In this document: one piece after another, positions 1 through 64,000 of the stretch | How positions within the stretch are numbered: the stretch's first letter is position 1 | Layout of the letters: each line of letters starts with the position of its first letter | Origin: Methanosarcina thermophila TM-1 | GTDB taxonomy: Archaea > Halobacteriota > Methanosarcinia > Methanosarcinales > Methanosarcinaceae | DNA length: 64,000 nucleotides | Assembly: GCF_000969885.1 (NCBI RefSeq) | Contig: NZ_CP009501.1 | Span: forward strand, 2,556,908-2,620,907 | Direction of reading: 5' to 3' | The notes under the pieces: generated by a model | Told to the model about the DNA's origin: nothing | The model's database searches: none | What the model saw: only the letters and a program-made list of their open reading frames with translations | Made by a program: the position numbers and the translations under genes

Positions 1-1
1 T

Positions 2-670
2 GCAGTGATAATAGAGCCCGTACTCGGAAATATAGGTCCCATAACTCCCCTTCCCGGCTACCTGGAGGAACTCAGGAAGCTCACTCAGGAAAATGATGTG
101 CTTCTTATATTCGATGAGGTTATCACCGGATTCAGGCTTGCAATGGGAGGAGCACAGGAATATTTCGGAGTAGTGCCTGATATGACTACCCTCGGAAAGA
201 TTGTGGGAGGTGGGCTGCCTATAGGGGTTTTTGGCGGCAGGCGAGAAATTATGGAAATGATCTCCCCATCCGGGCCTGTCTACCAGGCAGGAACTTTCAG
301 CGGAAGTCCCTGTTCCATGGCTGCGGGAATTGCAGTGCTTGACTATCTGGAAAAGGAGAAGATTCATGAGAAGCTCAATTCGAAAGGCGAGTATATGAGG
401 GCTGTGCTCACTGAAATCGTTGAGGATGAAGGGCTTGATTACAGCGTATGCGGGATTGCTTCAATGTTCAAGGTCTTCTTCGGGGCTGAACCGCATAACT
501 ACCAGGAAGCTCTGAAGTGCGATAAGGAGGGTTACCTTGCCTTCTTCCACAGAATGCTCGCAAGTGGAATTTTCCTTCCTCCCTCACAGTTTGAGACCAA
601 TTTCATATCTGCAGCCCACAGCGAAGAGGATATAGAAAAAACCCTTAAAGCATATACCGAAAATCTCTGA
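2..670 (+). CDS. hemL: Glutamate-1-semialdehyde 2,1-aminomutase, C-terminal part
   Basis: The reading frame is open to the left edge, so only the last 222 residues are visible. The enzyme isomerises glutamate-1-semialdehyde to 5-aminolevulinate with pyridoxal phosphate, the second step of the C5 tetrapyrrole pathway. The visible part contains the class-III aminotransferase PLP-pocket signature DEVITGFR and the Schiff-base lysine in [11 protein letters not shown] (codon at 197-199). The stop codon lies 33 bases before hemC, which fits a heme/corrinoid/F430 precursor operon. Identity is secure from the motif set and neighbour; the N-terminus lies outside the window. Confidence 0.95.
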
Positions 671-702
671 ATTGACTTGCAGCTTTAAAACGAGGATTCC
701 AT

Positions 703-1653
703 ATGATAATAGGTACGCGGGGCAGCCAGCTTGCGCTTGCCCAGGCCAAGAGTGTTGCACGCCTTTTGGAAGCACAGGGCGTTGAAACCAGTTTGAAAAT
801 TATAAAAACTAGCGGAGACAGGTTTACGGACCGACCTCTGCATGCGGTATCAAGCGGAGTAGGGGCTTTCGTCAGAGAGCTGGACGATGTTATGCTTGCA
901 GGAGAAATAGATATTGCTGTCCATTCCATGAAGGATATGCCAACTGTCCGCCCTGCAACCCTTTCAACCGCTGCCGTATTGAAGCGGGATACTCCATTCG
1001 ATATTCTGCTCACTTATGACGGGACACCTCTGGATGAACTTCCCGAACAGTCCATTATAGGGACAAGTTCCCTGAGAAGGGCTGCCCAGATCAAGCGTTA
1101 CAGACCTGACCTTATTACACAGGATTTAAGAGGTAATATCGATACAAGGCTCAGAAAACTCAAAGAGGGAAAATACGACGGTATCCTTCTTGCGAAAGCA
1201 GGACTTGAACGCATGGGCTGGGAGCTTGAAGGAGAGATCCTCTCTCCTGATTTCTTCTGCCCCTCCCCGAACCAGGGTACGATTGCAGTTGTCACAAGGG
1301 CAGGCACTGAAGCTGAAGCTGTGGTCTCCAGGCTTGACCATGCTGATAGCCGGATTGCCACAGAAATCGAGCGCATCCTGATTTCCGAACTCGGAGGAGG
1401 CTGCACCACTCCGGTAGGGTCATACGCCAAAATTACGCCTGACAGAAAAGAAATCCATGTTCGAGCTGAAGTCCTTTCCCTTGATGGGGACGAATCTGTA
1501 AGAATAGACGAATTTATCCCCATGCTGGGGGGTCTTGAAGAAGCCACGGAACTGGGACACAGGCTTGCAGAGATGGGCGGCAGGAAACTGGCTGAAGATG
1601 CACTACTGCAGCTTTCCGGAAGCTCATGTGACCCGTACAATCTATACGACTGA
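703..1653 (+). CDS. hemC: Hydroxymethylbilane synthase (porphobilinogen deaminase)
   Basis: Polymerises four porphobilinogen units to hydroxymethylbilane on the way to siroheme, F430 and cobamides. The 316-residue protein has the usual length, opens with IIGTRGSQLALAQA, carries VHSMKDMP in the substrate cleft, and has the dipyrromethane cofactor cysteine near residue 234 in GGGCTTPVGSY. It follows hemL by 33 bases and precedes pyrD by 27, in the same direction. Corrinoids and F430 are in heavy demand in a methylotrophic methanogen. Confidence 0.97.
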   Translation: MIIGTRGSQLALAQAKSVARLLEAQGVETSLKIIKTSGDRFTDRPLHAVSSGVGAFVRELDDVMLAGEIDIAVHSMKDMPTVRPATLSTAAVLKRDTPFDILLTYDGTPLDELPEQSIIGTSSLRRAAQIKRYRPDLITQDLRGNIDTRLRKLKEGKYDGILLAKAGLERMGWELEGEILSPDFFCPSPNQGTIAVVTRAGTEAEAVVSRLDHADSRIATEIERILISELGGGCTTPVGSYAKITPDRKEIHVRAEVLSLDGDESVRIDEFIPMLGGLEEATELGHRLAEMGGRKLAEDALLQLSGSSCDPYNLYD

Positions 1654-1680
1654 TGATTACTGCCCAGAAAGGAACCAGCT

Positions 1681-2586
1681 ATGTATACGCTTACCGGACT
1701 TAAATTGAAAAATCCTACCATTCTTGCAGCTGGAGTGCTTGGTACAACCGGAGCATCGCTGTGCAGGGTTGCACGTGAAGGAGGAGCAGGAGCGGTTGTA
1801 ACCAAATCCATAGGTCCTGCACCTAAAGCCGGGCATCCCAACCCCAGCATGTTCGAGCTTGAATGCGGATTTCTAAATGCTATGGGGCTTCCGAACCCTT
1901 CCTATCTCGGATTTCTCCAGGAACTCGAAACTGCAAAAAAGGGCTCCGACGTTCCGGTAATTGCAAGTATCTTCGGTGGGAGCCCTGATGAGTTTAAAGA
2001 AGTTGCCGAGGGTCTGCTACCTGGAAAGCCCGATGCTTTCGAGCTTAATGTAAGCTGTCCGCATGCAGAAGGGTACGGGGCTGCTATCGGCTCTAACCCC
2101 TGCCTGGTAGAAGCAGTTACTGCCGCAGTAAAAGATGTGGTAAACGTACCTGTATGGGTTAAGCTTACACCGAACGTTTCTGACATTACGTGCATAGGAA
2201 ATGCGGCTGAGTCAGGGGGCGCAGATGCAGTTGTCGCAATTAATACCGTAAAAGGTATGGCAATAGATATCGAGTCCGGGTATCCTATCCTGGGAAACCG
2301 CTCAGGTGGGCTTTCAGGAAAGGCTATAAAACCCATAGCTGTCAAATGCATTTATGATCTCTACACTGCCCTGGAAATCCCTGTAATAGGGGTAGGCGGG
2401 GTATCCTCCTGGCAGGATGCCGTGGAGATGATAATGGCAGGGGCAGCCGCTGTTCAGATAGGGTCTGCGGTGTATGACAGACTTGATATATTCTCCGAAA
2501 TCAGTATAGGGATCGAAGCTTTCCTTAAGAGGAAAGGTTATTCGGATATAAAAGGATTAATAGGACTTTCCCATGAGATGGTCTGA
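1681..2586 (+). CDS. pyrD: Dihydroorotate dehydrogenase class 1B, catalytic subunit
   Basis: FMN enzyme that oxidises dihydroorotate to orotate in pyrimidine synthesis. The 301-residue TIM-barrel protein starts [12 protein letters not shown] and carries the class-1B active-site cysteine in [11 protein letters not shown], plus the C-terminal FMN phosphate-binding segment ([20 protein letters not shown]). Class 1B requires the PyrK partner, and its stop codon overlaps the pyrK start as TGATG at 2584-2588. This indicates translational coupling and a stoichiometric complex. Confidence 0.96.
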
Positions 2587-3365
2587 TGCTTCCCCTTAAT
2601 GCTACAATAGTAAAGATAAATGAAGAATCTCCTTCTGTCAGGACTTTCTTTTTCGACTATCAGTTTGAGACTATGAAAGCAGGCCAGTTTGTAATGGTCT
2701 GGGTCAGAGGCGTGGACGAGATACCCATGGGTCTCTCAAGTAAGAATTCAATAACTGTCCAGAAAGTTGGGGAGGCAACCTCAAAGCTCTTTGAATTGAA
2801 AGAAGGTGATTCTTTCGGGCTCAGAGGACCTTTCGGAGTTGGCTTTACCCTGCCTTCTAAGGGAGAGAGAACTCTAGTTATCGCAGGCGGTGTAGGAGCT
2901 GCACCTCTTGCTCCTTATGCTGAAGCTGCCCGTATTGCAGGCGCTGAAGTATATACAGTCCTTGGAGCACGGAGTGCAGATGACCTGATTTTTGAGAAGC
3001 GGTTTGCAGAAGCAGGGAATGTCTATGTTTCTACGGATGATGGCTCAAAAGGGGTAAAGGGCTTTGTTACCGATGTACTTAATGATCTCGATCTCTCGGC
3101 TTATGACAGAATTGCAGTCTGCGGACCGGAAGTAATGATGGCTTCGGTTTTCAGGCTGCTTGAGGACAGAAAGCTTCTTGAGAAATCCGAGTTTAGCCTT
3201 CACCGTTATTTCAAATGTGGCATAGGAGTCTGTGGGGCGTGCTGCATAGACCGATCAGGTCTCAGGGTTTGCAAGGATGGACCTGTATTTTCAGGAGTGC
3301 AGCTCCTTGATTCCGAGCTGGGAAAATATACACGGGACGCCAGCGGGCGAAGAGTTAAAATTTAA
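2586..3365 (+). CDS. pyrK: Dihydroorotate dehydrogenase electron-transfer subunit
   Basis: FAD and [2Fe-2S] subunit that passes electrons from PyrD onward, NAD+ being the usual acceptor in this class. The order is a ferredoxin-reductase-type FAD domain (residues about 1-100), a pyridine-nucleotide domain starting at [11 protein letters not shown], and a C-terminal cluster of cysteines in [17 protein letters not shown] followed by another Cys in RVCKDGP, the PyrK 2Fe-2S arrangement. The start overlaps the pyrD stop. A short hairpin at 3377-3398 separates it from the next gene. Confidence 0.95.
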
Positions 3366-3438
3366 GTTTGAATATATCCTTTTAAAAAAATAAAAGGAAG
3401 CAGGTGAATTCATCCGGAAAGCAGGAGAAGACGGAGAT

Positions 3439-4173
3439 ATGATTGGAAGGTTCAGATCAGGAGATGAGATTTTCTATGGAGAAATAGAAGATGGGCATGT
3501 GTATCCAAAGGGAGGAGCTTCCGCAGGAATCTTTGAGCTTTCGGAACTTCGCGTCCTTCCGCCTTCGTCTCCCTCCAAAATTGTGTGTGTTGGCCTGAAC
3601 TACAGAGATCATGCTGAAGAGATGCACATGGAAGTCCCGGATACTCCTGTTATCTTTTTGAAACCTCCTTCAGCCGTTATAGGGCATGAGGATAAGATAA
3701 TTTATCCTGCATCCAGCTCCAGAGTGGAATATGAAGCCGAACTTGCAGTCGTGATAGGCAAACGCTGTAAAAATATCTCTGCCTTAAAAGCCGAGGATGT
3801 AATTGCTGGCTATACCTGTTTTAACGATGTAACCGCGCGGGATCTTCAGCAAAAAGACGGACAGTGGACAAGAGCAAAGAGTTTTGATACTTTTGCAGCT
3901 TTTGGACCCTATCTTGCATTTCCAGATGAGCTTGATGTTAATGATGCAAAAATTACCTGCAGGGTGAATGGGGAAACTAGACAGGCTTCCAGCACTTCAA
4001 ACTTTATTTTTGACATTCCTTATCTTATTGAATTTATCACCGAGATCATGACCCTGGAAGTCGGAGATGTTATTGCCACAGGAACTCCGCCTGGTGTTGG
4101 AGAACTTCAGCGTGAGGACATTGTGGAAGTTGAAATCCAGGGAATCGGAATACTAAGAAACGAGGTTGTCTGA
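3439..4173 (+). CDS. Fumarylacetoacetate hydrolase family protein
   Basis: A 244-residue single-domain FAH-fold protein. Family members are Mg2+-dependent hydrolases, decarboxylases or isomerases acting on acylpyruvates and related diketo acids. The core is visible: KIVCVGLNYRDHAEE, FLKPPSAVIG, then the metal-binding acidic run EYEAELAVVIGK, then CFNDVTARDLQ and ATGTPPGVGE. The true substrate cannot be told from sequence; acylpyruvase or oxaloacetate-related activity is possible. GGAGAT just upstream is a good ribosome site. Its stop overlaps the next start as TGATG. Confidence 0.88.
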   Translation: MIGRFRSGDEIFYGEIEDGHVYPKGGASAGIFELSELRVLPPSSPSKIVCVGLNYRDHAEEMHMEVPDTPVIFLKPPSAVIGHEDKIIYPASSSRVEYEAELAVVIGKRCKNISALKAEDVIAGYTCFNDVTARDLQQKDGQWTRAKSFDTFAAFGPYLAFPDELDVNDAKITCRVNGETRQASSTSNFIFDIPYLIEFITEIMTLEVGDVIATGTPPGVGELQREDIVEVEIQGIGILRNEVV

Positions 4174-4478
4174 TGCTGCTTGAGCATATCGGAACGGAAC
4201 TTGACCTTACCGAGCGCCATTTTCTGGTGCTCAAAAAAGTGATTGAAGAAGCTCCTATCGGAATCCTGAAACTTGCAGAAGTTACCGGAATGCAGAACCA
4301 TAAAGTACGCTACTCCCTCAGGGTTCTTGAGCAAGCTAACCTTATAAAGCCTTCAGCCCAGGGTGCAGTGCCAGGGGAAGCAGTTCCTAAATTCCTCGAG
4401 GAACTCGAAGGCGAGTTTGAGAAAATCAACGAAAAATTGGCTCGTATACGGGAAATTGGGGCGTCTATTCCCAGATAA
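4173..4478 (+). CDS. Small winged-helix protein, putative transcriptional regulator
   Basis: A 101-residue protein translationally coupled (TGATG) to the FAH-family gene. Residues about 12-60 look like a helix-turn-helix or winged helix (LKKVIEEAPIGILKLAEVTG, then a recognition-helix-like segment around NHKVRYSLRVLEQ). The C-terminal 35 residues are a charged, probably coiled-coil helix that could give dimerisation. No effector domain is visible. Regulation of the upstream gene is an inference from coupling only. Confidence 0.7.
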   Translation: MLLEHIGTELDLTERHFLVLKKVIEEAPIGILKLAEVTGMQNHKVRYSLRVLEQANLIKPSAQGAVPGEAVPKFLEELEGEFEKINEKLARIREIGASIPR

Positions 4479-4496
4479 AACCCCCTGCAATCATTG

Positions 4497-4670
4497 AGCC
4501 TAAACCCTTGCGACGGTTTATCGCCAAGCGTTGCGCCGCTTGACCCCGCCGTTGCCTGGGTTTTCGCTCAAGCTTTTTCAAAAAAGGCTTGTGTTACATC
4601 GCTTGATTACGCCGCTATGCCGGTTTTCGTTCAAGCGTTTTCGAAAAACTTGTGAAGGTGTCTGTAGACT
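4497..4670. repeat. GC-richer intergenic element, two diverged copies
   Basis: Two related blocks lie side by side (about 4517-4590 and 4597-4660). Each has CGCTTGA, then a CGCCG run, then a GGTTTTCG-TCAAGC segment, then a TTTTTCAAAAA or TTTTCGAAAAA palindromic core and CTTGTG. They contrast sharply with the AT-rich DNA around them and are not coding. This resembles a dispersed intergenic repeat family, but only this locus is visible. Confidence 0.6.
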
Positions 4671-4680
4671 TATATTCTTA

Positions 4681-4845
4681 ATCAATCATTTAATCCAAAT
4701 CATTTAATCCAAATTATTTAATCAAAATCATTTAATCTCAAATCTTTTAATCCCAAATCATTTAACCAAAATCAATTATTTAATCAAAAATTTGATCAAA
4801 ATCATTTAATCAAAATCAATCATTATCCAAATTAATTATTTAATC
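4681..4845. repeat. AT-rich degenerate tandem repeat (AATCATTTAATC type)
   Basis: About ten diverged repeats of an 11-16 base unit, AATCATTTAATCCAA and variants, run up to the gltX ribosome site. The tract is non-coding and probably contains the gltX promoter, since many units resemble TTTAA-type TATA boxes. The exact promoter cannot be chosen. Confidence 0.75.
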
Positions 4846-4870
4846 CATGTTTATTTTTGGAGAAACTTCT

Positions 4871-6586
4871 ATGACTTTAAGTCCTGAAGACCTTAAAACA
4901 ATTGAAAAATATGCTTATCAAAACGCTGTAAAATATGGAAAAGCTCCCCAACCCAAGGCTGTAATGGGTAAGGTAATGGGGGAGTGCCCTCAACTTCGAT
5001 CCGACCCGAAGGCGGTATCAGAGGCTCTTGAAGCCATTGTCGCCGAAATTAGCAAAGAGAATCCTGAAACTTGGGAGGCAAAGCTTTCGGAAATTGCCCC
5101 CGAACTTATTGAAGCCCTGAACGTGAAAAAGGAACCTGAAAAAGGCTTAAAACCTCTTGAGGGGGCGGAAATGGGTAAGGTTGTGATGCGTTTTGCCCCG
5201 AATCCAAACGGGCCTGCAACCCTGGGCAGTGCAAGAGGTATGGTAGTTAATTCCGAATACGTGAAGATGTATAAGGGAAAGTTCATCTTGCGCTTTGATG
5301 ATACTGATCCTGATATAAAACGCCCCATGCTTGAAGCTTATGACTGGTATCTCGATGACTTCAAATGGCTCGGGGTTGTGCCTGACCAGGTGGTTTATGC
5401 CTCTGATCGCTTCCCTCTCTATTACGATTACGCAAGAAAACTCATTGAAATGGGCAAAGCTTACGTTTGTTTCTGTAAAGGAGAAAACTTCAAGCGATTC
5501 AAGGATGCTAAAAAAGCGTGCCCGCACAGGGATACCAGCCCTGAAGAAAACCTTATGCACTGGGAGAAGATGCTTGCTGGGGAATATGAAGACCACCAGG
5601 CAGTGCTGAGGATAAAGACGGATATAGAACATAAGGATCCTGCTTTGAGGGATTGGGGTGCTTTCAGAATAAGAAAGATGTCGCATCCCCGCCCTGAAAT
5701 AGGGAATAAGTACGTTGTTTGGCCCCTTCTGGATTTTGCAGGGGCTATTGAAGATCACGAGCTGGGTATGACCCATATCATTAGAGGAAAAGATCTTATA
5801 GATAGCGAAAAGCGGCAGAGCTACATTTACAAATACTTCGGCTGGAAGTACCCCATAACAACTCACTGGGGCAGGGTCAAGATCCATGAGTTTGGAAAGT
5901 TCAGTACAAGCACCCTTAGAAAAGCCATCGAAGCAGGAGAATATAGCGGCTGGGATGATCCGAGGCTTCCCACAGTTCGGGCTATCCGACGCCGTGGAAT
6001 CCAGGCTGAAGCCCTCAAGAGGTTCATGATCGATATGGGAGTTGGAATGACCGATGTAAGCATAAGTATGGAGTCTCTCTATGCTGAGAACCGTAAAATC
6101 GTAGACCCCATCGCAAACCGCTACTTCTTTGTCTGGAATCCGGTAGAACTGGAAATTATAGATGCCGAACCTACTGTTGTTAAAGCTCCGCTTCATCCCA
6201 CTGACCATACAAGAGGATTCCGGGAGATCGCGGTAGAAAATAAGGTGCTTATTTGCCATGATGATGTCGATAAGCTAAAAGTGGGCTCTATCATCCGCTT
6301 GAAGGATTTCTGCAATATTGAAATCACTTCTCTTTCCCCGTTACGGGCAAAAATCTCTGATATTTCTCTTGAAGCTCTTAAAAAAGCAAAAGCAAAAATT
6401 ATCCACTGGGTCCCACTTGACGGCATAAATGTGAAAGTGCGTGGTCCCGAAGGCGATATTGATGGGATTGGAGAGCAGGGAATTGCAGCCGAACTTGATA
6501 AGATCGTACAGTTCGAACGCTTCGGTTTCTGCAGAATTGATTCAGTAGATGAGGGACAAACTGTGGCATATTTTGCCCACAAATGA
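4871..6586 (+). CDS. gltX: Glutamyl-tRNA synthetase, archaeal type
   Basis: Class I aminoacyl-tRNA synthetase; the archaeal non-discriminating type charges tRNA-Glu and also tRNA-Gln for later amidation. I chose ATG 4871 (571 residues) over an upstream in-frame ATG at 4847, because GGAG at 4859-4862 sits eight bases before it. Catalytic-domain signatures are present: RFAPNPNGPATLGSARG (HIGH-like region) and FGKFSTSTLRKA (KMSKS-like region). The C-terminal half is beta-barrel-like, as in archaeal GluRS/eukaryotic GlnRS. A hairpin terminator follows. Confidence 0.95.
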   Translation: MTLSPEDLKTIEKYAYQNAVKYGKAPQPKAVMGKVMGECPQLRSDPKAVSEALEAIVAEISKENPETWEAKLSEIAPELIEALNVKKEPEKGLKPLEGAEMGKVVMRFAPNPNGPATLGSARGMVVNSEYVKMYKGKFILRFDDTDPDIKRPMLEAYDWYLDDFKWLGVVPDQVVYASDRFPLYYDYARKLIEMGKAYVCFCKGENFKRFKDAKKACPHRDTSPEENLMHWEKMLAGEYEDHQAVLRIKTDIEHKDPALRDWGAFRIRKMSHPRPEIGNKYVVWPLLDFAGAIEDHELGMTHIIRGKDLIDSEKRQSYIYKYFGWKYPITTHWGRVKIHEFGKFSTSTLRKAIEAGEYSGWDDPRLPTVRAIRRRGIQAEALKRFMIDMGVGMTDVSISMESLYAENRKIVDPIANRYFFVWNPVELEIIDAEPTVVKAPLHPTDHTRGFREIAVENKVLICHDDVDKLKVGSIIRLKDFCNIEITSLSPLRAKISDISLEALKKAKAKIIHWVPLDGINVKVRGPEGDIDGIGEQGIAAELDKIVQFERFGFCRIDSVDEGQTVAYFAHK

Positions 6587-6592
6587 TTTTTC

Positions 6593-6631
6593 AGAAAGAA
6601 AAAGGGCAGAAAACAGTCCTTTTTCTTTTAT
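6593..6631 (+). terminator. Hairpin terminator after gltX
   Basis: AGAAAAAGG and CCTTTTTCTT pair around a short loop, and the 3' arm itself is T-rich, ending TTCTTTTA. Its position eight bases after the gltX stop fits transcription termination. Confidence 0.7.
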
Positions 6632-7574
6632 CAGCTTTCCATTAATTTTTTAATTTTTCCGCAGAGAGAAAGTGTAGAATTAGTCAGTTTTTTTCTTTAG
6701 TATTTGCCCATTTGAAACTGTTAGTATTATTACTATCCAGTTAAAGAGAAGAAACTGTTAATATTATTACTATTCAGTTAAAGAAGAGAAACATCAGGGA
6801 AGAATTCGATATCGATAGACTCTCTTAGTATTATCCAATTAAAGAAAATAATCTAATCTCCAGGATGGTTATTGAAATAATTATTACTATAAATTATATA
6901 AATTAATGTGTTTGTTTTTATAATAGTTCTTAGTTAATGGATCAGGAAAACAAAAAAATATTTGCTTCTCAATTTCTAAAAATTTTTTATTATTATATTT
7001 TAAATTTTTGTCATTAGCAGCAGAAATATTCAATTATATTCGATTATTTTTTAATAACTTTTCTTCCTTATGTAAACAGTCTTCCCAAATTTCTCATCAA
7101 AAAAACAAAAATATTTTATAATATAATCTGTATAAACCCTGATAGCAACGTAATTAATAACAAATAAATGGAAACCTTTTAGAAGAGTTTCCCTGGCTAA
7201 AAACTGCCGTTATTGAAAACAGGAAGAATTGACCGGAAGGGGATTGTCCTGTATTCAGTAACAGATTTTTAGCGGTAGAAGCCAGAAATTCTAATCCGAC
7301 CTCACTTCCAATGACTGATCCCTATAAGGTTATTGGAGTGTGGGACTCTGTGTGCAGCGTGTCCGCCCCACATTGGTCGCAGAGAACCGGATTGGGTAGA
7401 TTCAAAAATATTACGCAGACGTAATTAGAATCTTTGAATTACTGTATAGACCCGGCATAATTAGATATTAGATACAGACTCGGTCTAATTAGATAGTTCG
7501 GAAAAACATTACGAGTAACGTAATATGGAATTTTGAGGAATATCTGGGAAAAATGTACAATAATCCTAGAGCAT
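6632..7574. other. Long AT-rich non-coding region with a 37-bp direct repeat
   Basis: No ORF with coding character. At 6714-6787 a unit beginning GAAACTGTTAGTATTATTAC is repeated almost exactly with a 37-base period, and a third partial copy (TTAGTATTATCCAATTAAAG) lies near 6826. Around 7339-7382 the segments TGTGGG and CCCACA can form a weak hairpin. Between 7410 and 7500 TAATTAGA recurs several times in a promoter-like setting ahead of the beta-helix gene. Confidence 0.6.
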
Positions 7575-7970
7575 TTGAGTTTACTCAAATTCTATATCCA
7601 ATCCAGAGGCGATACAATGGTAAAAAAGGAATTCAGGAACCCTGTTCCTGACAGCATGTTTTGCTTAAAAAACGTATCAGCTGTTGGATACACAACTACT
7701 CTATAGTTTTTTGAGTTTTCTCAGATTCTAAATCCAACCCAAGGTGATACGATGCTAAAAATGGAGCTGGAGACGCTGTTCCTGACAATGTGTCTTAGCT
7801 TAATAGTCGTATGTGCTTTGGGTAATTATACTAGGACCCCAGAGATTTCTTGAGTCCACTCAAATTCCAAACCCAACCCAAAGGTGATACGATGCTAAAA
7901 AGACAGATAGGAACCCTATTCCTAGCAGCATGCCTTATTTTAACAGCCGTACCCGCTGCGTTAGGCGCGC
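7575..7970 (+). repeat. Three tandem diverged copies of a leader plus signal-peptide start
   Basis: Copies begin at 7575, 7711 and 7850, each with TTGAG..CTCA, then a CCAACCCAAGGTGATAC-like ribosome site and an ATG (7617, 7752, 7892) followed by related signal-peptide codons. Only the third ATG opens a full gene. The first two give peptides of 29 and 33 codons (stops at 7704-7706 and 7851-7853). The ATG-to-ATG spacing is 135 and 140 bases. The copies have diverged, so the duplications are not recent. Confidence 0.85.
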
Positions 7971-8857
7971 AGAATACAATAACTGTAAATCCTACTGGGT
8001 CAAGTGCCCAGACTGCAATTAATAATGCAATAAATTCCGTAGCATCAAAAGCAACCTCAAGTAACCCTGGAGTTGTTATCCTCAGTGCTGGCACTTATAA
8101 GATAAGTGCACCTATAGTTTTGAAATCTAATGTAGTACTGAAAGGTTCCGGCGACGGCACAATAATCTTTGCCACAGGCTCAGTCTGTAATTCCGAAGGG
8201 GCGCCAGGATATATATTCGGATCAGGTGTTTCTAACGTTGAAGTATCTCATCTTCAATTCCAAAGTACGGCAACCGGACCTAAAGATGGAGGTCATGGAT
8301 CATATAGAAACTGCATAAGACTCTTATCTGTGAGTAATGCTAAAATACATGACATTTTATTCGATCGCTATCTGTATGGTGATGGTGTCAGAATAAGTAA
8401 AAGCTCTGGAATAAACGTATATAATTGCAGAATACAGTCCTCAGGGCATGATGGCGTATCATTCCTCTCCGGAACCAAGAATTCCAGAATGTATAACAAT
8501 TATGTTGAGGTTCAGACCAATACAGGTGTCAGAGTAGACAACTGTGCAAATATTGAAGTTGACCACAATACTTTCACAGGCAGTGCCGGATCTGGATGGT
8601 GCTGCGTTCAGCTCCAAAATACGCTGACTAATGTGAAAGTCCATCACAACATTATGCATGATTTTAAAGGATCAAGCAGCAGTGCAGGTGTTGGAAACTG
8701 GAACGCTAAAGGGTCAATTAGCGTTTATGATAACGTTATGTGGAACGTGTCTCCTTACATTCAGGTAGGCTCAGGCTCAAATATACTGGGACCATCTGAT
8801 CACAACGTTGATAATTGGGTGGCGAAAGGGTACGGATACGGCTCTCTCGGCAAGTAA
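7892..8857 (+). CDS. Secreted right-handed beta-helix (pectate-lyase-like) protein
   Basis: I chose ATG 7892 because GGTGAT lies three bases before it and a clean signal peptide follows (residues 1-26, ending PAALGAQ); an upstream in-frame TTG at 7850 would precede the ribosome site. The 321-residue product is a parallel beta-helix: repeated short rungs such as NVVLKGSGDGTII, NVEVSHLQF, NAKIHDILF, GINVYNCRI, NIEVDHNTF, NVKVHHNIM. This fold is shared by pectate lyases and other polysaccharide-acting proteins. No catalytic set is certain, so the substrate is unknown. There is no visible cell-surface anchor, which suggests release from the cell or non-covalent attachment. Confidence 0.85.
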   Translation: MLKRQIGTLFLAACLILTAVPAALGAQNTITVNPTGSSAQTAINNAINSVASKATSSNPGVVILSAGTYKISAPIVLKSNVVLKGSGDGTIIFATGSVCNSEGAPGYIFGSGVSNVEVSHLQFQSTATGPKDGGHGSYRNCIRLLSVSNAKIHDILFDRYLYGDGVRISKSSGINVYNCRIQSSGHDGVSFLSGTKNSRMYNNYVEVQTNTGVRVDNCANIEVDHNTFTGSAGSGWCCVQLQNTLTNVKVHHNIMHDFKGSSSSAGVGNWNAKGSISVYDNVMWNVSPYIQVGSGSNILGPSDHNVDNWVAKGYGYGSLGK

Positions 8858-8927
8858 GGCTCACAGGAGTTAATGAACCGCTTCAACGTTTAATGAGACT
8901 CTCGCAACAGAGAGTGTTCCTTAACAG

Positions 8928-9003
8928 GTAACCGAAGCCGATAATACATCATTGACAGAAGAGAACATTAAAGCCATTGTCATTGATAATTGGCTTCGGT
9001 TAC
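8928..9003 (+). terminator. Large imperfect palindrome after the beta-helix gene
   Basis: GTAACCGAAGCC at 8928-8939 is exactly complementary to GGCTTCGGTTAC at 8992-9003. The inner arms, GATAATACATCATTGAC and GTCATTGATAAT, also pair imperfectly. It may act as a terminator or 3'-end stabiliser, though there is no T-run directly after it. Confidence 0.55.
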
Positions 9004-9029
9004 CCCTCCCTGATACAGTTTATCAAGGT

Positions 9030-9295
9030 GAACTACCACTCAGCTAAAGACTGAGTGGTTTCTTGGCTCTTTTTTTCTCTATTGAGGGTAAGTCCTCAAG
9101 CTCTTCCCCATGTTCCATAGATGTTACAATCCAATTAGATTTTGATTTATGAGAGTGAATTTCTTGATATTGATAGCGGCGTTCATGTCTCTATCTTTAG
9201 ATTTTTGCGCTGAAAAATTCTGGAAGTTCTACGTCAATTTGTTTCAATTTGCCCCTATTCCTTGAATCGTTAACCTTGAACTTGAAAAAAACTCT
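9030..9295 (-). mobile_element. IS200/IS605-type element remnant: TnpB C-terminus and right-end hairpin
   Basis: On the minus strand the bases from about 9215 down read KDRDMNAAINI, the C-terminal RuvC-type motif of TnpB. The frame then shifts and continues as VTSMEHGEELEDLP and ends KRAKKPLSL. Upstream, another frame reads NDSRNRGKLKQIDVELPE and hits a stop. A perfect hairpin (CCACTCAG at 9036-9043, CTGAGTGG at 9051-9058) sits where the right end of such elements and the omega-RNA scaffold would lie. At least two frame breaks and loss of the N-terminal part mark it as dead. Confidence 0.75.
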
Positions 9296-9391
9296 ATTAA
9301 TATGTATTGAAACTAGAAAAGCTTAAGGCTAAACACACTCTTTAATTATTAAATTGCGTATTATAAAGTAGGCGCCATTGGGAAGAAATGA

Positions 9392-11424
9392 ATGAAAGAT
9401 AAAAAGCATTTATTTTCAGTAACCATAGCATCAGCATCTCTGTTTATATATTTAGTTCTTGTATCCTCTATAGTAGTAGAGAGTCAGGATTCAGGAGATA
9501 TGAGAACTTCGGAATCTGGGATCGAGCTAATTCCAGTTTATTATGCAGAGTGTTCAGACCTTGAAATTCTATCTAAAATAACTCCAGATTCAATATACTC
9601 TATAAAAATATCACGGTAAAAAATACTGGTAAAGAGATATGGAATAAAGATGTCAAAGAACCGATCTGTATATCTTATCACTGGAAGAACACAAGTGGAA
9701 CTGTTATTCACGATGGACTCCGGACACATCTACCATATGATGTAAAACCTGGAGATACAATAATCTCCAGAACCCTGATAAAAACCCCTGACCAGGTGGG
9801 AAATTATACACTTGTTATAGATCTGGTTAAGGAAGGAGTTTACTGGTTTGAAACCAGGGGTATAAAACCTCTTGAAAAAGAAGTAGAGATCTCAAAAGAA
9901 CCTCTGGAACAAAAAGGGAAACTCCAATACAGGACAGATTATCCGGAAATAAATAAGTTACAGACTCTTATAGTAAATACGACAAACTCTTCTGCAACTA
10001 TTTTTTCAGACAACGGGACATTAATTTCCGGGTTTTATGCAGGCTCAGGTTATCCACAAATATGGGTTCGCAACAGTGCAACTCTTATTCAAACAGGAAG
10101 ATACCTTTTCCCGGAAAATTTCTTCAGTTCTTGGATTGAAGCATTTTGTAGCCGACAGGAAGAAAATGGCTCGATTGCTGATTATATTTCTCCATACGGC
10201 AGTGACAAAAATACAGTTGAAACCGATCAGGAAGCCAGTCTTGTTCATTCTGCATATTTATACTATAAGATGACTGGAAATCTTTCCTGGCTTGAAAAAA
10301 CGGTAGGAGAAAAAAGAATTATCGACAGACTGGATGATTCCCTGATGTGGGTGTTAATGATCCGTTATAACAATGATTATGGATTAATAACCGGGGCTTA
10401 CACTGCAGATTGGGGAGATGTCCAGTTTGAGGACACTCCTGGAACCCATGTTTCAAATGAAACACACTGGACATGTGATATTTACGACAATTCATTCTTT
10501 TTCCAGGCTTGCAATGAACTTTCTTTGATATACTCTGACCTTGAAGAGGAGGAAAGGGCAATTTTCTGGTCTGATACTGCACAATCAATCAAAGAAAACA
10601 CAAACAAATATCTCTGGCAGCAGGACAGGGGATATTATAAGATGCATATCCAGATCTCACCAGTTAACTTGGATTTTAACGAAGATGAGATATTTCCTAT
10701 GGGTGGAAATGCAATCGCGATACAGTCTGGCCTCGCAAACCATACCCAGGCTGAGCAAATCTTTGAGACTGCCAAAGAAAGAAAAGTGCAGGCGAATGCA
10801 AGCACCATTGGCAGTGTGCTTATTCCTGCTTATCCAGAAGGATTCTTTGCAAATCCTGTTATGGACGAGGAGTACGAGTATCAAAATGGGGGTCAATGGG
10901 ACTGGTTTGCAGGCAGGTTAATTCTTTAAGAATTTAAAAAGGGTCGCCATAAAGATGCAGTTACTCATCTGCGAGAAATTGCAAATCAAGACAATAATTT
11001 AGGAGGATTATACGAATGGTGCAACCTTAATGGTGAGGGTAAAGGCAGCCCAGCTTTTGTAGGGAGTGCAGGCGTATTGGGGCAATGCGTGATTGAAGGT
11101 TATTTTGGTATTGACCTTTCAAATAAAAGTTTAGTAATTACACCACGACTTGGGACAGACAATGGCTCTATATCTCTTTATGAACCGATATCAGATACCC
11201 AGCTTTCATACAATTACACATTTGATGATAATACTATAATATTCGATTATGAGACCAACTATCCTGGAGAACTCAGGTTTAATTTCCCAGTACCTGAAGA
11301 TAAACAAGCTTACATAGACTCAGGTATTCCTCTACAGAGTATCTACTATGAAGACGAAACTGGGAAATATCTTACATTTAGCAGTGAGAGCAAAAAATCA
11401 ATTTATAAAATTATTTACTATTAA
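9392..11424 (+). pseudogene. Broken secreted six-hairpin glycosidase-like gene
   Basis: Three segments form one protein of about 677 codons. The first (9392-9600) has a signal/membrane segment at residues 7-30. A missing A in the A5 run at 9603-9607 shifts the frame; the reading then continues from YKNITVKNTG through a beta-sandwich-like region into an alpha/alpha-barrel-like region (NGSIADYISPYG, ETDQEASLVHSAYLYYKMTG, YQNGGQWDWFAGRLIL). At 10927-10929 an in-frame TAA interrupts, but the same frame carries on (GGLYEWCNLNGEGKGSPAFV) to 11424. TAA is not the pyrrolysine codon, so recoding is unlikely. The intact ancestor would be a surface carbohydrate-active enzyme; its substrate is unknown. 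Confidence 0.8.
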
Positions 11425-11842
11425 CCTGTGAGCAGAAATAGTCGCGATTACAAACATTATAATCCTGGATAAATTAAAATGAGGAAGATCCTTATTTCTT
11501 TTTTATTGAACACTTGTGGCTATTCAGCCAGTCAAAGTTCGTTTACTAGGAATATATACTCCGAAAGGGCAGTTACTTAACTTTTATTAGTCTCAATTGA
11601 GAATTTCAAAGTAACTATTTTTACTATTTTTGTATTTTAGCATTGTGTTTGTACATATCAAGTTCATTTTACTCGTATTTTTGGAAATTATACTAAGTTC
11701 TGATTCTATTATAATTCAAGACTTCTTATAAATCATCAAATAAATTTTATTTTTTATAAATATAAAAGTTAAAAGAAAAAAATTAAGTATACACACTAAA
11801 TTATTATTAATTAAATTAAATTTTTTTATTTAAGAAACGAGA
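11425..11842. other. AT-rich spacer with the propeller-gene promoter region
   Basis: No coding signal. The last 150 bases are very AT-rich and must hold the promoter of the next gene. Several TATA-like stretches (for example TTTTATAAATATAAAAG near 11752) make the choice ambiguous. Confidence 0.5.
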
Positions 11843-13840
11843 ATGAGTATGATGAAAAAGATGAAAACATTTTGTAAGGCGAGTTTAATTTTTATGGCTT
11901 TAATTTTGTTTTTAATTGCCAGTACAGCATCAATAGTTACTGCGGAAAAAGTTTCGCCTGTAATTACTGAGACTCAGATTACTTCCAATGTATCAGATCA
12001 AATGCTGCCTGATATATATGGTGATAAAATAGTATGGCATGATACGCGCAATGGTAATCTTGATATTTACATGTACGACCTGTCTACTTCCAAAGAAACT
12101 CAGATTACTTCTAATGAATCATGGCAAGGTTGGCCTGATATTTACGAGGACAGGATTGTGTGGGAAGATGAGCGCAACGGTGTTTCCAATCCTGATATCT
12201 ATATGTATAACCTTTCTACATCCGAGGAAACCCAAATAACTACTAACGAATCATTTCAATTTAATCCTGCCATCTATGGTGACAAAATAATATGGCAGGA
12301 TTTCCGTGAGAATCGTGATGGAGATGCAGAAACGGATATTTATGTGTATGATCTATCCGCCCATAACGAGACCTCGATTGCTACCACTGCACTGGGATGC
12401 TGGGGCAACCCTCATCCAATGATCTGTGGTGATAAAGTAGTATGGTATGACTGTCTCGATGAAAGCAGGCGAGGCATCTACATTTATGATCTCTCCAGTA
12501 ATAAGAAAACTCTGATTTCCGCCGATGGATCAAAACCTGCTATTTATGGCGATAAAATAGTTTATGTGAAAGATAGTGTCAACTTATACCTGTATAATAT
12601 ATCCACATCCACAGAAACTAAGATTTCCACTATTGGATCATACAAAAAAAGCATCTCTATCTATGGGAACAGGATAGTGTGGGAGGACTATCGAAGTGAC
12701 CATCCGGATATTTACATGTATGATATCTCAAATTCTACAGAGACCCGGATCACAACCAGCGAATCAGTAGATGATCCTGTAGCTGGAACATATAACCCTG
12801 TAATATATAGTGACAGGATAGTATGGCAGGACTACCGCAATGGAAACAACGACATTTACATGGCTACTCTTACCTGGGATGAAGAACCGTCTCAGGATGA
12901 CAATAATTCTAATGACAGCAATACATCTGATAATGAAATTCAGATCACTACCAGTGGGTCAGCAGATGGTCCTTCTACCTACGGTGATAAGATAGTATAC
13001 GCCAGTACTCGCAATGGAAACACGGATGTCTACATGTACGATCGCACCACTAAAAAGGAAACTCGGATAACCAGCAGTCCAGATGCTCAGAGATGTCCTG
13101 CAATCTATGGTAACAGGATAGTGTGGCAGGATGATGGTGGTGAGGATGATGGATACACAAATCATGGTATCTTCATGTACGATATTTCCACCAATAAGAA
13201 GATGAGAATCAGTCCTACTGGGTTAGCATATGACCCTGCTATTTATGGTAACAGGATAGTATATTCAAGTACTCGCAATGGGAATACTGATGTCTATATG
13301 TATGACCTTTCCACTAAAAAGGAAACTCAGATTACCTCCAGTCCAGATGCTCAGACACATCCTGTTATCTATGAAAATAGGATAGTGTGGCAGGATGATG
13401 GTGGTAAGGATGATGGATACACAAATCATGGCATATTCATGTACGATATTTTCACGAATAAAAAAATGAGAATTAGCCCTACTGAATTGGCATACGAGCC
13501 TGCAATTTACGGTAACAGGATAGTATATTCAAATACTCGCAATGGGAATACTGATGTCTATATGTATGATCTCTCAACTAAAAAAGAAACTCAGATAACC
13601 AACAGTCCGGATGCCCAAAGATCTCCTGCAATCTATGGTAACAGGATAGTGTGGCAGGATGATGGTGGAGAGGATGATGGGTTCACAAATCATGGCATCT
13701 TCATGTACGACATCTCCACCAATAAGAAAATGAGAATTAGTTCCAGTGGATTAGCATACCAGCCTGTTATTTATGATAACAGGATAGTATGGCTATATGA
13801 TGATGGGTATAACTCCAATATATACATGCGCGAGATTTGA
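11843..13840 (+). CDS. Secreted double beta-propeller surface protein
   Basis: A 665-residue protein with an N-terminal signal peptide (residues about 8-35). It contains fourteen repeats of the PAIYGDKIVWQD / IYMYDLST type, the TolB-like propeller family common in Methanosarcina surface proteins. Seven repeats come before an Asp/Asn/Ser-rich linker (EEPSQDDNNSNDSNTSDNE) and seven after, so two seven-bladed propellers are likely. The second half contains three units of 264 bases that are nearly identical. No membrane anchor is seen at the C-terminus. The role is probably adhesion or cell-envelope structure. Confidence 0.85.
   Translation: MSMMKKMKTFCKASLIFMALILFLIASTASIVTAEKVSPVITETQITSNVSDQMLPDIYGDKIVWHDTRNGNLDIYMYDLSTSKETQITSNESWQGWPDIYEDRIVWEDERNGVSNPDIYMYNLSTSEETQITTNESFQFNPAIYGDKIIWQDFRENRDGDAETDIYVYDLSAHNETSIATTALGCWGNPHPMICGDKVVWYDCLDESRRGIYIYDLSSNKKTLISADGSKPAIYGDKIVYVKDSVNLYLYNISTSTETKISTIGSYKKSISIYGNRIVWEDYRSDHPDIYMYDISNSTETRITTSESVDDPVAGTYNPVIYSDRIVWQDYRNGNNDIYMATLTWDEEPSQDDNNSNDSNTSDNEIQITTSGSADGPSTYGDKIVYASTRNGNTDVYMYDRTTKKETRITSSPDAQRCPAIYGNRIVWQDDGGEDDGYTNHGIFMYDISTNKKMRISPTGLAYDPAIYGNRIVYSSTRNGNTDVYMYDLSTKKETQITSSPDAQTHPVIYENRIVWQDDGGKDDGYTNHGIFMYDIFTNKKMRISPTELAYEPAIYGNRIVYSNTRNGNTDVYMYDLSTKKETQITNSPDAQRSPAIYGNRIVWQDDGGEDDGFTNHGIFMYDISTNKKMRISSSGLAYQPVIYDNRIVWLYDDGYNSNIYMREI
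13097..13800 (+). repeat. 264-bp tandem repeats inside the propeller gene
   Basis: Units start at 13097, 13361 and 13625 with exact 264-base spacing. Each encodes two alternating blade types, one with WQDDGG and one with YSSTRNGNTDVYMYD. High DNA identity between units shows recent duplication; the third unit is cut short by the gene end. Confidence 0.85.
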
Positions 13841-13946
13841 AACACAAAACTAAAAGCTATGTGTTGCTGCATCTCAGCTTTTCCACTATCTGTAAAAGCT
13901 CCATTGAAAATTCAATTTACTGACAAAAGGGCAACACTGTCAGCTT

Positions 13947-14075
13947 GACAGTGAGAAACGTAAAAGGCAGCAACACTAAAACAATGTCAGGATAGTAGTG
14001 GCAAAAAAATGAAATTTTAAGATAAAAAATAATAAGAAAATCAGGTTAAGGATAGTGAGAATTCTCACTATCCTT
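13947..14075. terminator. Two palindromes between convergent genes
   Basis: CACTGTCA and TGACAGTG form a hairpin near 13937-13955. The 28-base perfect palindrome at 14048-14075 (AAGGATAGTGAGAA then its complement) ends in CCTTTTC. Lying between the convergent propeller and NosD-like genes, the latter can serve as a two-way terminator. Confidence 0.65.
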
Positions 14076-14240
14076 TTCGGATATCTCAAGTTTCTTTTCA
14101 ACTATATTTGAATTTCTTTTAACTTTCCTTGATTTCATTCAAATTTCTTTGAATTTTTTCAACTTTATCTCAACATTCTCGCTAAATTCCTACCCCTGCT
14201 TCTCTCATCTTTCCGGTTTTATGTCTTTATTTTCCTTTCT

Positions 14241-15338
14241 TTACTTGTTCCGCCTCAGGAGGTAAGCCGCGCCTATAGCTACCGCCAGAATTCCAGCCCC
14301 CGGACCAGGGGATTCAGCTTCCTCCTGAACTCCTTCATTGGTAGTGTTTTCGGTTTCAGGTTCTGCTGATCCTTCGGTTTCATTTACTGGTGTTTCCGGA
14401 CTGGCTGCGTTCTCCCTGTCGGCGAGTCCCTGCTCATAAGCACTGACATTCAGTTTGCTTTCAAGGGTTTTAACGGCGTTCGGGACTTTAGGATAAAGTG
14501 GGGACTTATCGATTCCTCCACCTGTAATGTTATACGAAGTGTCGCAAATTCCGTTATTGTTTTCATCCACGCAGGTCTCGCTGAAACCTTTGCCTTCAGG
14601 GTCAGACCAGAAGTTTCCGGCAATGTAAGGACCTTTGACTATGTTCTGTCTTGTTACGAGAGGGCTCTGCCAGATATTTTCCGCATTTATATTTTTTTCT
14701 TCGACGTTTTCAGCGTTTTTGAAATAATTATTATAGATAAGGTTCCTGCTGCTTGCTTCAAGGGAGATTCCAGGACCATAATTGTAGGCAATTACATTAT
14801 TCAGGATATCATTTGAGTTTGAGTTTTCAAGTCTTATTCCTATTTCATTGAGGGTAACGAGATTACTTCTTATGGTATTCCTTTCTGAACCGTTAAGAAG
14901 AATGCCGTATTCAGTTCCCAGGACTCTGTTGTTATTGATATAGCAGTTTTTGACCCCTGTGAGCAGGATTCCTGCTTTTTCCGAGCCTTCAATGCCAAAT
15001 CCGCTAAAAAATACCCGATCAGCACTGATTTCAACCGTACTTTCCTCAGTATCGGCTGCCCTTATGACTGTATTTTCTGGTCTTCTAGAGTCCGACCAGA
15101 TTCGTACTTCTTTATTTATTTTAAGATTTTCAACATAGGTTCCCGGGCTTACAAAAATTGTATCTCCTGCTTCTGCGGCATCTATTGCAGCCTGTATGGA
15201 GGTATAATCCCCTTCAATAGCCGAACTTACTCTCAAATTGGAGGCTGAAACAGCCGAGCAGGTGCATAGAACTATCAGAATAACCGCAAACAATATCAGC
15301 TTAATAGCTCTAAAATTCTTTCCTTTTGTTCCTCTCAT
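14241..15338 (-). CDS. NosD-like beta-helix surface protein with PGF-CTERM-like tail
   Basis: A 365-residue protein. Signal peptide at residues about 10-33, then YTSIQAAIDAAEAGDTIFVS, the usual opening of archaeal NosD-type beta-helix domains, followed by rungs such as NCYINNNRV, NTIRSNLVT and NDILNNVIA to about residue 200. A segment with ENNNGICDTSYN resembles the calcium-like loop found near the end of this domain. The C-terminus is a Thr/Glu/Pro-rich stalk, then SPGPGAG, a hydrophobic helix and RRNK. That is the pattern of archaeosortase-processed lipid-anchored proteins. Confidence 0.85.
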   Translation of the reverse strand: MRGTKGKNFRAIKLILFAVILIVLCTCSAVSASNLRVSSAIEGDYTSIQAAIDAAEAGDTIFVSPGTYVENLKINKEVRIWSDSRRPENTVIRAADTEESTVEISADRVFFSGFGIEGSEKAGILLTGVKNCYINNNRVLGTEYGILLNGSERNTIRSNLVTLNEIGIRLENSNSNDILNNVIAYNYGPGISLEASSRNLIYNNYFKNAENVEEKNINAENIWQSPLVTRQNIVKGPYIAGNFWSDPEGKGFSETCVDENNNGICDTSYNITGGGIDKSPLYPKVPNAVKTLESKLNVSAYEQGLADRENAASPETPVNETEGSAEPETENTTNEGVQEEAESPGPGAGILAVAIGAAYLLRRNK

Positions 15339-15653
15339 ATTCGGTTCTCACTTTCCCCTTTTCAAACTTCCATATCCTCTAACCAGACTTTAACTCCCAA
15401 TAGAAAGAAGGTGTCCCTTTTTCAGATTTTTATCACTTTTTAGTGAAAATTCTCTCAAGACTTAGCCAGAAAAGAAATTTTCTCTGAAATTAATATACTT
15501 TTGGAAACCAAAAATTCTAAACAACTATCCTTAAATAGTTCATTATCCTCTACGATAAAGGAAATTAATTTCAATTAAAGTTTAAATACTGTAGAATCCG
15601 ATATTGTTATAGAATTTTATCGTGTTAATAATGTCTCTAATGGAGGCCTAAAA
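15339..15653. other. Divergent promoter region
   Basis: Spacer between the minus-strand NosD-like gene and the plus-strand RPA gene. It is AT-rich with TTTAAATA at 15581-15588 as a plausible TATA box for RPA. No other structure seen. Confidence 0.4.
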
Positions 15654-17018
15654 ATGGATGAGAAAATTGCGCCCCATCTTGAAGAATTAACCAGGGCGCT
15701 TGGAGACCTTGAAAAGACTGGCATCCGGGCAGAATTTGAGAAACTCATTGCTTTTCGCGTGCCGCCTGATGTTGCAAAAGAGACTATTCTCCGCAAGTTC
15801 GGAGGAAAAAGGAAAGTTCTGAAAATAAAGGACCTGTCTGCCAACCTTAAAAATTTCGAGCTCACAGGCAGAATTCTTGACCTTGGGGAAAAGCCAATCC
15901 GCCCGCAGGAAGGGACTAATAAAGGCTCCTCAAGGCTTTACACTGGGGTTCTTGCGGACGAAACCGGCTCAGTTCTGTTTTCTTCCTGGAAAGAGCTGCC
16001 TGGCTCGGTTGGGGATGTAATTAACATTAAGAACGCGTATACACGCGTTTGGCAAAATAGGATCAGGCTTTCTATAGGAGAACAATCTCTTGTGTCAAAA
16101 GAACCTGATTCTACACTTCCTTCTCTATCCGAACTCTCAGGAAGCCAGACAAAGAAGTTAATTGACATCGGAGCCATGGATTTTTCCGTAAATACCGTAG
16201 CCTGTGTGATTCAGTTCTCTCATAGGGAAGTGCTTGTAAAAGGACGCCAGTCCAGAGTGATTTCAGGCGTACTTGCTGATGAGACTGGAAGGCTGCCCTT
16301 TACAGCCTGGGTTGAACTGCCAGGCATTGATATTGGGAGCATTATCCGAATCGAAGGAGCCCAGATTCGGATGTTCAAGGGTATGCCGTCAGTCAATATC
16401 CTCAACAGCACAAAAGTCTCCCAGGTTGGTCCAGAAGAAGCAAAAAACCTTGCGTTTACCTTTGAATCCGCAGTAAAAGATCCTGCTCCCATCAAAATAG
16501 AAGATATCAATTCAAGAGAAAGTATGTTTGATGTAGCCGCAGCAGGCAATGTGGTCTCAGTCCGTCCAGGTTCAGGCATTATCTCCCGCTGCCCTGAGTG
16601 CGGTCGTGTAATCCAGAAAGGAAATTGCAGGGTGCACGGCAAGGTCGAAGGCATAAGGGATATGCGGATCAAAGCCATACTGGATGATGGAACAGGCTCA
16701 ATGTCAGTTATGTTTCCAAGAGAACTTGCAGAAATCGTCTATGGAAAAACCCTTGAAGAAGCCGAGCAGCTGATGTTTTCTGACGTCTCTAAGGATGCGG
16801 TCTATGAAGATTTAAGGCGCTTTCTTACAGGTCGCTATCTCGCAGTACGAGGCAACGCTTCAAAAAGTGAATATGGAATTTCTTTTGTAGCTGAAAAAGC
16901 CTGGATACCCGAAGATGATCTTGCAGTCAGGGTAGTGGAACTGCTTCGCAGGCTCGGACCGGATGAAGAGAATAAACAGGGTGAATGCTCTTCCACTGGA
17001 GGAATTTATCTTGCTTAA
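15654..17018 (+). CDS. Replication protein A, multi-OB-fold with zinc finger
   Basis: Single-stranded DNA-binding protein for replication, recombination and repair. The 454 residues hold three OB-fold-like units: about 60-165 (FELTGRILDLG, VLADETGSVLFSSW), about 175-275 (VLADETGRLPFTAWVELPG) and about 290-400 (GNVVSVRPGSGIISRC). The last carries an inserted zinc site, CPECG with CRVHG near residues 313-329. Methanosarcina has several RPA paralogs; this one belongs to the zinc-finger class. The next gene overlaps its end, typical of archaeal RPA/RPA-associated pairs. Confidence 0.9.
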   Translation: MDEKIAPHLEELTRALGDLEKTGIRAEFEKLIAFRVPPDVAKETILRKFGGKRKVLKIKDLSANLKNFELTGRILDLGEKPIRPQEGTNKGSSRLYTGVLADETGSVLFSSWKELPGSVGDVINIKNAYTRVWQNRIRLSIGEQSLVSKEPDSTLPSLSELSGSQTKKLIDIGAMDFSVNTVACVIQFSHREVLVKGRQSRVISGVLADETGRLPFTAWVELPGIDIGSIIRIEGAQIRMFKGMPSVNILNSTKVSQVGPEEAKNLAFTFESAVKDPAPIKIEDINSRESMFDVAAAGNVVSVRPGSGIISRCPECGRVIQKGNCRVHGKVEGIRDMRIKAILDDGTGSMSVMFPRELAEIVYGKTLEEAEQLMFSDVSKDAVYEDLRRFLTGRYLAVRGNASKSEYGISFVAEKAWIPEDDLAVRVVELLRRLGPDEENKQGECSSTGGIYLA

Positions 17019-17871
17019 GCGAGAAGTTGCAAAACGGATTTTTGCAAAGGAATTCGAAGCCTGTAGAGAACTTGAGAAAGCTGCAAGATCTGACTCTGAA
17101 GCCCTGGATTCAAAAGTTCCAAACTTTCTAATTAGCCCGCTTGGGCTGATTCTTAACCGTGTCTTTGTGGTTGGTGTGGTCACGGAGCTTGACAATATCG
17201 GGACACAGGGGGAGATGTGGAAAGCTAGGATTGTTGATCCTACCGGAGCTTTTACAGTATACGCAGGGCAGTACCAGCCTGAAGCATCTATCTTCTTTTC
17301 GACGGTAAAGGTTCCTGCTTTCATTGCCCTTACAGGAAAAGCCAGGATTTACGAACCCGAGCCAGGCTCAGTTTTCGTCTCTATTCGGGCTGAAGAGGCA
17401 AATGTTGTGGATGAGGAAATCCGCAACAGATGGGTTGTGGATACCGCAGAACAGACCGTTGATAGGCTTGCAGCCTTTTCTGATGCTCTTGCCAGCGGAT
17501 ATCATGGAGAAGAACTTCGGGAATACCTTATAGAGAGAGGTGTTTCCTCTGAGCTTGCTCAGGGAATATCCATTGCGCTTGAAAAGGATGTTTCTCAGGA
17601 ATTTATAAAACTGCTTCGGACTTCCATCAGGGAAGGGCTCAAAGCTCTTGATTTCGATGGAGGCACAGGCGCCAAAGCTGACCAGAAGGAATTTGTGCTC
17701 GAACTGCTCAAGGAAATGGGTGGGAGCAAAGGAGTGGATTATGCAACTTTTATGGAAGAAGCGGTCGCCAGAGGCATTCCTGAGCAGGTTGTAGAAGAGG
17801 TCACCCGTATACTGCTTGCAGGCGGACAATGTTACGAACCGAAGATCGGAATAATAAGACTTGTAGGATAA
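16963..17871 (+). CDS. RPA-associated OB-fold protein (COG3390/Rpa3-partner family)
   Basis: A 302-residue protein overlapping the RPA gene by 56 bases if ATG 16963 is the start; a GTG at 16981 is an alternative. It has an N-terminal helical region, a single OB fold at about 60-160 (NRVFVVGVVTELDNIG, WKARIVDPTGAFTVYAG) and a helical C-terminal half (LLKEMGGSKGVDYATFMEEAVARGIPEQ) that resembles a winged-helix. Such proteins are encoded directly after RPA in many Euryarchaeota and act with it. The overlap suggests co-translation and a complex. Confidence 0.85.
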   Translation: MKRINRVNALPLEEFILLKREVAKRIFAKEFEACRELEKAARSDSEALDSKVPNFLISPLGLILNRVFVVGVVTELDNIGTQGEMWKARIVDPTGAFTVYAGQYQPEASIFFSTVKVPAFIALTGKARIYEPEPGSVFVSIRAEEANVVDEEIRNRWVVDTAEQTVDRLAAFSDALASGYHGEELREYLIERGVSSELAQGISIALEKDVSQEFIKLLRTSIREGLKALDFDGGTGAKADQKEFVLELLKEMGGSKGVDYATFMEEAVARGIPEQVVEEVTRILLAGGQCYEPKIGIIRLVG

Positions 17872-18018
17872 TTGTGCAGAAAGAAAATCCATAATAGAAA
17901 CAGAAAGAACAGAATTTTCCTAAGTATGTGTGATAACGCTTAAGTGTAATCAAGTTGATTGGTATTTTCTGTTACAATTTAATATCTCATGCTTATCGTA
18001 CTATTTGGAGAAATTGAA

Positions 18019-19590
18019 ATGAAAGTATTGGTCAGCGACTCACTCTCCAATGAAGGGTTGGAGATTCTAAGAGAACACTTTACGGTTGATGTTATCACCG
18101 GGCTTTCAGAAGAAGAGCTGGTGAAAAAAATCAAAGATTACGATGCTCTTGTTATACGCAGCGGTACCCAGGTTACTCAAAAGATTATCGAGGCTGCCGA
18201 CAAACTGAAAGTTATCGGGAGAGCTGGGGTCGGCGTTGACAATGTTGATGTGGACGCAGCTACTAAAAAAGGCATTATTGTGGCAAACGCTCCCGAAGGC
18301 AATATGATCTCGGCAGCTGAGCACACCATTGCTATGATGATGGCAATGTCCAGGAATATTCCCCAGGCAAATGCTTCCCTGAAATCAAGGGAATGGAAAC
18401 GCAATAAATTCATGGGCGTTGAGGTCAAAGGCAAGACCCTGGGAATTATAGGTCTCGGAAGAATCGGTTCTGAAGTCGCAAAGAGAGCTTTAGGGCTTGA
18501 AATGAACCTTATGGGGTACGATCCTTTTATTTCCGAGAAACGGGCAATAGAACTTGGAGTCAAGCTGGCTACAATTGACGAAATCGCAAAGGAAGCCGAC
18601 TACATTACAGTGCACACCCCTCTCACCAAAGAAACCAGGAACATTATTGATGAAGAACAATTCGCCCTAATGAAACCCGGTGTTAGAATTATCAACTGCG
18701 CTCGCGGCGGAATCATTAACGAAGACGCCCTGGCAAGAGCTCTTGAAAGCGGAAAAGTGGCCGGTGCTGCAATAGATGTTTTCGTTGAGGAGCCTCCGTT
18801 TAACAGCCCTCTCCTGAACTTTGACAATGTGATAGTTACTCCTCACCTTGGAGCTTCTACACAGGAAGCTCAGGTCAATGTGGCAATCGACATCGCAAAA
18901 GAAGTAGTATCCGTCCTCACAGGCGGGCTTGCAAAGAACGCAATCAATATCCCATCAGTAAAACCAGAAGCTATGGCGGTACTTGCCCCTTACATCAGGC
19001 TTTCGGAGATTATGGGCAAGATTGCAGGGCAGCTTGTAGATGGAAATTACGAAAAGGTAGAAATCGGATACAATGGAGAGATCTCTGGAAAGGACACTAG
19101 ACCTCTTACAGTTTCTGCACTTAAAGGGCTGCTTGAGATGGCACTTGGCTCCGGAGTAAATTATGTCAATGCTCCTGCCCTTGCAAAGTCCAGAAAGATT
19201 GCAGTTGTGGAGAGCAAGTCCGAATCCTCTGAGGAGTATTCATCCACCATCAGTATCAAGCTTAGCAACAATGGACAGGCTAAACTGGTTGCAGGCACCG
19301 TTGTTGGGGATGAACCGAAGATCGTTGCCGTCGATGAAGACAGAGTTGATATCTTCCCTGCAGGTCGTATGATCTTTGCCAAACATATTAACAGACCCAA
19401 TGTTATCGGACCATGCTGCCTCGTACTAGGGAAAAATAATATCAACATCTCAGGTATGCAGGTCGGCAGGTCAGAAATCGGAGGCGTTACCATGATGGTT
19501 CTTAACGTAGACTCTGAGGTTCCTGATTCGATCCTTAATGAAGTCAGAAAAGTGGATGGAATACTCGATGCTAAACTTGTAACTCTCTAA
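18019..19590 (+). CDS. serA: D-3-phosphoglycerate dehydrogenase
   Basis: NAD-dependent first enzyme of serine synthesis. I chose ATG 18019 (523 residues) because GGAG at 18007-18010 stands eight bases before it; the longer reading from 17989 has no support. Domains are substrate/NAD binding with GLGRIGSEVAKRA, the catalytic Arg in NCARGGIINEDAL, Glu in VFVEEPP and His in TPHLGAST, then the intervening domain and a C-terminal ACT domain (INISGMQVGRSEIGG) that may bind serine. A GC-rich hairpin follows. Confidence 0.95.
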   Translation: MKVLVSDSLSNEGLEILREHFTVDVITGLSEEELVKKIKDYDALVIRSGTQVTQKIIEAADKLKVIGRAGVGVDNVDVDAATKKGIIVANAPEGNMISAAEHTIAMMMAMSRNIPQANASLKSREWKRNKFMGVEVKGKTLGIIGLGRIGSEVAKRALGLEMNLMGYDPFISEKRAIELGVKLATIDEIAKEADYITVHTPLTKETRNIIDEEQFALMKPGVRIINCARGGIINEDALARALESGKVAGAAIDVFVEEPPFNSPLLNFDNVIVTPHLGASTQEAQVNVAIDIAKEVVSVLTGGLAKNAINIPSVKPEAMAVLAPYIRLSEIMGKIAGQLVDGNYEKVEIGYNGEISGKDTRPLTVSALKGLLEMALGSGVNYVNAPALAKSRKIAVVESKSESSEEYSSTISIKLSNNGQAKLVAGTVVGDEPKIVAVDEDRVDIFPAGRMIFAKHINRPNVIGPCCLVLGKNNINISGMQVGRSEIGGVTMMVLNVDSEVPDSILNEVRKVDGILDAKLVTL

Positions 19591-19613
19591 ATTCCAATTT
19601 CAGGAAGGCTTTA

Positions 19614-19651
19614 CTCCGGCGAAAGTTTAAGGTGAGTATTCCGCGCCGGAG
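19614..19651 (+). terminator. Terminator hairpin after serA
   Basis: CTCCGGCG at 19614-19621 pairs exactly with CGCCGGAG at 19644-19651, followed by a T-run (ATTTTTTG at 19659-19666). Good position 24 bases after the serA stop. Confidence 0.7.
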
Positions 19652-19762
19652 CCCTTAGATTTTTTGAATTTCTATCCTGAAAATGTTTAATTTTAATTGT
19701 TATGCTTCTTTAGGTTAGGCTGTCATGCTCTACTTGATAGTATCAATTTAAGGGGTTAGTTA

Positions 19763-20266
19763 ATGGAAGAACTTAAACGAGTAGTTTCCGTTCCGTTTAA
19801 AAAAACACTTGCATCTTCTCTTTCAGAAAAAGATTTTGAGTATTCCCTGGCTTTTGACCTGAAATGGTTCTCCCCGAAAATTGCCTCAAAGGTAAAAGAA
19901 AAAGCTCTTGAAGCAGGCATTCTCTCCCTTAAAGCCGGAACTCTTGTGCCATGCTTCGATGTGGAAAGTATCCGGCTTCCACATGCATTTAAGCCATCGG
20001 AGAATTTCCTTGAAATCCAGAAAAATTCCAATGCAGAAAAGCCGGAAAAGGAAGAAATTTCTCTCGAACAGGTTCTGGAATTTATCTCAACAGATACCGG
20101 AGTAAACCGGCAGAAACTTGTTTCGGAAATTAACTCCATGCAGGATCGACTTTCCTACCTTGTGGATGTCCGAATAGTAGCACTTATTGTCGGAAAAAAG
20201 TTTGGATGCAGTATAGAAGCAATCTTCGAAAGAGTTGCTAGGTCTGTACTCGGCATCTCTTTTTAA
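19763..20266 (+). CDS. DUF2240 family protein
   Basis: A 167-residue archaeal protein. The N-terminal half (VVSVPFKKTLASSLSEKDFEYSLAFDLKWFSP) resembles a winged helix, followed by a variable charged linker and a helical C-terminus (LVSEINSMQDRLSYLVDVRIVALIVGKKFG). The function of the family is not established. It is preceded by GGGGTTAG at 19752. It stands alone between serA and the minus-strand decarboxylase. Confidence 0.75.
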   Translation: MEELKRVVSVPFKKTLASSLSEKDFEYSLAFDLKWFSPKIASKVKEKALEAGILSLKAGTLVPCFDVESIRLPHAFKPSENFLEIQKNSNAEKPEKEEISLEQVLEFISTDTGVNRQKLVSEINSMQDRLSYLVDVRIVALIVGKKFGCSIEAIFERVARSVLGISF

Positions 20267-20372
20267 TAAGTCTCCGCAATTAATCAAATAGGCAATTAAT
20301 CAAATAGATTTGATGGAAGCCCCCCTCTAAGCCGATGTTCTTATAATCTCCTCAAGGTTTAATCTACAAAGT

Positions 20373-22001
20373 TTATAAATTTTTATGAATTGCTCTCATA
20401 AGTGGGGGAGCTGAGAGTTCTGGCGTAACTATTTCTATATATGCGCCGACCTTAGCAGTATCCAGCTCTCTCATGATCTTATCAAGCTCACCACAGGTGG
20501 TGGCTTTTCTTGTTATCCAGTTATTACGACCAAGTACCTCTGGCAACTTATGGTATTGCCACTCTGGAATGTCATTGTAGCAGTAATCTAATTTTTTAGA
20601 TAGCATTCTTTCTATCAGATATCCTTGATTATTCAGCACGAAAATAATAGGCTTTAGACCATAACGGTAAAACTGGCTGATCTCCTGGACTGTCATCTGG
20701 TGTGACCCTTCTCCTGTCATAAGAATTACTCGTCTATCAGGTGCAGCCAGTGCAGTGCCAAAGGCAGCAGGAGTAGCCCAGCCTATCGCCCCCCAGAGCA
20801 TCTGGCTCAGGAATTTAACTCCTTTTGGTAAAGGGAAAGGTAGTAACCCATAAAAGGATGAGGTCGAGTCAACTACAACTATGTCATCGGGCTTAAAAAA
20901 TTCGGCGTATTTGGCGTATAAATAGTCAGCTGTTATCGTGTCTTCGGCATTTACCTCTGGAACTGCGGGGTGTTTTGCCACAGGTCCCCTTACATCAGTA
21001 CGCTTATTAAGCCTTCTGGAAAGTCCCTCCAGAACATCAAGCATTTTCACATTGATATAATCAGTGTTTCCTATATGGACACTGAAAGGCATGATATTGA
21101 TAATTCGGGATTTATCCAGCTTTGCCGTGAACATGCCCATATTAATATCAGACATGACAACGCCTATGGCAAGTATGCAGTCACAGGATTCCACAAATTC
21201 CTGAATTTCAGGATTGATAAGCTGTCCCATATATATTCCCATGTAGGAGGGATTTGTCTCATCAAGTACGGCTTTGTCCAGCGCCATAGAAGCATAAGGC
21301 AAGCCTGAAGCATTAATAACAGCCATAGCGAGGTCTTTAAGACCAAATCGGTCAACAAGGAAGCCCGGCATAATACAGGCTTGTTTTGCTTTTGATAACT
21401 TAGCTGTAATAATCGAGACCACTTCTTCAAGAGTGGCAGGATCGCTTTTTACAAACACACTCTTTGGTGCCGTAAGGGATGAAATCTCTGCATTCACATA
21501 GTCGTGAGGTATTGCAATGTAGACAGGCTGGCGATTTTCCAGGGCTGCCTCGATAACACGCTCGACTTCATCAACGCAGTTTTCCGGAGTAAGCATTGTA
21601 CTGGCACATACTACTGGCGTAGCCATATCCATAAATGTGCCGTACTCTCCGTCACCCAGCGAATGATGTACTATGGCATGCCTCTTCTGTATCTGCATTT
21701 TCGGAATTCCTACAATATGAAATACCAGATTGTTCTCCGCATAAGAGCCTGCTATACCGCATAATGCCGAGAGCTCACCTACCCCAAAGGTAGTAGACAG
21801 TGCTGACATACGATTAATACGAGCGTAGCCGTCAGCAGCATATGCAGCATTCAGCTCGTTGCAACAACCTATCCAGCGAAGTTCATTATCATCGCATATC
21901 GCATTGTTGATAGGAAACGCAAAGTCTCCTGGCACACCGAAAATATCCCTTATTCCCAGTTGTTTTAATCTACCCAGAAGATATTGAATAACAGTCGGCA
22001 T
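20373..22001 (-). CDS. Thiamine-diphosphate 2-oxo-acid decarboxylase (pyruvate/indolepyruvate type)
   Basis: Non-oxidative decarboxylase of 542 residues, the length of the PDC/IPDC family. All key residues of that family are visible: Asp26 in GVPGDF, the TPP-activating Glu49 in NELNAAYAADGYAR, the His pair 112-113 in VHHSLGDG, GEGS at 430-433, the paired Asn 457-458 and Glu464. It is therefore more like a decarboxylase than acetolactate synthase. It would convert a 2-oxo acid to an aldehyde. The start ATG overlaps the stop of a small upstream ORF as TAATG, with AGGGGGT as ribosome site. Such genes are rare in methanogens, which suggests acquisition. Confidence 0.9.
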   Translation of the reverse strand: MPTVIQYLLGRLKQLGIRDIFGVPGDFAFPINNAICDDNELRWIGCCNELNAAYAADGYARINRMSALSTTFGVGELSALCGIAGSYAENNLVFHIVGIPKMQIQKRHAIVHHSLGDGEYGTFMDMATPVVCASTMLTPENCVDEVERVIEAALENRQPVYIAIPHDYVNAEISSLTAPKSVFVKSDPATLEEVVSIITAKLSKAKQACIMPGFLVDRFGLKDLAMAVINASGLPYASMALDKAVLDETNPSYMGIYMGQLINPEIQEFVESCDCILAIGVVMSDINMGMFTAKLDKSRIINIMPFSVHIGNTDYINVKMLDVLEGLSRRLNKRTDVRGPVAKHPAVPEVNAEDTITADYLYAKYAEFFKPDDIVVVDSTSSFYGLLPFPLPKGVKFLSQMLWGAIGWATPAAFGTALAAPDRRVILMTGEGSHQMTVQEISQFYRYGLKPIIFVLNNQGYLIERMLSKKLDYCYNDIPEWQYHKLPEVLGRNNWITRKATTCGELDKIMRELDTAKVGAYIEIVTPELSAPPLMRAIHKNL

Positions 22002-22222
22002 TAATAGTACCCCCTGGTTGAGTTACTTATTTCATCACATAGATCAAGTACAGCTTTCATAAGTTTTGAGAAGTCCAGTCCATTAATTTTGAGAAGTATA
22101 GATATAGACTTGAAAAAGGGACTGACGTGGGCTTCCCGGCAGTTATCGGGAGCAGACAGAGCAAGCATGGCAGGACTAATTATAGAGTCTTTTTTGTTTT
22201 GCGGCTCCTGGCTAATATGCAT
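22001..22222 (-). CDS. Small ORF coupled to the decarboxylase
   Basis: A 73-codon ORF ending in a TAATG overlap with the decarboxylase start. It has no recognised domain; the C-terminal half (SPFFKSISILLKINGLDFSKLMKAVLDLCDEIS) could form amphipathic helices. No clear ribosome site precedes its ATG. It may be a genuine small protein, the end of a lost gene, or a leader ORF used for translational coupling. Confidence 0.4.
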   Translation of the reverse strand: MHISQEPQNKKDSIISPAMLALSAPDNCREAHVSPFFKSISILLKINGLDFSKLMKAVLDLCDEISNSTRGYY

Positions 22223-23273
<1,051 letters not shown>

Positions 23274-23283
23274 GGTGTCGAAG

Positions 23284-23706
23284 ATGACGGTTATCGATGC
23301 AAATGGACTTATTATGGGGCGTCTTGCAAGTACGGTTGCAAAACAGTTGCTTTCAGGAGACGATGAGATTTACATTGTAAATGCTGAAAAAACTGTAATT
23401 TCTGGCTCAAGGGCTACTACCCTCAAAGATTACCGGGAAGCCCGGGAGAGAGGATCCAAGGAATTCGGGCCTTACTTCCCGAAGCGTCCGGACCGCATCC
23501 TTAAGAGGACTGTCCGAGGCATGCTGCCTTATAAGAGAGCAAGAGGCAGGGACGCAATGTCCAGACTCAAAGTTTATGTAGGCGTTCCCCCTGAACTCAA
23601 GGACGCTGAAAAAATCACTATTCCTGATGCAGATATGAGACGTTTGAGCTCCAGCAAATATATCGAACTTGGTGAAGTGAGCCGGAAAATGGGTTCAAAG
23701 TTCTAA
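23284..23706 (+). CDS. rpl13: Large-subunit ribosomal protein L13
   Basis: A 140-residue uL13. ATG 23284 is preferred over GTG 23275 because GAGGTG (23271-23276) is the ribosome site for it. Signatures are [21 protein letters not shown] and [18 protein letters not shown]. It is separated from S9 by 13 bases. Confidence 0.95.
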
Positions 23707-23713
23707 AGGGTGA

Positions 23714-24124
<411 letters not shown>

Positions 24125-24128
24125 AAAT

Positions 24129-24317
24129 ATGATCCCAGTCCGATGTTTCTCATGTGGAAAAGTAATCTCAAACTATTGGGATGAGTACAAAAGACGTGTC
24201 AATGATGGCGAACCCGCTGCTGTAGTGCTGGATGATCTCGGGATCACCCGCTACTGTTGCCGCAGAATGTTGCTGAGCCATGTTGAACTCGTTGATGTGT
24301 TTTCGCCGTACCAGTAA
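24129..24317 (+). CDS. rpoN: RNA polymerase subunit N
   Basis: A 62-residue homologue of eukaryotic RPB10. The zinc site is visible: CFSCGK at the N-terminus and YCCRRM near residue 45. ATG 24129 gives the family's usual [12 protein letters not shown]; a longer frame from 24078 is not supported. The stop codon TAA at 24315-24317 touches the first base of tRNA-Pro. Confidence 0.95.
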
Positions 24318-24392
24318 GGGACCGTAGGGTAGCCTGGTCCATCCTTCGGCGTTCGGGACGCCGGAACCTGAGTTCGAATCTCAGCGGTCCCA
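24318..24392 (+). tRNA. tRNA-Pro (anticodon CGG)
   Basis: Acceptor GGGACCG pairs with CGGTCCC. The anticodon stem CGGCG/CGCCG encloses the loop TTCGGGA with anticodon CGG and G37, as expected for proline. The T stem CTGAG/CTCAG encloses TTCGAAT, with A as the discriminator base. CCA is not encoded. It starts directly after the rpoN stop, inside the ribosomal/RNAP cluster, so it is probably processed from that transcript. Confidence 0.95.
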
Positions 24393-24505
24393 TTTCCCTA
24401 TTTTCAGGGTGCTGGTTTTAAGGCATGTACTGTAAAATATCAAACTTTTCATTATTCTCAATTATCGGAATTCATCGGAGCGTTTTTAAGTTTAAGGGTG
24501 ATCAG

Positions 24506-24688
24506 TTGGTCAAGGAAAAATATACCCGGTTTGAGCGGACGCGAATTGTAGGTGCAAGATCATTGCAGATTGCAATGGGGGCTCCTGTCCTTGTGGAAGA
24601 TGACGGGCGGCTGGATCCTCTCAGTATCGCTATTGAAGAGTTGAAAGCCGGAGTTATTCCTATCACGGTCAAACGTAAAATCAGTTGA
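24506..24688 (+). CDS. rpoK: RNA polymerase subunit K
   Basis: A 60-residue omega/RPB6 counterpart. I place the start at TTG 24506: GGTGAT at 24497-24502 lies three bases before it, the same spacing seen at other genes here. Motifs are [20 protein letters not shown] and [12 protein letters not shown], diagnostic for RpoK. A longer frame from 24425 lacks a ribosome site and family similarity. Confidence 0.93.
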
Positions 24689-24758
24689 AAACGCAGTGGG
24701 ATACATTTTCAGATATCGAATGTGTTTTATTGTTGATTCTATATTATGAGGTGACTTT

Positions 24759-25502
24759 ATGGAGGAAATTGAGAAAACAGGGCAGGAGGAAAATGAAGCA
24801 CAGCCTGTGCCTGAAGAAAATATTGAGGCTGAAACAGAACCTGCACCTGAAAAGGAAGCCGAAGCAGAATCCGAATCTGTGCCTGAAACCGAGGGTGAAG
24901 CAGCTTCTGTTAAAGAAGAGGGTTCCACATCCCTTGTGTCCATTGACGAATACCTGGCAGCAGGTGTTCACATAGGTACTCAGCAAAAGACCCAGGATAT
25001 GATGCGTTTCGTATACAGGGTCAGAACTGATGGATTATATGTTCTTGACATCCAGTCAACAGATGAAAGAATCAAAGCTGCAGCGAAATTATTGTCTCAT
25101 TACGATCCCTCAAGAATTCTTGTGGTTTCTTCAAGGCAGTACGGGCAGCATCCTGCAAGGATGTTTTCCAGAGCACTCGGTACCAAAGCAATGCTTGGAA
25201 GGTTCATTCCTGGCTCGCTTACAAACCCGCAGATTCACGGTTTCTTTGAACCTGATATTGTAGTCGTTACCGACCCTGCAGGCGATGCCCAGGTTGTGAA
25301 GGAAGCTTCAAGCATCGGAGTACCAATTGTAGCACTCTGTGATACCAACAACCTGACTTCAAATGTGGATCTTGTAATCCCCACAAACAACAAAGGTAGA
25401 AAAGCACTTTCTCTTGTCTACTGGTTGCTTGCGAGGGAAGTCGCACGGCTTAATAATATTCCTTTCAATTACTCATTGGACGACTTCGAAACACCTCTGT
25501 GA
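24759..25502 (+). CDS. rps2: Small-subunit ribosomal protein S2
   Basis: A 247-residue uS2. The core begins near residue 58 ([20 protein letters not shown]) and includes [21 protein letters not shown] and ALCDTNN. The first 55 residues are an unusual Glu/Pro/Ala-rich acidic extension ([15 protein letters not shown]). GAGGTGA precedes the start. It ends the translation/transcription part of the cluster. Confidence 0.94.
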
Positions 25503-25533
25503 TTCTGAAAGGCAGTCCTGCATACTGCAAGGC

Positions 25534-25567
25534 TATATAAAAATGATTCATATCTTATATGGGTGAT
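25534..25567 (+). promoter_or_regulatory. TATA box and ribosome site for the MEMO gene
   Basis: TATATAAAAA at 25534-25543 lies 29 bases before the ATG, and GGTGAT at 25562-25567 sits four bases before it. This is a compact promoter that would give a very short leader and an independent transcript after rps2. Confidence 0.5.
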
Positions 25568-25571
25568 ATAG

Positions 25572-26369
25572 ATGAGACAACCAGCAGTTGCAGGGCAATT
25601 CTATCCCCTGCGTCCTGAGAATCTAGAGAAAGAACTCAAGCAATGTTTTGAAGGTCTGGAGATCCGGGAACGAAATGTCCTCGGGGCTATCTGCCCGCAT
25701 GCCGGATATGTTTATTCAGGTAAGGTAGCTGCACACGTCTATGCAGTTCTCCCTAAAGCCGATACATATGTCATTTTCGGTCCCAACCATACGGGATACG
25801 GCTCACCTGTATCAGTGTCCACGGATACTTGGAAAACTCCCTTGGGATCTCTCGAGGTTGATCGTGAACTTGCAGACGGGCTATCAGGAAGTATTGTTGA
25901 CTTGGATGAGCTCGGACACCGATACGAGCATTCTATCGAAGTTCAGCTTCCTTTCCTTCAATATCGCTTTGATCAGGATTTCATGATCCTTCCTATCTGC
26001 CTTGGTATGCAGGATGAAGAAACCGCAGTTGAGGTTGGAAACCTTGTTGCGGAGCTTGCTTCCAAAAGTGGGAAAAAATTGGCTTTCATTGCATCCAGCG
26101 ATTTTACTCACTACGAGCCTGCAAATGTTGCAAGGGAAATAGACAATGAAGTTATAGGGACTATCCTTAACCTGGACATTCCGGGAATGTATGAGAAACT
26201 TTACAGGAAAAACGCTTCTGTGTGCGGATACGGGCCAATTGCTGCAATGTTAACAGCATCAAAAAAGCTTGGTGCAAATCGGGCTGAACTGCTTAAATAT
26301 TCAAATAGTGGAGATGTTTCCGGAGACACCAGTGCAGTAGTAGGATATGCCGCGATTATTGTCGAGTAA
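25572..26369 (+). CDS. MEMO1 family protein (AmmeMemoRadiSam protein B type)
   Basis: A 265-residue protein of the MEMO family, related in fold to extradiol dioxygenases. Conserved metal-type histidines are visible in CPHAGYVYSG, FGPNHTGYG, RYEHSIEVQLPFL and ASSDFTHYEP. The biochemical role in archaea is unresolved. In many archaea the gene lies between rps2 and mevalonate kinase, exactly as here, which hints at a role linked to that cluster without proving it. Confidence 0.9.
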   Translation: MRQPAVAGQFYPLRPENLEKELKQCFEGLEIRERNVLGAICPHAGYVYSGKVAAHVYAVLPKADTYVIFGPNHTGYGSPVSVSTDTWKTPLGSLEVDRELADGLSGSIVDLDELGHRYEHSIEVQLPFLQYRFDQDFMILPICLGMQDEETAVEVGNLVAELASKSGKKLAFIASSDFTHYEPANVAREIDNEVIGTILNLDIPGMYEKLYRKNASVCGYGPIAAMLTASKKLGANRAELLKYSNSGDVSGDTSAVVGYAAIIVE

Positions 26370-26730
26370 GGAAATTGTGGAGTAAGGAATTCTGCAGAGA
26401 GATGGAGCATACTCATTTTTAATTAAACAGCGGCAGGATAGTTACATATTCAAATAAATTTTTTATAAATTTTTACCGTTATCTACTTATTATAGGTTTG
26501 TAAAACAGGACAAACATCAAAAAGAAGTATTTTAGCATCTGGAAACAAATTAACGGTAAATTCATAAATAAATTCGCTGTCACGTTTCAAAATACTGTCA
26601 CGCTTCAAAATAAATTCACTCCTGCATTCAAAAACGAATCATTATTAAACTCAAAAAGTTGCCTTCAAATTCAAGTATAAATTTATTACTTATCTGCTTC
26701 AATCAAATTTGCAATTTTCAGAGGAGTAAT
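26370..26730. other. AT-rich spacer before mevalonate kinase
   Basis: No gene. AATAAATTTTTTATAAATTT near 26454-26473 is a TATA candidate, and ACGTTTCAAAATA / ACGCTTCAAAATAAA around 26582-26612 is a short direct repeat. Confidence 0.4.
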
Positions 26731-27636
26731 ATGGTTTCATGTTCTGCCCCCGGGAAAATCTATCTATTCGGAGAACATGCGGTTGTTTATGGTGAAACCG
26801 CAATAGGATGTGCAGTTGAATTAAGAACTCGTGTGCGAGCGGAACTGCACAACTCTATAATAATTCAATCGGAGATTGGCCAAACAGGGATTGATTTTGA
26901 GAAGCATCCTTATATCTCCGCAGCTATTGAAAAAATTAGGGAAATCCGACCAATAGATGGGGTTTTTTTGGAAGTCGATTCTGATATTCCTGTGGGTTCA
27001 GGACTCAGTTCATCTGCTGCTGTTACAATTGCAAGTCTAGGTGCTCTCAATGAACTGTTTGGCTGCGGTCTCTCTCTCGAAGAAATTGCTAAAATGGGGC
27101 ATGAAATCGAAGTCCAGGTACAAGGAGCTGCAAGTCCTACAGATACCTATGTCTCTACATTTGGAGGAGTTGTGAGCATTAACGACAGGAGGAAGTTGAG
27201 GACTCCTGATTGCGGGATTGTTGTAGGGAATACAGGTGTTTTCGCTTCCACAAAAGAGCTTGTAGCGAATGTTAGAAAGCTCCGTGAAAGTTATCCTAAC
27301 GTTGTAGAGCCTCTCATGGCTGTTATTGGAAGAACTTCCAGGATCGCAGAACCCTTTTTTCAGACAGGAGATTACCCTTCAATTGGCAAGCTTATGAATG
27401 TGAACCAGGGTCTTCTGGATGCTCTTGGAGTAAATACTTATGAACTCTCTAACCTAATTTACGCCGCCCGGAAAGCTGGAGCTTTCGGAGCAAAGCTTAC
27501 AGGAGGTGGAGGTGGGGGATGTATGGTTGCCCTTACAGCACCTGACAAATGTAGACAGGTTGCTGAAGCCATTGAAAACGCAGGGGGTAAAGCAATAATA
27601 ACAAAACCCACGGAGCAGGGCTTAAAGTTAGAATGA
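26731..27636 (+). CDS. mvk: Mevalonate kinase
   Basis: ATP-dependent phosphorylation of mevalonate in archaeal isoprenoid synthesis. Start at ATG 26731 (301 residues), with GAGGAG at 26721-26726; the longer reading from 26659 is rejected. GHMP-kinase signatures: CSAPGKIYLFGEHAVVYGE, VPVGSGLSSSAAVT-type loop (here IPVGSGLSSSAAV) and the C-terminal GAKLTGGGGGGCMVAL. It is the first of the mvk-ipk-fni lipid genes. Confidence 0.96.
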   Translation: MVSCSAPGKIYLFGEHAVVYGETAIGCAVELRTRVRAELHNSIIIQSEIGQTGIDFEKHPYISAAIEKIREIRPIDGVFLEVDSDIPVGSGLSSSAAVTIASLGALNELFGCGLSLEEIAKMGHEIEVQVQGAASPTDTYVSTFGGVVSINDRRKLRTPDCGIVVGNTGVFASTKELVANVRKLRESYPNVVEPLMAVIGRTSRIAEPFFQTGDYPSIGKLMNVNQGLLDALGVNTYELSNLIYAARKAGAFGAKLTGGGGGGCMVALTAPDKCRQVAEAIENAGGKAIITKPTEQGLKLE

Positions 27637-27732
27637 GCAACTCAAACCTTGAGCTTGCTAGAGTTTTATCTCATAATTTCACATTATTAATAACGAAGCT
27701 GGAAGTCTTAAAAGGGTATTAAGTGATATGGC

Positions 27733-28521
27733 ATGAAGGTTTCAACAGAACCTGTTATCCTGAAACTTGGGGGCAGCGTCATCACAGACAAAGCTGCAGA
27801 TCAAGGGATTGTAAGAGAAGCTGACCTCCTTAGGATTGCAAAGGAAGTTTCAGAATACCGGGGAAAAATGATTATTGTGCATGGTGCAGGTTCCTTTGGG
27901 CATACTTACGCCAAGAAATATGGACTTGATATGGGGTTTGATCCTGAAGGAGTTATTATAACACATGAGTCTGTCAAAAAACTTGCATCCAGAGTGGTAG
28001 ATGCTCTGAACGAGTATGGAGTCCGTGCTATAGCTGTACACCCTATGGGCTGTACGGTTTGCAGGAATGGGAGGATCGAGAGCATGTACCTTGACAATAT
28101 AAAACTCATGCTTGAGAAAGGTTTTGTCCCGGTGCTGCATGGGGATATGGTTATGGATCTCGAACTCGGGGCGTGCGTGCTCTCAGGAGACCAAATAGTT
28201 GCCTATCTTGCAAAAGAACTCAGGATTACCCGGCTCGGGCTTGGCTCTGCCGAGGATGGGGTGCTTGATAATAATGGAAAACCCATACTTGAGATCACCC
28301 CTGAGACCTTTGAGACTTTCAAGCATCACATAAGAGGTTCGGGAAGTACTGATGTTACAGGCGGAATGCTTGGGAAGGTACAGGAACTCCTGGAACTTAG
28401 CAAAACGTCTTGTATTACATCATATATATTTAATGCCGGAAAAGGAAATAACACATATAGGTTCTTGAATGGGGAATCCATAGGAACCAAAATCAGTCCG
28501 GATAAAAGGGTAGAAGTATGA
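27733..28521 (+). CDS. ipk: Isopentenyl phosphate kinase
   Basis: Phosphorylates isopentenyl phosphate to IPP in the archaeal mevalonate pathway. The 262-residue amino-acid-kinase-fold protein has ILKLGGSVITDK at the N-terminus, the HGAGSFGHTYAKKY motif with the catalytic His, and DVTGGMLGK near the C-terminus. Its stop overlaps the fni start (ATGA at 28518-28521), consistent with coupling. Confidence 0.95.
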   Translation: MKVSTEPVILKLGGSVITDKAADQGIVREADLLRIAKEVSEYRGKMIIVHGAGSFGHTYAKKYGLDMGFDPEGVIITHESVKKLASRVVDALNEYGVRAIAVHPMGCTVCRNGRIESMYLDNIKLMLEKGFVPVLHGDMVMDLELGACVLSGDQIVAYLAKELRITRLGLGSAEDGVLDNNGKPILEITPETFETFKHHIRGSGSTDVTGGMLGKVQELLELSKTSCITSYIFNAGKGNNTYRFLNGESIGTKISPDKRVEV

Positions 28522-29615
28522 TCAACACGACCTCAAAGCGAAAGATCGAACACCTGAAATTATGTGCTGAAAGCCCGGTTGAATCCCGAAAAGTCAGTGC
28601 GGGCTTTGAGGATGTGACCCTGATCCACAGGGCGCTTCCGGAACTCGATATGGATAAACTTGACCTGTCTACAAACCTTCTGGGGAAGCGCCTGCAAGCT
28701 CCCTTTCTAATTGCTTCGATCACTGGAGGACATCCAGATACTATTCCTGTAAACGCCGCCCTTGCCGCTGCAGCCGAAGAGCTGGGAGTAGGAATAGGAG
28801 TTGGCAGCCAGAGGGCTGCAATTGATGACCCTGCGCAGGAAGAATCTTTCAGGATTGTCAGGGAAAAAGCTCCCAATACCTTCGTGTATGGGAATGTGGG
28901 CGCTGCCCAGATTCGCGAGTATGGAGTTGAAGGAGTTGAAAAACTCGTAGAGATGGTTGATGCCGATGCCCTTGCCATCCACTTGAACTTCTTACAGGAA
29001 GCCATCCAGCCAGAGGGGGACAGAGATGCAACTGGCTGTCTCGATATGATAAAAGAGATCTGCTCTGTACTTAGCAAGCCAGTAATCATTAAGGAAACAG
29101 GAGCAGGAATCTCAAGGGAGGATGCCATTCTCCTTCAAAAGGCAGGCGTATCCGCAATTGATGTAGGAGGCGCAGGAGGTACGAGCTGGGCGGGCGTTGA
29201 GGTCTACAGGGCAAGGGAAAGTGGAGATTCAGCTTCGGAACATCTTGGGGAACTTTTCTGGGACTTCGGGATTCCTACAGTTGCCAGCATTATAGAATCC
29301 AGGGTCTCCTTGCCAATTATTGCAACAGGCGGGATCAGAACGGGATTAGATATCGCTAAGTCTATTGCTCTCGGAGCCAGTGCGGCAAGTGCTGCCCTGC
29401 CTTTTGTGGGACCTGCCCTTGAAGGAAAAAATTCAGTTGTCAGGGTTCTTTCCCGCATGCTGGATGAATTCAGGGTTGCAATGTTTCTCTGCGGTTGTGC
29501 AAGCATAGAGGATCTGCGTAAGGCACCTGTGGTTATTACCGGCTGGACCCTTGAGTATTTGAGTCAACGCGGCTTTAATGTAAAAGACTATGCTGTGGCA
29601 GGAGATGCATTTTAA
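28518..29615 (+). CDS. fni: Isopentenyl-diphosphate isomerase, type 2
   Basis: FMN- and NAD(P)H-dependent enzyme that interconverts IPP and DMAPP. The 365-residue TIM-barrel protein shows APFLIASITGGH, VGSQRAAIDD, HLNFLQEAIQPEGDRD (with the catalytic Gln region), IIKETGAGIS and GIRTGLDIAKSIALGA. Overlap with ipk and the order mvk-ipk-fni make the assignment firm. Confidence 0.96.
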   Translation: MINTTSKRKIEHLKLCAESPVESRKVSAGFEDVTLIHRALPELDMDKLDLSTNLLGKRLQAPFLIASITGGHPDTIPVNAALAAAAEELGVGIGVGSQRAAIDDPAQEESFRIVREKAPNTFVYGNVGAAQIREYGVEGVEKLVEMVDADALAIHLNFLQEAIQPEGDRDATGCLDMIKEICSVLSKPVIIKETGAGISREDAILLQKAGVSAIDVGGAGGTSWAGVEVYRARESGDSASEHLGELFWDFGIPTVASIIESRVSLPIIATGGIRTGLDIAKSIALGASAASAALPFVGPALEGKNSVVRVLSRMLDEFRVAMFLCGCASIEDLRKAPVVITGWTLEYLSQRGFNVKDYAVAGDAF

Positions 29616-30710
29616 AGTGTGGCACAGATGTCCGGCTACTTTTACCTGTAATCTGGTATCAAAAATTGCATTGCACCGGTAAAGTCAAATAGCTGATATG
29701 CCCATTAAAAAGCCTGTTCCATAACAATCTTTATACATGATACGAAAGTAATGTTCGGAATAAATCGTTAAGATATGAATAAGGGTTTGTACTCTCAAAA
29801 CAGTGGAAATTTACTCAGGATTATCACGGATAATTAAATCCAACTGAGCTTCTGGAAATTATTCACAGTTACATAGAATTACCTGAGATCGGTATAACTA
29901 AGGAATTATTCTCATAAATATAATTAAGGAATTATTCTCATAAATTACTGTAAAACTAATTAACTGAAGATCTGTTTTACAGTTATCTAGGCTGAAATAC
30001 TCATTATCAAGTGACATTCCATTATTGTAATTGGAATAATCTATGATAACTGTCATCCCAGGAATCGACTGTAGAGAATTGTCATAATATTAAGAATTCA
30101 CTGATCAATATAAGAATGGGTTAGTTAGAATCAGCAGGAAAGAAGCTACAAATAAAAGTAGGAGCAGAAAAACCAGTAAGTAAAGACCCAATTGTAACAA
30201 GACAGGTTATTGAATAAGCTCTCGAAGAATAGGCTGAAATAGAGGACTGTACGTTTTCAAAATACTTTAAAGTTGGAACCTGCATGATTGGTTGAAGATG
30301 AGGTTCTGAGAAGTACTTGCCAGTAAGGGAAGAGTGCGTAAAGGCTTCTGTTAATTAGATTAATAGTCAGAATTCGTTCTATCTGGCAATAAAATCTATT
30401 CAATGGACGTGCCTAAGGAATTCTGGAGCATTTAACAGGCATTTGAGTATTGTATACAAAACAAATGTATGAAGTACATATCTGAAGTAAGATTCTTCTG
30501 TAAGGGATATAACCTGAATTGTCTCATCCGGGGGTTGAGTTCTTCCTGCGAGCAAGTCTGAGAAGTGACTGCTCTAAGCTGATTCTTTCTTATTGATATT
30601 ATGTACTCTGTTCAAGTCATGGTTATAACTTTAAGGTCATCACCTGATCCGTTTTCTGAGGATTGGGTTCACAAGGATAAAAAACAAATCAAGAGGTAAA
30701 AGGTAAAAAT
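29616..30710. other. 1.1-kb non-coding stretch with repeats and decayed coding sequence
   Basis: It separates fni from the RNase J gene. The 20 bases starting AAGGAATTATTCTCATAAAT at 29900 are repeated exactly at 29926. A degenerate reading frame lies at 30116-30358 (listed separately). A TATA-like element for the RNase J gene is not evident. The stretch looks like decayed DNA rather than regulatory sequence. Confidence 0.5.
30116..30358 (+). pseudogene. Possible heavily decayed small gene
   Basis: From ATG 30116 one frame reads protein-like sequence (LESAGKKLQIKVGAEKPVSK, then DPIVTRQVIE, ALEE, AEIEDCTFSKYFKVGTC, GSEKYLPVREECVKAS) but is broken by TAG, TAA, TAG, TGA and TGA before a final TAG. 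Several stops could come from single C-to-T changes in CAA, CAG or CGA. No family is recognised. Because TAA and TGA occur too, pyrrolysine read-through would not rescue it. Confidence 0.35.
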
Positions 30711-32054
30711 ATGACTGAAATAGGAATTGTTGCAGTCGGCGGTTACAATGAAATGGGCCGTAATATGACTGCAGTTATTATAGGTGAAGACATTGTCATT
30801 CTGGACATGGGGCTCAGGCTCGATAGGGTTCAGATCCATGAAGATGTCGAAATTGACAAAATGCATTCTCTTGAACTTATCGAGATGGGGGCAATCCCTG
30901 ATGATACCATTATGAAAGAAATTAGTGGAACTGTCCGGGCAATTGTCTGTACTCACGGGCACCTTGATCACATAGGGGCAATCCCGAAACTTGCCCATAG
31001 GTATAACGCTCCAATTATCTCCACACCATATACAGCAGCCCTTATCAAACAACAGATCGAGGCTGAGCGCAAGTTTGAGGTTTGCAACAGGGTTATTCCT
31101 TTGAATGCAGGCGGGACTTACCAGGTTACGGAAGATATTGCTGTCGAATTCATTAACATTCAGCACAGCATCATTGACTGTGTACTTGCAGTGGTTCATA
31201 CTCCAGTTGGAGCAATCCTGTACGCTTGCGACTTTAAGCTGGATAGGACTCCTACAATGGGCGCAGCTCCGGATTTCGGGCGCCTCAAAGCCCTCGGAAA
31301 GGAAGGGGTTATCGCAATGATTGTTGAGAGCACGAACGCCGGGCGCTCAGGAAAGACTCCTTCCGAACAGATTGCAAAAGATATGGTAAGGGATGTGTTG
31401 CTCGGAACTGAAGAGTCCGAAGTCGGGATGATCATTACAACCTTTGCCTCCCACATACCCAGGCTAAAAGCAATTATTGAGGCAGCCGGAGAAATGGGCA
31501 GGACTCCTGTACTTATGGGCCGCTCAATGGAACGCTATGTGGGAGCTGCGAGAGATCTAGGTTATCTGGAATTGCCTTCCAATGTCGAGATGTATGGTCA
31601 GCGTAAAGATATCGATCGGGCTTTCAAACGTATTATCCAGGAAGGAAAGAACAAGTATCTCCCAATCGTCACCGGACACCAAGGCGAACCAGGTTCCATA
31701 CTTGTACGTGTCGCGAATGGAGAAACCCCTTATACAATTGAACCGGGAGACAGGGTTATTTTCTCTGCAAATGTAATCCCGAGTCCCATGACTCAGGCTA
31801 ACCGCTATGCTCTTGAAACCAAGCTCAAGATGAGGGGCGCCAGGATCTATGACAATGTGCACGTCTCAGGACATGCATATAAAGAAGACCACTGGGAACT
31901 TCTGCGCATGATAAATCCTGAACATGTAATCCCTGCTCATGGGGATATGGAAATGCACGGGCATTACATCGAGATGGCGGAAGACGCCGGGTATATACTC
32001 GGAGATACAGTACACCTTCTCAGAAACGGCGAAGTGTTATATATAGAAGAATAA
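30711..32054 (+). CDS. rnj: Archaeal RNase J (metallo-beta-lactamase/beta-CASP ribonuclease)
   Basis: A 447-residue nuclease for 5'-to-3' RNA decay or processing. The zinc motif HGHLDH lies at residues 82-87; further motifs are the ACDFKLD metal Asp, the beta-CASP region (TFASHIPRLKAIIEAA) and the C-terminal VSGHAYKEDHWELL and PAHGDMEMH. The upstream GAGG lies 21 bases away but AAAGGTAAAAAT is close. Location among lipid genes is conserved in many Euryarchaeota. Confidence 0.92.
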   Translation: MTEIGIVAVGGYNEMGRNMTAVIIGEDIVILDMGLRLDRVQIHEDVEIDKMHSLELIEMGAIPDDTIMKEISGTVRAIVCTHGHLDHIGAIPKLAHRYNAPIISTPYTAALIKQQIEAERKFEVCNRVIPLNAGGTYQVTEDIAVEFINIQHSIIDCVLAVVHTPVGAILYACDFKLDRTPTMGAAPDFGRLKALGKEGVIAMIVESTNAGRSGKTPSEQIAKDMVRDVLLGTEESEVGMIITTFASHIPRLKAIIEAAGEMGRTPVLMGRSMERYVGAARDLGYLELPSNVEMYGQRKDIDRAFKRIIQEGKNKYLPIVTGHQGEPGSILVRVANGETPYTIEPGDRVIFSANVIPSPMTQANRYALETKLKMRGARIYDNVHVSGHAYKEDHWELLRMINPEHVIPAHGDMEMHGHYIEMAEDAGYILGDTVHLLRNGEVLYIEE

Positions 32055-32089
32055 TTGAATAGGAATAGATTCCGTATCTCGTGATGTTT

Positions 32090-33055
32090 ATGACGCTGAT
32101 TGATGAGATTAAAAAAAGAAGTGTCCATGTTGATGACGCGATTAATGAACTGTTGCCGGTAGCCCCCCCCGAGGAGTTGTATAAAGCTTCTCGCTACCTG
32201 GTAGATGCGGGAGGAAAACGCCTCCGTCCCGCAGTTCTTATTCTGGCAGCCGAAGCTGTAGGCTCAGATCTAAAATCGGTGCTGCCTGCAGCAGTAGCCG
32301 TGGAGCTTGTACATAATTTCACTCTGATCCATGATGATATAATGGATAGAGATGATATTCGCAGAGGGAGACCCGCAGTCCATAAAATATGGGGCGAAGC
32401 CGGGGCAATTCTTGCGGGCGACACGCTTTATTCCAAAGCTTTTGAGATCCTCTCAAAAGTCGAGAATGAACCTGTAAGGATTTTAAAATGCATGGATATC
32501 CTCTCAAAGACCTGTACTGAAATCTGCGAAGGGCAGTGGCTTGATATGGACTTTGAGAGAAGAGAGAAGGTTTCTAAAGCCGAATACATTGAGATGGTGG
32601 AAAAGAAAACCTCGGTTCTCTATGCCGCTGCAGCCAAGATCGGAGCCCTTCTTGGAGGAGCCTCTGATGAAGTCGCTGAGGCTTTATCCGAATATGGACG
32701 CCTTATAGGAATTGGCTTCCAGATGTATGACGATGTTCTGGATATGGTCGCCCCCGAGGAAGTTCTTGGGAAAGTAAGAGGTAGCGACCTTATGGAAGGA
32801 AAGCACACTCTTATCATAATCGACGCTTTCGAGAAAGGTGTGAAACTGGACATTTTCGGGAAAGGGGAAGCAACTCAGGAAGAAACCGACGAGGCTGTCC
32901 GTATCTTAACAGAGTGTGGATCAATTGATTATGTGAAGAATCTTGCAATTTCATATATCAACGAAGGCAAAGCAAAGCTGGACGTTCTGCAGGACTGCCC
33001 AGAAAAAGATCTGCTCCTTCAGATCGCCGATTATATGATCACAAGAAAATATTGA
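32090..33055 (+). CDS. idsA: Polyprenyl diphosphate synthase (geranylgeranyl or geranylfarnesyl)
   Basis: Condenses IPP onto allylic diphosphates to form the chain of archaeal lipids and possibly quinone precursors. I prefer ATG 32090 (321 residues), preceded by GTGAT at 32081-32085; GTG 32081 or ATG 32084 are alternatives. First and second aspartate motifs are visible as IHDDIMDRDDIRRGRP and FQMYDDVLDM. The product length, C20 or C25, cannot be judged with certainty. It closes the lipid gene run. Confidence 0.93.
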   Translation: MTLIDEIKKRSVHVDDAINELLPVAPPEELYKASRYLVDAGGKRLRPAVLILAAEAVGSDLKSVLPAAVAVELVHNFTLIHDDIMDRDDIRRGRPAVHKIWGEAGAILAGDTLYSKAFEILSKVENEPVRILKCMDILSKTCTEICEGQWLDMDFERREKVSKAEYIEMVEKKTSVLYAAAAKIGALLGGASDEVAEALSEYGRLIGIGFQMYDDVLDMVAPEEVLGKVRGSDLMEGKHTLIIIDAFEKGVKLDIFGKGEATQEETDEAVRILTECGSIDYVKNLAISYINEGKAKLDVLQDCPEKDLLLQIADYMITRKY

Positions 33056-33418
33056 ATGAAATAAGGAATAATTGAATAAGTAATAGCTAAGACGTCAGAT
33101 CTAATGAAGACTCCAGGGAAAGTTGCGGCTAATGAAAGCCGCAATAACCTGGTTCATTGTTTTGCTGGGTCTAAAAAATATTATAGTAAGTTCAGGAGAT
33201 GCACTTTGTATTATTATATATTATAATGTATATTATTAATCAAAAATTTATAATGTATATTATTAATCAAAAACTAATTTTTAAAAATCAAGATTCTAAA
33301 ACAAAATTTTAAAACAAAATTACAACCCTGCATCATGCAGTTAAGTTTTCCAAAAAAAATAATAAGAACAGGATGGGAACCCTGCCTTTTTTTAAATTAA
33401 TATTTAAAATTTCATAAA
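33056..33418. terminator. Convergent terminator region between idsA and ppdK
   Basis: For idsA: a two-tier hairpin with CCAGG/CCTGG outside and TTGCGGCT/AGCCGCAA inside at 33112-33152. For ppdK and perhaps both strands: CAGG at 33369-33372 with CCTG at 33381-33384, flanked by A-rich and T-rich runs on either side. Between them an AT-rich stretch contains a short repeat, TAATGTATATTATTAATCAAAAA twice near 33225-33271. Confidence 0.65.
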
Positions 33419-36070
33419 TTATTTTTTATTTTTCATTCTAATTGTGCTCTGGGCAGCTACGAGTCTTGCAATAGGAACTCTGTAAGGGGAGCAGCTTACA
33501 TAGTCGAGACCTATCTCATGAGCGAAACAGATGGATCTCGGCTCTCCGCCGTGTTCTCCGCAAATTCCCATTTTGAGATCGGGTTTGACGGAGCGGGCTT
33601 TTTCTATACCGATTTTCATTATCTCGCCAACGCCTTCCTGGTCAAGGACTGCAAATGGGTCGTGCTCGAGAATTCCTGCCTTCTGATAGATTGGTACAAA
33701 TTTGGAAACATCGTCGCGGCTGAACCCGAAGGTTGTTTGGGTCAGGTCGTTTGTTCCGAAGGAGAAGAAATCTGCTTCCTTTGCAATCTGATCTGCAGTA
33801 ATTGCAGCCCTGGGCAGCTCAATCATTGTTCCAACTTTGTAATCGATCTTTACGCCTTTCTCGGCCATGACCGTTTCTGCCATCTTGCGGACATCTTCCC
33901 GGGTGACGGAAAGCTCTTTTACCAGGCCTACGAGCGGTATCATAATCTCAGGAATCACCTTGACTCCCTCGTTTGCAAGTTCACATGCTGCTTCCATAAT
34001 TGCACGCACCTGCATATTATAGATTTCCGGATAGGTTATTCCGAGTCTGCATCCCCTGTGGCCAAGCATAGGATTGAGTTCTTTGAGGGAAGTCACACGC
34101 TGGATGAGCTTTTTTACCTCTTCGATCTTTCCGCAGTCACCTGAGGCTTCAAGCTCCCTTAGCTTTGCATCCAGCTCTTCCTTGTCAGGAAGGAACTCAT
34201 GGAGGGGCGGGTCAAGCAGCCTGATGGTTACAGGCAGACCTTCCATGGAGCGGAAAATGCCAAGGAAGTCTTCCTTCTGCATAGGAAGTAATTTTTTGAG
34301 AGCTTTCTTCCTGGTTTTCTCATCTTCTGCCATTATCATTTCCCTTACTACGGGAATCCTGTCTTCTCCGAAGAACATGTGCTCAGTCCTGCAAAGCCCT
34401 ATACCTTCAGCCCCTAACTCACGTGCAAGACTTGCATCTGCAGGAGTGTCTGCGTTTGTTCTCACTCCGAGAGTCCTGATTTCATCAGCCCATAGAAGAA
34501 TCTGCTTCAGATCTTCATTTATTTCAGCGTCAATCAGGTCCACTTTCCCAATAATTACATTGCCCGTACTTCCGTCAATGGTGATATAATCGTGCTTTTT
34601 GACAATCTGACCATTTACCATGAAGAGATTATTCTTTGTATCGATTGTGATTTCTCCGCACCCCACAACGCAGGGCTTGCCCATACCTCTTCCGACTACT
34701 GCCGCGTGAGAGGTCATACCTCCGCGCACGGTAAGTACGCCCTGAGCAGCTGCCATTCCCCCGATATCTTCAGGAGAGGTTTCAGTTCGGACGAGAATTG
34801 TCTTTTCTCCAATCTCAGCCATTTCTTCAGCTTCTTCTGCAGTAAACACAACTTTTCCTACGGCAGCTCCGGGAGATGCAGGAAGTCCCCTTGCAACTAC
34901 TTCAAGTTTTGCATTAGGATCAATTCTCGGGTGCAGGAGAAGGTCAATATGCTCGGCTTTAACCCTGGTGATTGCAGTTTCCTTATCAATTAGCCCTTCT
35001 TCTACCATATCCTTTGCTATCTTAACGGCTGCGGCAGCTGTGCGTTTCCCTGTTCTGGTCTGCAGCATATAGAGTTTTCCTTCCTGGATGGTAAATTCTA
35101 TATCCTGCATATCCTTGAAGTGGGCTTCAAGCTTCTGGCAGATATCAACAAGCTGATTATATGCTTCAGGGATTTTATCTCCAAGAGTGTCAATGAAGTC
35201 GGGCGTCCGGATGCCTGCAACAACATCTTCACCCTGTGCGTTGATAAGGTACTCTCCGAAGAACTTCTTTTCTCCTGTCGACGGGTTTCTTGTAAAAGCA
35301 ACTCCTGTACCTGAGGTGTTTCCTCTGTTCCCGTAAACCATAGTCTGTACATTAACAGCTGTACCCCAGCTGTCATCAATCCCATTAAGCTTTCTGTAAG
35401 TGATGGCTCTCGGATTATTCCAAGACTCAAAAACAGCGTTAATTGCCATCTGAAGCTGAACTCTTGGGTCCTGGGGGAATTCGAATCCTTTTTCGAGTCT
35501 GATTACCTCCTTGAATCTCTCAGCCAGTTCTTTCAGGGCTTTTGCATCGAGATCGGTATCTGACTCAACTTTAAGTTCTTTTTTCTTGTCCTCAATAAGG
35601 GACTCGAACTTGCTGAAGTCAACTCCCAGAACCACATCTCCAAACATGGAGATAAATCTGCGGTAGCAATCGTAAGCAAATCTTTCGTCATTGACCTTAT
35701 TTGCGAGCCCGATAACAGATTTGTCCGTAAGCCCAAGGTTAAGGACGGTATCCATCATCCCCGGCATGGATACCCTGGCTCCGGACCTTACAGAAACAAG
35801 AAGCGGGTCTTCTGGGTCCCCCAATTTTTTGTTATTTAAGGTCTCTAGCTTATCAATTGCTTCATCGATCTGTTTGAGTACTTCGTCAGGATATTTCTTT
35901 TCCTTTAAATAAAGTACGCAAACTTCGGTTGTTATTGTAAAACCTGGCGGTACTGGCACTCCAAGATTTGCCATCTCGGCAAGGCCTGCGCCCTTACCTC
36001 CAAGTAAGTCTTTCATACTACCGTTGCCATCAGTTACATCCTTTCCAAAAAAATATACGAATTTGGACAA
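33419..36070 (-). CDS. ppdK: Pyruvate, phosphate dikinase
   Basis: Interconverts pyruvate, ATP and Pi with PEP, AMP and PPi; in a methanogen it feeds gluconeogenesis. The 883-residue protein starts at a TTG codon (36068-36070) with GGAGGAG before it. Domain order is an N-terminal ATP-grasp (LLGGKGAGLAEMANLG), the phosphohistidine domain with GGMTSHAAVVGRGMGKPCV, and the PEP-binding TIM barrel with GTNDLTQTTFGFSRDD and CGEHGG. The length is that of the bacterial/archaeal enzyme. Confidence 0.96.
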   Translation of the reverse strand: MSKFVYFFGKDVTDGNGSMKDLLGGKGAGLAEMANLGVPVPPGFTITTEVCVLYLKEKKYPDEVLKQIDEAIDKLETLNNKKLGDPEDPLLVSVRSGARVSMPGMMDTVLNLGLTDKSVIGLANKVNDERFAYDCYRRFISMFGDVVLGVDFSKFESLIEDKKKELKVESDTDLDAKALKELAERFKEVIRLEKGFEFPQDPRVQLQMAINAVFESWNNPRAITYRKLNGIDDSWGTAVNVQTMVYGNRGNTSGTGVAFTRNPSTGEKKFFGEYLINAQGEDVVAGIRTPDFIDTLGDKIPEAYNQLVDICQKLEAHFKDMQDIEFTIQEGKLYMLQTRTGKRTAAAAVKIAKDMVEEGLIDKETAITRVKAEHIDLLLHPRIDPNAKLEVVARGLPASPGAAVGKVVFTAEEAEEMAEIGEKTILVRTETSPEDIGGMAAAQGVLTVRGGMTSHAAVVGRGMGKPCVVGCGEITIDTKNNLFMVNGQIVKKHDYITIDGSTGNVIIGKVDLIDAEINEDLKQILLWADEIRTLGVRTNADTPADASLARELGAEGIGLCRTEHMFFGEDRIPVVREMIMAEDEKTRKKALKKLLPMQKEDFLGIFRSMEGLPVTIRLLDPPLHEFLPDKEELDAKLRELEASGDCGKIEEVKKLIQRVTSLKELNPMLGHRGCRLGITYPEIYNMQVRAIMEAACELANEGVKVIPEIMIPLVGLVKELSVTREDVRKMAETVMAEKGVKIDYKVGTMIELPRAAITADQIAKEADFFSFGTNDLTQTTFGFSRDDVSKFVPIYQKAGILEHDPFAVLDQEGVGEIMKIGIEKARSVKPDLKMGICGEHGGEPRSICFAHEIGLDYVSCSPYRVPIARLVAAQSTIRMKNKK

Positions 36071-36396
36071 TGAGTCTCCTCCCTGGAACGAGATGATTAA
36101 TCGGAGTTAATGACTGTATATGACCAAATTTATGGTCTGATTGCTGCCAACAATGTCTATTTAATATATAAGGTTGTGCATTCCGGCTCCTATATTTTAT
36201 ATTTTACTATCTCAATTCAGTTAATATTAACGTATAATATAGGTCTTGCGATATCTTTATATAGGATGAGCATAGACTACATATGCTTTTCAGTCTATAA
36301 TATATAACTTTATTTATGACTGACTGAATAATATGCTCAAAGCCAGGAAATTTTGCCCTGAGCTGGAGAAATAGCTATTAATTGCTCGTGGCTAAT
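36071..36396. promoter_or_regulatory. Divergent promoter region of ppdK and gar1
   Basis: Several TATA-like stretches occur, including CTATAATATATAAC near 36295-36308 for gar1 and TATAGG-type elements around 36236-36265. GACCA and TGGTC at 36122-36137 form an inverted repeat 52 bases upstream of ppdK, a possible operator. None is certain. Confidence 0.4.
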
Positions 36397-36657
36397 ATGA
36401 AACGACTCGGTAAAGTGCTGCACAGGTCAGGTGTTAAAAACCTGATAGTTAGAGGGGATGAGATAAAACCCGAGAATGTATCAGGCAGTCTTCCTAAATT
36501 AAATTCAATCGTTGTAGATAAATCCCTGAATCGGATTGGTACAATTGTCAATGTTTTCGGACCTGTACACCATCCATATTTTTTAGTGAAGGGCTTTAAA
36601 CGAACTCCTGATTCAGAAATTCGGGCTCTCGTTAATGAAAGAGTCTATATTCGGTGA
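36397..36657 (+). CDS. gar1: H/ACA ribonucleoprotein protein Gar1
   Basis: Small beta-barrel subunit of the box H/ACA RNP that guides pseudouridylation. The 86-residue product contains GSLPKLNSIVVDKSLNRIGTI and VFGPVHHPYFLVKGF, the Gar1 core. ATG 36397 is preferred; a TTG at 36382 in frame is possible and neither has a strong ribosome site. gar1 followed by tfb is a conserved archaeal gene order. Confidence 0.88.
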   Translation: MKRLGKVLHRSGVKNLIVRGDEIKPENVSGSLPKLNSIVVDKSLNRIGTIVNVFGPVHHPYFLVKGFKRTPDSEIRALVNERVYIR

Positions 36658-36845
36658 GATCTCTGACATTGAATGCGCGTATTAATTCTTTATTATGGTT
36701 TAACATTAACTGGGTTATATATTTTTTGCTGGTTATAGCCGTGATTTTTCTTCTCCTTCCTTTTATGTATCTGTAATTTAAGTGGTGCAGCCAAGTATCG
36801 GGAAACGTAAACATATGGTCATTTTAACTTATAAGGTGATATGAT

Positions 36846-37859
36846 ATGGTAGAAATCGAAAGGGTTCGCTATTCGGACACTCTTGAAAGGGAAAAAATAC
36901 GTGCCATGATCAAAGCTCGCAAAGAGAAGCAAAAAGAGCAAAGTTTTGAGACGGAAAAGGCAGTGTGTCCAGAATGCGGTAGCAGAAACCTCGTTCACGA
37001 CTACGAGCGTGCCGAGCTTGTGTGTGGGGACTGCGGACTTGTCATTGATGCCGATTTTGTAGATGAGGGCCCAGAATGGCGAGCTTTCGATCATGATCAG
37101 CGTATGAAGCGTTCCCGTGTGGGTGCGCCAATGACATACACAATCCACGACAAAGGGCTTTCCACAATGATTGACTGGAGAAACCGTGATTCCTACGGGA
37201 AGTCAATTTCTTCCAAAAACCGTGCTCAGCTCTATCGTTTAAGAAAATGGCAGCGTAGAATCCGCGTAAGTAACGCAACTGAAAGAAACCTCGCATTTGC
37301 ACTATCCGAACTGGACAGAATGGCTTCTGCCCTTGGTCTCCCTAGAACGGTCAGGGAAACTGCAGCAGTCGTCTACAGAAAAGCTGTGGATAAAAATCTT
37401 ATCCGTGGAAGAAGCATTGAGGGTGTCGCCGCAGCTGCCCTTTATGCTGCCTGCCGTCAGTGCAGCGTTCCAAGAACCCTTGATGAGATCGAAGAGGTAT
37501 CCAGGGTCAGCCGGAAAGAGATCGGAAGAACTTACCGCTTTATTTCCAGAGAATTGGCACTGAAACTTATGCCTACCTCACCAATTGATTATGTCCCAAG
37601 GTTCTGTTCTGGCCTTAACCTTAAAGGAGAAGTCCAGTCCAAGAGCGTTGAGATCCTGAGGCAGGCTTCCGAGAAGGAACTCACAAGTGGAAGGGGTCCC
37701 ACAGGAGTTGCTGCAGCTGCAATCTATATTGCATCCATTCTCTGCGGTGAACGCAGAACCCAGCGTGAAGTTGCAGATGTAGCCGGCGTAACAGAAGTTA
37801 CCATCCGAAACAGGTACAAAGAACTTGCAGAAGAACTGGATATTGAAATTATCCTCTAA
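36846..37859 (+). CDS. tfb: Transcription initiation factor TFB
   Basis: Archaeal TFIIB that recruits RNA polymerase to TBP-bound promoters. The 337-residue protein has an N-terminal zinc ribbon with Cys41, Cys44, Cys60 and Cys63, the B-finger/linker region, and two cyclin-fold repeats (about 140-235 and 240-330, with [19 protein letters not shown] and [19 protein letters not shown]). GGTGAT at 36835-36840 precedes ATG 36846 by five bases. Confidence 0.97.
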
Positions 37860-38026
37860 GTTCTTTCTATTATTCTTTCACTGGCAGATTTTCTCTATTA
37901 TTACATAGAGAAATATCCTATTTTTGCATTATTTGTCTAGTTGCTAACTGAGCGGAGATTATTTTCAAACAAGATTTTAGAAATTTTAGAGTTTTAAATT
38001 TTAGAATTTTAAGTTTTTGATCTATA

Positions 38027-38683
38027 ATGATAAATATTGAAATTTTGAAAGCTTTGCTTTTAGGATTCTCTGTAGGACTTACAGGCGCACTCGTTCCAGG
38101 CCCTATGCTTTTTGCAACTATAGAAACCTCTTTGAAAAAAGGCTGGTTTACAGGTCCTAAAGTCGTATTCGGGCATATAATTGTAGAAGCAGTGATATAT
38201 CTCATGATTCTCTCTGGGGCTGCTTCACTCGTAGACAGCGGCGTAATTTCTTCAATTTTTCTTATAGGAGGGCTTTCACTTCTGGTCTTCGGGTTTCTCA
38301 CCATAAAGGACGCCAGAGCCGCGGATATTTCTGCACAGATCTCTCAGGGTTCGCCAGGCTCGAAATTGACTTCCAATCCCGTCCTGATAGGCGTGGTTAC
38401 TTCAGTATCCAACCCTTATTTCTGGATTTGGTGGCTGACTGCGAGCAGTGCCCTTATACTTAAGGAATATGAGCTGGGAGTTATATCTGCAATAGCTTAC
38501 ATGCTCGGGCACTGGACAGCAGATCTGAGCTGGTTTACTATCGTATCTGGATCGTTCAGCCGTGGGAAAAACCTGCTCTCCCAAAAAGTGCACAGGTATA
38601 TTCTCTATACCTGCGGGATATTTCTGGCTATTTTCGGGTTTTATTTTATGCTTAACTATAATAATTCAATTAAGCTTGCCTGA
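38027..38683 (+). CDS. LysE family exporter
   Basis: A 218-residue membrane protein with about six hydrophobic segments. The N-terminus has GFSVGLTGALVPGPMLFATIE, the LysE/RhtB-type first helix with its PGP motif, and SNPYFWIWWLTASS in the middle. The family exports amino acids or similar small molecules, but the substrate is unknown. There is no clear Shine-Dalgarno before the ATG, so a leaderless or short-leader transcript is possible. Confidence 0.83.
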   Translation: MINIEILKALLLGFSVGLTGALVPGPMLFATIETSLKKGWFTGPKVVFGHIIVEAVIYLMILSGAASLVDSGVISSIFLIGGLSLLVFGFLTIKDARAADISAQISQGSPGSKLTSNPVLIGVVTSVSNPYFWIWWLTASSALILKEYELGVISAIAYMLGHWTADLSWFTIVSGSFSRGKNLLSQKVHRYILYTCGIFLAIFGFYFMLNYNNSIKLA

Positions 38684-38830
38684 AAACTTAGCTTTCATGA
38701 AGTCCAGACCACACTAGACCACACTGTTCTGAAAGTTCAGTCATTTTACGAGAAATTGTCGCCAGGTTAATCAATCATCCTGAGCTTGTATATGGTTTCC
38801 AGCTTATGAAGTTATGAATTTATGGTTTTA

Positions 38831-39298
38831 TTAGCACCTTTTAGCTGCAAGTTTCTTTTTAATAGATCTCTTTTTTGCAAGCGCATCTCTTTTATAAAAC
38901 TTTGAGAACATGTAGACCCCTCCACTGAAAGTAGACAGGAAGAGAACCAAAAGAATCCTCATGTTTCTGACAGTTTTCCAGCTCCACCTGTTAGCCACGA
39001 ACAGGGAACTGAGAGCCAGAGTTATAATCCCAAGGAAACCGTGAATATACATAATTAAAGGAGCCGCCCTGGCAATAATTAGCCTTATTCCGGAGTATAA
39101 CATAAACAGTAAAGATAAGGCTCCAAGGGTATACCCGGCAGTGTTTATTTTCCCGTGTCTTAAAATTCCGTCTTTCTTTAAACGGCTTAGCTTCAGTGCA
39201 GTAAATCCAAATATATAAGTTAATAAAGTCGAAGCCTGCAAACCAAGCGAGATTTCCCTGAGTTGATTAATACCCACTCCCATTACCAATTTTAGCAC
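38831..39298 (-). CDS. Four-helix membrane protein, unknown function
   Basis: A protein of 150-155 residues with four predicted membrane segments and basic C-terminus (KKRSIKKKLAAKRC). His residues stand near helix ends (LRHGKINTAGYTLG and YIHGFLGIITLALSS), a pattern seen in small heme-binding membrane proteins, though that is only suggestive. The start is uncertain: a GTG at 39298 lies inside GAGGTG, while TTG 39289 is six bases after it. Confidence 0.65.
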   Translation of the reverse strand: MLKLVMGVGINQLREISLGLQASTLLTYIFGFTALKLSRLKKDGILRHGKINTAGYTLGALSLLFMLYSGIRLIIARAAPLIMYIHGFLGIITLALSSLFVANRWSWKTVRNMRILLVLFLSTFSGGVYMFSKFYKRDALAKKRSIKKKLAAKRC

Positions 39299-39541
39299 CT
39301 CATTAAGGTTAAGTTGTGTTTTTACCTTATTTGAAAATAAGGCTCACGCTTAATGATCTCTTTGGAAGCAAAGATTCTGAGAAATCTTCCGTTACTGAAA
39401 AGCCCATCAGACTTCTCTGATTTTTTCAGATTTTAACGTCTGGGAAAATAGCTGGATAAGTGCAGGATAAGTAACTGGGCAGTTATTGAGACAGCTTATT
39501 AATAGAAGGATAGCCTTAGGCTTTCGAAAGGTCGATTTTCC

Positions 39542-40552
39542 ATGAGAAGGCAGTGCATAAAAGTTCCTAAAAAGAAAGGAGAATCAACAAGAAGAATTCT
39601 CCTTAAGCTTGAGATTCTTGACAGTTCCGTAAAAATAGGCGCAGATGAGACGTTTCTTTATCTTCCTCTGACCAGAGAGCCTACTCCTGACGAACTGAGG
39701 AGTTTCCCTAAAGAAGCTGAGCTTAATGAATGTGATTTCCAAATTCAGAAAAAAAAGCCTGTTCCTGAAGATCTGCTTGGTTTCAGCCCAGCCTATGAGG
39801 TTATAGGAGATATTGCCCTTCTGGAAGATCCTGATCTTGATACCCAGAAAGCCTCAAGAATTGCTGACGCCTTACTCCGGACGCATCCAAATGTAAAAAC
39901 TGTACTTAAGCCTCTTACACCTGTAATTGGGGAATTCCGGGTCAGGGATTTTGAGGTTGTTGCAGGCGAGCCCAGAACCGAAACAATTCACAGGGAATAC
40001 GGCTGTCGATATAAGGTTGACCTTGCGCGAGTTTATTTTACTCCCCGCCTTTCGACTGAACGCTCAAGAGTTCTCTCCTGGGTTAAAGAAGGCGATATCG
40101 TTGTTGATATGTTTTCAGGCGTAGGTCCTTACAGCATTCTGATTGCGAAAAAGAAAAAGCCTTCAAAAGTCCTGGCAATCGATAAAAACCCGGACGCTGT
40201 ACGGTATCTCAGGGAAAATATAATTCTTAATTCTGTGAAAAACATCGAAGCAATCGAAGGTGATGCCAGGGAAGAAGCAAAGAGGTTTGCAGGCGCTGCT
40301 GACCATGTGATTATGAATCTCCCTCATAAAGCTTTTGAATTTCTGGATTCTGCGGTGCTCTTGACAAAGCCCGGCGGAATAATTCATTATTACGGAATAA
40401 CCCCTGAGAACGACCTTTTCGAAAGCTCTATTGAACTAATAAGGGCGGCTGCGGAAAAAGCAGGAAGGAAAATTGAAATTCTGGATAAAAGAGTAGTTCG
40501 CTCTTATGCCCCTCACCAGTACAATATCTGCATGGAAGCCAGGATTATTTAA
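39542..40552 (+). CDS. trm5: tRNA (guanine(37)-N1)-methyltransferase Trm5
   Basis: SAM-dependent enzyme that forms m1G37 in tRNAs reading CNN codons, preventing frameshifts. The 336-residue protein has an N-terminal D1-like domain, the D2 domain with VDLARVYFTPRLSTERSRV, and the Rossmann core (VVDMFSGVGPYSILIAKKK, VLAIDKNPDAV) with the NLPHKAFEFLD catalytic motif. It stands 180 bases upstream of tRNA-Thr. Confidence 0.93.
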   Translation: MRRQCIKVPKKKGESTRRILLKLEILDSSVKIGADETFLYLPLTREPTPDELRSFPKEAELNECDFQIQKKKPVPEDLLGFSPAYEVIGDIALLEDPDLDTQKASRIADALLRTHPNVKTVLKPLTPVIGEFRVRDFEVVAGEPRTETIHREYGCRYKVDLARVYFTPRLSTERSRVLSWVKEGDIVVDMFSGVGPYSILIAKKKKPSKVLAIDKNPDAVRYLRENIILNSVKNIEAIEGDAREEAKRFAGAADHVIMNLPHKAFEFLDSAVLLTKPGGIIHYYGITPENDLFESSIELIRAAAEKAGRKIEILDKRVVRSYAPHQYNICMEARII

Positions 40553-40730
40553 ACAATGCAGGGTTATTAATTATAGGATTATTAATTAATGTCAGGGTTA
40601 TTAAGGGACGCCATAATTATTTAAATGAATCAAAATTATACAGAATCTGTAAAAGCAGACAGCTCCGCCCGAGCGAAATAATTAAATTCTTGATCGCTAT
40701 TTTAAGTCTGCTTATTCTTCTTATTCATTT

Positions 40731-40802
40731 GCCGTCGTGGCTTAGCGGTATAGCGGCTGATTCGTAATCAGCAGGCCGAGGGTTCGAATCCCTCCGGCGG
40801 CT
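40731..40802 (+). tRNA. tRNA-Thr (anticodon CGT)
   Basis: Acceptor GCCGTCG pairs with CGGCGGC (one T-G wobble). The anticodon stem GCTGA/TCAGC encloses TTCGTAA with anticodon CGT, and the T arm is GAGGGTTCGAATCCCTC. CCA is not encoded and the discriminator is T. A degraded copy of its 3' 54 bases lies at 45389-45440, so this gene is a likely integration target. Confidence 0.95.
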
Positions 40803-41234
40803 TAATAATTTTTTTCAGTTCTGTATCTCTTTTATTAGTTCTGTATCTCTTTTATTTACCTACTTAATAATTATCCACCGGATTATAGCATACCTTTTAA
40901 TGGGTTATTGAGTTAGGGTAAATGTGGATTATGTTTAACTATCCAGAAAAGGGGAATATTTGCTGGACTATCTACTCGATTTTTTGTTAAGGTCAAAATT
41001 AAGATAAAACCGATAAATTTAATACACTTATTTGATAACAATAGCAGTTGTTCCTTTGTTTTCTGTGGGGATAAAAAATAAGGAGCATTTTTACAACTTT
41101 ATTTTTTTAATTTTTGGGTAAAAATAGAATTTAGAGGGTTTCTACAGAGCTGAAAATAAGGAGTAATGTTAGCTAAAGTAATAATCTACCCTGTTTAGGG
41201 CATATTACTATCAAAGAAGATCCCGAGGGGAAAA
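40803..41234. other. Spacer after tRNA-Thr
   Basis: No gene. TCTGTATCTCTTTTATTAGT is directly repeated at about 40819 and 40838 just downstream of the tRNA, a 20-base period. The rest is AT-rich leader of the histidine kinase gene. Confidence 0.5.
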
Positions 41235-43211
41235 ATGGAAAAAATGAAGCTATTTCCCAAAAGGAATCCGGATCCTATAATCAGTGTGGGAAAAGATGGG
41301 CGGATTCTTTACTCAAATGGGGTATATGAGCACTTATTGCGTGGATGGGGCATGGGAGTCGAAGAAAAATTGCCTCCCTTTATCATAGATTTTGTGCAAG
41401 GGATAATTTCACGGAATAAAGCCGAAGAAATAGAAGTTAAAGTGGGAAATGAAGTATACATAGTCTCTTTTCACCCCTTACCCGAAGAAGAATGTGTAAA
41501 CATTTATGGATTTGATATAAACAATCAGAAAGATCTTAATGAAAAAGTTCAGGAAAGTGGATCTAAGGAAATAGCGAACGTGGAGCTTGCCGAGATCATT
41601 GATATCCAAACAATCCAGTCCCTTATCGATGATTTCTATGAACTTACTCATATTCCAATTGGCTTAAGAGATCTCAAAAACATCGTTCTGGCAGGTGCTG
41701 GATTCCAGGATATCTGCTCTAAATTTCACAGGGCTCACCCAGAAACTTGCAAGCACTGTATAGAGAGTATTGTAGAACAATCCAGGAATATACTCCCTGG
41801 AGAGTATAAGCTGTACAGGTGCAAGAACAATATGTGGGACATATTGACTCCCATCATGGTGAGTAACCAACATGTAGGCAATATCATCGCAGGGCAGTTC
41901 ATTTTTGATGACGAGCCTCTTGACTATGAGCTTTTCCGATCACAGGCTAGAAAATACGGCTTCAACGAAGAGGAATATATAACAGCACTTGAGAAAGTTC
42001 CGCGGTTAAGCAGGAAAGCCGTGGATACAGCCTTGTCTTTCTTCATGACCATTGCCAATATACTCTCACAGTTAAGCTATAGCAATAACAAGCTGGCTCA
42101 ATCGCTAGCTGAACGCGAAGCTCTTTTAGAAGCGTTGAGCGCAAGTGAGGAAAAGTACCGCAATATCGTTGAGACCGCAAATGAAGGCATAAGCATAATT
42201 GATGCTGAAGAAAGAATTACTTTTGTCAATAAGAAGATTGAAGATATGCTTGGCTACAGTTCAGAAGAACTTATTGGCAGATCGATGTGGGACCTTCTCA
42301 GTAATGAAAGTAAGGCTATTATCAGCCAGATGATAGAAAAGGGATGTAAAAGCGCCAATGAAAGTTTTGAAATTAAACTTATACGCAAGGACGGTCATCC
42401 TATCTGGATGTATACAAATTCCAAATCTCTTTTTGATAAGGATGGTAAGTTTATCGGGGTTCTGAACCTCCATACTGACATTACAAAACGAAAAGAAGCT
42501 GAAGAAGCTCTAATGAATTTCGAGACTTCCCGTAAAAAGGAAATCCATCATAGAATCAAGAATAATCTTCAGGTAATCTCCTCTCTCCTGGATCTTCAGG
42601 CTGAGATGTTTAAAGGCAGAAACAACATTAGAGATTCAGAAGTGTTGAACGCTTTCGCAATAAGCATAGACAGAGTTCTTTCTATTGCTCTTATACATGA
42701 AGAACTGTACAAAGATGAAAATATCGATGTGCTTAATTTTTCTAAATACATCAAGGACTTAGCTGATAACCTGCTCCTTACATACAGGCTTGAAACCGAT
42801 GTTAACTTGAATCTCAATCTGGAAGAAGACCTATTTTTAGATATGGATACTGCTGTTCCGCTAGGGATAATTATCAACGAACTGGTTTCAAACTCTCTTA
42901 AATATGCATTTCCTGACCGGGATAAAGGAGAGATCCAAATCAAGCTCCATAGGGACGAAACAGGAGAATGCAAAAACAATGGCTGTAAGGGTACTGACTT
43001 TGTTCTAATTGTTTCAGATGACGGCATAGGCATACCTGAAGATCTTGATATTAAAGAACTCGATAGTTTGGGGCTTCAGCTTATAACTTCCCTTGTAGAC
43101 CAGTTAGATGGTGAACTTGAACTGAAAAGAAACAATGGGACAGAGTTCACTATCCGGTTTAGTGGTATAAGAAATGAACCTGAACCATTACAGCGTATCG
43201 CTCGTTCCTAA
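41235..43211 (+). CDS. PocR/PAS-domain sensor histidine kinase
   Basis: A 658-residue soluble kinase with no membrane segment. Domains: PAS-like (about 15-98), a PocR ligand-binding domain (about 115-285) with paired cysteine motif CSKF..CKHC, a second PAS (about 302-422; ETANEGISIIDAEERITFVN), a HisKA_2-type dimerisation/phosphoacceptor domain with His438-439 (EIHHRIKNNLQVISSLL), and a GHKL ATPase (N-box NELVSNSLKYA, DDGIGIP). PocR in bacteria senses small diols and cobalamin-related pathways; here the ligand is unknown. No response regulator is adjacent. GAGGGG precedes the ATG. Confidence 0.9.
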   Translation: MEKMKLFPKRNPDPIISVGKDGRILYSNGVYEHLLRGWGMGVEEKLPPFIIDFVQGIISRNKAEEIEVKVGNEVYIVSFHPLPEEECVNIYGFDINNQKDLNEKVQESGSKEIANVELAEIIDIQTIQSLIDDFYELTHIPIGLRDLKNIVLAGAGFQDICSKFHRAHPETCKHCIESIVEQSRNILPGEYKLYRCKNNMWDILTPIMVSNQHVGNIIAGQFIFDDEPLDYELFRSQARKYGFNEEEYITALEKVPRLSRKAVDTALSFFMTIANILSQLSYSNNKLAQSLAEREALLEALSASEEKYRNIVETANEGISIIDAEERITFVNKKIEDMLGYSSEELIGRSMWDLLSNESKAIISQMIEKGCKSANESFEIKLIRKDGHPIWMYTNSKSLFDKDGKFIGVLNLHTDITKRKEAEEALMNFETSRKKEIHHRIKNNLQVISSLLDLQAEMFKGRNNIRDSEVLNAFAISIDRVLSIALIHEELYKDENIDVLNFSKYIKDLADNLLLTYRLETDVNLNLNLEEDLFLDMDTAVPLGIIINELVSNSLKYAFPDRDKGEIQIKLHRDETGECKNNGCKGTDFVLIVSDDGIGIPEDLDIKELDSLGLQLITSLVDQLDGELELKRNNGTEFTIRFSGIRNEPEPLQRIARS

Positions 43212-43852
43212 TTCCCTTTCTCTCTATAACTCTAGACAAACCAAATCCCGCTCACACTCAAACCCCTTCAATGCCAGAGAAATAAGTGTACCTTAATTGG
43301 GGAAGGGCTGCTGATATACAAATATACAGGAATGATTAGTTGATTGGCTGTGCTTTGTAAGTGCAGCATTGTTGTGAAAATAATAAGCCTTTTTCCCTTA
43401 AAATACTACATATGTGCTCCTGTAATATCATAAAAAGCCTTAATAACCCCGGCATACAGAAAAAAACTTCTAAGATGTAGTATGTTTGGATATAAAGAAC
43501 TATAAAGAGATATAAAGAGCCACTACTTCTTCATATATGTTAAATTTATTATTTAAGAGATATACATTAAAAGTAAAAAGATTTTTGGTTTTATAATGTT
43601 TTAATTTTGAGTATAAAGTATTATGAAGTTTTAAATTTCTCTTTCTGTTTTTATAAAATATAATAAAAATAAGTATGTATATATTTGAAGATTTCCAAGT
43701 GATTTCGATTATAAATGGCTCTTTATTAAACCCAGCCTATTGGGTAAAAAATGTAAAGAAATCGAATAAAACAAGGAATTAGCAGTGATTGTGATTTTTA
43801 ATCCTTAAATATTTAAGTCCTATGAAATTAAAAACTTTGCAAGGGGAAAGAT
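43212..43852. other. Non-coding spacer
   Basis: 640 bases, strongly AT-rich in the second half. GATATAAAGA-type units repeat near 43490-43520 (ACTATAAAGAGATATAAAGAG). Possible promoter of the DUF1699 gene around TTAAATATTTAAGTCC at 43804. No ORF with coding character. Confidence 0.45.
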
Positions 43853-44266
43853 ATGAAGATTAGAGTAGTTAGCTCAAAAGAAGAAATCTTTACATTAAAT
43901 CCTAATGAACGTGTTGTTCACTTGGCTTTCAGGCCGTCGAACAAGGATATTTTTACACTTGTCGAAACCTGCCCGAAAATTGAGGCTATACAAATTCCAA
44001 AATCTTACAGACGTACGGTCTCAAAATCCATTGGAATGTTCCTTGAAATGCAGAGAATCCAGCTTATTGAAGGCGATGTTTGGGGTCACAGAAAGGATAT
44101 AAACGAGTATTATATCATTCCCCCCTCGGTCTTTGAGAAAATAAAGGAAATGAAGATTGCAGGTAAATCCAATGAGGTGATTGAGGAGAGAATCTTAAGG
44201 GAAAGCAGACTTAACCCTGATATGGTTGCCTACATTATGAACAAAGAAGCTCAAGCCTGGGCTTGA
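43853..44266 (+). CDS. DUF1699 family protein
   Basis: A 137-residue protein of a family found mainly in Methanosarcinales. It starts MKIRVVSSKEEIFTLNPNE, and the middle reads LVETCPKIEAIQIPKSYRRTV with an alpha/beta pattern; the end is helical. The family has no established function. AGGGGAAAG lies six bases before the ATG. An imperfect hairpin (ATAACCGG..CCAGTTAT, 44285-44305) and a T-rich run follow as a likely terminator. Confidence 0.8.
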   Translation: MKIRVVSSKEEIFTLNPNERVVHLAFRPSNKDIFTLVETCPKIEAIQIPKSYRRTVSKSIGMFLEMQRIQLIEGDVWGHRKDINEYYIIPPSVFEKIKEMKIAGKSNEVIEERILRESRLNPDMVAYIMNKEAQAWA

Positions 44267-44581
44267 GTCAAATAAAAAATTTCTATAACCGGTAAAGCCA
44301 GTTATACTATTTTATTATTAATTTATTGACTTATATTTCTGTAAATTTCTGTAAGAAACTCAGAGATTTATAAAGGGTATATGTATTAAAATCAGTGTTT
44401 TCAATAGCAATACAAACCGTCATTCCCAATTTAAATCTACCATATCTCCAATTTAAAATCTACTACAATATTACCCTCTTGATTTCTATAAAACTCTATG
44501 TTAGAAAGGCTCGATATTGGAATCATCAGATAATGTGAGTCACAACATTTTCGAATAGGCTCTTAAATAAGATAACATCTT

Positions 44582-44837
44582 ATGAGATATTGTGGCATTA
44601 TCAACAGCTCTATCAGTATAGAATCTGAAGCGGAAGAATTGTTGATAGGCTTGAAAAATATATCCTCAAGAATCTCTTGATTCTGTAATAAAAAGATTAG
44701 CTACTTGTGCTTATGATTGGCAGCCTCTTAGTGAAGAGGATATGAAATCAATAGAAGAGGGGTCAAAAGATTATAAGGCTGGTAATTTTACATTGAGAAA
44801 AAAGTATGGGGAGATTTGGAAAAAGAATAAAAATTAG
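44582..44837 (+). pseudogene. Frameshifted antitoxin-like gene
   Basis: From ATG 44582 the frame reads SSISIESEAEELLIGLK, then a one-base shift near 44660 is needed to continue with YPQESLDSVIKRLATCAYDW and QPLSEEDMKSIEEGSKDY to the TAG at 44835-44837. This layout (beta strand, helix with a DSVIKRL box, second helical segment) matches archaeal ribbon-helix-helix or VapB-type antitoxins. No intact toxin is next to it. It is a relic of a toxin-antitoxin module. Confidence 0.6.
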
Positions 44838-44959
44838 GATTGAAGCAGCTGAATTACAAACTCAGTAGCATAATCCTTCATCTAACTCATACTTGACTTT
44901 ATCTCAAGTACGTAGTCTTGTTTACAATAACCTTTGGGTAAAGCGGGGGGATAGTTATA

Positions 44960-45241
44960 GTATATTTTTTTATAAAGCACAGGGTCGAAGATTATTCAAA
45001 GTGGAAACCTGTTTTTGATGAAGATGGATCAAGGAGAGAAAAAGCAGGCTGTAAAGGCTGGCAGCTTTTCCGCAGTTTGGATGACCCCAATGAGATCTTC
45101 ATCCTTTTGGAATGGGATACAAAAGAACACGCAACCAACTTCGTAGAATCCGAAGAACTGAGAAAAATAATGAAAAAAGCAGGGGTAATCACAAAACCTG
45201 AAATCCGCTTTTTTGAGAAAATCGAGGACTTTTCGTTATGA
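44960..45241 (+). pseudogene. ABM-type alpha/beta-barrel monooxygenase-like ORF without normal start
   Basis: An open frame reads IVIVYFFIKHRVEDYSKWKP, then VFDEDGSRREKAGCKGWQLF, EIFILLEWDTKEHATNFVES and ends KIEDFSL at TGA. This is the dimeric alpha/beta-barrel fold of antibiotic-biosynthesis-monooxygenase-like small proteins. The frame has a stop upstream and no ATG, GTG or TTG at the expected N-terminus. An ATA follows GGGGGG at 44945-44950, so the start codon seems lost or non-canonical. The body itself is intact. Confidence 0.6.
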
Positions 45242-45388
45242 GTTGTAAAAAGTTCAATGTGGTGGTGGAAGAAATTTACTTTAATTGGTAAGCTTCAAGC
45301 TGTCTTAATTTATTGTATTCCCTTTCTTAGGATACCAATCTTTTATAACATCCAGGTTGTAGAAGTCTTTCTCATGCCATTCAATGAG

Positions 45389-45440
45389 TATAGCGGTTGA
45401 TTCGTGATCAGGCTGAGAGTTCGGAGTCCCTCCTGCGGCT
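45389..45440 (+). repeat. Degraded 3' copy of tRNA-Thr, probable attachment-site scar
   Basis: TATAGCGGTTGATTCGTGATC..AGGCTGAGAGTTCG..TCCCTCCTGCGGCT matches the 3' three quarters of the tRNA-Thr at 40731 with about six substitutions, a three-base gap and a one-base insertion. It lacks the 5' acceptor and D arm, so it cannot be a tRNA gene. Partial 3' tRNA copies are what tRNA-targeting integrases leave at the far end of an insertion. Confidence 0.7.
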
Positions 45441-46776
45441 ATTGCAATGGAGGACCACCGCGGCTGTATTCCGTTGAATCCAGGACAGCAAGCCAGTCAA
45501 AGTCAGTGAAGCTTTGCGGAGTTAGTGCGAAGTAAGTCGAATTCTTCATACTGCCCGAGCGAATTGGAAGAGCTTCAATTTCAGAAGCTGGAAGTCCCTG
45601 ACCTTTATAGGTTGGAATGAATCGCCCCGGTCCTGGTGAGCTGGTCAATCGAGCCTCAAGAGTACCGGCTTCGGGTTCACTGATGCCATTGGCTTCTGAA
45701 ACGCCCACGGCTGTTCCGATTACGGCATAATGTGAGCCGAATATCTCATTGAGTTGGGCTCCTGCTGGCCACCAGATGAGTAAATCAGTGCCCAGTTGCC
45801 ATTGCGCCTTTCCACGCTGCAGGTGGCTGTTGTGAGCGAAGGCAAAAACTTTCCCCCTGCCGCGTTCACGGCACACCATATACGTCAGATTATCTGCCAT
45901 TATCAGGTCACGAATGCCGAGGCCTTCGACAAGCCTTTCTTTTGGTTTGGCAGAAGTCCGCGCCAGCACCGCATGATAGTTAAGTAACTGCCTGGAGAGC
46001 ACTGCATATTGCACAGCTTCCAGATAACGGCTCTCATCACTCTTAGCTACCAATTCGGGACGGCGTAGGCGCAATTCCATAATGAGATCTTCCACTTTAA
46101 TCCGAAGTGAGGTTGCAGCCGGTGATAAGCCTATTGACTTAGATGGGTCCATCATTGCATCAGGGTTCTCCCAATCAGAGTCCTGACCAAGAAATGCGTC
46201 TATACGTTCTCGATGTTTCTGGCTGCTGACACTATCGATCGAGGCAAGGTAATTGAGAACGAAGTATAGAACTTGCCTTGGGCTATCGCTGTAGGTCATT
46301 TCTGTCGGGCTATCGAAGCCATAGAATCGAAGTTTGATTGGATGGGAAGGATCAGCGTTGTATTGCCGCATCCACTCCACCAGCTCTCGATTCGCATCGA
46401 GCCTGCCAAAACCGTGGCTAAATCCGGAATCCTGCAAATCCTCATATGATGCCGGACCGCGGCCAGCTATGTACTCATTCACAAGGTGCGCTCTGGGAAA
46501 ACTGCTTTCGATGGCAATGGCACTGTAGCCGTGTGCTTCTACCAGGCGCTGGAAGAGCCGGTTGCGAAGTATATGAGTATCTTCGCCGCCGTGGAGTGCT
46601 TCTCCAAAGCCAAGCAACTTCACCGAGCTACCAAGTGAGGTGATAACCCTGTCGACGGCGACGTTGAAGGTTTCGGGTGAATTTACAGAGAAGGGAACCG
46701 TTTCGTGTGAAATCCAGTCGTCTAGAGTGGCATACGTCGGGTTGGAATTTCTGTTAAGAGATAGATTTTTTTTCAT
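45439..46776 (-). CDS. Erythromycin-esterase family protein
   Basis: A 445-residue protein of the EreA/EreB-like esterase family. The His of GFGEALHGGED (His62), the Glu-rich IAIESSFPR and FAHNSHLQRGKAQW are the conserved active-site segments. In bacteria some members hydrolyse macrolides, but most are uncharacterised and a resistance role here is not shown. GC content is visibly higher than around it, and it ends inside the tRNA-Thr fragment, pointing to horizontal gain. AGGAG lies ten bases before the ATG. Confidence 0.85.
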   Translation of the reverse strand: MKKNLSLNRNSNPTYATLDDWISHETVPFSVNSPETFNVAVDRVITSLGSSVKLLGFGEALHGGEDTHILRNRLFQRLVEAHGYSAIAIESSFPRAHLVNEYIAGRGPASYEDLQDSGFSHGFGRLDANRELVEWMRQYNADPSHPIKLRFYGFDSPTEMTYSDSPRQVLYFVLNYLASIDSVSSQKHRERIDAFLGQDSDWENPDAMMDPSKSIGLSPAATSLRIKVEDLIMELRLRRPELVAKSDESRYLEAVQYAVLSRQLLNYHAVLARTSAKPKERLVEGLGIRDLIMADNLTYMVCRERGRGKVFAFAHNSHLQRGKAQWQLGTDLLIWWPAGAQLNEIFGSHYAVIGTAVGVSEANGISEPEAGTLEARLTSSPGPGRFIPTYKGQGLPASEIEALPIRSGSMKNSTYFALTPQSFTDFDWLAVLDSTEYSRGGPPLQ

Positions 46777-46860
46777 TTTCCAGGGACTCCTGATAGTCGG
46801 AATAATCCAACATTCTGTATTTAATGCTTTTTTGTTAAAGCTAATAGACTTTAATTCTTG

Positions 46861-47109
46861 GATGCCGGGTGCCTGATAACTAGCAACACTTATTCCGATT
46901 TTGAAGTAAAGATATTAATTGATAATTTATTCGATAAAACCGAGAATCTCTGAATCGTAATCTGTGGAGATTTCAATGCGGAATTTGATGTGGTGCTTCT
47001 TGGTCCCATTCAGGAAAATAGCCTTCAACAGAATTATTTCCTCTCCGATCCTGCCAGTTATTTCCCTGTCATAATCGGTAGATTTTTAAGAACAAATTTA
47101 TATATATAA
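46861..47109 (+). pseudogene. Fragment of an endonuclease/exonuclease/phosphatase family gene
   Basis: One frame reads AGCLITSNTYSDFEVKILID, meets a TGA at 46951-46953 and continues IVICGDFNAEFDVVLLGPIQ to a TAA at 47107-47109. ICGDFNAE is the characteristic metal/catalytic motif of the EEP superfamily. Both ends of the usual domain are missing and there is an internal stop, so it is a decayed relic. Confidence 0.55.
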
Positions 47110-47263
47110 TAACATAGATAAAAATAGAGTCAGACTGATTTGGATTTCTGACTGATTTAGATTCTAAATACCGAAATGCTTACAAAATGCTGATCTGAAC
47201 AGGACAGTAATAGGAAGAGTACAGAAAAGGTATTGAGAAAAACGCAATAAAGGAGTCATAAAA

Positions 47264-47443
47264 ATGCCAGCAAAAGTCAACAAAGAAGAATGTACAGGCT
47301 GTGGAACCTGTGTGGAAGAGTGTCCTGTAGAAGCAATCGTCATTGATGAGGACGAAGGTTGTGCAGCTGTGGATGAAGAAGAATGCGTAGAGTGCGGCGC
47401 ATGTGAAGAGGTTTGCCCTATAGAGGCTATAGAGGTCGAATAA
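47264..47443 (+). CDS. Ferredoxin, 2x[4Fe-4S]
   Basis: A 59-residue protein with two CxxCxxCxxxCP motifs: [12 protein letters not shown] and [12 protein letters not shown], arranged as in clostridial-type ferredoxins. It is strongly acidic. AAAGGAG stands eight to nine bases before ATG 47264. It is an electron carrier in the cytoplasm, with partners such as CO dehydrogenase/acetyl-CoA synthase, hydrogenases or pyruvate oxidoreductase; which one this serves is unknown. Confidence 0.95.
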
Positions 47444-47552
47444 CCCCAAAAAACCAGATAGTCAAAAGAATAGAACTACACGCTAGAGCAGCTTTTACAA
47501 ACAAAAATCACGATTATCTGGAAATTGTAAGAGAGTGGGAACCAGGAAAAGC

Positions 47553-48032
47553 CTATAAACACTTTAAAGCTGCTTCCCATTCTGATTTTCTATTTTTCAG
47601 GAACCGCCGGTTAGCTCCGCTTGAGGAAGGAAGGACTTTCGTTTTATATCCCATTGCCCTTAGAATTGGTTCATACCCTCCTGATTTTTTGCCATTAAAA
47701 AGAACAAGTTTCAGGTTAGGAGCCTTATCTTTCAGCATTGAGAACTGGTTTATTTCTTCGTCCTTTATCTTTGCATCCTCGCTTCCTTCTCGTTCTCCGG
47801 CTTTAAATACATCCCAAAGCCCTATTTTGTGACGTTTAAGAGTATCAAGCCTGGCTTGATAGCTCATGTCCTGAAGGTTTTCTCCAATAATACTGCCGAC
47901 CAGCCTCCAGAAGTCGTTGCCCGGATGCGCGTAATATTGATGTTTTCTGATAGAAACATCTCCTGGAAGGGACCCGAGAATGAGGATCTCGGTATTTTTA
48001 TCAAGAACTGCTGGGAAACCCTGCTTTTTCAT
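47553..48032 (-). CDS. Hypoxanthine/uracil-DNA glycosylase (family 6 type)
   Basis: A 159-residue member of the UDG superfamily, of the family 6 type known as hypoxanthine-DNA glycosylase in Methanosarcina. It removes deaminated adenine (hypoxanthine) from DNA. Motif 1 region LILGSLPGDVSIRKHQYYAH with PGNDFWR, then GLWDVFKAGEREGS, and motif 2 region LPSSSGANRRF are visible. It converges with the ferredoxin gene and starts with no strong ribosome site. Confidence 0.85.
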   Translation of the reverse strand: MKKQGFPAVLDKNTEILILGSLPGDVSIRKHQYYAHPGNDFWRLVGSIIGENLQDMSYQARLDTLKRHKIGLWDVFKAGEREGSEDAKIKDEEINQFSMLKDKAPNLKLVLFNGKKSGGYEPILRAMGYKTKVLPSSSGANRRFLKNRKSEWEAALKCL

Positions 48033-48145
48033 ATATTAAAGAAGTTAATATATAACACTATATCAAACTTTGGAGGCAAAAATTTAAATTCCAGTTAAAC
48101 TTCAGTTAAAATTTCATTTGAGCTTTAACTGGATTTATTTGAATC

Positions 48146-48946
48146 TCAATTGGATTTCAATTCAGTTATCTCTTCGGACAGATCTTTATAATATTTAAAA
48201 AGCTCCTGCCCCCAGGCAAGGGCACTTTTCTCAAAGCTTACCATCTCATGATTATAATATCTTCCTTCTTTAGAGATCATGGATAAGGAAATAAAGCGAT
48301 CTGTAACAATACTGGAGGCAAGCTCAATTTTATTGTCACAGACAAAAAGATGAGTATTCTCCAAACTTAAGAATTCTTCAGCATCTGTCCTGTAGTCAGA
48401 AATCAGTTTTTCATAGATTGACCTCTCCAGAACAAGCGAGACTTCAATACCTCTTTTTGCAAGGTCGAGATAGAGGCTCGGATATCCGGGGCGGAAGAAC
48501 GAAGAGATCTCCATGACTGTTTTTGACCTGTAAAGAGGATCCATGATCTCAGGAGGGTAATCAAAAATATGGGTTCTTTTGGGCAGTATCTCCTTACAAC
48601 TTCCAAGCTCTCCGATCCGGTCAAGCAGATGGGAAGGAAGGGTCTTCAAATCCTGCCTTGCCCAGTAATCATGGTTTTCATCAAAAACCCGGAAGGTAGA
48701 GAGAAGAGGTTCCATTTTGGGGACAATAAGTTTTCCTTTTATAGAGAGCTCATAACTATCTCTTTTTTGCACCAGCAGCCCTTCCTTGAGCAGAATACGA
48801 ATCTGAGCCATTATAGGGCTGGAACTGACGTTAAGCTCGGTCTTGATTTCCTCAATTGTCTTTGGTCCTTCCTTCAGGAGTAAAAGCAAATTTTTCCTTT
48901 TGTCCGAAAAGAAAATTGTGTCTATTAATTGCAGTTCCGCGCTCAT
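48146..48946 (-). CDS. Msr/FilR1-type winged-helix regulator (proximal copy 1)
   Basis: A 266-residue regulator. The N-terminal ArsR-like winged helix (about 1-75; KTIEEIKTELNVSSSPIMAQI) is followed by the FilR1/DUF1724 domain (about 130-255). This architecture is that of the Methanosarcina-specific Msr regulators, which control methanol methyltransferase operons. It lies, with its paralog, upstream and opposite to mtaC-mtaB, so regulation of those genes is likely. GGAG stands nine bases before the ATG. Confidence 0.85.
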   Translation of the reverse strand: MSAELQLIDTIFFSDKRKNLLLLLKEGPKTIEEIKTELNVSSSPIMAQIRILLKEGLLVQKRDSYELSIKGKLIVPKMEPLLSTFRVFDENHDYWARQDLKTLPSHLLDRIGELGSCKEILPKRTHIFDYPPEIMDPLYRSKTVMEISSFFRPGYPSLYLDLAKRGIEVSLVLERSIYEKLISDYRTDAEEFLSLENTHLFVCDNKIELASSIVTDRFISLSMISKEGRYYNHEMVSFEKSALAWGQELFKYYKDLSEEITELKSN

Positions 48947-49169
48947 TAAAGTTAACTCCGGAAAAATTCTTGGTTAATATCAGGAATTTGGTTGGAAATC
49001 TGACTCTAAAGTTAAACCTGCATAAGCTGTCTTGCAATTTGCTTACAAACTACCTTATAAACTACCTTACAAATTAATTTATATACTACTTATAAACTGC
49101 TTTATAAATTTCCTTTCAAATAGCCTTTCAGATTACTTTTGAAGCTGCCTTTCAAACTGTTTTTATATC

Positions 49170-50024
49170 TCAGTGCAGGCTGAGTAGCATGGATTCTGGG
49201 AAAGCTTCACTTTCAACTGTACAGACAAAGTTATCAATGCTCTTCTCGCTATCGATCTTCCATGCTCTTGATTTATAGAATTCAAAAAGTTCTTTTGCCC
49301 AGTTTACAGCTTCAGGCTCGGAACAGGACATGTAATTATGATAGAATCTTCCATTACTATCAAAGAGTGAGATCATCATTCCATGATCCGAGACCATGAG
49401 TTCAGCCAGCTTGACCTCATCATTATAGACAAAAAGTTCAGTGTTTTTCATTGTAGAAAGTTTCCTTATTTTCTTCTCATAATTGTACAGGAATTTTTCG
49501 AGTACTGACTCCGTGAAAATAAGGGTAACCTCTGACTCCAGTCTTCCAAGTTTTGTATAAAGGGGCAGGAACTCAGGTCTGTAGAAGGACGAAAATACCA
49601 TAAGAAAACGTGAAGAAGAGAAGAAATTCAAAAGTTCTGTACGCGGCTCAAAAATCTGGCTCGGATCGGCTTCAATCAGTTTACAGCCCTTAAGGTCTCC
49701 TATTCTATCGAGCAAGTACTGAGGAATTCCACTGAGGTCGTGCTCGATCAAGTAATTGTCTCGCTCAAGCAAAATAAGGACATTGACAAGGGATTGAACT
49801 TTTTTAAATACAATCTTTCCCATATCTGTCAACTCATAGCTTCCGTTTTTTTGAATAACCAGGTCACTGTCTGTAAGCCTTTTGATCTGGGGCAGGATAG
49901 CTGTGGGAGAAACATCAAGTAGAGTTTTGATTTCTTCCATCGTTCTTGGTTTCTCTCCCAAGAGTAAAAGGAGATCTCTTCTCTTCTGGGAACGAAATAC
50001 GACATCTATTAACTCATGTTGCAT
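49170..50024 (-). CDS. Msr/FilR1-type winged-helix regulator (copy 2, next to mtaC)
   Basis: A 284-residue paralog of the preceding gene with the same layout: winged helix (RTMEEIKTLLDVSPTAILPQ) and FilR1/DUF1724 domain (YLLDRIGDLKGCKLIEADPS onwards). It is transcribed away from mtaC. Both genes share the LLDRIGxL and FYRPxxxPLY segments, showing an old duplication. A TATA-like GTATAAGTATAAAATAC precedes it on the minus strand near 50050-50067. Whether it activates or represses is unknown. Confidence 0.87.
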   Translation of the reverse strand: MQHELIDVVFRSQKRRDLLLLLGEKPRTMEEIKTLLDVSPTAILPQIKRLTDSDLVIQKNGSYELTDMGKIVFKKVQSLVNVLILLERDNYLIEHDLSGIPQYLLDRIGDLKGCKLIEADPSQIFEPRTELLNFFSSSRFLMVFSSFYRPEFLPLYTKLGRLESEVTLIFTESVLEKFLYNYEKKIRKLSTMKNTELFVYNDEVKLAELMVSDHGMMISLFDSNGRFYHNYMSCSEPEAVNWAKELFEFYKSRAWKIDSEKSIDNFVCTVESEAFPESMLLSLH

Positions 50025-50921
50025 TCAAACCACTTCTATCGCGTTTTTGTATAAGTATAAAATACCTGTATCGTGTGACACTAAAGTCTCCGCGCAAAGA
50101 CGGATGAAAATTTGAGTTCCAGTCTGGTCCTGCAGGATCTGAATGGGAAAAAGTGTTTGTGCCATATATTGGGAATATTCGATATTATCATTTATATAAA
50201 AGGATTTGGATGAAAAATTTCAAACGTAAGGGCATCAAGGTAATATAATTTATGAAGTTTTGGAATACCCTTAATTTTCCCTAAAAACGATATCAGCCGG
50301 CAGGAATAAAATATTACATGTCCAGACTGGTCGAATAATAAAATTATGTAAAATTATGAAAACTCAAAATAGACATTGAAATTTTTGATCGCTTTTATCT
50401 GAATAATTGAATTGTTCAAAAAAATATTCAAAGTTCAAATCCAAATTTTTATCATAAGTTGAGAAATCGGGTCAATTCACCTCAAAAATTTAAGGTCCAT
50501 TTTTCAGGAAAGAAGCCAGCAAAAAATTTCAGGTATAAAGCAGTGCAATCGGTTCAAAATTTTAGATCTCGTGTTGTTCTGTAAAAACAAGGAAAAAATT
50601 CCCGCCGGTTATGGTATATGTGATGATTTCCCCTAATTATGCTGTATACGCTTGTTAAAAGTATAGACAAGCGAACTGCTCAAAAAGGAAAAGTTCCGGT
50701 GAAAAGGAGAAGATTAGTTTCGCTGGAAGGTTGCTGAGAAAATCTGGCGAAAGAATCCTATGGCACGGATATACTGCAGATTTTTCAGAACTTAATGCTC
50801 CAGAAAGAGGAAAATTTCACGGAGGAAAAGCCGGAACTCACGATGCCGAATATTTCCGGGACTGCAGACCTGGGAACGGTAACGACCTTTTTGCTAAAAA
50901 CCAAAACGGAGGTTTAAAAAT
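50025..50921. promoter_or_regulatory. Long regulatory/leader region of mtaCB
   Basis: Nine hundred bases divide the divergent regulator and mtaC. CGCTTGT (50649-50655) and ACAAGCG (50667-50673) form an inverted repeat. ATAAAATTATGTAAAATTATGAAAA near 50337-50361 contains a repeated TAAAATTATG. The last 250 bases are purine-rich (AAAGGAAAAG, GGTGAAAAGGAGAAG) and look like an mRNA leader. The 72-codon ORF at 50731 overlaps mtaC and lacks coding character. A long 5' leader with regulator-binding sites is likely but not mapped. Confidence 0.55.
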
Positions 50922-51698
50922 ATGTTGGACTTTACAGAGGCAAGTCTGAAAAAGGTATTAACCAGATACAATGTGGCTCTGGAAAAGGCAATGACACCTG
51001 AAGAAGCCGCAGAAGAGCTTTATCCTAAAGACGAACTTATTTACCCGATCGCAAAAGCCATCTTCGAAGGCGAAGAAGATGACGTTATCGAGGGTCTCCA
51101 GGCAGCAATCGATGCAGGCAAGGACCCAATTGCACTTATCGATGACGCTCTCATGGTCGGTATGGGCGTTGTCACAAGACTTTATGATGAAGGTGTAATT
51201 TTCCTTCCAAATGTCATGATGTCTGCTGATGCCATGCTCGCAGGTATCGAATTCTGCAAGGAAAACTCCCAAGTTGCTCCTGTAACAAAGGGAACTGTTG
51301 TCTGCCACGTCGCAGAGGGTGACGTTCACGACATCGGGAAAAACATCGTTACCGCTCTCCTCAGGGCAAACGGCTACAATGTAGTCGACCTCGGAAGGGA
51401 CGTCCCAGTGGACGAAGTCCTTGCAGCAGTTGCTGAGCACAACCCAATAATGGTAACAGGTACTGCACTTATGACCACCACCATGTATGCATTCAAGGAA
51501 GTTAACGACAAGCTCCTCGAGAAAGGATATAAGATTCCATTTGCATGCGGCGGCGGCGCAGTTAACCAGGACTTCGTATCCCAGTACGAACTTGGCATTT
51601 ACGGTGAGGAAGCCGCTGATGCCCCTAAGATTGCTGACGCAATTGTTGCAGGTACTACAGATATCGCAGCATTAAGAGAGAAATTCCACAAGCACTGA
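50922..51698 (+). CDS. mtaC: Methanol corrinoid protein
   Basis: Corrinoid protein that receives the methyl group of methanol from MtaB and hands it to MtaA and coenzyme M. The 258-residue protein has an N-terminal helical cap and a Rossmann cobalamin domain with the axial His136 in AEGDVHDIGKNIV and the GTALMTTTM and ACGGGAVNQ segments. GGAGGTT lies nine bases before the ATG. It is ten bases upstream of mtaB. Confidence 0.97.
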   Translation: MLDFTEASLKKVLTRYNVALEKAMTPEEAAEELYPKDELIYPIAKAIFEGEEDDVIEGLQAAIDAGKDPIALIDDALMVGMGVVTRLYDEGVIFLPNVMMSADAMLAGIEFCKENSQVAPVTKGTVVCHVAEGDVHDIGKNIVTALLRANGYNVVDLGRDVPVDEVLAAVAEHNPIMVTGTALMTTTMYAFKEVNDKLLEKGYKIPFACGGGAVNQDFVSQYELGIYGEEAADAPKIADAIVAGTTDIAALREKFHKH

Positions 51699-51708
51699 GG
51701 TGAGTTAA

Positions 51709-53094
51709 ATGGCAGCAAAAAGATACACTTCAATGGCATACGCAAGCGCAGACGAAATGACCTTTGGCGTATCCAAGTACCCAGTAAAGGCAGGCCTCGG
51801 TCTCGAGATCGGTGCAGGCTACACAATTCCTGAAGTTAACTACGCACCAAGACCAGAAGCCGGTGCATCCAAGGAAAAACTCATAAGGGAATATGAGAGG
51901 ATCACCACCGACATTATGTCAAGGATGGTCCAGGTCGGTTTCCCAGCAGTTATCCTCGAAACCGAACACGTTCAGCAGATGTCCAACAACCCTTCCTGGG
52001 GAGCAGAAGTTGCACATGCCCAAAAGACCATCATGGAAGAATATCACGATGAATACGGCATAAAGTGCGCACTCCGCCACACAATCGGTGACATCCGTGA
52101 GAACAGGGATTTCCTCCAGCTCAGAGGCGACAAGTACTCTGTCTTCCTCGAAGCCTTTGAAGAATGCGCTAAGGCTGGTGCAGACCTGCTTTCCGTAGAG
52201 AGCATGGGTGGTAAGGAAGTTTTCGACTATGCAGTTCTCAGGAACGACATTGCTGGTATTCTCTACTCAATCGGCTGCCTTGGCTCCATTGACATGGAAC
52301 TGATCTGGTCCGACATTGCCGCAATCGCAAAGAAGACCGGCACTGTTGCAGCTGGTGACACCGACTGCGCTCAGGCAAATACCGCAATGTTCATTGGCGG
52401 TGGGCTGCTTGACAAGAACCTTGCCCACACCCTCGCAATCATCGCAAGGGCAATCTCTGCCCCAAGGTCCCTTGTTGCATACGAATGCGGAGCACAGGGT
52501 CCTGGTAAGGACTGCGGATATGAAAACGTCATCGTCAAAGCCATCACTGGTATGCCGATGACCCAGGAAGGTAAGACCTCCACCTGTGCCCACTCCGATG
52601 TTATGGGTAACCTCATTATGCAGTGCTGTGACTGCTGGTCCAACGAGTCTGTTGAGTACCACGGTGAATTCGGCGGTACAACTGTTCAGTGCTGGGCAGA
52701 GTCCCTCGCATACGACTGCGCCCTCATGAACACCGCTCTTGAAACCAAGAACGACAAAGTTCTCAGAGACCTTCTCATGCTTTCCGACAGGTACAGAGAC
52801 CCACAGGCCTATGTGCTTGCATACGACAACGCATACAGAGTCGGTGAAGCAATCGTCAAGGACGGAGAGAACATCTACCTCAGAGCAAAGAACGCCGCAA
52901 TAGAATGCTGCAACATCGTCAGCGAAGGTGCCGCTGGCAAGCTCGAGCTCTCCAGGTTCGAAGCCAAAGCCCTCGCAGACGCAAAGGCAGCCCTCGAAGC
53001 TCTTCCAGACGATATGGACAAGTTCATGGACGACTGCCTCACAAAATACCAGAGTGAAGTTAAAGTCTTCCTGCCGGAGAACTACGGCTTCTAA
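51709..53094 (+). CDS. mtaB: Methanol:corrinoid methyltransferase
   Basis: Zinc enzyme that activates methanol and methylates MtaC, the first step of growth on methanol. The 461-residue length and sequence (start MAAKRYTSMAYASADEMTFG, ECGAQGPGKDCGYENVIVK with zinc-ligand Cys, and ETEHVQQMSNNPSWG) match MtaB. GAGGTGA lies upstream. The mtaCB pair is codon-optimised, CUC/GAC-rich relative to neighbours, as expected for a highly expressed gene. A T-rich tract follows the stop. Confidence 0.97.
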   Translation: MAAKRYTSMAYASADEMTFGVSKYPVKAGLGLEIGAGYTIPEVNYAPRPEAGASKEKLIREYERITTDIMSRMVQVGFPAVILETEHVQQMSNNPSWGAEVAHAQKTIMEEYHDEYGIKCALRHTIGDIRENRDFLQLRGDKYSVFLEAFEECAKAGADLLSVESMGGKEVFDYAVLRNDIAGILYSIGCLGSIDMELIWSDIAAIAKKTGTVAAGDTDCAQANTAMFIGGGLLDKNLAHTLAIIARAISAPRSLVAYECGAQGPGKDCGYENVIVKAITGMPMTQEGKTSTCAHSDVMGNLIMQCCDCWSNESVEYHGEFGGTTVQCWAESLAYDCALMNTALETKNDKVLRDLLMLSDRYRDPQAYVLAYDNAYRVGEAIVKDGENIYLRAKNAAIECCNIVSEGAAGKLELSRFEAKALADAKAALEALPDDMDKFMDDCLTKYQSEVKVFLPENYGF

Positions 53095-53727
53095 GCCCTC
53101 AGTTCTCTTTTTCTTTTTTAAATTCAATTTGAATCCGTGAATTTCTCCTCATTTCTTACTACTTTTAACCTCTGTTTTTGCAATGATTTTACACGGCTGT
53201 CATCATTTTGTGCTCTTCTTTTCTGCCCTTTGATTCACTCAGTTAACAAATTGACAAAAAAGAAATATAAAGAGTAAGAATTGAAGAAGGCAGGACAACA
53301 AAATGTAAAATTAAATTAGAGAAATAAAATATATTCTAAGAGCATAAGAACAATACTTAATTGAAGAATTACATAGAAAAAAGAAAAGCATATATACCTG
53401 AGAAGAGTATCGATAAATAGTAGCGTGGGACAAAAAAATATATGAACAGACCAAAAACCGTGCCATCAGTAGGAAGTTTTATATAACTCTCCCATGTTAC
53501 TTCCTTTCCTTTTATTTTAGAATCCTCATAATTCTCTAATTCTAAAGATTAGTAAGTCTCACTCTATAGATTAGACGTTGTTCTAATGTTTTCCCAGTAA
53601 TTCTCGTAGATTGAATGCTAAGCCGGAAGTTGTCCGCAAATTTTTTAATAAGACCAGAAATATAGAATTAAAAGCTGAAAACTAAGGGAAGAATAAAGGG
53701 AAAATAAGTACAGCTTTAAAGGAAAGG
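53095..53727. other. Terminator and spacer after mtaB
   Basis: TTCTCTTTTTCTTTTTTAAATTC at 53103 to 53125 is a U-rich tract suited to mtaB termination; archaeal terminators need no hairpin. The rest is AT-rich without a visible gene. TTCTCTAATTCTAAAGATTAG contains a small palindrome near 53532-53552. Confidence 0.5.
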
Positions 53728-54873
53728 ATGGGAATGCGAATAATTATTTTAATCTGTGGAGAGGGACTTGGTCATACCAGCCGATGCCTGGCACTTGGAA
53801 AAGAGTTTCTTGCGGGCGGGCACGAAGTACATTTCGGAGCTTATGGATACTCAAAGGAAATGGTTGAGAAGACAGGTTATTCGGCACATGAAATTCCTTC
53901 TGAAATAAAGCTTATCGGAAAGGCGGGAACCCTGGATTTCAAGGGTTCAATTGAGGCAACTCTTAAAAACGTAGATATTTTAGGGGGACCAAAGCTTCTG
54001 AAGCTGATAAAAGATACAGATCCCGATGTCATCTTTTCGGACAGCTATTATCTGGGAACGCTTGCCGGCTTCACACTTAGAATTCCAGTATACCTTATTT
54101 TGAACCAATCAAATATGGAGGAATTTTTTAAAAATCGAGGAGTTTCTCTGAGACTTCTTGGGAAAATGACAAGAAGCTTCTACAACCAGATTTTTGAGAA
54201 AGTAAACAAAATAATTGTTCCTGATTTTCCCCCTCCCTACACCGTTTGCAGGAAAAATCTGAATTTCCGGGGTAAAGTTCAGGAAAAAGTATTCTACAGT
54301 GGTCCCCTTTTAAGGGAGAAGTATGAAGAAGTGGAGCAAATTCCCCTTAAAAAGCCGCATATTGTTTCCCTTATTGGAGGTTTCGGATACAGGGAACCTA
54401 TTCTCAAAAAAGTAATCGAGACCGCAAAGCTTGATACTTCTATCAACTATACTCTAATTTCAGGTCCCTCCCTTGATCCCTTAAAGCTTGCTGACCTGCC
54501 GGAAAATGTAGAACTCCTTAAGTTCATAGAAGATACATACCCATACATGAAGGGCTCGGATGCAGTAATAGCCCCAGGAGGGCACAGTACCATTATAGAA
54601 GCCCTGAGCTTCGGAATTCCTATCCTTTCTTTTCCTGACAAGGAGCATAGCGAGCAGGAAAATAACTCTGAAGTGATTGAAGAGGAGGGCTATGGAAGGA
54701 TGCTCAGCTATTCCACACCTCCTGAGGTAGTTCTCGAATGTATCCGGGAAGTTCTTGAGGAAGAAAGGTACAGAAATAAAACTCAAAGGTTGCGAAGGCT
54801 TGCCCGAGAACTGAATGGTCCCAGTGCTGTGAGAGAAATGCTTGAAAAAGAGTTTAAAGAAAAAGCGTTCTGA
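53728..54873 (+). CDS. GT-B glycosyltransferase, MurG-like
   Basis: A 381-residue two-domain glycosyltransferase. The N-terminal domain begins RIIILICGEGLGHTSRCLAL (glycine-rich acceptor-side loop). The C-terminal domain has a nucleotide-sugar signature GSDAVIAPGGHSTIIEALSF. The family includes MurG and diglucosyldiacylglycerol-type synthases. In a methanogen it is likely to glycosylate lipid or surface polymer. The start may be ATG 53728 or 53734; AAGGAAAGG precedes them. Confidence 0.82.
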   Translation: MGMRIIILICGEGLGHTSRCLALGKEFLAGGHEVHFGAYGYSKEMVEKTGYSAHEIPSEIKLIGKAGTLDFKGSIEATLKNVDILGGPKLLKLIKDTDPDVIFSDSYYLGTLAGFTLRIPVYLILNQSNMEEFFKNRGVSLRLLGKMTRSFYNQIFEKVNKIIVPDFPPPYTVCRKNLNFRGKVQEKVFYSGPLLREKYEEVEQIPLKKPHIVSLIGGFGYREPILKKVIETAKLDTSINYTLISGPSLDPLKLADLPENVELLKFIEDTYPYMKGSDAVIAPGGHSTIIEALSFGIPILSFPDKEHSEQENNSEVIEEEGYGRMLSYSTPPEVVLECIREVLEEERYRNKTQRLRRLARELNGPSAVREMLEKEFKEKAF

Positions 54874-54950
54874 AAAGCCTCCTTAATTTCCGTCAATAAT
54901 ATCTCTGAAAACTTGGGCTGAGTGGAGAAGTGATCAGGAGAGAACTGCGA

Positions 54951-55595
54951 TCACTTTGGGATAAGGCTCTTCAGATATTCGAGAAGGGCAGCATGATCTT
55001 CGAGTACAAGATCCGCATGCTCTACTTTTTCAGGTTCAAGCATACTTGCAACCGCGACACAGTAGAGTCCTGCCCTCTTGGCAGCAGTTATGCCCAGAGG
55101 TGCATTTTCAATTACTATGCATTCATTCTTTGTCAGGTCGAGCATCTCAAGGGCTTTGAGATAAGGATCGGGATCAGGTTTCCCACGCTCAAGGTCGCTG
55201 CCGGTAACTATGACGTCAAAGCAGTTAGAAAAATACTTATTTACAACCTCAGTTACCGTGTCGACATGTGACCCGGAAACTATGGCAAGCTTAAAGTGCT
55301 GTTTTAATTCCTTAAGGCAATCCAGAATACCTTCAAAGGGTTTTATTTTATCAAATTCAAGAGCTTCGCGTTTCTTTTCAGGCAGCTGCTCTAAATGCCA
55401 GGTCTCAAGCTCTTTTCCCGCCTTCTCGAAGATTGATTTAATTAACCTCTGGTTATTTGAGCCTTCGAGTTCGTAAATATCTTCCCTGGTGATGCTAATA
55501 CCCACTTCCTTGAAGGTTTTAATCCAGGCTTCGGCCTGGTAATACATGGAATCTACAAGAACCCCATCCGCATCAAAAATTATTGCTTTTAACAT
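54951..55595 (-). CDS. HAD-superfamily phosphatase/phosphomutase
   Basis: A 214-residue HAD protein with the nucleophile motif IIFDADGVLVDS, a helical cap, and motif 2/3 regions LAIVSGSHVDTV and CIVIENAPLGITAAKRAGL. The ENAPLGI spacing is that of beta-phosphoglucomutase-like enzymes; a small sugar or glycerol phosphatase is equally possible. It converges with the glycosyltransferase and may share sugar metabolism with it. Confidence 0.85.
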   Translation of the reverse strand: MLKAIIFDADGVLVDSMYYQAEAWIKTFKEVGISITREDIYELEGSNNQRLIKSIFEKAGKELETWHLEQLPEKKREALEFDKIKPFEGILDCLKELKQHFKLAIVSGSHVDTVTEVVNKYFSNCFDVIVTGSDLERGKPDPDPYLKALEMLDLTKNECIVIENAPLGITAAKRAGLYCVAVASMLEPEKVEHADLVLEDHAALLEYLKSLIPK

Positions 55596-55712
55596 CCATT
55601 CAATAGATTGTTATAATCTATGATAAAGATTATGAAAATCAAAGTTCAGTAAAATCTCTATATAGATACATCTTAGATTGTGAAGTCAGAATATTTTTCG
55701 AGCAGGTATTTT

Positions 55713-55901
55713 TCACTTTATATACTTCTCGTACAGGATGCCTCCTAACCAATATCCCAATAAAGCAAAAATTAGTGTGCCCGGAACATAGACTGGTGTG
55801 TCTGAGTCCTGAATAGGAAATAGAAGGTTGAAAAACAGAAGGTAGAAGATTAAAAAGATTAAAAATCCTAATATCTCAAAATACTTTTTTTGCAATTTCA
55901 A
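55713..55901 (-). CDS. Small two-helix membrane protein
   Basis: A 62-residue ORF with two hydrophobic helices (ILGFLIFLIFYLLFFNLLFP and GTLIFALLGYWLGGILY) and a lysine-rich end. A TTG start is preceded by GGGCGGAAC. No family is recognised. The composition of a true short membrane protein and a ribosome-like site give moderate support. Confidence 0.5.
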   Translation of the reverse strand: MKLQKKYFEILGFLIFLIFYLLFFNLLFPIQDSDTPVYVPGTLIFALLGYWLGGILYEKYIK

Positions 55902-55977
55902 GTTCCGCCCAAATCCCCCTTTCTCCAGCTGTAGAATCTGTAAATTTCAAAGATCCGCTTAACCTGATCTGGTTTTT

Positions 55978-56090
55978 GATCTTCCTACTTTCTTCCTGGT
56001 TTGATCTTCCTACTCTCTTTGCGGTTTGATCTTCCTGCTTTCTTCCTGGTTTAATTTTCCTACTTTCTTCCTGGTTTGGTCTTCCTACTT
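55978..56090. repeat. 25-bp tandem repeats downstream of msrB
   Basis: Four direct copies of GATCTTCCTACTTTCTTCC-GGTTT at 55978, 56003, 56028 and 56053, plus a partial fifth at 56078. They lie after the msrB stop on its transcript. On the complementary strand one frame could encode a Arg/Gln/Glu/Lys-rich repeat peptide, probably by chance. Confidence 0.8.
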
Positions 56091-56101
56091 CTTTTTTGAG
56101 C

Positions 56102-56533
56102 TTACTTTCCTTCTCCGCCTTGCTTGTCTTCTTCCCCTTCTTTCTTAAAATTAAGAGCGATTGAATTAATGCAGTAACGCTTCCCGGTTGGTGCAGGTCC
56201 ATCGTCAAAAACGTGACCCAGATGACTTCCGCAGCGAGAACACACTACCTCTATTCTGCTCATGAAATAGCTGGTGTCCTCTTTGAGCTTTACCCTGTCA
56301 CTCGAGATTACATCATAGAAACTTGGCCAGCCTGTGCCAGACTCAAACTTTGTATCCGAGGAAAATAGTTCTTGCCCGCAGGCAGCACAGGTGTAAATTC
56401 CTTTTTCTTTATTATAGTACAGACTGCCGGAAAAGGGTCTTTCTGTACCTTTCTCCCTCATGACATGATATTGCTCGGGCGTGAGCACTTTTTTCCATTC
56501 TTCTTCGGATCTTTCTATTGTTTTCTGTGCCAT
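56102..56533 (-). CDS. msrB: Peptide-methionine (R)-S-oxide reductase
   Basis: Repairs methionine-R-sulfoxide in proteins. ATG 56533 (143 residues) is preferred over TTG 56539 because AGGGGGGG stands seven bases before it. Two zinc CxxC pairs, CAACGQELF and [12 protein letters not shown], and the catalytic Cys in [12 protein letters not shown] are visible, with GTGWPSFY. The C-terminus is extended and acidic ([14 protein letters not shown]). Confidence 0.93.
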
Positions 56534-56729
56534 TTGCAAACCCCCCCTGTGTATTTAAGTTAATTTTTGTGGAAATATCTTTTTTTCTTGAAATAAGAAG
56601 CGGATCAATAAATTTCGTATAAAGCAGGATATTTAAGCAAAATGGAAATTATAAAGAATTATATAATATTTAATATAAATAAAGTTTCAGGAATAAAACC
56701 TGTTTAAAAATCTGTTTATCTGAGGCGGA

Positions 56730-56933
56730 ATGGGAGAAGACCTGGTGAAGGGAAAGGATCACAGTATAATTGCCGCTGCACTTATTTTCGCTGTACTTAT
56801 TTTCTTAATTCTTGCGGCAACCTTTGGAATTGTTGTTTTTAAGCAGATTAATCCTGGAAAGTTTACGCTTCTATTGATTTACATGTGGCGACCTGTTTTC
56901 CCCGCAGGCATAGGATTGGAGCAGGTTTGTTAA
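56730..56933 (+). CDS. Small single-helix membrane protein, possible
   Basis: A 67-codon ORF with a charged N-terminus (MGEDLVKGKDHS) and one strong hydrophobic helix (IIAAALIFAVLIFLILAATF), reminiscent of archaeal pilin-type starts but without a clear class III peptidase site. GAGG lies four bases before the ATG. No family is recognised; it may also be a truncated gene. Confidence 0.4.
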   Translation: MGEDLVKGKDHSIIAAALIFAVLIFLILAATFGIVVFKQINPGKFTLLLIYMWRPVFPAGIGLEQVC

Positions 56934-57007
56934 TGAGCAGTTAAAGCCAGAAAGGAACCCTTTGAGCGCGGAAATTCTTGAGGTTTGAGGAAGATAGATT
57001 AAAGAGT

Positions 57008-57066
57008 AAAATTGGGTTTAAAAGGGTAAAATTAGGTTTAAAGGGTAAAATTAGGTTTAAAGGGGT
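57008..57066. repeat. Three 19-20-bp tandem repeats
   Basis: AAAATTAGGTTTAAAGGGT and close variants occur three times in a row at 57008, 57028 and 57047. They lie between the 67-codon ORF and the minus-strand flavoprotein gene, in non-coding DNA. Confidence 0.8.
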
Positions 57067-57122
57067 AAAAACAAGTCCAGATAACAAAAATTGCAGACAA
57101 AAGGAAAATAAAACGAAGTAAA

Positions 57123-57746
57123 TCAGAGAAGTGGAGTTAAGCATGACTCGGCTTTTCTGAACTCAGGACCAGTAAGGTTAGGAGTCGAGGCAAGTTTTCC
57201 GAGCGCTCTTGCTTTTTCAAGCAGCCTGGGTCTGAAGGACACTTCAAGCTTATCCGTGCCAGCGGCAATTACAGTATCCAGAACATCAAAACCGAGATAG
57301 TAAAGAAGGCCAGCTGTGTATTTAAAATATGGTTTGAAGGCATCTCTGTCCGGACTGCCCTGGGAGAAGACAAGAATCAGTTTTTTATTGTCAAGTCTGC
57401 TCGAAAAATTAGGTTTTAAGAAGGCTGTCATTCGGTCAATTAAGAGTTTAGTCTGGGCTGTCATCTGCCACATGTAAACTGGAGAACCGAGTACAATCAT
57501 GTCTGCAGTCTGGATTTGTTGATAAATTTCCTGCATATCGTCATCTATGGGACAGCAGCCAGATTCCTGACATTTGCAGCAGGCGTCACAGCCTTTAATG
57601 TTTAGTGAGCCCAGATTGTAAATTACTTTTTCTGCACCGTTTTCGGCGGCTCCTTCGAGAATTGCGTTTACAAGCTTTGCTGTGTTTCCATTTATATTAG
57701 GACTGCCCACCAATCCAAGAACTTTAATGCTAGAACCCCCGTTCAA
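57123..57746 (-). CDS. NADPH-dependent FMN reductase / iron-sulfur flavoprotein-like protein
   Basis: A 207-residue flavodoxin-like protein. FMN-loop GLVGSPNINGNTAKLV, SPVYMWQMTAQTKLLIDR and the cysteine-rich insert CDACCKCQESGCCPIDDD are present. Iron-sulfur flavoproteins of methanogens carry a Cys cluster for a [4Fe-4S] centre here; this insert has six cysteines, so a modified cluster is possible. The start is unclear: the long frame uses a TTG, but GGGGGT six bases before an ATT codon suggests a start at IKVLGLVG. Confidence 0.85.
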   Translation of the reverse strand: MNGGSSIKVLGLVGSPNINGNTAKLVNAILEGAAENGAEKVIYNLGSLNIKGCDACCKCQESGCCPIDDDMQEIYQQIQTADMIVLGSPVYMWQMTAQTKLLIDRMTAFLKPNFSSRLDNKKLILVFSQGSPDRDAFKPYFKYTAGLLYYLGFDVLDTVIAAGTDKLEVSFRPRLLEKARALGKLASTPNLTGPEFRKAESCLTPLL

Positions 57747-58145
57747 ACGTTTAAAAATTTAGAATTTTAAACAAAAGTATAAACGAGTAATCAGCATAAA
57801 AATGTTTCCCCTGTTGAAAAAAGGAAAATAATCTGGTTAAGGAAGCACGACAGAAAAGGAAAAAAAGAATTAGAAAATGAAGAAAAAAGAAAAAAAGAAC
57901 TAGAGAGTGAGGAAAAGAGAAAAAGGAATCAGAAAATAAATTAAAAAGAGAATAAACTGGAAAGAAGGGAAAAATGGAAAATTAAAGGAAAAAGAAAAAG
58001 AGAAAAAAGAGCGAAATCAAAAAAGATAGGAAAAGAGAGGATAATTCTCTGTTAGCTTTTCCCTGTCTTTTTTTCTGCTTGATTAAACTTCCTTTAATTT
58101 CATCTGATAACTCTTTGATTTCTCCTGTTTTTATCTAATTTCGCT
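57747..58145. other. Polypurine tract in a long spacer
   Basis: From about 57845 to 58035 the plus strand is almost only A and G (units such as GAAAAAAGAAAAAAAGAAC). It has no sustained ORF. Such tracts can form triplex DNA, and on the minus strand give pyrimidine-rich transcripts that could end the surface-protein message at 58146. Confidence 0.7.
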
Positions 58146-60344
58146 TTAATCTCTCTTTATCTTTAAAAGGGCGAAAGCTCCAAGACCTGCAAGAAGTACC
58201 GGGAGAACTTTGAATCCAGGAATTGGAAAACTTTTCTCATCTGGTTCTGTGCGAGGTAATGCTGTATAGGTATCGTAATTGAAAATCGAGACTCCCAGGA
58301 AAGCCGGATCATTTGAATAATAATCTGAAAGTCCGGCAAAGAGTTCCTGTATAGAAAATTTATCCTTAAAACCTTCTTCCACAGAGACCTCGATTATTCC
58401 TCTTGAACCAGCGCCTCTTATCTCTCCCATCCCAAGTGCAACGGTATCAACAATTCCTGGCACTGAGTTAAGCTCTTCAACTTCCGAAGGATAAGCCCTG
58501 ATGATAAAGAAATCGACAAAAGGAGCGGTTTCTTCGATTCTGGATGCGTTATAATTTAACGGGAGGCTCGCTGAGATGGACACATTTTCTTCAGCTTCTG
58601 TACTGGCTGTTTCAAACAGTGTCCTGTAGTCTATTGAGCTTTCTTTAGAGCCTTCCCCGGCAGAGGAGTTTACGTAGATATTTATCCCGTCAAAGGGGGC
58701 GAGGGATTTTTCATTGTAATCCAGTATAGTATCCAGTGAACTCTGGCAGGTGTCACCGGCTCTGTTTTCTGTGCAACTTATGTTTTCCAGAATCACTGCG
58801 TGTACCGAAATTCCTTTTTCATGAGCCATCTTTACAAAGCGCTCGTATTGCCATACGTCCTTGCTGTCCACACTGAGGAAAATCGTATCTATTCCTGAGG
58901 AGTTAAGTTCCTCTACAAGGGTTGGGAAATCGAACCTGTAAGGGGAAGAAAGCCTGATTTCAGAGATATTCACATCGTATTCAGGGAATAGGGGATCGGA
59001 AGAGCTGGTTTTATTTTGGCTCAGGTTTTCCTGCGCCTGGACAACTCTCTCAGCAGCCGAGGATTCAGAATTTAATTTGGATCTTTGAGCTGCCTGAGGC
59101 TTAGGAAGAGTTCCCGACTGAGAACTAACCCCAGACCAGGAAGTGTTTCCAGAGCTATTCTCAAAGGCGTTTTCAGAGTTGTTTCCGGAATCATTTTCGG
59201 AATTATCGCCATAATTATTTTTAGAAAGGTTTACAGAATTATCCTCAAAAGTGCTTTCTGAAGAAACTCCATCTTCACCATGAGCTGAAACAACCTTGAC
59301 TATCGGTTCGGCTTCGACAAATTTCCGGACAAAAACGTAATCGACTGCCATATAGCCTGTATTCTTCGATGCATCCTTGTAGGAAGCGGCATACAGATAA
59401 ACATGCATTGGGAAATTGGTAACATAATCATTTGAAGCAAAGTCCATTTTAGAGTCCCGGACACCGTTTTTAAACCATGACACCTTGCGAGTACCGTTTT
59501 CCTCATACCAGGCAATTCCTGAGACATACCATTCTCCCTCAGGAACATTGACATCAGTTACGTCGTAGAGAGTATTCTTTTCCTTCCTGTAGGTTGTTCC
59601 AAGGTTAACATGGCTTTCATTGGCAAGTTCAGTTTCATGCTTTATTTCATTTTTTTTGCTGTCTATTTGATCTATGAAACCCTGCCGTAGTAAGGGCCCT
59701 CTAGCATCCGTGCCTGTAGTGACTTTCATTCTTTTGACAACAAACATAGAATTAATATCAAAATTCTTTTTGCTGTAAATCATAGAGGAGTCGTAAGCAT
59801 GGGCTTTTGGGGCTGCAACATTACAAATCCCATTTTTAACCTCAACTAAACCTCCTCCTGCACTTTCAGAATTCCATTCAAGCTCGTTGAGGTTATTGCC
59901 CTCGAAGTCATCAAAAAAGTCGAATGTTTTCTCTCCATTGCTCATGGCTTCAGCATCCGGGTTCCCATATTTCATTAGGATTTTGCCGGTTTTGTTTGCA
60001 GGAAGAGACGGAAGCCTGACCCATATAAGAGCTTCTTTATTTTCAGGGTCCCAGGTTTCAATCCAGTAATTGAGCGTTCTATCTCCTGACAAAAATCGAA
60101 TATCTGAACCGTCATTTTTTGCATTTGAGAAATTGAAATTGGATGAGTTCAAACTAACAGGGACAGTATATCCTTGCAGAGTTTTGCCGGAGTTCTCAGT
60201 AACTACGATTTCCTGAGAGTAGTTCCATGAATTTTCACTTGTTGATGGGTTCCACGTATTGTCTATAGCGCCCAGGGCGCAGCCTGTTAACAAAATTAAT
60301 AAAAACAATAAAGTAATCCAGCATACAATAGATCTTTTTGTCAT
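58146..60344 (-). CDS. DUF2341 surface protein with PGF-CTERM-like anchor
   Basis: A 732-residue exported protein. Signal region residues 1-26 with LTGC (lipobox-like). Then a DUF2341-type beta-sandwich (about 40-125; SWNYSQEIVVTENSGKTLQ) and a lectin-like domain to about 350. A Ser/Asn-rich linker (380-470) follows, then a region with VNISEIRLSSPYRF and DTIFLSVDSKDVWQYERFV that resembles a TIM-barrel glycosidase-like fold (about 480-700). The tail PGFKVLPVLLAGLGAFALLK plus IKRD is PGF-CTERM-like, so archaeosortase anchoring is expected. Confidence 0.83.
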   Translation of the reverse strand: MTKRSIVCWITLLFLLILLTGCALGAIDNTWNPSTSENSWNYSQEIVVTENSGKTLQGYTVPVSLNSSNFNFSNAKNDGSDIRFLSGDRTLNYWIETWDPENKEALIWVRLPSLPANKTGKILMKYGNPDAEAMSNGEKTFDFFDDFEGNNLNELEWNSESAGGGLVEVKNGICNVAAPKAHAYDSSMIYSKKNFDINSMFVVKRMKVTTGTDARGPLLRQGFIDQIDSKKNEIKHETELANESHVNLGTTYRKEKNTLYDVTDVNVPEGEWYVSGIAWYEENGTRKVSWFKNGVRDSKMDFASNDYVTNFPMHVYLYAASYKDASKNTGYMAVDYVFVRKFVEAEPIVKVVSAHGEDGVSSESTFEDNSVNLSKNNYGDNSENDSGNNSENAFENSSGNTSWSGVSSQSGTLPKPQAAQRSKLNSESSAAERVVQAQENLSQNKTSSSDPLFPEYDVNISEIRLSSPYRFDFPTLVEELNSSGIDTIFLSVDSKDVWQYERFVKMAHEKGISVHAVILENISCTENRAGDTCQSSLDTILDYNEKSLAPFDGINIYVNSSAGEGSKESSIDYRTLFETASTEAEENVSISASLPLNYNASRIEETAPFVDFFIIRAYPSEVEELNSVPGIVDTVALGMGEIRGAGSRGIIEVSVEEGFKDKFSIQELFAGLSDYYSNDPAFLGVSIFNYDTYTALPRTEPDEKSFPIPGFKVLPVLLAGLGAFALLKIKRD

Positions 60345-60654
60345 CTTTAGAAGCCTCTCATAAGCCCTTTTTAAACCAGATTGAGATTAGTATGAGAATT
60401 TTGACAGGTAATGGTTACTTACCTGAAAACAATAAACCTTTTCATAATAATGTCTAAAATAATGTCTAAAATAATAAAGATAATGATATTGGCGGAACTG
60501 ATAAAAAATCTGAAAAATAACAATGTCCAGTCACTCTAATAGAAAATCTGAAGATTACTATGTCTAATGGTTCTAATAAAAAATCTAAAAAATTACGATG
60601 TTTAGGGAAAGGAATCCGAAACTGTAATAAAGAATCTTCGCAATTACAATTCAG
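60345..60654. repeat. Spacer with three 37-38-bp tandem repeats ahead of dut
   Basis: Units starting CTGATAAAAAATCTGAAAAA, CTAATAGAAAATCTGAAGAT and CTAATAAAAAATCTAAAAAA begin at 60498, 60536 and 60573. They lie directly upstream of dut, ending near 60609. A second small repeat, AATAATGTCTAAA twice, lies near 60446-60470. They may be tandem operators or merely slippage products. Confidence 0.75.
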
Positions 60655-61170
60655 ATGACGCTTTTATCCAGTACCGAATTGAGAAAACTTATGCAGGCAA
60701 ATCCTCCTTTGCTTGAAAACGCTGTTGACATCGAGACCCAGATCCAGCCAAATGGGATTGAACTTACCCTGAAAGAAATAAAAACAATAGAAGGTTCTGG
60801 AGCTGTGGATTTTGATAATTCTGAAAGAAAGCTGCCAGATGGAAAATTCCTTGAATTCGACAGTGATGGCTGGATTCACCTGCCAAAGGGAATCTATAAA
60901 GTGCTTTTTAATGAGATTGTAAATATTCCCATGAACCTGGCAGCAATTGCAAAGCCACGATCAACGCTTATTCGCTGCGGGGCTACTCTTGAGACTGCAG
61001 TATGGGACGCGGGATACAGAGGGCGCAGTGAGTCGTTGCTGGTAGTTTATAATGCTTCTGGCTTCAGGCTGAAAAAGAACGCACGAATTATGCAGCTTTT
61101 ATTCTATACACTGGACACCGAGGTAGAAAAAGGATATTCAGGGATATACCAGAACGAAAATACAAAATGA
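60655..61170 (+). CDS. dut: Deoxyuridine 5'-triphosphate nucleotidohydrolase (dUTPase)
   Basis: Hydrolyses dUTP to dUMP, keeping uracil out of DNA. The 171-residue trimer-type protein carries [37 protein letters not shown] and [10 protein letters not shown], motifs of the archaeal dUTPase/dCTP deaminase family. Length and the simple WDAGYRG site favour dUTPase over dCTP deaminase. It is 14 bases upstream of the next frame. Confidence 0.88.
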
Positions 61171-61246
61171 ACTCTTAAAAACGATGATAGAGATCTTTAG
61201 AAAATATGTCGATAAGTATATATTATCTGATCTGCAATATAACAGC

Positions 61247-62044
61247 ATGAGCACTATAGGTAAATCCATAAGGATGGAGCGTATCTTCAATCGAAATACG
61301 GGTAATACGATTATTGTTCCTATGGACCATGGAGTAAGTTTAGGTCCAATTGAAGGGCTTAGAAACCTTCAGGAAGCTGTAAACAAAGTCGCAGAGGGCG
61401 GGGCAAACGCCGTACTCGGGCACATGGGTCTTGCCAAACATGGACATAGGGGATATGGGCGCGATGTCGGTCTTATAATCCACCTATCAGCTTCAACTTC
61501 TCTTTCCTCTGATCCGAACCATAAAGTTCTGGTAACAAAAGTAGAAGAAGCTATAAAAGTTGGAGCTGATGGAGTATCGGTTCATATAAACATAGGGGCT
61601 GAAGACGAGTACGAGATGTTGCAGGGATTAGGCTATGTGGCAAGAAAGTGTGATAAATGGGGAATGCCTCTCCTTGCCATGATGTATCCACGCGGGAGAA
61701 AGGTTCACTCTGAATATGATGTGGATGTCGTAAAACATGCAGCCCGGATTGGAGCCGAGCTTGGGGCTGATATCATTAAGACAAACTATACCGGAAGTCC
61801 TGAAACCTTTAAAGAGGTCGTTGAAGGATGCCCTGTACCTGTAATCATTGCAGGCGGTCCGAAAATGAATTCTGAGCAGGAACTGCTGGAGATGATCGAA
61901 GGTTCTCTTGAAGCAGGAGGAAGGGGTGTTGCTATTGGAAGAAATGTTTTCCAAGCTCAGGACCCCACAGGGCTTGTCCGCAAAATTGCAAAAATCGTTC
62001 ATGAGGGCGTGAGCGTGGAGGAGTTATCGAAATCAGGCAGGTAA
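61247..62044 (+). CDS. aroA': 2-Amino-3,7-dideoxy-D-threo-hept-6-ulosonate synthase (ADH synthase)
   Basis: First step of the archaeal dehydroquinate route to aromatic amino acids, a class I aldolase-type reaction of aspartate semialdehyde with a C6 ketose phosphate. I prefer ATG 61247 (265 residues, [15 protein letters not shown]), the family's usual length; an in-frame ATG at 61184 would add 21 unrelated residues. Motifs: [23 protein letters not shown] and the Schiff-base Lys in [15 protein letters not shown]. Class I fructose-bisphosphate aldolase activity is the alternative. Confidence 0.87.
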
Positions 62045-62883
62045 ATCTGAAGGTTAAAAGCCTGATTTAAATTACAATCTTCTTTATTCCTCTTTATTCC
62101 TCTTTATTCCTCTTTATTCCTCTTTATTCCTCTTTATTCCTCTTTATTTCTCTTTATCCTCTTTATCCTCTTTACCTTCTTTACTCTTCTTTATTCCTCT
62201 TTTATCTTCATTAATTTTTTAGGAAAGATTCCCCCAGAACAAATCACTCAGGCATGATATCCAGAATAGGGAGAACAACTGAGAAGAGTGAAAGAAAACA
62301 AAGATGAGTGAAAGAAAACCACTTAGAAGAGTAAAAGAGAACAAAGATGAATGAAAGAGAACAACTGAGGAGAGTTAAGCCGGAAATCATGTATATAACT
62401 CAATATATTTTATTGAAAACAGGTTGTTAACCTGTAGATTCCAGTGGAAATAAGGGGGTACTGAAGCTCTCAGGAAAGTTGATAAAAAGATAAGAATGAA
62501 TGCACTCAAGAGAATAAATATTTACAGACCCTCAAGCGAACTTTAAGAGATAAAATTGCAGAAAAAGTGCCTGAGGGTCTTCAACAATCAAACCAAAACG
62601 GAGAAGAGAAACTCTCTAGAATGAAAAATGAAAATATTAGAGATAAATTGAGGAGTATATAGAAAAGAAACAAAAAAGAGAGAAACGAAAGAAATACAGA
62701 TAGTAAAGAAAATTAACCCGCAGAAGTTTCCAGTGGAAATAAAGGGGTCCCTCTTTACAACAGAGATTAAATAAAGTCAAAAGTCTCAAAAAACAGAGCA
62801 TAGATAGCGGAGAATTGAAGTAAAAAAATAAAAAAATCTGGAAAATTAAAAGTAAATATGAAAAATTGGAGGAAAGTTAGGAA
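62045..62883. repeat. Repeat-rich spacer before the radical SAM gene
   Basis: Three separate repeats. (1) 62081-62140: TCTTTATTCC, six perfect 10-base copies, then degenerate ones to about 62200. (2) 62275-62375: a 43-44-base unit around CTGAGAAGAGTGAAAGAAAA present twice with a third start. (3) TTAACC..AGATTCCAGTGGAAATAA..GGGGT at 62427-62460 and again at 62713-62750. The last has a TTCCAGTGGAA palindrome. No protein gene is visible. Confidence 0.8.
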
Positions 62884-63879
62884 TTAGAGATCAACAAGGG
62901 GAACAAGATCACAGCCTGTACATTTCAAGCACATGGTCTTTGCAAGCCTCGGATCGAGTCCATACTTCTTAAGGATTTCGGCTTCAAGTTTTGCGAGTTT
63001 TAATATGCGTTCAGGGGACGGTCGCTCAGTAAAACAGTCTCCAGCCCTCAGAGGATGCGGGTTTACCGGCCGCAGAATAGGGATTACTCCCATTTTTGCA
63101 AGTGTATTGACTCCTTCCCTTACAGAATCGTCACTTTCTCCAAGCCCGATTATAAAATTACTGAAAACCCGGTTTTTTCCGAAAATGCTTACAGCTTCCT
63201 TCAGTCTATCCAGAATATAGTCAATAGATAGGTCTTCACAAACTTTTTTGAAGACATCCCTATCCATAGTCTCAACATTATATTTGACTTCAGAAACCCC
63301 TGCCTCATAGAATTTTCTGGAACAACCTTCTGTAGGATACACCGAGACTCCGATAGGAACGTTGTATTTTTTGAGAGCAGGAAGCAATTTGAGCACACGC
63401 TCCACCTCTCCTTCAAGAGAGGTTTCAACCCCAGAGGTAAGGGAAATGGCTTTAAGATCTCCAGCCTGTAAAACCTCATCAATTATGCTCAGAACTTCCT
63501 CCTCACTTTTAACATTTCCCTTCAATTTGGGCACAGGGCAGTATTTGCAGTCAAATATGCACTTCTCACAAAGGGTTATATAAGCCTGATTAGGACAGTG
63601 GGCAAGCGCAGGCTCAAGTTTTCCCTCTACAAGTTTTTTTCCCATATAGAAAAGCGCAACACTTCCTTCGTCCTCATCTTTCTGAATAGAAAGTGGAGAA
63701 TCTTCTCTTATGTTCAGCCTTACTCGTGTTTCTCCCGATCTGAAGAATACTGATCTTGTACCCGCCCCGGGACCCGCAGTTGACCCCCGAGCTCGTGGAA
63801 TAAGTGAAGGATCTATGGAAACTGAGCCTATTGAAATAAGGAAAGCTTTCATTTCTGGTGTAATTGACCTGCTTTGCAT
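62884..63879 (-). CDS. Radical SAM protein, unknown function
   Basis: A 331-residue radical SAM enzyme. The N-terminal 90 residues are unusual (MQSRSITPEMKAFLISIGSV). The cluster motif is CIFDCKYC (CX3CX2C) with an extra Cys before it (LCEKC). Downstream barrel motifs are GVSVYPTEGC, SNFIIGLGES and ILRPVNPHPLRAGD. The C-terminus has CLKCTGCDLVPLVDL, a possible auxiliary cluster site. AAGGAG lies seven bases before the ATG. It is not a recognised named enzyme; a methanogen-specific modification role is conceivable. Confidence 0.82.
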   Translation of the reverse strand: MQSRSITPEMKAFLISIGSVSIDPSLIPRARGSTAGPGAGTRSVFFRSGETRVRLNIREDSPLSIQKDEDEGSVALFYMGKKLVEGKLEPALAHCPNQAYITLCEKCIFDCKYCPVPKLKGNVKSEEEVLSIIDEVLQAGDLKAISLTSGVETSLEGEVERVLKLLPALKKYNVPIGVSVYPTEGCSRKFYEAGVSEVKYNVETMDRDVFKKVCEDLSIDYILDRLKEAVSIFGKNRVFSNFIIGLGESDDSVREGVNTLAKMGVIPILRPVNPHPLRAGDCFTERPSPERILKLAKLEAEILKKYGLDPRLAKTMCLKCTGCDLVPLVDL

Positions 63880-64000
63880 TCAAATGCTCCTTAGAGTAAT
63901 TACAAGACGCCGTTAATATAATTATAGAACGATTATAGAGTGATAATAAACAGTCACAAATGATCACAATGTTAACACAAAGGAATTCAAGTTAATTATT

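Follow-up and report, generated by a model that had tools for sequence, protein, structure and literature searches.

Why would a gene carry the beginning of its own message three times in a row? The question arises in a 64,000-nucleotide stretch of the Methanosarcina thermophila TM-1 genome (hereafter, the window), where a forward-strand gene (7892-8857) encodes a secreted right-handed beta-helix protein of 321 amino acids (Pfam Beta_helix, 5.8e-11; Pect-lyase_RHGA_epim, 1e-10). The initial annotation of the region described the leader and signal-peptide start of this gene as present in three tandem, diverged copies, and our repeat search, alignment and shuffled controls bore this out. Direct repeats start at positions 7575, 7711 and 7850 (spacing of 136 and 139 nt), with pairwise identities of 72-77% (92/119, 85/116 and 88/122) and a mean column identity of 78% in the three-copy alignment. 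Local scores between copies ranged from 100 to 116, whereas shuffled sequences reached no more than 27-34 (z of 27-33). The repeat claim also survived the dot plot of positions 7500-8000 on which it had been staked: with mismatches tolerated, the off-diagonals at offsets 136, 140 and 275 dominated the plot.

All three copies lie on the forward strand, and each of the two extra ones has its own ribosome site and ATG. Copy 1 (7575-7706) carries TTGAGTTTACTCAA, the ribosome site GAGGCGAT and a 29-codon mini-ORF (ORF1, 7617-7706) that ends in TAG. Copy 2 (7711-7853) has the ribosome site AGGTGAT (7742-7748) and a 33-codon mini-ORF with a TGA stop (ORF2, 7752-7853), and copy 3 (7850-7968) combines the ribosome site AGGTGAT (7882-7888) with the start of the main gene and its signal peptide. 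The mini-ORF lengths and the main-gene start at 7892 agree with the initial annotation, small corrections apart. The motif it described as common to the copies is present, but copy 1 carries AGGCGATAC rather than GGTGATAC; ORF1 does end before copy 3, but the ORF2 stop codon sits within the TTGAG of copy 3 and not ahead of it. Hairpins internal to the unit (TTGAG/CTCAA and GGAA/TTCC) were unsupported as RNA structure, given the loss of the pairing in copy 2 and the near absence of compensatory changes. Microhomology was insufficient as a cause of the duplication, the sequence that precedes copy 1 matching the junction of signal peptide and mature protein in the window over only 8 bp. Elsewhere, the window contains a degenerate AT-rich minisatellite of approximately 14-bp units directly upstream of the glutamyl-tRNA synthetase gene (4684-4845), two direct 37-bp repeats downstream of the same gene (6714-6792; 90%), three in-frame repeats of 264 bp (12991-13790; 85% matches) within a Methanosarcina-type beta-propeller gene (11843-13840), and short arrays of 25-bp (55975-56090; 4.6 units) and 10-bp (62081-62202; 12.5 units) repeats.

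Where the message begins bears directly on what the copies may do. The matrix used in our promoter search was trained on 30 tRNA promoters of the window genome (CGAAAA followed by a TATATA-like stretch). The only strong core promoter match nearby, P0 (BRE/TATA, CAAAAATATTTTATAA; 7106-7121, forward strand), lies approximately 470 bp upstream of copy 1 and is predicted at 13.1 bits, above the 99.99th percentile of the window (10.7). Its 16-mer or a close variant scores at least 9 bits in nearly all of 50 loci that carry the upstream element described below. By contrast, the best sites before copies 1, 2 and 3 averaged 3.6, 4.3 and 2.9 bits in this sequence test. The part of the initial annotation that invoked promoter duplication was thus not supported, no copy having a convincing core promoter of its own. 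P0 would place the start some 38-40 nt past the BRE, at a 5' hairpin (arms 7144-7151 and 7185-7192), and transcription probably begins near 7144. Compensatory changes affect 8 of 8 pairs of this hairpin across 38 sequences, each double change occurring in one or two sequences only, and none of 500 shuffles scored as high. In the window species the hairpin has partly degenerated; there, GGAAAC (7170-7175) and GTTTCC (7187-7192) can form an alternative pairing. Taken together, the strength of P0, the position of the covarying hairpin at the expected start and the covariation in a second helix (helix B, below) suggest that the region is probably spanned by one leader transcript of approximately 750 nt. 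As the sole strong promoter match nearby lies within the upstream element, the copies are probably tandem translation-start modules rather than tandem promoters.

The predicted leader includes a conserved element of approximately 480 nt (7093-7575, forward strand), delimited by its conservation profile, that lies directly upstream of copy 1 and was missing from the earlier account of the locus. It is probably the 5' part of the mRNA leader. Of the 61 loci examined, 56 have a match to the element profile ahead of the leader units, where the element precedes disaggregatase-family and other secreted genes, and main-type and other-type elements share an average identity of 72%. DNA searches recovered it from 28 of the 31 Methanosarcina genomes, and the family's 81 other genomes yielded none. 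With a covariance model built on its core, matches came from 27 of the 186 genomes in the order, all of them Methanosarcina, under search filters strict enough that distant relatives could escape. The window genome (a single contig of 3.13 Mb) has two copies. Many of the leader-bearing genes encode beta-helix products that are approximately 28-36% identical to the window protein, yet their leader DNA is 80-90% identical. Among the products are proteins bearing Disaggr_repeat or Disaggr_assoc domains, as well as one group without a Pfam match. Orthologues of the window gene in two genomes (G001 and G009) also bear PF06848 Disaggr_repeat, whereas the window protein shows the beta-helix part only; a search of solved structures gave no sequence match for it or for two relatives. 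The orthologue in another genome (G008, C1:3753866-3754693, L046) contains an internal TAA stop. Downstream of the main gene in the window, a secreted glycosidase-like gene (9392-11424, forward strand; weak Bac_rhamnosid6H, GDE_C and Trehalase matches) is apparently broken into a 75-amino acid N-terminal piece, a long frame, open from 9577 until the TAA at 10927-10929, and a continuation in that same frame to 11424, and is possibly a recent pseudogene.

Within the element, two inverted repeats on the forward strand, A1 (ATTACG-CAGA-CGTAAT, 7410-7425) and A2 (ATTACG-AGTAA-CGTAAT, 7508-7524), are nearly invariant in 50 loci. Such palindromes could be protein-binding DNA sites (operators), which would suit a promoter directly upstream of copy 1. 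This raises an alternative in which the duplicated unit carries the promoter, transcription starts before each copy and A1, helix B and A2 serve as operators for a dedicated regulator. Conservation within the leader is highest between A1 and copy 1, a GGGAAA-TATAC-like stretch lies ahead of each copy, and the three genome-wide occurrences of the inverted repeat ATTACGNNNNCGTAAT are all inside the two element copies (a reversed control pattern had no match); all three observations would fit such an arrangement. Set against them are the gap between the copy-proximal means (2.9-4.3 bits) and P0, and the free drift of the spacer upstream of copy 3, which at 2.73 changes per site argues that no conserved promoter is present there. 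Helix B itself (7452-7455/7498-7501 and 7458-7465/7484-7491, forward strand) includes two pairs with compensatory changes (13 and 9 of the 36 sequences, respectively) and has 23 double-change cells compared to 8.5 after shuffling. Its pairing persists despite large variation in the distance between the arms, a behavior better suited to RNA than to an operator. We consequently regard tandem promoters as unlikely. Elsewhere in the element, most candidate helices in a global covariation analysis did not exceed column shuffles, the helices tried at 7220, 7229, 7305 and 7346 failed as registered, and Rfam 15 models returned only chance-level matches, none relevant, for positions 7000-8000. On the covariation of the 5' hairpin and helix B, we class the putative leader as a structured RNA with covarying helices.

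A single leader that ends in three start modules could still be an accident of recombination, and the distribution of the array across the genus speaks to this. Among the loci fetched, 19 in 17 Methanosarcina genomes have three copies and 7 have two; one copy is found at L090, a second copy of the gene. The array precedes orthologues of the window gene throughout the genus. In the unit tree, the copies group mainly by position and not by genome, indicating that the triplication is older than most of the genus and that the copies have not been homogenized. The initial annotation had offered, as one of two readings, a fossil of promoter/leader duplications. On such a view, recombination would have duplicated the start region, leaving extra copies without function. 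Several features of the loci are in keeping with such a history. Several two-copy arrays join parts of adjacent copies, as recombination between copies would yield, and leader units have been duplicated at other loci as well, some with truncated ORFs and with first copies in several separate clusters; copy 1 itself lacks codon constraint, carries a compensated frameshift in the window clade and is broken in one genome. Yet both extra copies are kept, with copy-specific sequences, in nearly all orthologous loci, and both have changed more slowly than the third codon positions of the gene. Parsimony on the gene tree gave 0.76, 0.85 and 0.98 changes per site for the UTR pieces of copies 1, 2 and 3, 1.32 for ORF1, 1.40 for ORF2 and 0.73 for the signal peptide, compared to 2.13 for third codon positions and the already noted value for the spacer before copy 3. 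Because the modules change more slowly than third codon positions and the spacer faster, selection maintains the modules while the spacer drifts. Together with the codon signal in ORF2 (below), these rates make a functionless remnant distinctly improbable for the array overall; at most, the description may apply to part of copy 1.

The second reading in the initial annotation, functional tandem small-peptide leaders, fits copy 2 and falls short for copy 1. ORF2 is open in all 19 three-copy loci, free of indels and 27-34 codons long in the relatives, an intactness with P=0.049 under a simulation that imposed no codon constraint. Its changes number 28/26/53 at codon positions 1, 2 and 3, an excess at the third (binomial P=4e-4; site permutation P=0.007), and its dN/dS of 0.52 is confined to the reading frame; the 19 loci behind these statistics include close relatives, and the signal is of moderate strength. 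With copy-specific sequences retained genus-wide, these patterns provide moderate evidence that the ORF2 peptide is under protein-level selection. ORF1, on the other hand, has 25/32/26 changes and a dN/dS of 1.12, indicative of no codon constraint. It is open in 18 of 19 loci, the exception (G015) being cut to 3 codons, and in the window clade its frame includes a compensated +1/-1 shift. The missing codon signal and the 3-codon remnant argue against every mini-ORF mattering as a peptide; copy 1 may instead act via RNA or DNA, or may have decayed in part. Most of the ORF1 and ORF2 peptides retain their basic N-terminus and hydrophobic core, but the window-species ORF1 has lost most of its hydrophobicity via the frame change. 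In the window, the TAG stop of ORF1 is in frame with ORF2, such that read-through with pyrrolysine would fuse both peptides. As a general mechanism this fusion was rejected, because relatives mostly have TAA or TGA stops and a spacing that is often no multiple of three.

Selection on ORF2 could also mean that the mini-ORFs encode small membrane or secreted microproteins acting in trans, with no regulation of the main gene required. Protein-level selection on ORF2 agrees with this proposal, as does the likeness of its basic N-terminus and hydrophobic core to a signal peptide or short membrane helix. However, the mini-ORFs always directly precede the gene, and the leader loci collected contained no free-standing mini-ORF with a peptide of the ORF1 or ORF2 type. 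We therefore judge microproteins acting in trans to be very unlikely. The selected peptide and the proximity of its stop to the main ATG (mostly 35-58 nt) fit an upstream ORF that acts on the main ORF.

The reading that we favor, to which we assign about an even chance, is that the copies are tandem translation-start modules at the end of one leader of approximately 750 nt, with the selected ORF2 peptide tuning translation of the main gene. A single promoter at approximately 7106 would drive this leader, which would open with the 5' hairpin followed by further helices and finish at its 3' end with three modules, each comprising a spacer, a Shine-Dalgarno site, an ATG and signal-peptide codons. 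Ribosomes could initiate at three similar, consecutive sites in one transcript. Copies 1 and 2 would supply upstream mini-ORFs that are mostly 26-34 codons long, approximately the length of the ribosome exit tunnel, and that mostly stop 35-69 nt ahead of the next ATG. Mini-ORF 2 would be translated as a leader peptide in every mRNA of the main gene and would most likely adjust synthesis of the beta-helix protein through ribosome traffic or occupancy, reinitiation or an effect of the nascent peptide. The resemblance of the ORF2 peptide to the signal peptide of the gene itself makes a possible link to membrane targeting attractive.

Upstream ORFs, leader peptides and long conserved 5' UTRs are kinds of element already known, including in Methanosarcina (PMC11456600, PMC3361143). 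Ribosome profiling of M. mazei placed 10% of the unannotated small ORFs in 5' UTRs (PMC11456600), and the S-layer gene slmA1 has a mapped, conserved 5' UTR of 154-159 nt with dyad symmetries (PMC3361143). The latter parallels our locus as a surface-protein gene of the same genus with a long conserved 5' UTR and dyad symmetries, but it is shorter than the approximately 750 nt predicted here, and repeated start modules are not described for it (PMC3361143). As in regulation by upstream ORFs or leader peptides of the attenuator or arrest-peptide type, short ORFs of typical leader-peptide length with their own ribosome sites occupy the 5' leader of one gene, with ORF2 selected and ORF1 not. The difference lies in the use of two tandem, diverged copies of the gene's own start, with no recognized arrest motif or ligand. 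Export-sensing leader ORFs include SecM, VemP and MifM; in the SecM/VemP type, a secretory signal is followed by an arrest motif at tunnel length or beyond. Here, too, a secretory-signal-like peptide is encoded directly upstream of a gene connected to secretion, but the gene is archaeal and codes for a secreted protein instead of export machinery, and the peptides are much shorter (26-34 codons) and carry no known arrest motif. We rejected an export sensor of the SecM/VemP type because the peptide stops soon after its hydrophobic core, too short for the known design. A broader proposal, which we advance as speculative and rather improbable, is a genus-specific archaeal device: a long structured leader would end in repeats of the gene's own signal-peptide start, and the signal-like nascent peptides made from the upstream copies would report on secretion or membrane-targeting capacity, thereby setting the translation of secreted proteins that act at the surface or on the matrix. 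Neither the leader nor the 480-nt element, nor any use of tandem copies of a gene's own start module as upstream ORFs, was described in the open-access literature and Rfam that we searched, and the leader peptide sequences had no match in that literature.

In archaea, little work has addressed translational control via long structured leaders and upstream ORFs. The shared element of approximately 480 nt and the tandem start modules, one of them selected, provide a clear genus-wide case that is testable in the genetically tractable Methanosarcina. The leader-bearing genes also touch on the disaggregatase-related secreted proteins of this genus (PF06848 and PF08480), whose domains occur in orthologues of the window gene and in some of the other leader-bearing genes. 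If the leader controls proteins of the disaggregatase family, this may be relevant to the way in which Methanosarcina alternates between clumped and single-cell growth.
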